Shown: in pieces, positions 1-31,262 of the stretch
How the letters are laid out: each line of letters begins with the position of its first letter
How positions within the stretch are numbered: the stretch's first letter is position 1
Source: a virus
Reading direction: 5' to 3' (one strand)
IMG/VR virus record: IMGVR_UViG_3300047354_001141
Span: 1-31,262 of that record
Length of the DNA: 31,262 nt
Translations under genes and position numbers: made by a program
The notes under the pieces: model-generated
Database searches by the model: none
What the model saw: only the letters and a program-made list of their open reading frames with translations
What the model was told of the DNA's origin: nothing

Positions 1-122
1 ATCCGAGTGATCAACTCTTTTGCGTAGAGATCACGGTCATGAATAACGGCATGACTGCGAGTGATGCCATTGACAGTTTCAGTGATACGAGTTTCTGATT
101 TAGTATTTTTAATTGTTATCAT
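1..122 (-). CDS. hypothetical protein, 3' end cut by window edge
   Basis: The reading frame starts at ATG (122) and stays open for 40 codons to the window edge, so the C-terminus is missing. The visible N-terminus begins MITIKNTKSETRITETVNG and is polar, with no signal peptide or membrane segment. It follows the 68-residue gene by only 4 nt, so both probably share the sigma70-like promoter at 367-395. I do not recognise the family. Coding status rests on the open frame and tight operon spacing. Confidence 0.6.
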   Translation of the reverse strand, partial: MITIKNTKSETRITETVNGITRSHAVIHDRDLYAKELITR

Positions 123-126
123 AAAA

Positions 127-333
127 TTATATTATCTCTACTTGTTTTAATGACTTAAGAGAAACTTCTGCTCGGATTGAGAAGAATGCGAAGTCCGCGT
201 TATCACCCATTGCGATTGGGAGATAATCTTGAGCTTGTTCAAGAGTGATTTCTGTATGCTCCCCAGTGCGAGTGTTGGTGAGGTCGAATATGTTACCATA
301 TCCCTTGTAGTCGATGATGTATTTTATTTTCAT
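127..333 (-). CDS. small hypothetical early protein (68 aa)
   Basis: This is a soluble-looking 68-residue protein with a mixed alpha/beta pattern and no membrane segment or recognisable motif. It is the first gene behind a textbook sigma70-like promoter (-10 at 367-372, -35 at 390-395). The leader is about 25 nt and contains the AAGATTGA start motif also seen at two other promoters in this window. This suggests early expression by unmodified host polymerase and perhaps a host-takeover role, which is inference from position. Family not recognised. Confidence 0.7.
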   Translation of the reverse strand: MKIKYIIDYKGYGNIFDLTNTRTGEHTEITLEQAQDYLPIAMGDNADFAFFSIRAEVSLKSLKQVEII

Positions 334-350
334 AATTTAGTAAGTCTTTC

Positions 351-395
351 TCAATCTTAGGTCTATATTATACTCTACTTTTGTTGATTTGTCAA
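351..395 (-). promoter_or_regulatory. sigma70-like early promoter P1 with conserved transcript start
   Basis: On the minus strand, TTGACA (390-395) lies 17 nt from TATAAT (367-372). The sequence AAGATTGA (351-358) begins 8 nt past the -10 box, close to the expected transcription start. The same three elements at identical spacing recur at 16842-16886 and 25033-25077. Confidence 0.85.
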
Positions 396-412
396 TAGAT
401 GGAAGTCTTTAA

Positions 413-472
413 GTATCAAGTAGTTATGAACCCTTAAATAACTTAGCCAGAAAATTCATAAGTTATTGATAC
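413..472 (-). promoter_or_regulatory. upstream inverted-repeat element of promoter P1
   Basis: Two 18-nt arms, 413-430 and 455-472, form an imperfect inverted repeat (15 of 18 positions match) with a 24-nt spacer. The near arm starts 18 nt and the far arm 60 nt beyond the -35 box. Related sequence at the same distances lies upstream of the promoters at 16886 and 25077. It could be an operator, an activator site or an extended UP-like element. Confidence 0.65.
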
Positions 473-483
473 TTAATAATTTA

Positions 484-491
484 GATAAATA
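484..491 (+). promoter_or_regulatory. T4-type late promoter box, GATAAATA
   Basis: GATAAATA matches the NATAAATA late-promoter box known from T4-like phages. It ends 5 nt before the ATG at 497, so a transcript starting at the usual distance would have almost no leader. A GAGG stretch lies between box and ATG but is too close for normal Shine-Dalgarno spacing. Confidence 0.6.
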
Positions 492-496
492 GAGGT

Positions 497-1153
497 ATGA
501 TCACAGATGAAATAGTAAATTCTATGGTTCCCCAAGAGAGAGGAATATCTGATTTGGGCGAAAATGCAACATTTGAGCAGATTAACCTATCCTGCATATG
601 GGAACCACGGGATAATGATCAGTCAGAATATGGTGTATCTGCAGTAATCGGATGTGAATTTATTTCTACAGATGTGAATGATCCTCTTATCACAAAATCT
701 GTAGATAATGATAAAGTGAACATAACGGGTGAATATGGAATAAGTACATTTGATCGAATATCTTACGAATTCAAAGACATTGAAACAAATGAAACTTTTC
801 ATGTGAAGGGTTGGCCGCCAACAGACCCTAGAATAAAATATATGTATAAATTAAATCAAGACCCTAGAGAGATACGAGATGTTAATTACATCGTAGACTT
901 TCTTATCGAATTTGATTTCAGCAGTCTTTTGGTTGCTCCGCCTTCGACTGAAGTACCACCACCACCGCCACCAACACCATCAGAATTAGGAATTATAACT
1001 GACTCTGTTGGTTCGAATTATAATTTCTATGTGGATGAATCAACAGAAAAAGCATATAGAAAAGATAGAGTTATATTTAATCAGACTGTTAGAAATTACA
1101 GTTTTAGAAAACTGGCACCAGAATTGAAAAAGATTTTGGACTCTATGGAATAA
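497..1153 (+). CDS. probable virion-associated protein, unrecognised (218 aa)
   Basis: This is an acidic 218-residue protein with alternating beta-prone segments. A polyproline hinge at about residues 152-162 contains six consecutive prolines and separates an N-terminal domain of about 150 residues from a C-terminal domain of about 55. There is no signal peptide or membrane segment. It has a late-type promoter box and is the first of a rightward series leading to the PAAR spike-tip gene, so a baseplate or tail-accessory role is plausible. That is inference from position. Family not recognised. Confidence 0.7.
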   Translation: MITDEIVNSMVPQERGISDLGENATFEQINLSCIWEPRDNDQSEYGVSAVIGCEFISTDVNDPLITKSVDNDKVNITGEYGISTFDRISYEFKDIETNETFHVKGWPPTDPRIKYMYKLNQDPREIRDVNYIVDFLIEFDFSSLLVAPPSTEVPPPPPPTPSELGIITDSVGSNYNFYVDESTEKAYRKDRVIFNQTVRNYSFRKLAPELKKILDSME

Positions 1154-1160
1154 TCATAAT

Positions 1161-1793
1161 ATGGAAATCGATAATACTACACTGACTCGTGTAACAGAGT
1201 TTCAAAATTTTACATCAGCCGTCGGTGTCATCAGTCTTGCTGACGAAGAGTTACTCGGATTAAGGATAGATATTGTAGCGCCTGATAATTTTAATTTGGG
1301 TCTTACTAAAATCGAAAGCAGAGAAAATTTATTAGTAGGATTGACTGGAAAATACACAGGCATATTTAATACAGAAATATGGTATTTTAAAAAGAATGAT
1401 ATAGTTGATTTAGATTACAGTAAAGGAGCTGGTGATCCAGAGTTAATATCAGATAGTGAATTTACTAAACTTAAAGAAAAATATCCAGATTTGCCTGTAT
1501 CTCAGCCAATTGAAACAAATGATTATCTTACAATACCAGAGAATCAGAGAATGGTGGCTTACATACAATCTTCAGAATTAACCAAGACAGTTTCATACAC
1601 GATTACAATAGATTATCATAAATATATAGATTCACCATTCATTCTTCCTCCACACTTGAATGTTGAAGAATATAATATCTATGATCATAGTGAACCACCT
1701 GAAGAAGTGGATAGAGAAACATTCATCATATCTCAAACAATAGATGGAGATACAACTACAGCGAGAAAAGTTATAAATAGTTATTATAATTAA
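1161..1793 (+). CDS. probable virion-associated protein, unrecognised (210 aa)
   Basis: This is an acidic, beta-rich 210-residue protein starting 7 nt after the previous gene. Its size and composition resemble its neighbour: threonine/serine/isoleucine-rich strands and a proline-rich stretch near residue 165. I could not establish homology between the two. There is no signal peptide or membrane segment. Its place between a late promoter and the PAAR gene suggests late expression and perhaps a structural role. Family not recognised. Confidence 0.7.
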   Translation: MEIDNTTLTRVTEFQNFTSAVGVISLADEELLGLRIDIVAPDNFNLGLTKIESRENLLVGLTGKYTGIFNTEIWYFKKNDIVDLDYSKGAGDPELISDSEFTKLKEKYPDLPVSQPIETNDYLTIPENQRMVAYIQSSELTKTVSYTITIDYHKYIDSPFILPPHLNVEEYNIYDHSEPPEEVDRETFIISQTIDGDTTTARKVINSYYN

Positions 1794-1865
1794 CCTTGTC
1801 AAACAATTTTTGTTTTGAATAAACCAATTATAATAAAAAGTCAATATCTTGTCAATAATAAAAAA

Positions 1866-2006
1866 ATGGATAAATTATTAAACTACATATCAAATAATAA
1901 AATACTAGTTGCATTTATCGGAGTCACTATGTGGCTTTTAATTAATACAATATACAATCACTGGTTTGTAACTCATGTCCACACTCCAGTCTGTCCACAC
2001 TTTTAA
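1866..2006 (+). CDS. small single-span membrane protein (46 aa)
   Basis: I chose ATG at 1866 over an in-frame TTG 51 nt upstream, because the shorter form gives a compact protein with a positively charged N-terminus and one transmembrane helix (about residues 11-27). The C-terminal tail carries two histidines and a cysteine (HVHTPVCPH), an arrangement that could bind metal. The stop codon directly abuts the PAAR start codon, indicating translational coupling. Role unknown; a lysis-accessory or membrane-targeting function is only a guess. Confidence 0.6.
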   Translation: MDKLLNYISNNKILVAFIGVTMWLLINTIYNHWFVTHVHTPVCPHF

Positions 2007-2291
2007 ATGCCCGCGGTAACAAGAATTGGTGATGCTGATATAACCCACTGTTCGGGCATGGTAAGAGCGGCAGGTTCGCCAAATGTCTTCTGTAATGGTA
2101 TTCCCATATCAAGATTAGGTGATCCAAATACTGGTCACCTGTTGCCTGGTTCACCATGTCCCGGTCATGTCGTCCCCATTGTATCAGGGTCTAGTACTGT
2201 AAAAATTAACGGAATTGATTGTGGAAGAATCGGAGACCCGACCTGTACGGCTGTGGCCGCGGGCTCTCCTAATGTATTTGCAGGAGGTTAA
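2007..2291 (+). CDS. PAAR-repeat spike-tip protein (T4 gp5.4-like)
   Basis: This 94-residue protein has the PAAR pattern throughout: repeated turns such as TRIGDADITHCSG, AAGSPNVFCNGIPISRLGD and KINGIDCGRIGDP, with conserved cysteines and histidines suited to binding one metal ion at the cone apex. PAAR proteins cap the beta-helical central spike of contractile tails and type VI secretion systems. T4 gp5.4 is of similar length and caps gp5. This marks the phage as a myovirus. It sits directly after a small membrane protein gene and 3 nt before another one with a strong AGGAGG ribosome binding site. Family assignment is confident; the exact spike partner is outside the window. Confidence 0.92.
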   Translation: MPAVTRIGDADITHCSGMVRAAGSPNVFCNGIPISRLGDPNTGHLLPGSPCPGHVVPIVSGSSTVKINGIDCGRIGDPTCTAVAAGSPNVFAGG

Positions 2292-2294
2292 TAA

Positions 2295-2459
2295 ATGAAT
2301 GGATTAGTTTTAATACTAATAATTTTAGGATTTACTGCGGTACCTTTGGTCTGCTTTCTACTATATGCATATTTCGAATATCAATTGAATCATAACCCTA
2401 ATGATTTAGAAATGTCAAAAGAAGATAAGGAGTACTACGATAGTCTTCCTTTAAAATAA
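2295..2459 (+). CDS. small membrane protein (54 aa)
   Basis: A strong AGGAGG (2284-2289) precedes ATG at 2295. The product has one long hydrophobic N-terminal helix (about residues 4-26) and a charged C-terminal tail ending near DSLPLK, so it is probably a single-span inner membrane protein with the tail outside the bilayer. It is the last rightward gene before the leftward surface cassette, and the two stop codons are only 8 nt apart with no clear terminator between them. Function unknown. Confidence 0.7.
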   Translation: MNGLVLILIILGFTAVPLVCFLLYAYFEYQLNHNPNDLEMSKEDKEYYDSLPLK

Positions 2460-2467
2460 GTGTGTGA

Positions 2468-3619
2468 TTAGAATTTTAATCTATATCCAACAAACACTTT
2501 ATTCTTAAATACATCAGCATCTTTATTTAATAGATGCAAGCCTTGATAACCAAGCTCGGCATAGTGATTCTCATTGTATTTCCAAGCAAACGTGATGCTC
2601 GAAACAAAGACTTCCTCTTCTCTCTCTAATCCAATGTTGTAACGATTACCAATATCTTTATAAGATGTAAGAAGATGAGCACCCATAGCACTGACTTCAA
2701 GTTTTGGTGTGATTGGATATTTAATCATAAGAGATGTTTTCAAATTCTCTTTCATATTCCAATATGCTACAGACGAATCCATTACTTCATAAGTTGTGTT
2801 GAATCCAATCACTGTACCTTTTTCAGTAAAGTAAGTTATGTTGGCACCATAAGTCGGCACTGAGTATTCAGTAAGTGTACCATACTGGTCTTCGATCAAT
2901 GCATCGATAATACCATAGTTGAATTTTATAATAGTTGAAGGATTCATGACATACGAGAACTGAGCATAATACGTATCAGTATCAATCGCTCCACGAGTTC
3001 CACTATAATCTAAGAATGACTTTTTACCAACAAGTTCTAATATGAATCGTTTACCAAGAATTTGTTCTGCTGCAAATGAATATGTATCTTTGGTAAAGTC
3101 ACCATTAGTTAATTCGTTGCCACTACCTACAGGTAAGTTTTCAGACCAACGCTTGACATAGCTTTCGTAGCCACCTTTAAGTTTTAAGAGATATCGAGGT
3201 TGCCACGTTAGCAAGTACGTACTCTTATTCATAAAGTATGTTACATCAAGATCATCATCAATATCACTTGGCTCTCTTTCAGAATGAGAGAATGTATTTG
3301 TAGAATCAAGTGTAAGCTTTGGTCCAAATTCGTATTTGCTTTTAATGCCAATGTTACCAAACACCAATGTCTTACTGTCAACAGCCCTATGTCTTATTTC
3401 TGGTTGTGCCTTTAGATTTATTAAATCCCTAAAGAACTTACCATCGATTCCTAGTGATTGGCTATAGTAAAAGGTTGATGTTTGGCCGGACGAACCAGCC
3501 GCCCGCATAAAAACATTGTCATCAAAAAAGATTCGACTAAACGAAGTGAATTTAAGACCTCCTAAGCCATACGCTATAGATGTTACCACTAACAATAATG
3601 TACATAACAAAAATCTCAT
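2468..3619 (-). CDS. phage-encoded outer-membrane beta-barrel protein
   Basis: The 383-residue protein starts with a classical Sec signal (RFLLCTLLLVV, cleavage likely after SIAYG near residue 19). The rest is a run of alternating amphipathic strands rich in Y, F, T and N, ending in VFVGYRLKF. A terminal phenylalanine is the hallmark of outer-membrane barrels recognised by the BAM complex. Related barrel proteins occur beside exosortase/PEP-CTERM loci in bacteria, for example EpsL-like proteins; that similarity is by architecture only and not tested. It begins 3 nt after the PEP-CTERM gene, so the two are co-translated. Possible roles are receptor masking, export of the neighbour's product, or envelope modification during infection. 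Confidence 0.85.
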   Translation of the reverse strand: MRFLLCTLLLVVTSIAYGLGGLKFTSFSRIFFDDNVFMRAAGSSGQTSTFYYSQSLGIDGKFFRDLINLKAQPEIRHRAVDSKTLVFGNIGIKSKYEFGPKLTLDSTNTFSHSEREPSDIDDDLDVTYFMNKSTYLLTWQPRYLLKLKGGYESYVKRWSENLPVGSGNELTNGDFTKDTYSFAAEQILGKRFILELVGKKSFLDYSGTRGAIDTDTYYAQFSYVMNPSTIIKFNYGIIDALIEDQYGTLTEYSVPTYGANITYFTEKGTVIGFNTTYEVMDSSVAYWNMKENLKTSLMIKYPITPKLEVSAMGAHLLTSYKDIGNRYNIGLEREEEVFVSSITFAWKYNENHYAELGYQGLHLLNKDADVFKNKVFVGYRLKF

Positions 3620-3622
3620 AAT

Positions 3623-4270
3623 TTAATCTGTTCTGCGTTTCGTTGCTATGTATAAAAATGCAAGGATACCTACAAGTAAAGCATAGGTTGATGATTCAGG
3701 CACTGTACTAAAATATAGATCGCTTGGTCCATTAATCTCAATATCCATTGAGCCAAGTGCATTGGCTTGAAAAGAAGTAAATACTACTAGATATTCTTTT
3801 TCCTCTAAGTCGAATAGACCGTCAAATGCACCTTCGCCTGTACCAGTTCCTTGTCCACTATTAAGACTCTGACCTCCACCAAATCCAACCGTTGATGATG
3901 AGTTAAAGATTTCTGGCATACTAGTTATAACGTTGGCTAAATCAAAAGTGTCACTATCATACAACAATACTTGTGTATCGACTGTCGAACCATCTGATCC
4001 TTGCAATGAGCTTGAGTAATTAGAGAAACTAAAATCATCACCTGCACTATCAGGAGTCATATATATGTACTCGTAATATGTACGGTCTGTAGTATTTTCT
4101 GGTCCACCCGATGAGCCACTAAACCCTTCGATATATTGGTCATTTTCTAAGACAACATCTAGGTCATAATAAGAATAGTCAGCGTTTGCACCAGTGAGTG
4201 GTCCTAGTATGCTAATACTAGCGAATGCCGGAGCGGCCATTAATAAAAATAGTATTAACCATTTATACAT
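3623..4270 (-). CDS. PEP-CTERM sorting-domain protein
   Basis: Residues 1-17 form a Sec signal ending in AFA. The middle is serine-, glycine- and aspartate-rich and beta-prone, typical of exported surface proteins. The C-terminus has the full tripartite sorting signal: VPESSTYAL (residues 190-198), a hydrophobic helix to about residue 209, then KRR at 211-213. In bacteria such tails are recognised and cleaved by exosortases, membrane transpeptidase-like proteins found with exopolysaccharide loci. No exosortase is visible here, so a host enzyme would be needed. The gene lies between small membrane protein genes and the outer-membrane barrel gene in one leftward cassette. Confidence 0.88.
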   Translation of the reverse strand: MYKWLILFLLMAAPAFASISILGPLTGANADYSYYDLDVVLENDQYIEGFSGSSGGPENTTDRTYYEYIYMTPDSAGDDFSFSNYSSSLQGSDGSTVDTQVLLYDSDTFDLANVITSMPEIFNSSSTVGFGGGQSLNSGQGTGTGEGAFDGLFDLEEKEYLVVFTSFQANALGSMDIEINGPSDLYFSTVPESSTYALLVGILAFLYIATKRRTD

Positions 4271-4274
4271 AATA

Positions 4275-4409
4275 CTACTCTCCTGCTACTACTGCTTCGC
4301 CACCGATAACTCCAAGCATATTAAGTACGATGAGTACGACTACAAGACCTACTACTGTTTTCTTTTTATTGGCTTTTACCCAATTGATTACTGTTGCGAT
4401 GTATTCCAT
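4275..4409 (-). CDS. small membrane protein (44 aa)
   Basis: The frame starts at ATG 4409, immediately after the stop of the gene upstream, and ends 4 nt before the PEP-CTERM gene start. An N-terminal amphipathic segment with three lysines (KANKKKT) is followed by one hydrophobic helix (about residues 19-37) and the tail GGEAVVAGE. The positive-inside pattern predicts a cytoplasmic N-terminus. The spacing on both sides supports coding. Function unknown. Confidence 0.65.
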   Translation of the reverse strand: MEYIATVINWVKANKKKTVVGLVVVLIVLNMLGVIGGEAVVAGE

Positions 4410-4410
4410 T

Positions 4411-4587
4411 TTATTTTTTTCCTATTAATTTACCCATTAATCCAAAGATTTGTCCAAAGAGACCTAAACCTTTTCCAAGGAATGAATCTTTCGGTATGAG
4501 CATTGTTAGCATTGATAAGATACCAATCGTTGCAATTGCTATCTCGATTAAATTTCCTTTACATTGTTGAAATATATATTGTATCAT
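4411..4587 (-). CDS. small membrane protein with glycine-rich tail (58 aa)
   Basis: I placed the start at ATG 4587, which overlaps the upstream TGA in an ATGA junction; a longer in-frame version would add an arginine-rich stretch inside the upstream gene. One transmembrane helix spans about residues 15-34. The C-terminal tail, FLGKGLGLFGQIFGLMGKL, is an amphipathic glycine/leucine/phenylalanine helix of the kind seen in membrane-active peptides. It may be a membrane-perturbing component of the cassette. This is inference; the family is not recognised. Confidence 0.65.
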   Translation of the reverse strand: MIQYIFQQCKGNLIEIAIATIGILSMLTMLIPKDSFLGKGLGLFGQIFGLMGKLIGKK

Positions 4588-4805
4588 TCTTCGTCTCCTC
4601 CATTGCAGTGACATTTGCTACGTGACATATATCCTGCCACAATACCAATGATGCCAGTGACTGACATCTTTAACAAATTAATTACTCCTTCATCGACAGG
4701 CTTATGCTCTTTAATAGAAACATAGAAGTCTCCTATAGTAATAACAAACAACAAAGTTACTAATCCTATTACTAGTGTAAATACTATTTTATCTTTTGTA
4801 TTCAT
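4584..4805 (-). CDS. two-span membrane protein (73 aa)
   Basis: The start chosen is ATG 4805, two nucleotides past the upstream stop codon, giving an N-terminus MNTKDK. Two hydrophobic helices lie at about residues 7-29 and 44-62, separated by a charged loop. The C-terminus has a Cys-His-Cys cluster (SKCHCNGG). Size and topology resemble two-helix phage holins, but no specific family is recognised. It overlaps the next gene by an ATGA junction. Confidence 0.65.
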   Translation of the reverse strand: MNTKDKIVFTLVIGLVTLLFVITIGDFYVSIKEHKPVDEGVINLLKMSVTGIIGIVAGYMSRSKCHCNGGDEE

Positions 4806-4806
4806 A

Positions 4807-6258
4807 TTAATTAGAAGCGTATAGTTGATTAGAAGGAGAAACAATTATTGTGCCTTCGTCGGGTGTAATCACTTGTTCGATCACATCGTCGATCGCTGTT
4901 ATTTCAATGCCTGGATCGATTAAAATATCATCAACTATTACCTCAGCATTAGTTACCATATCAGAAATATCTATTTCTACTGCCTCTACTTCAATCTCTG
5001 TTACCATTGCGTGAGGTTTAATGTCATCTATTCCATCAATAGATATGTCTTCTACTTCGACCTCAGTGTCAGTAGAAATGGGTGGGGTCTCCGTTTCTGA
5101 TTCGACTTCTGCAATCTCAATCACAGGTTCCTCATCAGCAGATATATCACCTTGTTTAACCACCTCCTCTTCATTAGTATTAATACCAAATAACGAAAGG
5201 AGACCACCACCACCAGATTTCTTTACACCATTCGATTCTGCAGTATCGGCGTTTGCTTCAGGGTTTCCTGCCTGTTTGCCTCCGTCAACTTCTGTCTCAG
5301 ACGTTTCCGTCTTAGACTCTTCAGTAGACTCTTCTTCTGTTTGCTCATCTGGTACTGTGTCGCCATCTTGTGTTGGTTCTCCTTCTTCAGAATCAGGTTC
5401 TTCATTATCATCTCCTCCGCCGGTGAGGAAACTGAAGAAACCTTTTTTCTTCTTGGGTTTTTCTTCAACCTGCTCCTCGGCTTCGGGCTCAGGTTCGTTA
5501 GATTCTTCTTCAGATTCTTTATTTTCTGATTCAGGCTCTGATTCTTCTTCAGGCTCTTCAGCCTTTTCTTCTTCATCGCCTCCTAAAAGTTTTGAGAAGA
5601 AACCTTTTTTCTTTTTCTTAGGCTCTTCTTTTTCTTCCTCTACATCTTCCTCATTCGAATCCTCATCCTTTGTATTAGATTCAGTAGAGGTCTTAGTGGA
5701 TTCTTTAGAATTTTCTGTCTCTGGAGTTTCTTCTCCATCCGGTTCTGTTCCCTTAGATATTGTTGTAGTCTCATTTGTTCCCTTTGATTCTGGTTGAGTA
5801 GGTGGGTCTAAATCAATTTCTATATCACCCATGCCAAGAATTGTAGTGAAACCTGCAAGAGGATCATCCCAATTAATGTTAGGGTGTTCAAGTTTAACTT
5901 CTTCCCATTTTTCTTCAGCAACTTGTTGAACTATTCGTGTTTCTTCAACCACTGTATCAACTTGAAAATATGCTGCAGAACCTAGAGCTATAAGACCAGC
6001 AGGGCCGAGTGTAGCAGCCTGATTCCCAAGTTGTTCTAAGAAGCCTGGTGGCTTCGTTAAATCTTCTGAGACAGTGGATTCACCTTCTTCATCATCTTCA
6101 AACTCAAATCCAGGCTGGATTTCATTTAACAGAGATGATGATGCTTTTTTAAGAAGTTCATGTTCCTCATTTGGTCTATCCGGCTTAGACAACCTCTTGA
6201 CCACGTTGATTGCCTCTTCAAGGTCTAACTCTTCTATAGGTTTTTTCTTTTTAGCCAT
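4807..6258 (-). CDS. acidic modular membrane-associated protein with repeated KKKKGFFS motifs
   Basis: The 483-residue protein starts with a lysine patch (AKKKKP) and a short helical region. It has one hydrophobic glycine/alanine-rich segment at about 81-99, then more than 250 residues dominated by Glu, Asp, Ser and Thr. Embedded in the acidic part are three spaced modules: KKKKKGFFSKLLGG (214-227), KKKKGFFSFLTGG (269-281) and KKSGGGGLLSLFG (346-358). Each is a basic patch followed by a short aromatic or hydrophobic helix. The C-terminal 100 residues alternate acidic and isoleucine/valine residues. It heads the surface cassette and has a TATAAATA box 13 nt upstream. Function unknown; membrane tethering through the repeated modules is plausible. 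Confidence 0.75.
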   Translation of the reverse strand: MAKKKKPIEELDLEEAINVVKRLSKPDRPNEEHELLKKASSSLLNEIQPGFEFEDDEEGESTVSEDLTKPPGFLEQLGNQAATLGPAGLIALGSAAYFQVDTVVEETRIVQQVAEEKWEEVKLEHPNINWDDPLAGFTTILGMGDIEIDLDPPTQPESKGTNETTTISKGTEPDGEETPETENSKESTKTSTESNTKDEDSNEEDVEEEKEEPKKKKKGFFSKLLGGDEEEKAEEPEEESEPESENKESEEESNEPEPEAEEQVEEKPKKKKGFFSFLTGGGDDNEEPDSEEGEPTQDGDTVPDEQTEEESTEESKTETSETEVDGGKQAGNPEANADTAESNGVKKSGGGGLLSLFGINTNEEEVVKQGDISADEEPVIEIAEVESETETPPISTDTEVEVEDISIDGIDDIKPHAMVTEIEVEAVEIDISDMVTNAEVIVDDILIDPGIEITAIDDVIEQVITPDEGTIIVSPSNQLYASN

Positions 6259-6271
6259 AACTAACTAACTT

Positions 6272-6279
6272 TATTTATA
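6272..6279 (-). promoter_or_regulatory. late promoter box TATAAATA for the surface cassette
   Basis: An exact TATAAATA on the minus strand, 13 nt before the start of the acidic protein gene. With the rightward box at 6327-6334 it forms a divergent late promoter pair, implying that the leftward surface cassette and the rightward fibre block are expressed together. Confidence 0.65.
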
Positions 6280-6326
6280 CTCAGACATCATTTTTGAGTA
6301 TATTTTCTTTCCAAAAACTTAAAACA

Positions 6327-6334
6327 TATAAATA
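6327..6334 (+). promoter_or_regulatory. late promoter box TATAAATA for the rightward fibre block
   Basis: An exact TATAAATA ending 5 nt before the ATG at 6340. No Shine-Dalgarno sequence fits in the gap, so if this box is used in the normal way the mRNA would start at or next to the start codon. Confidence 0.65.
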
Positions 6335-6339
6335 GAAAT

Positions 6340-6825
6340 ATGTTTGGATTAATAACAATGTTACTCACAACACTCGGTGCCACGGGAATGGGATCACTTT
6401 TAAAAATGGTTGGTGGATTTGCTGCAAGTATTGCAGATGCACGAACTGCCGCCGCTAAACGCGAACTTGCAAGAGATTTAGCATTATCAAAAGCAAGTAT
6501 TGAAACTCAAAATGCTATATTCGGAGAAGCCAATGAAGAAACATCAATGTTTACCCGTGCTACTCGTCGGATCATTGCTCTTATCGGGATGTTCAACTTT
6601 TTCATCATTTCCGTTCTTTGCACCATCTGGCCAGGCGTCGAACTTATTACCTTTACCCCACCAGAAAATAAAGAGGCCGTTAGAATCCTCTGGGGACTTG
6701 TCACCTTTCCCAGTGGAGCTGATATTACCACATCAATCACAACAGGGCACATCGCTCTGGTCTCAATCGCCACTCTGGGAGCAATAATTGGATTTTACTT
6801 CACACCTTCAGCCGGAGGCAAGTAA
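6340..6825 (+). CDS. holin-like three-helix membrane protein (161 aa)
   Basis: Hydrophobic segments lie at about residues 2-30 (partly amphipathic), 78-100 and 130-155. Between the first two is an Ala/Arg-rich soluble helix (ARTAAAKRELARDLALSKAS). The order (amphipathic N-terminus, charged helix, TRRIIALIGMFNF and two further spans) resembles the 3-TM holin family seen in gene transfer agents and marine phages. It heads a run of small membrane proteins leading to the fibre gene. The holin role is inferred from topology; the family link is from memory of the pattern and unconfirmed. Confidence 0.7.
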   Translation: MFGLITMLLTTLGATGMGSLLKMVGGFAASIADARTAAAKRELARDLALSKASIETQNAIFGEANEETSMFTRATRRIIALIGMFNFFIISVLCTIWPGVELITFTPPENKEAVRILWGLVTFPSGADITTSITTGHIALVSIATLGAIIGFYFTPSAGGK

Positions 6826-6830
6826 AAAAT

Positions 6831-7052
6831 ATGATATCAAAACTCATTCTTTTTATTCTTTCTGTAACAATTGTTGCATGCTTCTATCTACAGACTCAAC
6901 AAACAATTGATTTAGAAAATAAAGTTGAATCACTTGAATCAGATATAGCAAAACTTAACAAAACAATCGACGAATTTGACGAAGTATTTATCATTTTAAT
7001 TAAAGAAATGCAAAAGCAAAAAAGTCACAAGATGGCTCAATATTACAAATAA
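6831..7052 (+). CDS. membrane-anchored coiled-coil protein (73 aa)
   Basis: There is one N-terminal transmembrane helix (residues 4-19, with a cysteine at its end), then a heptad-patterned coiled coil (about 26-60), then a basic tail. An N-terminal anchor followed by a coiled coil is the layout of inner-membrane spanins (Rz type), although 73 residues is short for one. It lies 5 nt after the holin-like gene, which fits a lysis role. No outer-membrane spanin partner was identified. Confidence 0.65.
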   Translation: MISKLILFILSVTIVACFYLQTQQTIDLENKVESLESDIAKLNKTIDEFDEVFIILIKEMQKQKSHKMAQYYK

Positions 7053-7056
7053 AATC

Positions 7057-7341
7057 ATGACAGGAGATATACTCAATTTTATCAATCAAGTTGGAGTTCC
7101 TATCACAGTTGCATTGGCAACTGGTGGATTTCTCTTTCTTATCCTCAAATTTATCCTTGCACAAGTGAAAGATCAAATCACGGGAATATCAAAATCATTA
7201 CTCTCACTTGAAAATAAGTGTGATGTGATGAACAATGATATTGTTAAGATAGATGCTCTTTTTTCAAGTGCATTCAATGTAGAACCAAACCTTTCCAGAA
7301 TTGCCGCTAGTGAAGGTAAAGAAGATTGTAGAGACGACTAA
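7057..7341 (+). CDS. membrane/coiled-coil protein, paralogue A (94 aa)
   Basis: The N-terminal segment NQVGVPITVALATGGFLFL forms one membrane span (about residues 10-35). A heptad-rich helix follows, containing MNNDIVKIDALF. The gene at 7615-7902 has the same layout (VG-x-P-I/V in the span, then a coiled coil with DNDMIRLEMKL), so the two are probably paralogues. Similar small proteins with this VG-P start occur in other marine T4-like phages, from memory. Function unknown; they may form hetero-oligomers in the membrane. Confidence 0.7.
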   Translation: MTGDILNFINQVGVPITVALATGGFLFLILKFILAQVKDQITGISKSLLSLENKCDVMNNDIVKIDALFSSAFNVEPNLSRIAASEGKEDCRDD

Positions 7342-7342
7342 T

Positions 7343-7615
7343 ATGAAAAATTTAATTAACAGCAGTAAAAACATTCTTGAAGGAGAAATGTTAGAAGAAA
7401 AGGAATTCATGAGACTGGATTCAAAATCAATCAAAGTTGATATGTTTACAGCAGTAAGAGAGTTGGCTGCAATATACAATTTACAAAAGAATGGAAATGA
7501 TTACGACCGAGAAGAGTTAAGAACACTTATCAAGAAACTTCAAAAGATAGATAAGGCAGCCAAGACTTTTAAAGATCGTGATTCATTACCTAAAAATTAT
7601 CAATACAAATACTAA
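7343..7615 (+). CDS. small helical hypothetical protein (90 aa)
   Basis: Start chosen at ATG 7343, two nucleotides after the upstream stop codon; an earlier in-frame ATG lies inside that gene. The product is charged and mostly helical, with no membrane segment. Its C-terminal half is lysine-rich (TLIKKLQKIDKAAKTF). The stop codon overlaps the next start by one nucleotide (TAATG). It sits between two paralogous membrane proteins and may be their soluble partner. Family not recognised. Confidence 0.65.
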   Translation: MKNLINSSKNILEGEMLEEKEFMRLDSKSIKVDMFTAVRELAAIYNLQKNGNDYDREELRTLIKKLQKIDKAAKTFKDRDSLPKNYQYKY

Positions 7616-7902
7616 TGAGTGGAAGAGATTTTCAATTCTGGGCAGACACAGTTGGAACATATGGATTTCCAGTAATTGCCTTATTATTAACAGGATATTT
7701 TATCTGGTACATCTGGTGTTGGGTAACAAAAGATGTTAAGCCTGCCCTTGGTCAATGTGGATCATCTCTGGGTAAACTTAAAAAACAAATACAAACCTTG
7801 GATAATGATATGATTCGTTTAGAGATGAAACTTAAGATTCTTATTCAAGAAAGACACATTACTGACAAATATAGAGCCAACGATGAGCTTCAAGGAAAAT
7901 AG
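7615..7902 (+). CDS. membrane/coiled-coil protein, paralogue B (95 aa)
   Basis: It shares the layout of the gene at 7057-7341: a VGTYGFPVIALLLTGYF membrane span (about residues 13-37), a short charged segment, and a coiled coil containing LDNDMIRLEMKL. The membrane segment here is tryptophan/tyrosine-rich (WYIWCW). The start codon overlaps the stop of the preceding gene. Probable tandem duplicate with the intervening gene, suggesting two interacting membrane subunits. Function unknown. Confidence 0.7.
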   Translation: MSGRDFQFWADTVGTYGFPVIALLLTGYFIWYIWCWVTKDVKPALGQCGSSLGKLKKQIQTLDNDMIRLEMKLKILIQERHITDKYRANDELQGK

Positions 7903-8065
7903 TTCAGTATATAAATATTATCAAAGAGAATTGAACGAAATCCTAAAACACAAATGGATTGAGTCAGAGAAAAAAGGAAAAGACATTGGTTTCGAAAAAG
8001 CATTGATGGATTGGATTTTAAAATATAGAGATGATTGGAGAAGACATCACAAATTGTATAAATAA
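7883..8065 (+). CDS. small conserved phage protein (60 aa)
   Basis: This is a highly charged helical protein whose core (ILKHKWIESEKKGKDIGFEK, then a DW motif before the C-terminus) resembles a small protein repeatedly seen in T4-like cyanophages and other marine myoviruses, recalled from pattern. It overlaps the preceding gene by 20 nt. Its last codons contain the first TATAAATA box of a duplicated 33-nt segment before the fibre gene. Function unknown. Confidence 0.75.
   Translation: MSFKENSSVYKYYQRELNEILKHKWIESEKKGKDIGFEKALMDWILKYRDDWRRHHKLYK
8057..8064 (+). promoter_or_regulatory. late promoter box TATAAATA, distal copy for the fibre gene
   Basis: An exact TATAAATA that also encodes the last codons and stop of the upstream gene, 41 nt before the fibre ATG. 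A GGAGAAG sequence (8070-8076) lies downstream and could serve translation of a transcript from this box. Confidence 0.55.
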
Positions 8066-8089
8066 CACTGGAGAAGACATCAAAAATTA

Positions 8090-8097
8090 GATAAATA
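8090..8097 (+). promoter_or_regulatory. late promoter box GATAAATA, proximal copy for the fibre gene
   Basis: GATAAATA ends 8 nt before the fibre start codon at 8106. It is the duplicated version of the box at 8057-8064, with the first position changed to G. Confidence 0.55.
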
Positions 8098-8105
8098 ATA
8101 ACAAT

Positions 8106-11100
8106 ATGAGTTTGACAAAATTTAACACTAGAATAGGTAATAATCTTCTTGAAGTAGTTTCTTCTTTAGAAGAATTAAAATCATTAAAACATTTTAATCA
8201 CGCCGTTTTAGTTCTCGGCGCTACCACTACACAAGATGGTGATGGAGGTATATATTCTTGGGATGGTTCTAACGAACAGACCCCTGATGATATCTCTTTG
8301 ATTCAATCGGATCATAATACAATCGGCAGATGGAAAAGATTATCTTATGCATTGAATGCCGCAGAGGATGCTCCTCTCAGTTTTTCTGGTGAAACTTCTA
8401 GAACAGTAGCTTTCGTACAGGGAAATTATTCTTTCAGTATGGCTTCCAGATTCACTATTACAGCAACTTCTAATGTAAGTTGGTTGACAATTGGAAGCAT
8501 TAGTAAAAACAATCTTAGTCAAACCATAAATTATGAAGTCATTGGTAATCCAAATAACTCTGTAAGAGAAGGGGTAATCACAGTCACTAATGGTTTCCAA
8601 ACATTTACGTATGTAGTTACACAAGGTGAAGTAGAGAGTGTAACAGTAAGTTCATCACTAGTATTTAATAATGAAGCTAGAGATAATAATATTACCAATG
8701 TAGTATCAAATGCAAGTTGGACAGCAACAAGTTCTGTATCTTGGATATCATTATCTTCTTCTAGCGGAACTGGAAATGGTTCTATACAGTTTGATTTAGA
8801 AGAAAATACTGATCAGCAAAATGATCGTAGTGGAAACATTACTGTTACGACTGCCTCAGGTTATAGTCAAGTGATAAGTGTGACTCAGAGCCAAGGTGCT
8901 TCGGAAATTGAGTCTGTCGATGAGCAAGTCATTGATTCTGATGCAGCAACAGGTCTATCTTTCGAGATTGATTCTGATATTGGTTGGACAGCAACAACTA
9001 GTACTAGTTGGATAACACTCACAACTTCTTCGGGCAATGATGGTGATGATGTTGTTTATTCTGTGACAGAAAATACTGACATTGTTAATGATAGAACAGG
9101 AACAATCATAGTCTCAAGTACTAATGGACAAAATGTGGTCACTGTAGATATTAGACAGACCGAAGTAGCCGATGCCTTTCAAGTCAAGATCGATACGACA
9201 AATACTACATTGAATAATTTTGCTGTCGAACGCGCAAGAAATATTAGTGTCGATTGGGGAGATGGATCAACTAAAGAATCGACACCAGATAATATTTCAT
9301 TTAATAGACTCACTCATACTTATGCAACAGACGGAGTATACACTGTGTCCATAACACAAAATGATAAAAATGTTGTTGCTCAAAAATTCTCAACAGTTGG
9401 ATTTCCATACTACAGTGAACATCATAGTTATGCCCTTGATACTGCCTTGACTAATGATGCGAGTAATGTTGGCGGTGCTGACATATACAGTATGGAAACT
9501 TCCCAAGGAAGTTGTGATTTTAGTTTCAACTTTCCTTCTGGTGTGGGGGGTTCGCAAACTTCTAATGAAGATGGCATCTCGATAAATTCCGATCAACATC
9601 CAGTTAAAATGATAGAAGAGATAGTCGAGTGGGGTAACATGACAATTGATTCACTTGATAAATTCCTCTCTTATGCTTCGAATTTAACAACGATATCCAC
9701 CGAGCTAACAAACTTTGATATGTCCAATGTGAAGTCATTGTCGAACTCATTTCTTTCCTGCACTGGTCTTACATCATTCCCTACCCATGCCAATGGCTTT
9801 GATACATCTGGTGTATACGGATTGTATCAAACATGGTATAACTGCTCTGGTCTTACATCATTCCCATTGATTGATACATCAAATGTTGAAATTTTCGATA
9901 GAACATGGAGAAGCTGCACTGGTCTTACATCATTCCCATTGATTAATACTGAAATGGGTTTAGGTTTTGCCTACGCATGGGGAGGCTGCTCTGGTCTTAC
10001 ATCATTCCCATCGATTAATACATCAAAGGCCTTAAATTTGTATCAAACATGGTCTGACTGCTCTGGTCTTACATCATTCCCCACTCCCGATGCAGCTACG
10101 GGAGCACTAGATACATCCAAAGTATATAATATGTTTGCAACATGGAATCGCTGCTCTGGTCTTACATCATTTCCTGCAATTGATTTGACGACAATGAATG
10201 ATACATCTACAGTCCATCCTACAGTGGCTGAAGAAATGACGTATCCAGCACTTAGCATCGATTCCGTTAATAGGGGCACCATATCTTTATCCAATAATAC
10301 TTTGAGTTCAACATGGTCTGACTGCTCTGGTCTTACATCATTCCCATTGATTGATACAAGCGGCATAACAGCTATGGATCGAACATGGAATGACTGCTCT
10401 GGTCTTACATCATTCCCATCGATTGATACAAGCTCTGTAACATCGATGACTGGTTGTTGGCAAAACTGCCGCCAGCTTACATCATTCCCATCGATTGATA
10501 CATCAAATGTCGAAAGTCTAGATTCAACATGGGAAGACTGCCGCCAGCTTACATCATTCCCATCGATTGATACATCAAATGTCGAAAGTCTAGATTCAAC
10601 ATGGAAAGACTGCTCTGATCTTACGTCATTCCCTGCAATTGATGTTGTCAAATGTGAAAACTTCAATGAAACATGGAGAAACTGTACTGGTTTTACAGCT
10701 GCGAGTAACTTTGGTAAATTTACTAATACAAGTTATACTACTGCAGGAGAGACATATAGAGGAATAGCCGTTTCGGGATCATCTTGGTATAAAACATGGG
10801 AAGGTTGTACTATGGCTTTCACTAGTAAAGTAAATTCACCCTTTGATAATTTGACCGCTGGCACGACCATCAAAGTTCGTCTTAGAAGACCAACGTATGT
10901 CATTAGCTCAACCTCCGCTGTTGCACGTCAATTTATTGAGGCACAGAGTTTTGATACTCCACTTCCAACTGGTAGCATTTACTATCCTCCGTTTGATATA
11001 AGTGCTCTTACTTCGGTAACGATTAATGATTCAAGCACCACTATCTCTACCTCCAATGGTTCATTTGAATTAACTGGATGGGATCAGATGACATTTCCTC

Positions 11101-12956
11101 TAGTTGATGCCCATTTTGGCTTGGGCAGTACATATACTTATGGAGATGCCACGCGCCCTAGTCTATTAACTGAAATTAATCTAAATATTGGTCTACCATC
11201 ATCTGACATTACGACTATTCTCTCTGAAATTTATACTGGCTCTGTTCAGGGCATTCATACTCCTATTACAGGCACAAGTTCATATACATGGAATTCATTG
11301 ACAGCAATTCAAAGTACTGGCGCGTCAACTACCTACGTGGCGCATCTCCTTGATAAAGGCTGGGACATTACAAGTAATGGTACTCTTCAATTGGGTAGTG
11401 CAATCCAACTTGGCGCTCGGATTGTAGAGCCCATGTATAATGTTAGCCATTATCGGCCGATGTGGTACATGAACTATGGCACCGATACTACATTAAATAG
11501 TAATGGAACTAGATTGGCAATTTCCGCGACTGAAGATGAGGCACTGAACCAGATCCCGATATCGCAAGCTGACTCAAACATCCGCGGATACATAGAAATT
11601 CATGATTGGGATGCCAACAATAATGCTTGGAATAAAATTGATACAATTAATATGACCGACCTTGTCGAAAATAATGCTTATTCCGGCTCTGGAGGCTCGG
11701 TCCATCGGATGGGTCAAAGTATCGAATTCGATGAATCAGGAAACAGGATTGTGATCGGCACGCCAGGATTTGTTGGATCAAGCACCGCCACCGATGGATC
11801 GGAAAATGCTGGAGGTCGTGTTGATGTTTTTGAATATGATCCAGACTCTCCAAGTAAGGGCTATGTACAACTTGGAGGTGTTATTTATGGCGAAACTCTT
11901 GGTGACGATTTCGGTTCATCAGTGAGTATCAGTAATGATGGAACAATAATTGCAGCAAGCGCGCCACTAGCTGATGGTGATGAATCTGGAACTGAACCCA
12001 GTCGCGGTGAAATCCGAGTCTTTGAATTAGATACTTCAGGAGCAACCCCAATATGGACTAAACTAGGAAATACCATACTTGGCGAAGAATCTGGTGCTTT
12101 TGGCGGAGGAGGTTTAATCTACAGCAGCGACGTGCCGGGGGTCACTACGAATCCCACTGATACCTATAACGATTATGAGTTCATAGGCGATGCAATTAAA
12201 CTAAGTGGAAATGGACATCGAATAGTAATTGGCTCGCCATTGTCAAGCAATAATGGTCAAAGTACAAGTACAGGCGCGGCAGAAATTTATACCTATGATT
12301 CTACACAGAATCCTGCATGGTCTAAGCTCGGAGATACTTTAAGAGGACATGTCGCTGGAGCAAATTTTGGAACTGCCGTCAGCATGAATGATGCAGGAGA
12401 TCGAGTCATAGTTGGTAGTCCCTTTTTAAATAATCCCACGTATGGAAGTTCAGTAGACGCACGCGTATCGATTTTTGAATATGTTGTAAGTGAATACGTC
12501 CAAGCATGGCGCCAAGTAGGCTCGGTTATTAAAGACTTAAATTCTGGGCCCAGTGGGACTGAAGCACTATGGTTTGGTGCACAAGTCAGTATGAGCGCTG
12601 ATGGTGATCGCATTGCAATTGGGTCACCCGGCTCATACGATGGGAGTAAGCCGTATAGAGGAACTGTACAAGTTAGGGAGTTGGATAAATCAACATATAC
12701 TGGTCTGGCTCCTTACAATTCCTCGACTTCGACGGGGATATCAGGAGACTTCAACCTAATTTCAGAACCTATATCTGATATTCTTCATACTAGTAATACG
12801 ACCCAATATTACTACGAATGGTTTGGAACTGATGTAGTAATTTCATCTGATGGTTCCAAAATAATTGCTTCGAATTCGAACGCCAATGGCTATATGGGCA
12901 GCGTCCATAACAACGTTTATGCATTTCAAACCTATGCAAGTGTATTTCAACTATAG
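8106..12956 (+). CDS. giant modular tail fibre / adhesin (1616 aa)
   Basis: Domains in order: residues 1-85, a phage fibre/spike N-terminus (VLVLGATTTQDGDGGIYSWD, then GRWKR), as used to join baseplates; about 88-353, three BACON-like beta-sandwiches with the SWxxxSxxSG pattern and Q-S/T-E ends; about 355-420, a PKD-like domain (VDWGDGST, then HTYATDGVYTVSI); about 498-870, 24-residue repeats with LTSFP-x-ID-T, resembling BspA/DUF285 leucine-rich repeats; about 870-1110, an unassigned beta-rich part; about 1115-1616, repeated GDRIVIGSP / FGxxVSxSxDG units resembling an FG-GAP beta-propeller. BACON, BspA and FG-GAP domains commonly bind glycans or host surfaces. This is the likely receptor-binding protein. 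Two late-type boxes precede it. Confidence 0.9.
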   Translation: MSLTKFNTRIGNNLLEVVSSLEELKSLKHFNHAVLVLGATTTQDGDGGIYSWDGSNEQTPDDISLIQSDHNTIGRWKRLSYALNAAEDAPLSFSGETSRTVAFVQGNYSFSMASRFTITATSNVSWLTIGSISKNNLSQTINYEVIGNPNNSVREGVITVTNGFQTFTYVVTQGEVESVTVSSSLVFNNEARDNNITNVVSNASWTATSSVSWISLSSSSGTGNGSIQFDLEENTDQQNDRSGNITVTTASGYSQVISVTQSQGASEIESVDEQVIDSDAATGLSFEIDSDIGWTATTSTSWITLTTSSGNDGDDVVYSVTENTDIVNDRTGTIIVSSTNGQNVVTVDIRQTEVADAFQVKIDTTNTTLNNFAVERARNISVDWGDGSTKESTPDNISFNRLTHTYATDGVYTVSITQNDKNVVAQKFSTVGFPYYSEHHSYALDTALTNDASNVGGADIYSMETSQGSCDFSFNFPSGVGGSQTSNEDGISINSDQHPVKMIEEIVEWGNMTIDSLDKFLSYASNLTTISTELTNFDMSNVKSLSNSFLSCTGLTSFPTHANGFDTSGVYGLYQTWYNCSGLTSFPLIDTSNVEIFDRTWRSCTGLTSFPLINTEMGLGFAYAWGGCSGLTSFPSINTSKALNLYQTWSDCSGLTSFPTPDAATGALDTSKVYNMFATWNRCSGLTSFPAIDLTTMNDTSTVHPTVAEEMTYPALSIDSVNRGTISLSNNTLSSTWSDCSGLTSFPLIDTSGITAMDRTWNDCSGLTSFPSIDTSSVTSMTGCWQNCRQLTSFPSIDTSNVESLDSTWEDCRQLTSFPSIDTSNVESLDSTWKDCSDLTSFPAIDVVKCENFNETWRNCTGFTAASNFGKFTNTSYTTAGETYRGIAVSGSSWYKTWEGCTMAFTSKVNSPFDNLTAGTTIKVRLRRPTYVISSTSAVARQFIEAQSFDTPLPTGSIYYPPFDISALTSVTINDSSTTISTSNGSFELTGWDQMTFPLVDAHFGLGSTYTYGDATRPSLLTEINLNIGLPSSDITTILSEIYTGSVQGIHTPITGTSSYTWNSLTAIQSTGASTTYVAHLLDKGWDITSNGTLQLGSAIQLGARIVEPMYNVSHYRPMWYMNYGTDTTLNSNGTRLAISATEDEALNQIPISQADSNIRGYIEIHDWDANNNAWNKIDTINMTDLVENNAYSGSGGSVHRMGQSIEFDESGNRIVIGTPGFVGSSTATDGSENAGGRVDVFEYDPDSPSKGYVQLGGVIYGETLGDDFGSSVSISNDGTIIAASAPLADGDESGTEPSRGEIRVFELDTSGATPIWTKLGNTILGEESGAFGGGGLIYSSDVPGVTTNPTDTYNDYEFIGDAIKLSGNGHRIVIGSPLSSNNGQSTSTGAAEIYTYDSTQNPAWSKLGDTLRGHVAGANFGTAVSMNDAGDRVIVGSPFLNNPTYGSSVDARVSIFEYVVSEYVQAWRQVGSVIKDLNSGPSGTEALWFGAQVSMSADGDRIAIGSPGSYDGSKPYRGTVQVRELDKSTYTGLAPYNSSTSTGISGDFNLISEPISDILHTSNTTQYYYEWFGTDVVISSDGSKIIASNSNANGYMGSVHNNVYAFQTYASVFQL
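9752..10690 (+). repeat. BspA/DUF285-type coding repeats in the fibre gene
   Basis: Eleven LTSFP units are encoded, each preceded by TWxxC or a variant and mostly spaced by about 24 codons, with a longer insertion between units 6 and 7 (about 10165-10310). The DNA repeats CTGGTCTTACATCATTCCC almost unchanged in most units, so slippage or recombination could change repeat number. Confidence 0.85.
10466..10609 (+). repeat. near-identical 72-bp tandem duplication within the fibre repeats
   Basis: The unit CTGCCGCCAGCTTACATCAT begins at 10466 and again at 10538, a 72-nt (24-codon) period. The following 60 or so bases are identical between the copies. These two units use a CRQ variant where the others have CSG or CTG, so the duplication is recent. 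Confidence 0.88.
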
Positions 12957-12973
12957 TAATTTAATAAATAATA

Positions 12974-13258
12974 ATGAAAATAAATATTCAGCCCAGATAC
13001 AAACATTGTATAAAAACAGAGAATAATATTACTGTAATTAAGAATCTTTCGAGTGTTTCTGATTACTACATTGTCTCAAAAAATAATCTAAAGATCGTAA
13101 ACCCTGGTAGAACTTTTAGGGTCTTATCTACCAATTGTGAAATTGTTACAGATAAATTAGATGATATCATTTTATATTATCCAGACGCTCTATCAAAATT
13201 TCAGTCTAGGTATATGAAGTCTGTCCCGTCCTCTAAAAATACAGATCTGGATTTATAA
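12974..13258 (+). CDS. hypothetical protein downstream of fibre (94 aa)
   Basis: This soluble 94-residue protein with mixed strands and helices has no signal or membrane segment. It follows the fibre gene by 17 nt, with an AATAAATA sequence (12963-12970) in the gap, and is the last gene before a strong terminator. In T4-like phages the gene after a fibre is often an assembly chaperone or fibre tip protein. That role is possible here but rests only on position. Family not recognised. Confidence 0.65.
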   Translation: MKINIQPRYKHCIKTENNITVIKNLSSVSDYYIVSKNNLKIVNPGRTFRVLSTNCEIVTDKLDDIILYYPDALSKFQSRYMKSVPSSKNTDLDL

Positions 13259-13261
13259 TAA

Positions 13262-13291
13262 AAAACCCCATCAAATTAATGATGGGGTTTT
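13262..13291. terminator. bidirectional intrinsic terminator
   Basis: A perfect 12-bp inverted repeat, AAAACCCCATCA (13262-13273) with TGATGGGGTTTT (13280-13291), has a 6-nt loop. A GC-rich core with A-tract and T-tract flanks lets it work in both directions between the converging fibre operon and the leftward genes. Confidence 0.92.
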
Positions 13292-13309
13292 GTGATATCT
13301 TAATAGATA

Positions 13310-13534
13310 TTAATCCACTTGTGGCTTCTTAATAGCCTTCTTTTTAGTTGGCTTTTTAGAAGCCTTTTTAGCTGGCTTTTTGACTTTTGCTTTGAGTTCA
13401 GCAATTTCATCTTGCGCTTTGTCATAAAGCTCAAGAGTGTCTTCAACCGCTTTTTCAACAGTCTTTACATTGTTGCGACCTACTAGGACGCCAGTGATAA
13501 AGCCTGCAACGAATACTACAATTAGTGTAATCAT
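13310..13534 (-). CDS. membrane-anchored protein with histone H1-like lysine tail (74 aa)
   Basis: An N-terminal transmembrane helix (about residues 2-18, ending in GRNN) is followed by an acidic helical linker (20-48). The C-terminal tail is built from Lys-Pro-Ala repeats (KKPAKKASKKPTKKKAIKKP), like histone H1 and bacterial H1-like tails. The tail could bind DNA or acidic polymers, which would place a nucleic-acid-binding arm at the membrane. It follows the terminator on the leftward strand. Function unknown. Confidence 0.75.
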   Translation of the reverse strand: MITLIVVFVAGFITGVLVGRNNVKTVEKAVEDTLELYDKAQDEIAELKAKVKKPAKKASKKPTKKKAIKKPQVD

Positions 13535-13553
13535 GATTTAGTTTTTGTTGTTG

Positions 13554-13826
13554 TTATTTTGTGTATATACCTTGTAGGTAAGTTTCGAATTGCTCAATCT
13601 TCTGAAGCCTTTGAGGCCATAAGATGTATTCCTTTTCTGGATTTTTCTTTAGATTATCAAGCAATGGTTGGATAGCATTATAAAGTGAATCAACCTTTTC
13701 TTGTGTTGCATTTACTGCTTGTGTGGTTTCTTTAACTTTAGCTTCTGCTTCAGAAGCTTGTTGATAAGAATTTAATTCACTCTCATCAACCGCTGTGAAT
13801 CCGAAATCGAATAGTTCGTCGCTCAT
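13554..13826 (-). CDS. small coiled-coil phage protein (90 aa)
   Basis: The protein begins SDELFDFGFTAVDE, then has a long Ala/Glu/Lys-rich coiled coil (about 20-60) and a C-terminal part NPEKEYILWPQR. This pattern is familiar from a small protein of unknown function in T4-like marine phages, recalled from pattern and not searched. Its start overlaps the stop of the upstream gene (ATGA). No enzymatic motif. Confidence 0.78.
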   Translation of the reverse strand: MSDELFDFGFTAVDESELNSYQQASEAEAKVKETTQAVNATQEKVDSLYNAIQPLLDNLKKNPEKEYILWPQRLQKIEQFETYLQGIYTK

Positions 13827-13987
13827 TTCTTTTCCTTATTAGTTTTGATTGCTGTATCGATCTTAGGTGTAACCATACGATCAACAATAGAATTATAAAC
13901 CATCCCGCCATGGGATCGTCCCAGGCGTTTTGTTTTAGTTGGGTTTGGCGCTCTTAAATCTACACCGGGTTTTGTTCGTTTTGCCAT
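13823..13987 (-). CDS. small basic protein (54 aa)
   Basis: The frame runs from ATG 13987 to a TGA overlapping the next gene's ATG. The N-terminus is rich in Lys, Arg and Pro (AKRTKPGVDLRAPNPTKTKR), with RSHGGMV in the middle and a lysine-rich end. It is a small basic, probably nucleic-acid-binding or structural accessory protein. A TATAAATA sequence lies 6 nt upstream but also encodes the end of the preceding gene. Family not recognised. Confidence 0.7.
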   Translation of the reverse strand: MAKRTKPGVDLRAPNPTKTKRLGRSHGGMVYNSIVDRMVTPKIDTAIKTNKEKK

Positions 13988-13988
13988 A

Positions 13989-14165
13989 TTATTTATTTAT
14001 ATCTTTTAATGATTTGATTTTTTCAACAAGTTCTTTATGAGATAGTTTGGCATCTGTATCACCAACAGCTTGTCTAATCTCCATGATAGAATATATTGCG
14101 TGCATATAATTAGCCCTCAACTCTTCGTTCTGTTTTAGTATTTTCTTTCTTGTAATTTTAGCCAT
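13989..14165 (-). CDS. small helical hypothetical protein (58 aa)
   Basis: This is a charged, predominantly helical protein starting AKITRKKILKQNEELR and ending in lysine-rich KSLKDINK. No membrane segment or known motif. It ends 1 nt before the following gene and begins 22 nt after the epimerase gene. Coding status is supported by operon spacing. Function unknown. Confidence 0.6.
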   Translation of the reverse strand: MAKITRKKILKQNEELRANYMHAIYSIMEIRQAVGDTDAKLSHKELVEKIKSLKDINK

Positions 14166-14187
14166 AGTATTTCTTTCGATTTAATTA

Positions 14188-15033
14188 TCAGAGGACATTA
14201 ATATATTCTTCTAAATTATGTGATGATTTCCAGCCGAGTTCTTTTGTTTTATCTGTTACGACATCCCCTGTCATTCTATTGCCTTTTCTTTCAGGCAACA
14301 TTTCAACATCGCCGTTTAACATCTTTGCAATGTCTAGAACAGAATAAGATTGATCTGATCCAATTCCGTAGCCGTCACCCTCGCCATTTTCTCCGATCAA
14401 TACAAGAGCATCAATGACATCATCAATGTATGTGAAATTCCTCTTTTGTGTGCCAGGTGATACAACTGTCAATTTCTCGCCTTTCTGTATCTTATCTTTG
14501 AATAGAGCAATAAGGGTCGCATACTTTCCTTCTTTGATTTCTCTACCTCCATAGACATTATAGAAATATGTTATGGCATATGGCATATCATACCACTTGC
14601 CGTAATTCATTACTAGTTCAGTATTCTTAGCCTTACTAAAAGCATAAGGAGATGCATCTGCGCCGTTATCACTGAACTTTGTGCTACTACCAGAATAGAC
14701 AAGCTTGGCTCCGATCTCTCTTACATATTCAAGGACTTCAATGGTTCCCTTTGTATTGTATTCGTGGACAAGTCGAACATCATCAAAGCTCTGTTCGACA
14801 CGAGAATATTCACCTAGATGATATACGATATCGGGCAATGGATGAATGGGTGCATAATGAATGTCGCACGTTGGAGCCTTGATATATTTGACTCCATCGA
14901 CATGATTATCAGTTGAGCCAGTAAAATAATTATCTAGACTTGTGACATTATGTCCATCTTTATGTAATCTCTCACAAAGATGGCTACCGATAAATCCGGC
15001 ACCGCCTGTAACCAATATGTTTTTATCTTTCAT
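14188..15033 (-). CDS. NAD-dependent sugar epimerase/dehydratase (extended SDR)
   Basis: The start at ATG 15033 overlaps the upstream TGA (ATGA) and gives 281 residues, slightly short for the family. The Rossmann motif is VTGGAGFIGSH (residues 8-18). The catalytic YxxxK appears as PYAFSK, with an upstream serine stretch (YSGSST). A C-terminal substrate domain has the NFTYIDDV pattern typical of UDP-glucose 4-epimerase-like enzymes. It probably interconverts nucleotide sugars in the cytoplasm, supplying the glycosyltransferases encoded further downstream. The exact substrate cannot be read from sequence. Confidence 0.9.
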   Translation of the reverse strand: MKDKNILVTGGAGFIGSHLCERLHKDGHNVTSLDNYFTGSTDNHVDGVKYIKAPTCDIHYAPIHPLPDIVYHLGEYSRVEQSFDDVRLVHEYNTKGTIEVLEYVREIGAKLVYSGSSTKFSDNGADASPYAFSKAKNTELVMNYGKWYDMPYAITYFYNVYGGREIKEGKYATLIALFKDKIQKGEKLTVVSPGTQKRNFTYIDDVIDALVLIGENGEGDGYGIGSDQSYSVLDIAKMLNGDVEMLPERKGNRMTGDVVTDKTKELGWKSSHNLEEYINVL

Positions 15034-15155
15034 AGAAAATTTAACCATATACATAGACAGATAAAGAATCCTATCGAAAATATACCAATGATTACCTTGT
15101 CTTTCAATTGTAGTTTGTGTTTGTATTTATTTTGATTATTTAATGACTTTTTCAT
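15030..15155 (-). CDS. small membrane protein (41 aa)
   Basis: Frame from ATG 15155 to TGA at 15030-15032, overlapping the epimerase start. The N-terminal half is lysine- and asparagine-rich, followed by one transmembrane helix (about residues 21-39, with two cysteines). Positive-inside topology predicts a cytoplasmic N-terminus. It could anchor the epimerase to the membrane given the coupled genes, but this is speculative. Confidence 0.6.
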   Translation of the reverse strand: MKKSLNNQNKYKHKLQLKDKVIIGIFSIGFFICLCIWLNFL

Positions 15156-15157
15156 AA

Positions 15158-15433
15158 TTACATACTCCAATATGTTTCGGATGAAGGAGAGCAATAGTAT
15201 GGGGTATCATATCGCTCCCAAAAAGATTCTTGAGATACTCTATTCACTCTTTTGACAAATGTTTTGCAAATTACAAATCTCTCTTTTTTGTCAAGGGCTT
15301 CAGAAATATGTGCAACCAAGTTTTTGGTATCTTCAACATCATCTTTACTTATGAGTTTTTCACCTCGTTTGTAGCGGTTATCCTTACGATAAATTTCAAC
15401 CGTTACTAGATTTGGATTAGGGTTTTCTATCAT
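15158..15433 (-). CDS. hypothetical protein (91 aa)
   Basis: This is a soluble, charged protein with no membrane segment. The C-terminus is aromatic and unusual (FWERYDTPYYCSPSSETYWSM). It ends 2 nt before the 41-residue membrane protein gene. Family not recognised. Confidence 0.65.
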   Translation of the reverse strand: MIENPNPNLVTVEIYRKDNRYKRGEKLISKDDVEDTKNLVAHISEALDKKERFVICKTFVKRVNRVSQESFWERYDTPYYCSPSSETYWSM

Positions 15434-15443
15434 GTTACTTTGA

Positions 15444-15539
15444 TTAAAGAATATCGATTAGCCACCATATGAAAAAACACAAGAGCCCGGTGGATACTGC
15501 TCCTGTCACAACCATTAATATTTCTGTTAAATGTATCAT
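15444..15539 (-). CDS. 31-residue membrane microprotein, paralogue of the one at 24578-24664
   Basis: The 31 residues are almost entirely one transmembrane helix. Residues 4-31 match the 28-residue microprotein at 24578-24664 at 14 of 28 positions without gaps, including ILM, TGL, a cysteine, FI-x-W and a final IL. Two copies conserved at protein level argue that the ORF is real. A sigma70-like promoter ends 6 nt before the ATG, so the transcript may be leaderless. Possible roles are inhibition or modulation of a host membrane protein, superinfection exclusion, or lysis timing; none is shown. Confidence 0.65.
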   Translation of the reverse strand: MIHLTEILMVVTGAVSTGLLCFFIWWLIDIL

Positions 15540-15545
15540 ATCATT

Positions 15546-15574
15546 ATTATATCACTATTTTGCTAATTTGTAAA
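15546..15574 (-). promoter_or_regulatory. sigma70-like promoter, TTTACA-N17-TATAAT
   Basis: The -35 TTTACA (15569-15574) and -10 TATAAT (15546-15551) are separated by 17 nt. The expected start point falls at or next to the ATG of the 31-residue microprotein (15539). Confidence 0.75.
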
Positions 15575-15586
15575 TAATATTTTTAC

Positions 15587-15757
15587 TTACTGAGGAGAAA
15601 AAAATGCAGCACCTGCCTCCATCATATCTCGCAGATCTGTATTCAATCTGGATATATGCTCTTCATTGTCGAGTACAACCTCTCCGGTCTTAATTGCGTT
15701 AAGTGTACCAAGAAGTGCAAAACACTTTTCTTGCAGTTTATCTATTTTCTCTTCCAT
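15587..15757 (-). CDS. small helical hypothetical protein (56 aa)
   Basis: The frame starts at ATG 15757, overlapping the upstream stop by one nucleotide (TAATG). It is a helical acidic protein starting EEKIDKLQEKCFALLGTL, with no membrane segment. It is the last gene of the 16839-15587 operon. Its stop lies just upstream of the promoter at 15546-15574. Function unknown. Confidence 0.65.
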   Translation of the reverse strand: MEEKIDKLQEKCFALLGTLNAIKTGEVVLDNEEHISRLNTDLRDMMEAGAAFFSPQ

Positions 15758-16017
15758 TATAAGTTTGATATTTTTTCTAATGTAGAACTTGCTTCTTCGT
15801 CTGACAGGTAACCTAATACATCATCTGTAATTGGAGTATTATATATAATTTTATTATCAGAATCTAATACAGCGATTTCCAATCCTTTACTATAATCGTG
15901 ATCAATGACACTGGCTCCATAGCCATTAGAAAACGAAAACATCAATTGATATCCGTTGTATGTATAACTTTTTGAGACCGTAAAATCTCTTTTAATATTT
16001 AGTGTTTTTATATTCAT
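15757..16017 (-). CDS. hypothetical protein (86 aa)
   Basis: A small soluble protein with a beta-rich core (SYTYNGYQLMFSFSNGYGAS, then a DSDNKII strand) and a helical end. It starts 4 nt after the upstream gene and overlaps the downstream start. No motif of known function recognised. Confidence 0.68.
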   Translation of the reverse strand: MNIKTLNIKRDFTVSKSYTYNGYQLMFSFSNGYGASVIDHDYSKGLEIAVLDSDNKIIYNTPITDDVLGYLSDEEASSTLEKISNL

Positions 16018-16021
16018 TTAA

Positions 16022-16369
16022 TTAATGATAGTTATATATGTCCCGTGTACTTCCATAAGTAAGAGTTACTTCTTTCCATCCAAATGATTCACATAAAAAG
16101 GCTGAACCATCTACTTCTACGATGTCTCCTGTAGAAAGTGAGTAATGTCCTGCCGCTCGAAATTCATTTGCAATATCCAATTCGACCTCACTTAGTATTT
16201 CTTCAGGTGCATTTAAAATGTGAAACATAAGTTCGGCAACTTCTTCTGCGTGCCGCTCTTTCTTAATTTGAGGAATCACTTTCTCGTAAATACATTCACG
16301 AGAAACATTTTCATCTGCATCGAAGGAGCCCCTAAATTCTAGTGGGCGAAGTATTTTTATATTATTCAT
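16022..16369 (-). CDS. hypothetical phage protein, YodL-like C-terminal pattern (115 aa)
   Basis: The C-terminal half carries HYSLSTGDIVEVDGSAFLCE followed by FGWKEV, a pattern common to small phage and plasmid proteins annotated as YodL-like. The N-terminal half is helical and acidic (ERHAEEVAELMFHIL). No catalytic residues are evident. It is in the operon driven by the promoter at 16858-16886. The family label is tentative. Confidence 0.7.
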   Translation of the reverse strand: MNNIKILRPLEFRGSFDADENVSRECIYEKVIPQIKKERHAEEVAELMFHILNAPEEILSEVELDIANEFRAAGHYSLSTGDIVEVDGSAFLCESFGWKEVTLTYGSTRDIYNYH

Positions 16370-16389
16370 AGTTTGTAAATTTTAATGTA

Positions 16390-16839
16390 TTAACTAATTC
16401 CAGCCCATGTAATTGGACCGTTTCTTAGATCATCAAGTGTGTCTTCAATGACATTTCCTCGGATAAAGTTTCTTGCTGGGGCATTCCAACTGGCTGCTTT
16501 GAGAAGATCACCCTTCTTGAATTTCTTATCGTTATCAGTATTAACAACAAATCCCCAGACTCCACTTCCGCCCAGAATCTTGATATATTTTGATCCTTTC
16601 TTGATGCCAATTTTGGTGGCATATTCATAACACATCTTCTCTTTGATAGAAGCGCCATCTTCTCCACATTCCCAAACAGATTTTTCTTCTGGTATATTTG
16701 ACCACTTTTTGTAGTCTTCAATCATTAGGGATTTTACTAAATCGACACCATCTTCGATGCATCGTCCAGTTTTGATGAGAAAGTGATCCTTGCTCATCTC
16801 TGACCCTAGTAGTTTAATAGTTTTTTCTTTATTACTCAT
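16390..16839 (-). CDS. conserved phage hypothetical protein (149 aa)
   Basis: I chose ATG 16839, which follows the sigma70-like promoter and its AAGATTGA leader; longer in-frame starts would lie inside the -10 region. The C-terminal half has a compact beta-rich domain (ILGGSGVWGFVVNTDNDKKF, then GDLLKAASWNAPARNF, then GNVI), recalled from many T4-like marine phages without assigned function. No membrane segment or signal peptide. First gene of a short early operon. Confidence 0.78.
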   Translation of the reverse strand: MSNKEKTIKLLGSEMSKDHFLIKTGRCIEDGVDLVKSLMIEDYKKWSNIPEEKSVWECGEDGASIKEKMCYEYATKIGIKKGSKYIKILGGSGVWGFVVNTDNDKKFKKGDLLKAASWNAPARNFIRGNVIEDTLDDLRNGPITWAGIS

Positions 16840-16841
16840 AA

Positions 16842-16886
16842 TCAATCTTATATGTATATTATAATACATTATCACTGATTTGTCAA
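16842..16886 (-). promoter_or_regulatory. sigma70-like early promoter P3 with conserved transcript start
   Basis: TTGACA (16881-16886), a 17-nt spacer, TATAAT (16858-16863), and AAGATTGA (16842-16849) 8 nt past the -10 box. The spacing is the same as in the promoters at 351-395 and 25033-25077. Confidence 0.85.
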
Positions 16887-16903
16887 TGGATGTATGTCAC
16901 TGA

Positions 16904-16963
16904 CTATGAAGAAGTTACATAATACAAGTTATTAAGAATTAAAAATTCATAAGTGATTGATAC
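16904..16963 (-). promoter_or_regulatory. upstream element of promoter P3
   Basis: The far arm (16946-16963) reads, on the minus strand, GTATCAATCACTTATGAA, one or two changes from the far arm of P1 (GTATCAATAACTTATGAA). It begins 60 nt beyond the -35 box, as in P1. The near arm (16904-16921) is more diverged but starts at the same 18-nt distance. Confidence 0.65.
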
Positions 16964-16991
16964 TCATCATCATAGATAATTCTGATATATA

Positions 16992-17165
16992 TTACTGTTT
17001 TTTCGTAATACTACCATACAAAGTATCAAAAGCCATTCTAGGATAATTCATAAATGTGAATACTCCAACATGATATATTGCTAACAGACTTCCGCATATG
17101 AATAGTATGGGTAGTGATAGCACAATTAATATGTAAATCACAAATTCATATATAAATTTAATCAT
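16992..17165 (-). CDS. membrane protein (57 aa)
   Basis: The frame from ATG 17165 encodes a long hydrophobic stretch (about residues 4-37, possibly two short spans) followed by a soluble tail ending SITKKQ. A sigma70-like promoter has its -10 box only 6 nt before the ATG, suggesting a near-leaderless early transcript. It lies alone between the glycan cluster and the 16839 operon. Function unknown. Confidence 0.65.
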   Translation of the reverse strand: MIKFIYEFVIYILIVLSLPILFICGSLLAIYHVGVFTFMNYPRMAFDTLYGSITKKQ

Positions 17166-17171
17166 ACGTTA

Positions 17172-17199
17172 ATACTATAGATATTGGACACTATGTCAA
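17172..17199 (-). promoter_or_regulatory. sigma70-like promoter, TTGACA-N16-TAGTAT
   Basis: The -35 TTGACA (17194-17199) and -10 TAGTAT (17172-17177) are 16 nt apart. The expected start lies within a nucleotide or two of the ATG at 17165. Confidence 0.65.
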
Positions 17200-17219
17200 T
17201 ATTATTTTACTTTACGAGA

Positions 17220-17765
17220 TCACAAAATTGTGGCAGGAACTCGTTTGAGATATTCTGTTTCAGCATCCAGATTATGGCAAAGTGATGCGTTTGTATTTGA
17301 TGCGTAGAAATTTGGATTTTTAAATGAATCAAATCCAATTAGAGATAGTGATTTCGGTTCAGCGTTGTTTAGCATATACCAAGTCACAACAACACCTGTA
17401 CTTGGGTGCATATCTACACCTATTCCAATCTCTTTACGAACATCATCTTTTTTTACATCTAGTTTAATATTTACATCTCCGATATTAAATGGTGCACCAT
17501 ATCTCACACACACCTTTGGTTTAATTAGTGCAGAATCATAAGAGTTCTTAATAACCCGTTCTCTACACATAGCAAAGACCCAAGCATCACACTTCTTTCC
17601 AATATTATATTTGTGTAATTTCCCTATCGACAGATTGAAACGAATTACAAATTCATAAGAATCTATGAGAGCCGCATTATTCTTTTTAAGCAAAGACTTA
17701 CTATTACCAACAAGAAGTACATTCTTACCTTTGACTAGATCACTTAATTTTATATCTTTGTTCAC
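17220..17765 (-). CDS. sialyltransferase-like glycosyltransferase (GT29 pattern)
   Basis: The 181-residue protein has VLLVGNSKSL (16-25), then IDSYEFVIRFN (34-44), resembling the sialyl L-motif that binds CMP-sugar. Later come HPSTGVVVTWYML (120-132) and IGFDSF (143-148) followed by a conserved histidine and glutamate, resembling the S and VS motifs of family GT29. It starts with GTG inside the end of the preceding gene (26-nt overlap). Enzymes of this group transfer sialic acid or a related sugar. It would act on a phage or host surface glycan together with the upstream glycosyltransferases. Donor and acceptor are unknown. Confidence 0.8.
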   Translation of the reverse strand: MNKDIKLSDLVKGKNVLLVGNSKSLLKKNNAALIDSYEFVIRFNLSIGKLHKYNIGKKCDAWVFAMCRERVIKNSYDSALIKPKVCVRYGAPFNIGDVNIKLDVKKDDVRKEIGIGVDMHPSTGVVVTWYMLNNAEPKSLSLIGFDSFKNPNFYASNTNASLCHNLDAETEYLKRVPATIL

Positions 17766-18315
17766 GACTCACTTGTTTATGTCCTATTACGCAATCTAGA
17801 CTTCTAGCATTGTGAACATTTCTAGGTTTTATCTTAATATATTCTGAAGGCAGATGGAGTTTTTTAAGTCTATCTGAATATTTACCATCGACATATTTCT
17901 GTAATATTTTTTGATCCCAATTAACTTCATCATTATCATTTACCCAATCATTTACAAGTTTATTCACAATATCGTTATTTCGAAATACGATTGTACCACT
18001 CAATAATTCATTTGGATTATAACGGGTACTAAGATAATAACAACAAATATCAAATGTCTTATCTTTTAATTGATGAAAGAATCTAGGCTCTTTTACTATA
18101 ACAGCATCTGCATCGATCCATATGATATCTTTGCCTGGGTATTCTTTCAATGCTCTCTGTACAAGCTCAGCCTTTACCATTGTATTCTTTGTCCAATCAC
18201 CGCGGGATTCATAGCCATATAACTTATATGGAAGATTGAACCTCTTTAGATCAGACTCAAGGTCTTTCACCTCTTGTTCATAATCTGTATTAATTGTGTA
18301 ACCCGAAATAATCAT
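17740..18315 (-). CDS. DxD nucleotide-sugar glycosyltransferase (GT-A fold)
   Basis: The core motif IIWIDADAVIVKEP contains the metal- and nucleotide-binding DxD of GT-A transferases. The N-terminus (IISGYTINTDYEQEVKDLES) and SRGDWTKN support the family pattern, as does a C-terminal NWDQKIL. It overlaps the upstream exostosin-like gene by ATGA. A broken copy of its first codons occurs at 18854-18889. It probably adds a sugar to a surface glycan; substrate unknown. Confidence 0.8.
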   Translation of the reverse strand: MIISGYTINTDYEQEVKDLESDLKRFNLPYKLYGYESRGDWTKNTMVKAELVQRALKEYPGKDIIWIDADAVIVKEPRFFHQLKDKTFDICCYYLSTRYNPNELLSGTIVFRNNDIVNKLVNDWVNDNDEVNWDQKILQKYVDGKYSDRLKKLHLPSEYIKIKPRNVHNARSLDCVIGHKQVSREQRYKIK

Positions 18316-18839
18316 ATTATTACCTTCTTTAATAACATTTCATAATTGTAATGAACATCTTCAATATCATATTTTTTCTTATCGGAGTGTCTAAAATATT
18401 TATAATCTTTAATGAATACATCTATATCGTTATCTCCTAATATTGGTATTGCACCACAAGCCATTGCTTCAAACATTCTATAACTCCAATCACATCCACC
18501 CGTTGGAGAAAGAGCAAATTTTGTTTCTGCTAAAGATTTATAATATTCTTTGTCTAATGAATATTTTAATTTAGTATTCCTGCCACGATCAGATTCATAT
18601 ACATTACTGTATTGTTTAATCCATTCTCTTTTGCCATTGATAACACCTTTGAAGTAGAATTCATTTGTTCTTTCACTCCAAAGACCTTTACAGTATTCGA
18701 TCAATGATTTCGGAAAAACAATTCCATAAGTTTTATTATTAATTATGGTTTCTCCTTTAAGATGATATATCTCTATCTTTGGATTATTTAACTTAATTTC
18801 TTTACATGCCTGTCTGGCGTAATGTTCCTGTAATAGCAT
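18312..18839 (-). CDS. exostosin-like (GT47-type) glycosyltransferase, possibly N-terminally shortened
   Basis: The C-terminal half has KFALSPTGGCDWSYRMFEAM followed by CGAIPIL, the signature of exostosin-like GT-B transferases, in which the glutamate of the R-x-FEA motif contacts the nucleotide. At 175 residues it is shorter than usual and lacks most of an N-terminal Rossmann lobe. The upstream DNA (18836-18889) is a recombination scar, so N-terminal loss is likely. It may be a surviving half or a minimal enzyme. It is followed by an ATGA junction to the next transferase. Confidence 0.72.
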   Translation of the reverse strand: MLLQEHYARQACKEIKLNNPKIEIYHLKGETIINNKTYGIVFPKSLIEYCKGLWSERTNEFYFKGVINGKREWIKQYSNVYESDRGRNTKLKYSLDKEYYKSLAETKFALSPTGGCDWSYRMFEAMACGAIPILGDNDIDVFIKDYKYFRHSDKKKYDIEDVHYNYEMLLKKVII

Positions 18840-18889
18840 TCAAAAGATTCTCTTGTATCTGTATTGATTGTGTAATCTGAAATGATCAT
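18788..18889 (-). pseudogene. relic of glycosyltransferase N-terminus fused to foreign sequence
   Basis: The frame starts at an ATG overlapping the upstream TGA and reads MIISDYTINTDT. This nearly matches the first 12 codons of the transferase starting at 18315 (MIISGYTINTDY). Similarity then ends abruptly and the frame runs out of register through the exostosin-like gene to a stop at 18788. The 33-codon product is unlikely to be functional. Confidence 0.7.
18836..18858 (-). repeat. 23-bp direct repeat at a cassette junction, copy 1
   Basis: GCATTCAAAAGATTCTCTTG followed by TAT matches 19431-19453 at 22 of 23 positions. In both places it sits exactly at the start codon of a glycosyltransferase gene. 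See the matching copy. Confidence 0.85.
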
Positions 18890-19434
18890 CTCCTTTTACT
18901 GCGTACCTCTGAAACAGGCGCCAAAGAATACTTTGTAAAATCGTTAATGAAGCCGAAATTTATATTTTTATCTTTTCGATAAAGCTTCGCTAATATTTGA
19001 TGATCTCCTACGTGGATACCATTCTCATTATCACATAAATTTTTCCAATCTTTCAACAATGCTAAAGAACTTGATGTATTATTGAAGAATAGACAGTGAG
19101 CATATATTCCAAAATCCTCACCTTTATGTCTTCCAGATGGTCGATCAACACCACCAAAATCTAGAGAAGACATATTACCTATATTTGGTTGGCTTCTTAT
19201 ATACGTATCAACATCTAGCCAAAGGAGTGGCATTTTAAACTTTTCCATACATCCTTGTATGAAACCGGGTTTCATTCTACAGTTCTTAAAGTAATTTCCT
19301 TTACTCTTTAACTCTTCGATGTGGTAATCTAAGTTATATCCTTTGCACTCAGACACAAATCTCTCCGCATGTTTAGTGTAGTATGTAGAGCCTCGCTCTG
19401 GTTCAGAGTAAAAACTAATAACTTTGTATTGCAT
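18886..19434 (-). CDS. DxD nucleotide-sugar glycosyltransferase, second copy type
   Basis: LLWLDVDTYIRSQP carries the DxD motif of a GT-A transferase and is similar in layout to the transferase at 17740-18315. Preceding it is KGNYFKNCRMKPGFI and following it FGGVDRP and a conserved HVGDHQIL, all usual for this group. It begins inside the last codons of the pyruvyltransferase-like gene and ends with an ATGA junction to the relic of a second transferase. Substrate unknown. Confidence 0.8.
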   Translation of the reverse strand: MQYKVISFYSEPERGSTYYTKHAERFVSECKGYNLDYHIEELKSKGNYFKNCRMKPGFIQGCMEKFKMPLLWLDVDTYIRSQPNIGNMSSLDFGGVDRPSGRHKGEDFGIYAHCLFFNNTSSSLALLKDWKNLCDNENGIHVGDHQILAKLYRKDKNINFGFINDFTKYSLAPVSEVRSKRR

Positions 19435-20125
19435 TTAAAAGATTCTCTTGTATTTGTTTAATTTTTTCTTGAGAAGGTAATGTCATCATAACATCCTTGT
19501 AATCCTTGCGTGATTGTAATTCGATACCAACAGACATTGCATAATCTTTAAACTTAGAATCATCTCCATGTAATGAATCTGATGGCCGCCACCAACCTGC
19601 TGGAATTCCATAGGAGTGTGCTGCAATGATACCATGTAGTGATGATGATACGATGGATTCACATTTGACAATGTTTCTCATCACTTCAATGGGATTAGAA
19701 TTCAAAAGATTTATTTGGTAATGTTCTTCAACATTATATTTATTATAATCAACGTAATGTGGTATAACACCCAGTTTTCTCTTGTTCTGAATTCTTGCGT
19801 GTAACGGCCAGAAGTGTGAACACAATAAGCCAGGATCACCATAAACATCACATCCAACTTTTTTACCAGTTAATGGACCCCTCACCGCCAAGTATCGAGC
19901 ATTGGTTTCAACTGGATCAGAATCACTCATTATTCCTGTGCCCCAAACCACATCTCCCCTTTTAATAAACTTGGCTGTACTACCAATACATATGAATTTA
20001 CCAGAATCACTATTTTTGGCGTCAGTGATTGAATAGCCCAATTTCTTCAATATGAAAGATGATAGTATATCCCCAAAATTTCCAGGCGATGGAGATTTTT
20101 GATAGTAGAGATTAATTTTTTTCAC
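19415..20125 (-). CDS. polysaccharide pyruvyl transferase-like protein
   Basis: I chose the GTG at 20125, one base after the upstream stop codon, giving 236 residues; a longer ATG form would run through 87 nt of the previous gene. The family marks are SPGNFGDILSSFILKKLG at the N-terminus, VYGDPGLL in the middle, and SSSLHGIIAAHSYGIP near the C-terminus, as in the polysaccharide pyruvyl transferase domain. Such enzymes transfer pyruvate, or in some clades act as GT-like enzymes, on exopolysaccharide sugars. It opens the glycan cluster that ends with the GT29-like gene. Confidence 0.85.
   Translation of the reverse strand: MKKINLYYQKSPSPGNFGDILSSFILKKLGYSITDAKNSDSGKFICIGSTAKFIKRGDVVWGTGIMSDSDPVETNARYLAVRGPLTGKKVGCDVYGDPGLLCSHFWPLHARIQNKRKLGVIPHYVDYNKYNVEEHYQINLLNSNPIEVMRNIVKCESIVSSSLHGIIAAHSYGIPAGWWRPSDSLHGDDSKFKDYAMSVGIELQSRKDYKDVMMTLPSQEKIKQIQENLLNAIQSY
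19431..19453 (-). repeat. 23-bp direct repeat at a cassette junction, copy 2
   Basis: GCATTTAAAAGATTCTCTTG followed by TAT, one mismatch from 18836-18858. It covers the 3' end of the pyruvyltransferase-like gene and the ATG of the following transferase. Confidence 0.85.
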
Positions 20126-20126
20126 A

Positions 20127-20549
20127 CTAATAAAATTTACCTTGATACGGTTTACGATGTAGGATTTGCATGCCCCTTGCCGAATCAAATTCACCATTAT
20201 TGAAAACGACACAATCTACATATTCAAATCCAAGATCATTTGCTGCGTGCCATCGATTTGAGCCTCCCCACACAACATATAAATTTTTTCCATTATCTGG
20301 CGGCACAGCCAACATCTTGGCTTTATATTTTTTCTTTTGAGCAACGAGTTGAGCATGACTTGAATTAACAACGAGTAATGGAAAGTGTAAACCATTTTCC
20401 TTAATGTCTTTCATTACTGGTTTAAAGAATTCTTTTCCTTTATGTATCTCTGCTCTAGGTACAGAAGCCCACAAATCTTTTACAGGTAATACACTCACTT
20501 CAATGTTATTCCATTTATCGCCATGATAATGTGATTTTAATATATTCAT
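20127..20549 (-). CDS. ParB/sulfiredoxin-fold nuclease-like protein (140 aa)
   Basis: VWGGSNRWHAANDLG (93-107) matches the G-x-x-R-x-x-A core of ParB N-terminal-like domains, preceded by an early region with LPVKDLWASVPR and IKENGLHFPLLVV that fits the same fold. There is no helix-turn-helix after it, so it is not a full ParB partition protein. Stand-alone domains of this kind in phages act as nucleases or NTP-dependent regulators, with no single agreed function. It has a TATAAATA box 5 nt before its ATG and directly precedes the glycan genes. Confidence 0.72.
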   Translation of the reverse strand: MNILKSHYHGDKWNNIEVSVLPVKDLWASVPRAEIHKGKEFFKPVMKDIKENGLHFPLLVVNSSHAQLVAQKKKYKAKMLAVPPDNGKNLYVVWGGSNRWHAANDLGFEYVDCVVFNNGEFDSARGMQILHRKPYQGKFY

Positions 20550-20554
20550 GATCT

Positions 20555-20562
20555 TATTTATA
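20555..20562 (-). promoter_or_regulatory. late promoter box TATAAATA
   Basis: An exact TATAAATA on the minus strand ending 5 nt before the ATG at 20549, the same spacing as at 497 and 6340. It suggests late expression of the ParB-like gene and glycan cluster. Confidence 0.6.
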
Positions 20563-20571
20563 AATTATAAA

Positions 20572-20648
20572 TGGTACTCTGAGCAGGACTTGAACCTGCG
20601 ACCCACGGTTTAGAAAACCGTTGCTCTATCCAACTGAGCTATCAGAGC
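20572..20648 (-). tRNA. tRNA-Arg (anticodon TCT)
   Basis: A full cloverleaf: acceptor GCTCTGA paired with TCAGAGT, D arm GCTC/GAGC, anticodon stem ACGGT/ACCGT with loop TTTCTAA, T arm GCAGG-TTCAAGT-CCTGC, and an encoded CCA. It reads AGA, the arginine codon preferred in AT-rich genomes. Confidence 0.95.
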
Positions 20649-20658
20649 GTCTTAAAAA

Positions 20659-20736
20659 TGGCACCCCTACGCGGATTCGAACCGCGGTTGCCTGGATGAA
20701 AACCAGATGTCCTAGACCTGCCTAGACGATAGGGGC
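20659..20736 (-). tRNA. tRNA-Glu (anticodon TTC)
   Basis: Acceptor GCCCCTA paired with TAGGGGT, discriminator G, encoded CCA, anticodon loop TTTTCAT (TTC), and T arm CGCGG-TTCGAAT-CCGCG. It reads GAA and GAG. It lies 10 nt upstream of tRNA-Arg on the same strand. Confidence 0.94.
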
Positions 20737-20743
20737 AAAAATG

Positions 20744-20868
20744 TTTAATTGAATCTAACAAGCTCTTCCCATTCTGCTGTGGGTCTGCCTCATTTATTTC
20801 AGGAGGGGTTCGAACTTTCTCCGCCGGAATCCGAAGACTTTGTTCCATTGGCATAGTATTCAATTAAA
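20744..20868 (-). other. 125-nt element bounded by 11-bp inverted repeats, candidate structured RNA
   Basis: TTTAATTGAAT (20744-20754) and its exact complement (20858-20868) bound a GC-richer core next to the tRNA genes. Minus-strand reading shows a C(TTCG)G tetraloop hairpin (AGTC-TTCG-GATT), a GTTCGAAC T-loop-like sequence inside GGAG/CTCC, and CCCA/TGGG pairing. It does not fold as a standard tRNA by eye. It could be a stable phage RNA comparable to the T4 tRNA-cluster species C and D, or a decayed tRNA. There is no convincing ORF. Confidence 0.45.
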
Positions 20869-20892
20869 TGTACAGAAATTTATTTATATAGT

Positions 20893-21153
20893 TTAATGAC
20901 CGTGACACACAAGTTTATAATCTGCGATCATTGGTGCATTCTCACCATTGAAAAATTCATTAACCCATTGAATACGTTCTTCTTCTTTAAGACGGTCAAA
21001 GAATCTATCAGCCATATCATTGAATAATGTAACTTCAACTGTGACTGCCTTTGTTTCTTTATCAGTATCTACTGTAACCTCACGGTCAATCATGAGATAC
21101 CGATCTCGGGTTTTCCCTAGCATATTTGTTTGTGTGTGTTGTTTGATTTTCAT
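20893..21153 (-). CDS. hypothetical protein (86 aa)
   Basis: A soluble protein with charged strands and a helical C-terminal half (FFDRLKEEERIQWVNEFF), ending in a metal-binding-like LVCHGH. A sigma70-like promoter with a palindrome between its boxes lies 8 nt before the ATG. It sits between the two tRNA groups. Family not recognised. Confidence 0.7.
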   Translation of the reverse strand: MKIKQHTQTNMLGKTRDRYLMIDREVTVDTDKETKAVTVEVTLFNDMADRFFDRLKEEERIQWVNEFFNGENAPMIADYKLVCHGH

Positions 21154-21160
21154 TATGTAT

Positions 21161-21189
21161 ATAATAATCTAGATATCTAGTAATGTCAA
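21161..21189 (-). promoter_or_regulatory. sigma70-like promoter with 12-bp palindrome between the boxes
   Basis: TTGACA (21184-21189), a 17-nt spacer, TATTAT (21161-21166). The spacer contains the perfect palindrome CTAGATATCTAG (21169-21180), which would be a natural repressor site. Confidence 0.65.
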
Positions 21190-21219
21190 ATCATATTATT
21201 GACTTTATTCATATTTAAG

Positions 21220-21295
21220 TGGTACACCCGCGGGGACTTGAACCCCGAACCAATTGATTAAAAGTCAACTGCTCTACCAATTGAGCTACAGGTGC
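21220..21295 (-). tRNA. tRNA-Lys (anticodon TTT)
   Basis: Acceptor GCACCTG pairs with CGGGTGT (GU pairs allowed), anticodon stem GTTGA/TCAAT with loop CTTTTAA, T arm CGGGG-TTCAAGT-CCCCG, and encoded CCA. It reads AAA and AAG. Confidence 0.95.
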
Positions 21296-21297
21296 AA

Positions 21298-21372
<75 letters not shown>

Positions 21373-21378
21373 ATAAAG

Positions 21379-21454
<76 letters not shown>

Positions 21455-21469
21455 GTTAATCATTATCGT

Positions 21470-21670
21470 TTAATTTTTAAAGTACCTATCGATGCATTCA
21501 ATTTGCGAATCTAGAGATTCGATTTTTTCGATTTTCTGCTGAATTACTTCACCAATGCCTGGGTGTTCTCCAACTCCTACAGGATTTTCTAAGTAGACAT
21601 TAAGATCTGCAAGGTGTTCATCACGTTGACCTCGTAGTTTAGTTTGTATTGCTTTTATGTGTGCGTTCAT
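21470..21670 (-). CDS. small conserved marine-phage protein (66 aa)
   Basis: A helical N-terminal half is followed by YLENPVGVGEHPGIGEVIQQ and a second helix. The NPVGVGEH motif recurs in small proteins of T4-like marine phages, recalled from pattern. It lies between the tRNAs and the DNA ligase gene. Function unknown. Confidence 0.75.
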   Translation of the reverse strand: MNAHIKAIQTKLRGQRDEHLADLNVYLENPVGVGEHPGIGEVIQQKIEKIESLDSQIECIDRYFKN

Positions 21671-21692
21671 GTTTTACTTTCTATATTATTTA

Positions 21693-22805
21693 TTATATAT
21701 CTATCCGACCTATATCAACCATTACACCGAATCGAGGCTTACCATCTGGTGTTAGATTCTGATATCGAATCGTTGCCATCTGACCGATGAATTTATTTCT
21801 CTCCACTAAGAGTTCTGTAAAGTATTCGTGAGTTCCTTGAATACCTGCTTCGAATTCTACACCATCTTTTGTTGCGCATCGTACTCGACCTGCCATAGTA
21901 GCTCGTATACCTTTGCCGGCGGTGATATCAATAACTTTGAACTCATCATCCGTGAACTGCTTATATTTAAGAAGTTTTTTAGACCGAGTATGTTCATATA
22001 ACATAGATGGGTCTCGCAACATAATACCTTCGTAGCCTTCTTCGATACATTCAGAATGATACTCATCGATCTGATCATGTGTGATTAGTTTATTAATAAC
22101 AGGAACTAGATATTCTGCATCGATAAACTTCTCTTGGATAAATTCATATCGCTCGGTAAATTCCTTTTCTGGTTCACTTTGGTCATAGATGTCAAAGATA
22201 TACAACTTCAACTTGTCTTTAATCTCATCCCAATCTTCAGGCTTAATAGATTTTTCCTTTGTCTTTCGAGCAAGAGATGTAATCTTATTGAAATCATTAT
22301 GAAGACGATGGCAATATAATTCACCATCAAGAACAATATCGGGGTATTCCTCAAAGAACTCTTGTAGGCTTTCTTCAATGAATTTAGTAGTGACATACTG
22401 TTTTCCATTACGAGTAAAGGCGCCATCCTTTGTGATGATGCAACGAAGACCATCAAGTTTAGGAGAACCCATGATATTCTCTGGCATCTTCTTAGCATGT
22501 GAATCCCATTTATGTGCTAGAGTACATTCGAAAAAACTTTTTCCTTTATCAACATCATTGATATTGGTTGTATAACCATCATACTTTTGGCGATCTTCCC
22601 ACTTACGACGAGCAACAAATTGAGCCTGTTCTGATTCACTCACTTCATTTGATCGACCCACATTCTTAGCTTCACATATAGTGGGAACACTTACTGTAAT
22701 CTTTCCATCGATCTGCCCATGTTCTGTCCAATATTTGTTACCTTCGGTGAATACTTCCCATTGAGCAATTGCACCAGTCTTTGTTTTTTTGTATAGTTTT
22801 TCCAT
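21693..22805 (-). CDS. ATP-dependent DNA ligase
   Basis: The 370-residue enzyme has the nucleophile lysine in SPKLDGLR (Lys116, motif I). Further motifs follow: motif III-like IVLDGELYCH, motif IV EEGYEGIMLRDP, motif V LLKYKQF, and an OB-fold C-terminal domain (AGRVRCATKDGVEF). The first 80 residues look like a small WGR-type region (W-x-x-HGQIDGK). It seals nicks in phage DNA during replication and repair. It is shorter than T4 gp30 and overlaps the exonuclease gene by one nucleotide, forming a replication/repair operon. Confidence 0.93.
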   Translation of the reverse strand: MEKLYKKTKTGAIAQWEVFTEGNKYWTEHGQIDGKITVSVPTICEAKNVGRSNEVSESEQAQFVARRKWEDRQKYDGYTTNINDVDKGKSFFECTLAHKWDSHAKKMPENIMGSPKLDGLRCIITKDGAFTRNGKQYVTTKFIEESLQEFFEEYPDIVLDGELYCHRLHNDFNKITSLARKTKEKSIKPEDWDEIKDKLKLYIFDIYDQSEPEKEFTERYEFIQEKFIDAEYLVPVINKLITHDQIDEYHSECIEEGYEGIMLRDPSMLYEHTRSKKLLKYKQFTDDEFKVIDITAGKGIRATMAGRVRCATKDGVEFEAGIQGTHEYFTELLVERNKFIGQMATIRYQNLTPDGKPRFGVMVDIGRIDI

Positions 22806-23374
22806 TATATTAGTTTTTTAAATATTTCAATTGTTTTTCTCACATCATATAGTGCATCATGGGCATCATTATCTTCATCAAAATCGATTCCAAGAAATTC
22901 ACATATTGTGCATAATCTAAAGTTCTCAATCTTGTGTCTACTGTCTCTAAGTAAGAAAGCAAACTCTCTCATCACACATAAACTCGGATTCCAAAACCAA
23001 GTACCATAATAATCATCTCCGCATCGATCAAATAGTAATCGAACAAAGTCTTCATCGAATGGCGAATTGTACGCAACGAATTGGGCTTTATCGTTTCTAT
23101 CATACCTATTGACATGCTTACCTAGAAAATCACAGAAGACTTTGTGGGCTTCTTTCATACTATATTCATTAGATAATAAATCATCAACTGTTTTATGACA
23201 GACTGCAATTGCGGCTGGGTCAATTGTGTTTATCATTTCTGGTCGAATAGTGATATTAATTTCATCCAATACTTGCGAAGCATCATCATTAGTCACGATA
23301 GCGGCTAATTGTACAATCTCGTGTTTTTCTCTAACCACACCAGTTGTTTCTGTATCTATAAAAATTAAATTCAT
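22805..23374 (-). CDS. DEDDh 3'-5' exonuclease (DnaQ/RNase T-like)
   Basis: Motif ExoI is FIDTETTG (Asp7, Glu9). ExoII lies around FVAYNSPFDEDFVRLLF, and ExoIII is DNDAHDALYDV with the histidine expected of the DEDDh type. At 189 residues it is a stand-alone exonuclease domain. It probably works in proofreading, DNA end processing or nucleotide recycling. It overlaps a SemiSWEET-like gene by 4 nt and precedes the ligase gene. Confidence 0.9.
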   Translation of the reverse strand: MNLIFIDTETTGVVREKHEIVQLAAIVTNDDASQVLDEINITIRPEMINTIDPAAIAVCHKTVDDLLSNEYSMKEAHKVFCDFLGKHVNRYDRNDKAQFVAYNSPFDEDFVRLLFDRCGDDYYGTWFWNPSLCVMREFAFLLRDSRHKIENFRLCTICEFLGIDFDEDNDAHDALYDVRKTIEIFKKLI

Positions 23375-23634
23375 TTCTTATACTTGTAATAGACTAAGAT
23401 CATTGCAATAACCGAAATACCACTCAATATATAATTGATGCATAGCCAGAAATCAAATCCAAATCGAAGGAGAGCATAACTCAGAGCCGCACAATATCCA
23501 ATGATAGACATGAAACATAACCAAATGCTCACATCTTCGACCGACTGTGTTTTAATTGACTTGTAAATTTGGGGCCAGAAGCACCCAATGAAACAAACAT
23601 TATAGATTATTCCTAGAATCGTTTCAGCCCACAT
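23371..23634 (-). CDS. SemiSWEET/PQ-loop small transporter-like protein
   Basis: The 87-residue protein has three transmembrane helices (about 4-19, 37-56, 61-82) and the diagnostic PQ motif followed by a polar turn: FWPQIYKSIKTQSVEDVS. This is the layout of bacterial SemiSWEET sugar transporters, which work as dimers of three-helix units. The strong PQ-loop marks make the family call firm, but the substrate is unknown. It overlaps a HAD phosphatase and an exonuclease gene, so it is expressed with nucleotide-metabolism genes. Confidence 0.82.
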   Translation of the reverse strand: MWAETILGIIYNVCFIGCFWPQIYKSIKTQSVEDVSIWLCFMSIIGYCAALSYALLRFGFDFWLCINYILSGISVIAMILVYYKYKK

Positions 23635-24193
23635 ATTCGTAAATTTCTTTCCAGTTTTTTACACGAGTCACACCTTCTCGCGTATCTTTACCAACATTGT
23701 AAGGGTGTTCGATTAGAAAAGAGTTCAATCCCATTTCTGCACCGAGATTGGCATTCTCTGTCTTATCTTCAACCCATATAAAATCGGAATCACGATAACG
23801 TTCAAGTGCCTCATCCTTGTCTTCTCCACATGGAAGACATACAAGTCGTTCGAATACACCCTCACCAAAGACTCGGTCAAGATTCTGTTCACGAAGTTTG
23901 ATTGCGTATCGATCATCACTCATTGAAGTAATGCAATGGAAAACCACACCATGCTCTTCGTGTAACTTACGAACATACTTTACGGCATCTCGTAGAGGTG
24001 GAAGAAATCCAACCGCTGCTGACTCACAGAAAGTTTTACATAATTCCCTTGATTCATCTCGTGGAATTCCATAACACTTATCCATAGCATATTCATTCGG
24101 TTGCTTTTGGCGATATCCTTTACGATGCATCCACCAGTTATAACTCTGAGCCCAATTCAATAGGACTCCATCACAGTCTGTTAATATAATCAT
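23624..24193 (-). CDS. HAD-superfamily phosphatase, 5'-nucleotidase-like
   Basis: The N-terminal LTDCDGVLLNW contains the catalytic DxD (Asp6, Asp8). Motif II is ITSM (threonine/serine), a lysine region follows, and motif IV is FIWVEDKTENANLGAEMG. Length (189) and motifs fit phage 5'(3')-deoxyribonucleotidase-like HAD enzymes, which dephosphorylate nucleotides or repair DNA ends. It begins the ligase operon side and overlaps the SemiSWEET-like gene by 11 nt. Substrate not assigned. Confidence 0.87.
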   Translation of the reverse strand: MIILTDCDGVLLNWAQSYNWWMHRKGYRQKQPNEYAMDKCYGIPRDESRELCKTFCESAAVGFLPPLRDAVKYVRKLHEEHGVVFHCITSMSDDRYAIKLREQNLDRVFGEGVFERLVCLPCGEDKDEALERYRDSDFIWVEDKTENANLGAEMGLNSFLIEHPYNVGKDTREGVTRVKNWKEIYEYVG

Positions 24194-24199
24194 AATTTT

Positions 24200-24394
24200 T
24201 TAAATCTCATCTCGTAGAATATAAGACATATAGCCTTCAAATTCTTTTTCTTCAAAATACTCTAGTACAGCCATAGAACATTCAACTGTTCCAATGTAAA
24301 GGTTGTGAGCTAGTTCAGCATCGATGATGTGTTCGATGTTGTTTTTAATAAACACGAATACGCCATTCTTGTAATCTAATAATCCTTCTACCAT
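24200..24394 (-). CDS. hypothetical protein (64 aa)
   Basis: A small acidic, mostly helical protein with a two-strand start (VEGLLDYKNGVFVFIKNN) and a helix ending YILRDEI. It ends 6 nt before the HAD phosphatase start codon. No motif recognised. Confidence 0.62.
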   Translation of the reverse strand: MVEGLLDYKNGVFVFIKNNIEHIIDAELAHNLYIGTVECSMAVLEYFEEKEFEGYMSYILRDEI

Positions 24395-24399
24395 AATAA

Positions 24400-24576
24400 T
24401 TAAAACTTGAAAATTTCACTCATCTTTTTATCTGCTTGTAAATTAACTGCAACACAAAACTTTTTACTCCATCTGAAAGCTTCAGAATCACTTACCGATA
24501 TCTCTTCTCTAGTTCTGTTATTGATTAAAACAAAACCAAATGTCGAATTAAAGTTTAGACTATATTCATTTTCCAT
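24400..24576 (-). CDS. hypothetical protein (58 aa)
   Basis: The frame from ATG 24576 encodes a beta-then-helix protein (ENEYSLNFNSTFGFVLINNR, then EAFRWSKKFC). It ends 5 nt before the next gene and starts 1 nt after the stop of the 28-residue membrane microprotein. Coding status rests on spacing. Function unknown. Confidence 0.58.
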   Translation of the reverse strand: MENEYSLNFNSTFGFVLINNRTREEISVSDSEAFRWSKKFCVAVNLQADKKMSEIFKF

Positions 24577-24577
24577 A

Positions 24578-24664
24578 CTATAAAATTCCTGTAAACCAAT
24601 AGATAAACATACAAATCAATCCGGTTCCTAATACACCTGCAACTAACATTAATATATCAACCAT
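24578..24664 (-). CDS. 28-residue membrane microprotein, paralogue of the one at 15444-15539
   Basis: All 28 residues form one transmembrane helix (MVDILMLVAGVLGTGLICMF, then IYW). It matches the 31-residue microprotein near 15500 at 14 of 28 positions. Its start lies inside the last codons of the upstream gene (8-nt overlap), so it is translated as part of an operon. Conserved features are ILM, TGL, a cysteine and FI-x-W. Function unknown. Confidence 0.62.
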   Translation of the reverse strand: MVDILMLVAGVLGTGLICMFIYWFTGIL

Positions 24665-24866
24665 GATTTCTTTTTACTATTTGAGATTTGTTTATGTACT
24701 CTAATCCTTGAGCACCATTTCCAGTTTCCACAACGATTTCTTTTTCTTCAATTCGAAATACAGTGCCGCTACCTATCATCTCGCCGCAGGTATACAAAAC
24801 ATCATCACCTACTTTAAGTTCTGATTTTTCTTGACCCATACGATGTCTATTTGAGTTTGTGTACAT
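24657..24866 (-). CDS. small SH3-like hypothetical protein (69 aa)
   Basis: KVGDDVLYTCGEMIGSGTVF followed by EKEIVVETG gives a small beta-barrel pattern as in SH3/KOW-like domains. A second possible start is MGQEKSE (codon 10). The start codon overlaps the upstream stop (TAATG). The likely role is a small nucleic-acid- or protein-binding adaptor, by fold only. Confidence 0.62.
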   Translation of the reverse strand: MYTNSNRHRMGQEKSELKVGDDVLYTCGEMIGSGTVFRIEEKEIVVETGNGAQGLEYINKSQIVKRNHG

Positions 24867-25015
24867 TACTTATTGTCAAATGTGAGTTGGAAAAGCACAA
24901 TGGCAGAAATTGATAAGTTAAGAATCAAAGAGGAAGACGTTAGATTTCCTGCGATGTAGTTGATTGGTATAATACCAATGTTAAGTGCTAGTATGATGTA
25001 TCCGAATGTTTTCAT
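24866..25015 (-). CDS. small two-span membrane protein (49 aa)
   Basis: I chose ATG 25015. Longer in-frame starts lie within the promoter, and the shorter form puts the AAGATTGA leader and -10 box upstream, exactly as for the 68-residue gene at 127-333. Two hydrophobic helices (about 3-22, 26-44) flank a short Gly-Asn loop. It is the first gene of an early operon reading through the microprotein. Function unknown. Confidence 0.7.
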   Translation of the reverse strand: MKTFGYIILALNIGIIPINYIAGNLTSSSLILNLSISAIVLFQLTFDNK

Positions 25016-25032
25016 AATGTAATAAGTCTTTC

Positions 25033-25077
25033 TCAATCTTGTAATACTATTATACTTTATTTTCATCATATTGTCAA
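25033..25077 (-). promoter_or_regulatory. sigma70-like early promoter P2 with conserved transcript start
   Basis: TTGACA (25072-25077), a 17-nt spacer, TATAAT (25049-25054), and AAGATTGA (25033-25040) 8 nt past the -10 box. The leader continues GAAAGACTTA, which the P1 leader also contains. Confidence 0.87.
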
Positions 25078-25094
25078 TAGTCTTATCTCATTGA

Positions 25095-25155
25095 GTATAA
25101 AGTAGTTAGGATACTACTTACGTGAATACCCTAAAAGTCATAAATGTTTGATGAT
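25095..25155 (-). promoter_or_regulatory. upstream element of promoter P2
   Basis: The near arm (25095-25112) starts 18 nt beyond the -35 box and reads AACTACTTTATAC on the minus strand, against AACTACTTGATAC in P1. The far arm starts 60-61 nt beyond the -35 box and keeps ATCAAACATTTATGA, against ATCAATAACTTATGA in P1. Confidence 0.65.
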
Positions 25156-25162
25156 GAACAAC

Positions 25163-25858
25163 TTATAGATTCTTTACTTTTTCTCTTAGATGATCATAAT
25201 ATTCTGAGATCGTTTGTTTGAGTGGTTCTTCCCAATCTTCTTTCTTCTCTATGAATGTTATTGATTCATCTGATCCATCGACAACCATAACAGTAACCAA
25301 CTGATCTATTTTGATTCCTGTTCTTTCTTCGAACATGATTGCATAGGCACACTCCTGTTTAAAATACCCAGAAATTTGATCCCTTGTCTTAACTCTACTA
25401 GATGTCTTGAAATCTACAATGGATAGAACCCCATCAAATTCACATATTAAATCAACTCTTCCCGCTAGCATTAAGTCATCCGAATACAGTGGCACCTCTT
25501 GCATTATTATATTATCTACCTTTTCATCCAATACTTTTTTCATTGCATTCCATAATTGGATAACATGAGGCATGGTTTGTTCCTTTAAGAAATTTTCTTC
25601 ATTATTGATGTATCTCTCTGCTGTATTATGAACTGCATTTCCTCGGGCACATGCATGACGAGATATACGATTTGCTTCTTCTTCACCAACAGCCTTTCTC
25701 CATGCTAAAATCCCAGCCTTAGTTGCATGACCTAATACTGTTGTTACCGAAGGATAGAATACACCCTCTGGAGTTTTATACAATCTCCCTGCAACAGTAG
25801 ATTTTGCTTTCAGATCGTAGCCAAGTTGCATGGGTTTATGATTGAATCTAATACTCAT
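25163..25858 (-). CDS. PD-(D/E)XK exonuclease (RecB/Cas4-like)
   Basis: The catalytic core is GRVDLICEFDGVLSIVDFKT, with Asp136, Asp149 and Lys151. It is followed by the Q-x3-Y motif (QECAY, 168-172), and the upstream histidine region is ARGNAVHNTAERY (His77). This is the RecB-family nuclease layout found in many marine phages, with a role in DNA recombination, repair or degradation of host DNA. The N-terminal YPSVTTVLG is also typical. It has no cysteine cluster, so it lacks the iron-sulphur site of true Cas4. It overlaps the downstream part of a small basic gene. Confidence 0.9.
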   Translation of the reverse strand: MSIRFNHKPMQLGYDLKAKSTVAGRLYKTPEGVFYPSVTTVLGHATKAGILAWRKAVGEEEANRISRHACARGNAVHNTAERYINNEENFLKEQTMPHVIQLWNAMKKVLDEKVDNIIMQEVPLYSDDLMLAGRVDLICEFDGVLSIVDFKTSSRVKTRDQISGYFKQECAYAIMFEERTGIKIDQLVTVMVVDGSDESITFIEKKEDWEEPLKQTISEYYDHLREKVKNL

Positions 25859-26027
25859 AATTATCTATGTAAAGTTCATGTTCATATTGATTCGAAAATT
25901 CTTGCTTACTTTTCATTTTCTTATTGAACTTTTTTACCTTACGTCTATTTTTCTCAAATGAATCTCGGTCATTCAGTTGTTCTCTTCTTTCTATTTTTCC
26001 TTTAATATTTTTTCTATTCCTTTTCAT
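25848..26027 (-). CDS. small basic protein (59 aa)
   Basis: Start chosen at ATG 26027, 1 nt after the upstream stop codon. The product is dominated by Lys and Arg (KRNRKNIKGKIERREQLNDR) with an acidic aromatic tail (HELYIDNYEY), suggesting nucleic-acid binding. It overlaps the start of the nuclease gene by 11 nt. Family not recognised. Confidence 0.62.
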   Translation of the reverse strand: MKRNRKNIKGKIERREQLNDRDSFEKNRRKVKKFNKKMKSKQEFSNQYEHELYIDNYEY

Positions 26028-26028
26028 A

Positions 26029-26283
26029 TTAGTAGTGGTCAATATTTGATTTTTTGCCGCCAGCCTTCTTGATACCCTTCAAGACATCATTCCACTCGGA
26101 TCCCGCTCTTCTAATAGTTGATACAGACCCTTCATAAGATAGCCCTGGCGCACATACACCTCGTTTAACTGTACCGCCATCTCCACAGGGGCATGGCTTT
26201 CCCACAGGTTTATCTCTGTTATCAATTGAATGGGATTCTTCCCACACTTTGTCGCATTTATTGCAATAGTAATCGTATGTCAT
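26029..26283 (-). CDS. FmdB-type zinc-ribbon protein
   Basis: MTYDYYCNKCDKVWEE gives the first CxxC, and PCPCGDGGTVKRG the second knuckle, in the order and spacing of FmdB-like zinc ribbons (about 40 residues). The C-terminal half is a basic helical tail (DVLKGIKKAGGKKSN). Such small proteins are thought to be regulatory or adaptor proteins, widespread in marine phages. Metal binding is strongly implied; partner unknown. Confidence 0.85.
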   Translation of the reverse strand: MTYDYYCNKCDKVWEESHSIDNRDKPVGKPCPCGDGGTVKRGVCAPGLSYEGSVSTIRRAGSEWNDVLKGIKKAGGKKSNIDHY

Positions 26284-26289
26284 AAGGTC

Positions 26290-26847
26290 TTATTTATGGA
26301 TTTTAAACCAATGTGGTATTTCTCGGCTCTTCCAAGTCATTGAGAATCTATGTTGTTTTGTTTGATAGAATTTTTGGTATGAACCAATACGGTCATCATA
26401 ATCCATACACTCTGGGTTAGAACCCATCGCAAGAGCAAAGGGTGTCATATAGGATTTCTTAATATTCTTTGGTGTATCTTTTAGAATATCTAGAAGTTTA
26501 GATTCTGATACATGAATCTTTCCATATCGATAGGTATATTCTTTGCATAGACATTTGAATAAATCATAATGCCATTTATAATTCAGATGAGATTCCATCG
26601 TCCATAGTGTAGATGGATGTTTCATATGAACAGCCTTGTATAATTTACTTTCTCTTTCATCGGATAATTCCCAATATCTTGACATTGTCTTACCAGAGAC
26701 TGAAGGTCTTCTAGATTCTTTACCATCAAGTATACGATGGGCTGTCGATAGCATTTGAGCAGATTCAAGAATCATTTTGACCACGTGCTTATCACAATGC
26801 CACTTAGCGGCAACTTCTGGTACTGGAGATAAGGCAAATATATTCAT
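26290..26847 (-). CDS. conserved T4-like phage protein with CDKHVVKM motif (185 aa)
   Basis: The N-terminus FALSPVPEVAAKWHCDKHVV, then KMILESAQMLSTAH, is a well-known but functionally unassigned marine-phage pattern, recalled and not searched. Central HPSTLWTMESHLNYKW and C-terminal TWKSREIPHWF are also typical. The conserved His, Cys, Asp and Lys hint at an enzyme; some databases relate it to pyrimidine-dimer glycosylase-like proteins, which I cannot confirm. A sigma70-like promoter precedes it. Confidence 0.85.
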   Translation of the reverse strand: MNIFALSPVPEVAAKWHCDKHVVKMILESAQMLSTAHRILDGKESRRPSVSGKTMSRYWELSDERESKLYKAVHMKHPSTLWTMESHLNYKWHYDLFKCLCKEYTYRYGKIHVSESKLLDILKDTPKNIKKSYMTPFALAMGSNPECMDYDDRIGSYQKFYQTKQHRFSMTWKSREIPHWFKIHK

Positions 26848-26854
26848 AGTATAT

Positions 26855-26882
26855 AATATATACTTTATTTACTATTTGTCAA
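26855..26882 (-). promoter_or_regulatory. sigma70-like promoter inside the upstream gene
   Basis: TTGACA (26877-26882) with TATATT (26855-26860) at 16 nt, or TATTAT (26853-26858) at 18 nt. The -35 box lies in the last codons of the 43-residue gene and drives the 26847 gene. Confidence 0.6.
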
Positions 26883-26996
26883 ATTTTTAATATCCTCTTT
26901 ATAGTGTCTTTCATCGATTGTTGCAATCTTTTTATTGAGTAATAAGATTTCTCTTTTAAGATCATCAATGATTCTTCTCAATTCGTATTCCTTCAT
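26865..26996 (-). CDS. small helical protein (43 aa)
   Basis: Frame from ATG 26996, overlapping the upstream stop as ATGA. The product is one long charged helix (EYELRRIIDDLKREILLLNK) of coiled-coil type. Its last codons double as the -35 region of the next promoter. Function unknown. Confidence 0.62.
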   Translation of the reverse strand: MKEYELRRIIDDLKREILLLNKKIATIDERHYKEDIKNLTNSK

Positions 26997-27397
26997 TTTA
27001 CTAGTGTAGGAAATACAGACTTCACAAGGCTTTCGGATACACGAGAGTATTCCTTCATTATGTTTCCATCTTTAGCCAAGCATACAATGTTGGCATCTTT
27101 TTCAGTCAAGCTTTCAACGATTTCGATGAATATCTTTTCCTTCTTTATAGAATTTGTCCCAGACCCTACGGCACATTTACCAAGTTGTTTAATCTTCTGT
27201 TCTGGTTTACCATATGGTTCTTCATCACAAGTGTATGGTGGCTTACCAGTTGGAAGTTCAAGTTTAATGTCTTTATTAAAATTCAATTGAAGGATTGTTC
27301 GAAGTGAAAAAGAATTATTTTCTTTTAGGATTTCTTGGCGTTCAGCACGTGTGGGTGAATCTTGAATTTCAGTGAATATTTCGTGTAGTGTTTTCAT
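26993..27397 (-). CDS. conserved T4-like phage protein, DUF6433-like (134 aa)
   Basis: Helical N-terminus (LHEIFTEIQDSPTRAERQEI), then the conserved core LELPTGKPPYTCDEEPYGKP, then a helical C-terminal half with KIFIEIVESLTEKDA. The PPY/EP-G core is recalled from a family of unknown function common to T4-like marine phages (DUF6433). It lies between RNase H and the CDKHVVKM gene. The label is from memory of the pattern. Confidence 0.78.
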   Translation of the reverse strand: MKTLHEIFTEIQDSPTRAERQEILKENNSFSLRTILQLNFNKDIKLELPTGKPPYTCDEEPYGKPEQKIKQLGKCAVGSGTNSIKKEKIFIEIVESLTEKDANIVCLAKDGNIMKEYSRVSESLVKSVFPTLVK

Positions 27398-27404
27398 AGT
27401 ATTG

Positions 27405-28265
27405 TTATTTAGTTTGAAAATCTGGTGCGGCTTCTACCAACATGCTACACCGATTGGCAATGAGATAATTAAGGATACTTTTCTTAGTCTTCGATCTCTC
27501 TACGTTAGTTTCCTTTTCAATAGATTCTACAATTTCCTTTGGAATATAATCAAGATCAATGACTTCTCTATTACGATGGAAGTTACGTAAGGTTTCTGTT
27601 TCCATAACAGCCTCTAGATTATCTTTACTTTGATACCATTCTTGAATCTTCTTAACACGCATTGGCTTTTGACGAAGTCCATCTGTAAATGTATTATCTG
27701 GGCTTAGAACATTTGGAACACCATCACTACTATCACCCTTACAGATATGTTCAAATCTATAATATAGTGGATCATCAACTTTTATGAAATCACGTTTCAT
27801 TGGGCTGAACTGTTTAACATTAGAATAGCGATGTAGTTGTAAGAAATCTTTATCTGCTGATACAATAACAACTGGTTCATTCTTTCCAAACTCTTGAGTA
27901 GATTTTGATAGAACAGCAATGATATCATCAGCCTCTGCATTCTCTACACATACAACTGGATATGGAAAATGCTCTCTTAGTTCATCACGAATCATATTGA
28001 TTAGACGAAAAAACTCTTTCCAATCAAGTGGTGATTCTTCTCGACCTTTTTTGCGCCCAGATTTGTATTGAGCATAAGCTTGTTTTCGCCACGATCCACC
28101 ATCACAAGCGATGACTGTCTCTCCATATTTTTCGCGAAACTTAAGATTGTACATACGAATTCGATTAAGAATCATATGGCGAATAAGACTTTCTTCAATA
28201 TCTTGAGGACGATCTTGTGAAAAGATTGCCGCAATGGCAATCGCTGAGTAATCAATTATAATCAT
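27405..28265 (-). CDS. rnh: RNase H, T4 Rnh-like 5'-3' exonuclease (FEN-1 family)
   Basis: IIIDYSAIAIAAI (Asp5) opens the first metal-binding motif. Then come ACDGGSWRKQAYAQYKSGRK, the AEADDII motif and VIVSADKDFLQL, all carboxylate motifs of the FEN-1/T4 RNase H nuclease domain. A helix-hairpin region with KGDSSDGVPNVL follows. At 286 residues it is close to the T4 Rnh length (305). It removes RNA primers from lagging-strand fragments, working with the ligase encoded downstream. It has its own sigma70-like promoter. Confidence 0.92.
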   Translation of the reverse strand: MIIIDYSAIAIAAIFSQDRPQDIEESLIRHMILNRIRMYNLKFREKYGETVIACDGGSWRKQAYAQYKSGRKKGREESPLDWKEFFRLINMIRDELREHFPYPVVCVENAEADDIIAVLSKSTQEFGKNEPVVIVSADKDFLQLHRYSNVKQFSPMKRDFIKVDDPLYYRFEHICKGDSSDGVPNVLSPDNTFTDGLRQKPMRVKKIQEWYQSKDNLEAVMETETLRNFHRNREVIDLDYIPKEIVESIEKETNVERSKTKKSILNYLIANRCSMLVEAAPDFQTK

Positions 28266-28307
28266 AATGTATTTTTGTGATATTTCTATTATTTTGAATC
28301 ATTACTG

Positions 28308-28335
28308 ATTATATCATATATCCATCACTTGTCAA
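28308..28335 (-). promoter_or_regulatory. sigma70-like promoter for rnh
   Basis: TTGACA (28330-28335), a 16-nt spacer, TATAAT (28308-28313), about 42 nt before the rnh ATG. The leader has no AAGATTGA motif and no far-upstream element of the P1-P3 type. Confidence 0.8.
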
Positions 28336-28341
28336 ATCTTT

Positions 28342-28764
28342 TTATTCTTCAATCCAAAGATTTTTCAGATGATTTCGATGGATTTTACCACCAACAAAAC
28401 CATTCAAATATTCATCGGGTTTCAATAAAACATCTCTTGTGATCTGTTCTCTCATCTCAATATAACTCATTTCTCCTTTACTCTTACACAGATGCAATAT
28501 TTCTCTTTCAAAATGATCTAAACCATTTTCTTCAACAAGAGTTTTAACAGCCTCACTTGAACCACAATAAACTTGCCAATCGGATTCTTTAATAGACCTA
28601 CGTTTACGTTTTTTACCTTTTAATGGTGGCTTGGTTACCTTTGAGAAGAATCCTTTCTTTCCGATATATTTCATGCCCGAAACAGTATCAGTAACAATAT
28701 AAACAAAGCCTATATTATCACCGATCATCTCGGTTGTAAATTTTTTATCTTTATAACTCCACAT
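28342..28764 (-). CDS. GIY-YIG domain protein, SegE-like
   Basis: GFVYIVTDTVSGMKYIGKKG carries the GIY-YIG core in its phage variant (VYI...YIG). SDWQVYCGSSE, then a helix with LVEENGLDHFEREIL, agree with the SegE-type family, and a catalytic glutamate is expected in the helix EMREQITRD. Basic PPLKGKKRKRRS suggests DNA binding. It may be a homing-type or DNA-processing nuclease, although no intron or intein surrounds it. Its ATG lies in the loop of an 8-bp hairpin, and an AATAAATA box ends 5 nt before it. Confidence 0.85.
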   Translation of the reverse strand: MWSYKDKKFTTEMIGDNIGFVYIVTDTVSGMKYIGKKGFFSKVTKPPLKGKKRKRRSIKESDWQVYCGSSEAVKTLVEENGLDHFEREILHLCKSKGEMSYIEMREQITRDVLLKPDEYLNGFVGGKIHRNHLKNLWIEE

Positions 28765-28772
28765 GGAGTTAT
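28753..28772 (-). promoter_or_regulatory. hairpin placing the start codon of the GIY-YIG gene in its loop
   Basis: ATAACTCC (minus strand, 28772-28765) pairs perfectly with GGAGTTAT (28760-28753) around the 4-nt loop ATGT, which holds the ATG. In an RNA that includes the upstream arm the start codon would be occluded. A transcript starting at the AATAAATA box would begin at the ATG and lack that arm. Confidence 0.55.
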
Positions 28773-28934
28773 TTATTCATATTCTTCCTCATCAATTAAA
28801 TCGGTTTCGCCGTAGTTTTCCACTCCACAAAACGGACAATAGAATGGAACCAAATCTTCATCGACATCTTGTTCTCTATATTGAACAGTGTATTGTGATT
28901 TGCAATGGCAACAGTATTGTAGTTCTTTGATCAT
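28773..28934 (-). CDS. small zinc-ribbon protein (53 aa)
   Basis: Two cysteine knuckles, CCHCK (residues 8-12) and YCPFCG (33-38), enclose 20 residues; the rest is acidic (DEDLVPF, then DEEEYE). The pattern is a rubredoxin-like zinc ribbon. It overlaps the end of nrdA by one nucleotide. It may be a redox partner or adaptor; the glutaredoxin expected near nrd genes is not visible in this window. Confidence 0.78.
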   Translation of the reverse strand: MIKELQYCCHCKSQYTVQYREQDVDEDLVPFYCPFCGVENYGETDLIDEEEYE

Positions 28935-30580
28935 TATCCTTCGCAAGAACTGCAGTTGAGTAGATTACGAGACAATTCCTGTGAAGGATTAGTCCCACGA
29001 TGATAGTAAAGTGTCTTCACTCCTTGTTCCCAAGCAAAGATGAGTAATTGATTTACTTCTTTGACTGGGGTTTTTGGGTGGATCATTAGATTGATTGATT
29101 GTGCTTGGTCGGTATTTCTTTGACGAATAGATGCTTGTATTATAATCTCTTTCTGTGAAATCTCTCCAAAGGTTTTGAACACACCTTTCTCTTCATCAGT
29201 TAAGAATTCAAGGTGCTGAACCGAGCCACCATTTGTGAGAATAGATTTCCAAATGTTTCTATTATTTTTCTTATGAGATTCAAGTGTCTTTTCAAGATAA
29301 GGGTTCTTATATGTGAACTTACCCTTTGCCAAGTCTTTCACAAAGTAGTTAGAATTCAATGGTTCAACACTTGGAGATACTTGACCAAGGATAAATGAAC
29401 TTGATGTAGTCGGTGCAACAGCCAGAGTAGTTACATTCCTACGACCGTATCCTTTCAATAGTTCAGGCTCACCATATTCTTCTGCTAGAATTTTAGAAGC
29501 AAGATGAGATTCTTGTTTCATCAATGAAGAGATTTGACCAGTCAAAGTCTTTGCTTCGAAACTTTCAAATGGGATCATCTTTGATTGCAGATAAGAATGC
29601 CATCCGAGAACACCGATTCCTAATGCCCTCTGGCGTTTAGCAAAATTACGGGGTGCTTCCATATATGGCATGCCTTCTGTTTTACGAATGAATTCCGACA
29701 TTACAGCATCAAGGAAGAATGTTAATACCTCAACGGCATCGGTGCCTTTCCATTCATCATAATGAAGAAGGTTCATTGATGAAAGATTACACACAAATGA
29801 TTCATCATTACTTGATGATAGTGCAATCTCTGAACAAAGATTAGAAGCATGTATCTTCATCTTCTTATCCTTGTATACATCGGGCGCCTCGTTATTCATT
29901 GTATCAGAGAAGAATAGGTATGGATAACCAGATTCAAATCTCTTTTGAATTATCTTAGCCCAAATCTTACGTTTTGGTTTATCACCATCGATCATGCTCT
30001 TCATCCATTTATCGGAAACAGTTACACCGATTGACAACTGTTGGATTGGATTACCATCATCACGAATCTGAAGAAACTCTAGAATGTCTTTATGTTCGAT
30101 TGGCATATAAGCTGCAAAGGAACCTCTGCGAACATTTGATTGAGACACCACATTTGTCACGGATTCAAATAACTCCATGAAATGAACCGGACCATTTGAT
30201 TTACCACCAGAAGAGATTTCCGAGCCACGACTTCGAAGATCACCAAAGTAGCCAGATGTACCTCCGCCCATTTTAGTCATCATTCCGATCTCAGCTTGCT
30301 TTGTGAGAATTGCCTCAAGTGTATCATCTACATAAGAACCAAAGCAAGAGATTGGTAAACCTCTTTTAAGTCCATAGTTTGCCCAGATAGGAGAAGATAA
30401 TGAATACCATCCATAGGACATATATTCTTCAAACTTCTTAGCAAAGTTTCTGATCTTTAGTTCTTTTTGGGCAGTCTTTGCAATAACAGAGATTCTCTCT
30501 TCTGCTGTCTCACCCTCTTTCAAATATCCTCGCTCAAGAAACTTGCGCGAGTCTTCATTTAACCAATAGTATTTTTCCAT
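28934..30580 (-). CDS. nrdA: ribonucleotide reductase class Ia, alpha subunit, lacking the ATP-cone domain
   Basis: The catalytic set is complete: Cys79 (PISCFG) and Cys264 (VCNLSS) as the redox pair, Asn247-Cys249-Glu251 (SNLCSE) at the active site, Tyr525-Tyr526 (TLYYHRG) for radical transfer, and the C-terminal CSSCEG (Cys543, Cys546) for re-reduction. It makes dNTPs from ribonucleotides together with NrdB. At 548 residues it is about 200 shorter than E. coli or T4 NrdA. The missing part is the N-terminal ATP-cone, the overall-activity regulatory site. It starts 12 nt after the nrdB stop codon. Confidence 0.96.
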   Translation of the reverse strand: MEKYYWLNEDSRKFLERGYLKEGETAEERISVIAKTAQKELKIRNFAKKFEEYMSYGWYSLSSPIWANYGLKRGLPISCFGSYVDDTLEAILTKQAEIGMMTKMGGGTSGYFGDLRSRGSEISSGGKSNGPVHFMELFESVTNVVSQSNVRRGSFAAYMPIEHKDILEFLQIRDDGNPIQQLSIGVTVSDKWMKSMIDGDKPKRKIWAKIIQKRFESGYPYLFFSDTMNNEAPDVYKDKKMKIHASNLCSEIALSSSNDESFVCNLSSMNLLHYDEWKGTDAVEVLTFFLDAVMSEFIRKTEGMPYMEAPRNFAKRQRALGIGVLGWHSYLQSKMIPFESFEAKTLTGQISSLMKQESHLASKILAEEYGEPELLKGYGRRNVTTLAVAPTTSSSFILGQVSPSVEPLNSNYFVKDLAKGKFTYKNPYLEKTLESHKKNNRNIWKSILTNGGSVQHLEFLTDEEKGVFKTFGEISQKEIIIQASIRQRNTDQAQSINLMIHPKTPVKEVNQLLIFAWEQGVKTLYYHRGTNPSQELSRNLLNCSSCEG

Positions 30581-30592
30581 AATGTATATATC

Positions 30593-31262
30593 CTAAAATA
30601 GATCGTCTTCGTCGTATGATTTGTCTTTCTTTGAGTATTCTGTTGGGCGTTTAAAGAAGAAGTCGGTAGAAGTATTACCTAATACATCTTCTTCGAACCA
30701 TACTGCTTTTTCCAGCATGTCTTGATCCACATCGGAAAATACTGGAGCAATCCCAATATTTGTGAGTGATTCGTTTAAGCGGTTTTTAATAAAGTTTTGA
30801 AGGATCGGTGTTGAAAGATGCTCAGACTGATAACCATTTACCGACCATTCAATAATCTTTGATTCTGCCTTATATGCTTCTACACATTCATGACGAATAC
30901 GATCTACAAACTCTTCATCAAATAATTCTGGATGTTCTTCACGAATAGTGTTTACTAACTTAATACCAACCATAGAGTGAATCAATTCTTCTTTCGAAGT
31001 ATATGCAACTTGCTGAGCAGTATCTTTCAATAGATTACGATAACGATTGAAGTAATTGATGGTGTAGAACTGACTAAACAAAGAAACATTCTCTACATAG
31101 AGTGTAAAAAGAATGAGCGAGTATACGTATTGTTTTTTTGAGTCTTTATAATACTTGTGTAGATATTTACGAAGATACTTTACACGATTCTGAATGATGT
31201 CGAGTTTTAGATTCTCTTCAAAGATACTATTCATATCTAATGAATCAAGCAGTCTTTCATAT
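30593..31262 (-). CDS. nrdB: ribonucleotide reductase beta subunit, N-terminus cut by window edge
   Basis: The frame runs open to position 31262, so the N-terminal part (including Asp, Glu and the radical Tyr of the first helices) is outside the window. Visible here are the later diiron ligands: Glu in LYVENVSLF (E204 equivalent) and Glu/His in SKEELIHSMVG (E238/H241 equivalents). The C-terminal tail is acidic and ends DEDDLF, as needed to dock on NrdA. It provides the tyrosyl radical for class Ia reductase, immediately upstream of nrdA. Confidence 0.93.
   Translation of the reverse strand, partial: YERLLDSLDMNSIFEENLKLDIIQNRVKYLRKYLHKYYKDSKKQYVYSLILFTLYVENVSLFSQFYTINYFNRYRNLLKDTAQQVAYTSKEELIHSMVGIKLVNTIREEHPELFDEEFVDRIRHECVEAYKAESKIIEWSVNGYQSEHLSTPILQNFIKNRLNESLTNIGIAPVFSDVDQDMLEKAVWFEEDVLGNTSTDFFFKRPTEYSKKDKSYDEDDLF

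Follow-up and report, generated by a model that had tools for sequence, protein, structure and literature searches.

Why should a bacterial virus encode a protein with a bacterial surface-sorting tail, next to a gene for a probable outer-membrane barrel? This question is raised by the window analyzed here, by which we mean the whole stretch of 31,262 nucleotides at positions 1 to 31,262 of the IMG/VR virus record IMGVR_UViG_3300047354_001141. In bacteria, PEP-CTERM proteins and exosortase go together with an outer membrane (Haft et al. 2006, PMC1569441), and exosortase/PEP-CTERM sorting has so far been studied as a cellular process, tied to exopolysaccharide and flocs. The results presented below suggest that uncultured bacterial viruses (marine phages) place a swappable protein on the cell surface, late and by means of a host enzyme.

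The original prediction assigned a Sec signal and a tripartite sorting tail to the gene at 3623..4270 on the minus strand, and both are found there. The product of 215 aa comprises a signal peptide (residues 1-17), a predicted beta-sandwich (about 19-188) and the tail (190-215). Its N-terminus reads MYKWLILFLLMAAPAFA followed by SIS, and MYKWLILFLLMAAPAFA, a putative Sec signal peptide called from the sequence together with a predicted helix, is kept in homologues. The C-terminus, VPESSTYALLVGILAFLYIATKRRTD, displays the parts of a PEP-CTERM sorting tail, namely the VPESS motif with its conserved P-E, a hydrophobic helix and the basic cluster KRR, encoded at 3626..3703 (-). A six-frame genome-mode profile search with TIGR02595, for which the cut-off is 16 bits, matched positions 3632-3703 with 18.8 bits (E 1.5e-4), and the same mode of search matched none of 14 control genomes. 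With hmmscan the whole window protein scored 14.8 bits, just under the cut-off, and the predicted match to the PEP-CTERM model therefore holds in one mode of search and falls short in the other. Taken alone, the tail in the window is borderline, because PES replaces PEP. Among 16 aligned homologues the P-E dyad is nevertheless invariant (16/16), although the bodies fall to 26-29% identity and the helix is variable too. TIGR02595 is matched by 10 of the 16 family members (best E 3.7e-4); of 10 viral relatives, 8 score above its cut-off, and homologues reach 21.1 and 18.5 bits. An AlphaFold2 model of the window protein (pLDDT 71, pTM 0.69) starts with a signal helix, continues as a beta-sandwich and closes with a helix at 195-214. 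A fold search with this model returned one viral protein (E 1.5e-8), and the modeled sandwich weakly resembles the calcium-binding sandwich, cleaved-adhesin, Flo adhesin and binding-module folds. Searches of solved structures gave no meaningful match for either this protein or the barrel.

The barrel gene (2468..3619, minus strand) lies downstream of the PEP-CTERM gene, separated from it by the 3-nt gap at 3620-3622. It encodes 383 aa with a signal peptide and a C-terminal Phe (the protein ends in GYRLKF), and its product is probably a BBP2_2-like outer-membrane beta-barrel, on evidence that is cumulative, not conclusive. PF10082 (BBP2_2) is weakly matched by 10 of 14 barrel members (best E 0.0016), but the window barrel scores 14.1 bits, short of the 23.7 gathering threshold. 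Structure prediction from 14 close homologues places ten consecutive strands, mostly of 11-17 residues, between residues 191 and 381, at a pLDDT of about 30, and this low-confidence model was kept out of the fold search. The beta-alternation of the window barrel exceeds that of most shuffled sequences (12 of 500 shuffles reach its value), and it is weak or absent in divergent members.

In scans of IMG/VR, barrel homologues at 78-99% identity were found on 22 contigs, and searches started from other PEP-CTERM bodies reached further contigs, whose barrels are at 49% and 29% identity. In all 29 loci that have sequence upstream of the barrel (about 21 of them non-redundant, with three loci that end inside the barrel left out), the gene adjoining the barrel upstream ends in a [VI]PE tail. 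Tail and gene order hold down to 29% barrel identity and to PEP-CTERM bodies of about 25%; both the tail and the gene content are conserved. The 29/29 count, the invariant P-E and the 10/16 matches to TIGR02595 together show that the tail in the window is not a product of chance. Two PEP-CTERM genes of the same type, L106:1995-2633 and L107:52-483, stand without a barrel, either next to them or anywhere else on the record, and the pairing is therefore not absolute. No homologue was matched among named phages.

The two genes had been proposed as a unit. The pair is present, but the real unit is an operon of four to six genes: an acidic membrane protein comes first, then one or two small membrane proteins, after these the PEP-CTERM proteins, again one or two, and the barrel is last. 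In the window the operon runs from 6258 to 2468, collinear with its relatives. The first gene (4807..6258, minus strand, as are all that follow) encodes an acidic protein of 483 aa with an N-terminal hydrophobic segment and a long E/D-rich region containing repeated K-rich G-F-F amphipathic motifs; it gave no family match, and across loci its length varies from 435 to 650 aa with one hydrophobic segment. It is followed by a membrane protein of 73-86 aa (4584..4844), which is an insertion in the window phage, and by a conserved small membrane protein (4411..4614; 67 aa, or 58 aa from the conserved start) with a hydrophobic helix and an amphipathic C-terminus. A 44-aa one-helix membrane protein (4275..4409), present in some relatives, precedes the PEP-CTERM gene. 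Tandem pairs of PEP-CTERM genes are found in L009, L012, L013 and L057. A homologue of the inserted protein (73% identity) is encoded elsewhere in the unrelated phage G1, where genes for small membrane proteins cluster close to that for the terminase.

Inspection of the region just upstream of the operon revealed a match to the T4 late consensus, TATAAATA, at 6272..6279 (-). An identical octamer stands upstream of the operon in L023, and CTAAATA occupies a similar position in L007, L012 and L057. In the window, TATAAATA occurs 9 times against 4.2 expected. For the T4-like members, a late promoter before the operon may thus be regarded as partly shown. A second copy at 6327-6334 (+), in the opposite orientation, lies 5 nt ahead of the ATG at 6340, and the start of that plus-strand gene may therefore be misplaced. 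In the second lineage, GTGTAAAATA is conserved upstream of the operon; it is not claimed as a class of late promoter because it is not enriched elsewhere in those genomes.

The window itself is T4-like, judging from its replication genes and late promoters, the capsid and terminase genes lying outside it. It encodes a T4 RNase H C-terminal domain (PF09293), and its flap endonuclease is nearest to that of Melnitz phages; the best matches are to Melnitz, C48C1 and cyanophages. In L057, likewise, the gp44-type clamp loader is 56-60% identical to those of C48C1, HTVC008M and Melnitz. The original prediction was thus correct in calling the window T4-like, but the operon is not confined to such phages and is also present in unrelated large phages with a DnaE polymerase. 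One of these, G1 (141.7 kb, L040-L047), is a large tailed phage with a DnaE-type polymerase, no close named relative and a terminase less than 27% identical to that of any named phage; G2 and G4 carry operons of the G1 type. The operon is conserved across these two phage lineages. Between the window and G1 the barrels are about 81% identical and the bodies 78-85%, whereas the acidic and small proteins are just 32-40% identical. Since the lineages are unrelated and the barrels and bodies close, the module must have moved between unrelated phages, and the passage of ectodomains between such lineages suggests that these have hosts in common.

Three neighboring genes may be mentioned. A PAAR-motif spike protein (2007-2291, plus strand; phrog_281, PF05488) is encoded next to the operon, not only in the window but in several relatives as well. 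The plus-strand gene at 8106-12956 encodes a probable adhesion or fiber protein of 1616 aa, with BACON domains, DUF285 repeats and an FG-GAP match. An NAD-dependent epimerase, possibly related to surface sugars, is encoded at 14188-15054 (-) and also lies close to the operon in G1, G2 and L006.

Comparison of bodies with barrels showed that the two do not share a single history. L015 and L019 have barrels that are 96% identical and bodies that are 25% identical; for the window and L008 these values are 93% and 36%. In L004 and L008, the barrels are 83% and the bodies 89% identical, and between L003 and L016 dS is 1.82 for the barrel, 0.20 for the body and saturated for the tail. The PEP-CTERM bodies behave as cassettes that pass among tails and barrels whose ancestry differs: body identity is decoupled from barrel identity, and the ectodomain is therefore swapped between conserved flanks. 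Bodies and barrels alike are under purifying selection, with omega about 0.05-0.3, and within one body type omega is about 0.07-0.3. Swapping of the ectodomain is what a recognition domain would be expected to show.

Exosortase genes are absent from all 23 viral records, and processing would therefore depend on the host, as had been proposed. The further proposal, that the exosortase narrows the host, has fared less well. Among cellular genomes the operon occurs only in a Porticoccaceae MAG, in which the contig concerned, L057 (PCCK01000047.1), is a phage; its presence in a species-genome collection probably reflects virus contamination or an infecting phage. Among 392 genomes of the order to which the MAG belongs, no homologue was found except on this contig. 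An exosortase is encoded by the MAG (E 3.4e-40), within an EPS locus that also includes PrsK, PrsR and an adjoining barrel; the enzyme is nearest to XrtC, of the VPDSG type, scoring 271 bits where the cut-off is 300. Apart from the phage contig, the MAG yielded no PEP-CTERM tails, and TIGR03778 (VPDSG) substrates gave sub-threshold matches only. Across the family, exosortase is present in 36 of 112 genomes and PEP-CTERM proteins in 23 of 112. The readable tails there are of the VPEP type, most with a GLGLAGLG-like helix, unlike the FLYVAI-type helix of the phage tails. Because the enzyme comes closest to XrtC, no tails turned up elsewhere in the MAG and most of those of the family differ, L057 may be a binning error, and a host within Porticoccaceae is weakly indicated.

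We propose the following scheme. The genes would form a late-expressed phage envelope operon. Sec would export the PEP-CTERM protein, whose tail would keep it in the inner membrane. The host exosortase would then cut at the PE motif, a step that we consider highly probable. The cut would release the beta-sandwich ectodomain or re-anchor it towards the outer membrane or the surface, with the barrel as its dedicated outer-membrane partner, whether anchor or exit route, and with the small membrane proteins helping assembly; a surface location is likely. Once displayed, the ectodomain would alter adsorption to the infected cell and to debris, and phages would reshuffle it to suit host strains or rival phages. 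The most likely means is receptor masking, through which progeny and competitors would escape capture. This control of adsorption is the more tentative part of the scheme, with a somewhat less than even chance of being right. Late expression would suit progeny protection better than classic superinfection exclusion. As a whole, the reading of the locus as a late surface module, processed by host exosortase and controlling adsorption through receptor masking and the protection of progeny, stands in our estimation evenly balanced between right and wrong.

The exchangeable ectodomain would also be explained if the module served adhesion or aggregation. Infected cells would then be sticky and draw in uninfected neighbors, or membrane contact would be promoted, and in dilute water the progeny would be likelier to meet a host, in the manner of PEP-CTERM floc proteins or TraAB. 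The weak matches of the modeled sandwich to the cleaved adhesin domain, Flo adhesins and binding modules are consistent with this, and in the passage of PMC12642866 that reports on Gao 2018, PEP-CTERM proteins are required for floc formation. TraAB offers a parallel in which a variable, tail-tagged surface protein adjoins or overlaps its outer-membrane partner (PMC3325183, PMC11980579), but the likeness to TraA/TraB is one of gene arrangement, no sequence relation having been seen, and we regard an adhesive role as unlikely. That the operon is a lysis accessory, with holin-like small membrane proteins and a PEP-CTERM/barrel pair acting late at the outer membrane in the manner of spanins, appears improbable. 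The late-type promoter, the amphipathic C-termini of the small proteins and the G1 homologue of the 4584-4844 product near a terminase gene are in keeping with such a role; however, lysis proteins need neither an exosortase tag nor an exchangeable ectodomain nor a barrel, and exchange of the ectodomain points to recognition.

It is quite improbable that the barrel works as an exporter like those of EPS loci and that the PEP-CTERM protein enters the matrix, changing the host exopolysaccharide. The phage barrels and L060, the barrel of the MAG's EPS locus, show weak matches to one and the same C-terminal portion of BBP2_2 (PF10082), and the epimerase gene lies close by in G1, G2 and L006, but the phage members are below the cut-off, direct profile comparison with L060 is weak (probability 28%) and the operon has no polymerase, glycosyltransferase or export protein. 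Cassette exchange and late expression, taken together, favor surface recognition or masking over both lysis and a change in exopolysaccharide. A plain C-terminal membrane anchor that resembles PEP-CTERM by accident and has no exosortase role would accommodate the PES of the window tail and its borderline hmmscan score, but is very improbable given that P-E persists while helix and bodies vary and that homologues exceed the TIGR02595 cut-off.

Stated more broadly than in the receptor-masking scheme, the locus would supply a viral substrate for exosortase within a late, two-part surface recognition system, in which a tagged, exchangeable ectodomain and a dedicated outer-membrane partner are traded between unrelated phages and reprogram binding by the infected cell, through receptor masking or neighbor capture; we hold to this formulation tentatively, as somewhat short of an even chance. 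If true, it would be, as far as we have found, the first clear case of a virus using a C-terminal sorting pathway of Gram-negative cells, and it predicts that the hosts of these uncultured phages bear exosortases. The exchangeable ectodomains provide a natural set with which to ask what a phage gains at the cell surface.

With the PEP-CTERM/EpsH substrates of bacteria the phage protein has in common a signal peptide, a variable body without recognizable homology, [VI]PE(P), a hydrophobic helix and a basic end; unlike them, it is viral, is encoded without an exosortase and has a fixed place beside a barrel in an operon. In hot-spring viral contigs, TIGR03118 proteins, with a C-terminus that is a putative exosortase interaction domain, are among the horizontally acquired proteins (PMC11003980). 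Another close system is TraA/TraB of Myxococcus, where a tail-tagged protein with a variable surface domain is encoded beside an outer-membrane partner (PMC3325183, PMC11980579). An arrangement of this type is found in 29/29 phage loci; TraA/TraB, however, are cellular genes with their own MYXO-CTERM/myxosortase, in which the tail has an invariant Cys, and an OmpA-type domain in TraB, whereas the phage module has a PEP-type tail with no conserved Cys and, in Pfam scans, no OmpA domain. Phage proteins that alter adsorption from within the host outer membrane include T5 Llp and the products of lambdoid porin genes, which are lipoproteins or porins and have neither an exosortase tag nor an exchangeable exported ectodomain. 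The open-access literature, when searched, yielded no account of a PEP-CTERM or exosortase system encoded by a phage. Within that literature, as far as could be searched, the parts of the module are of known kinds, and their combination and viral use are new.
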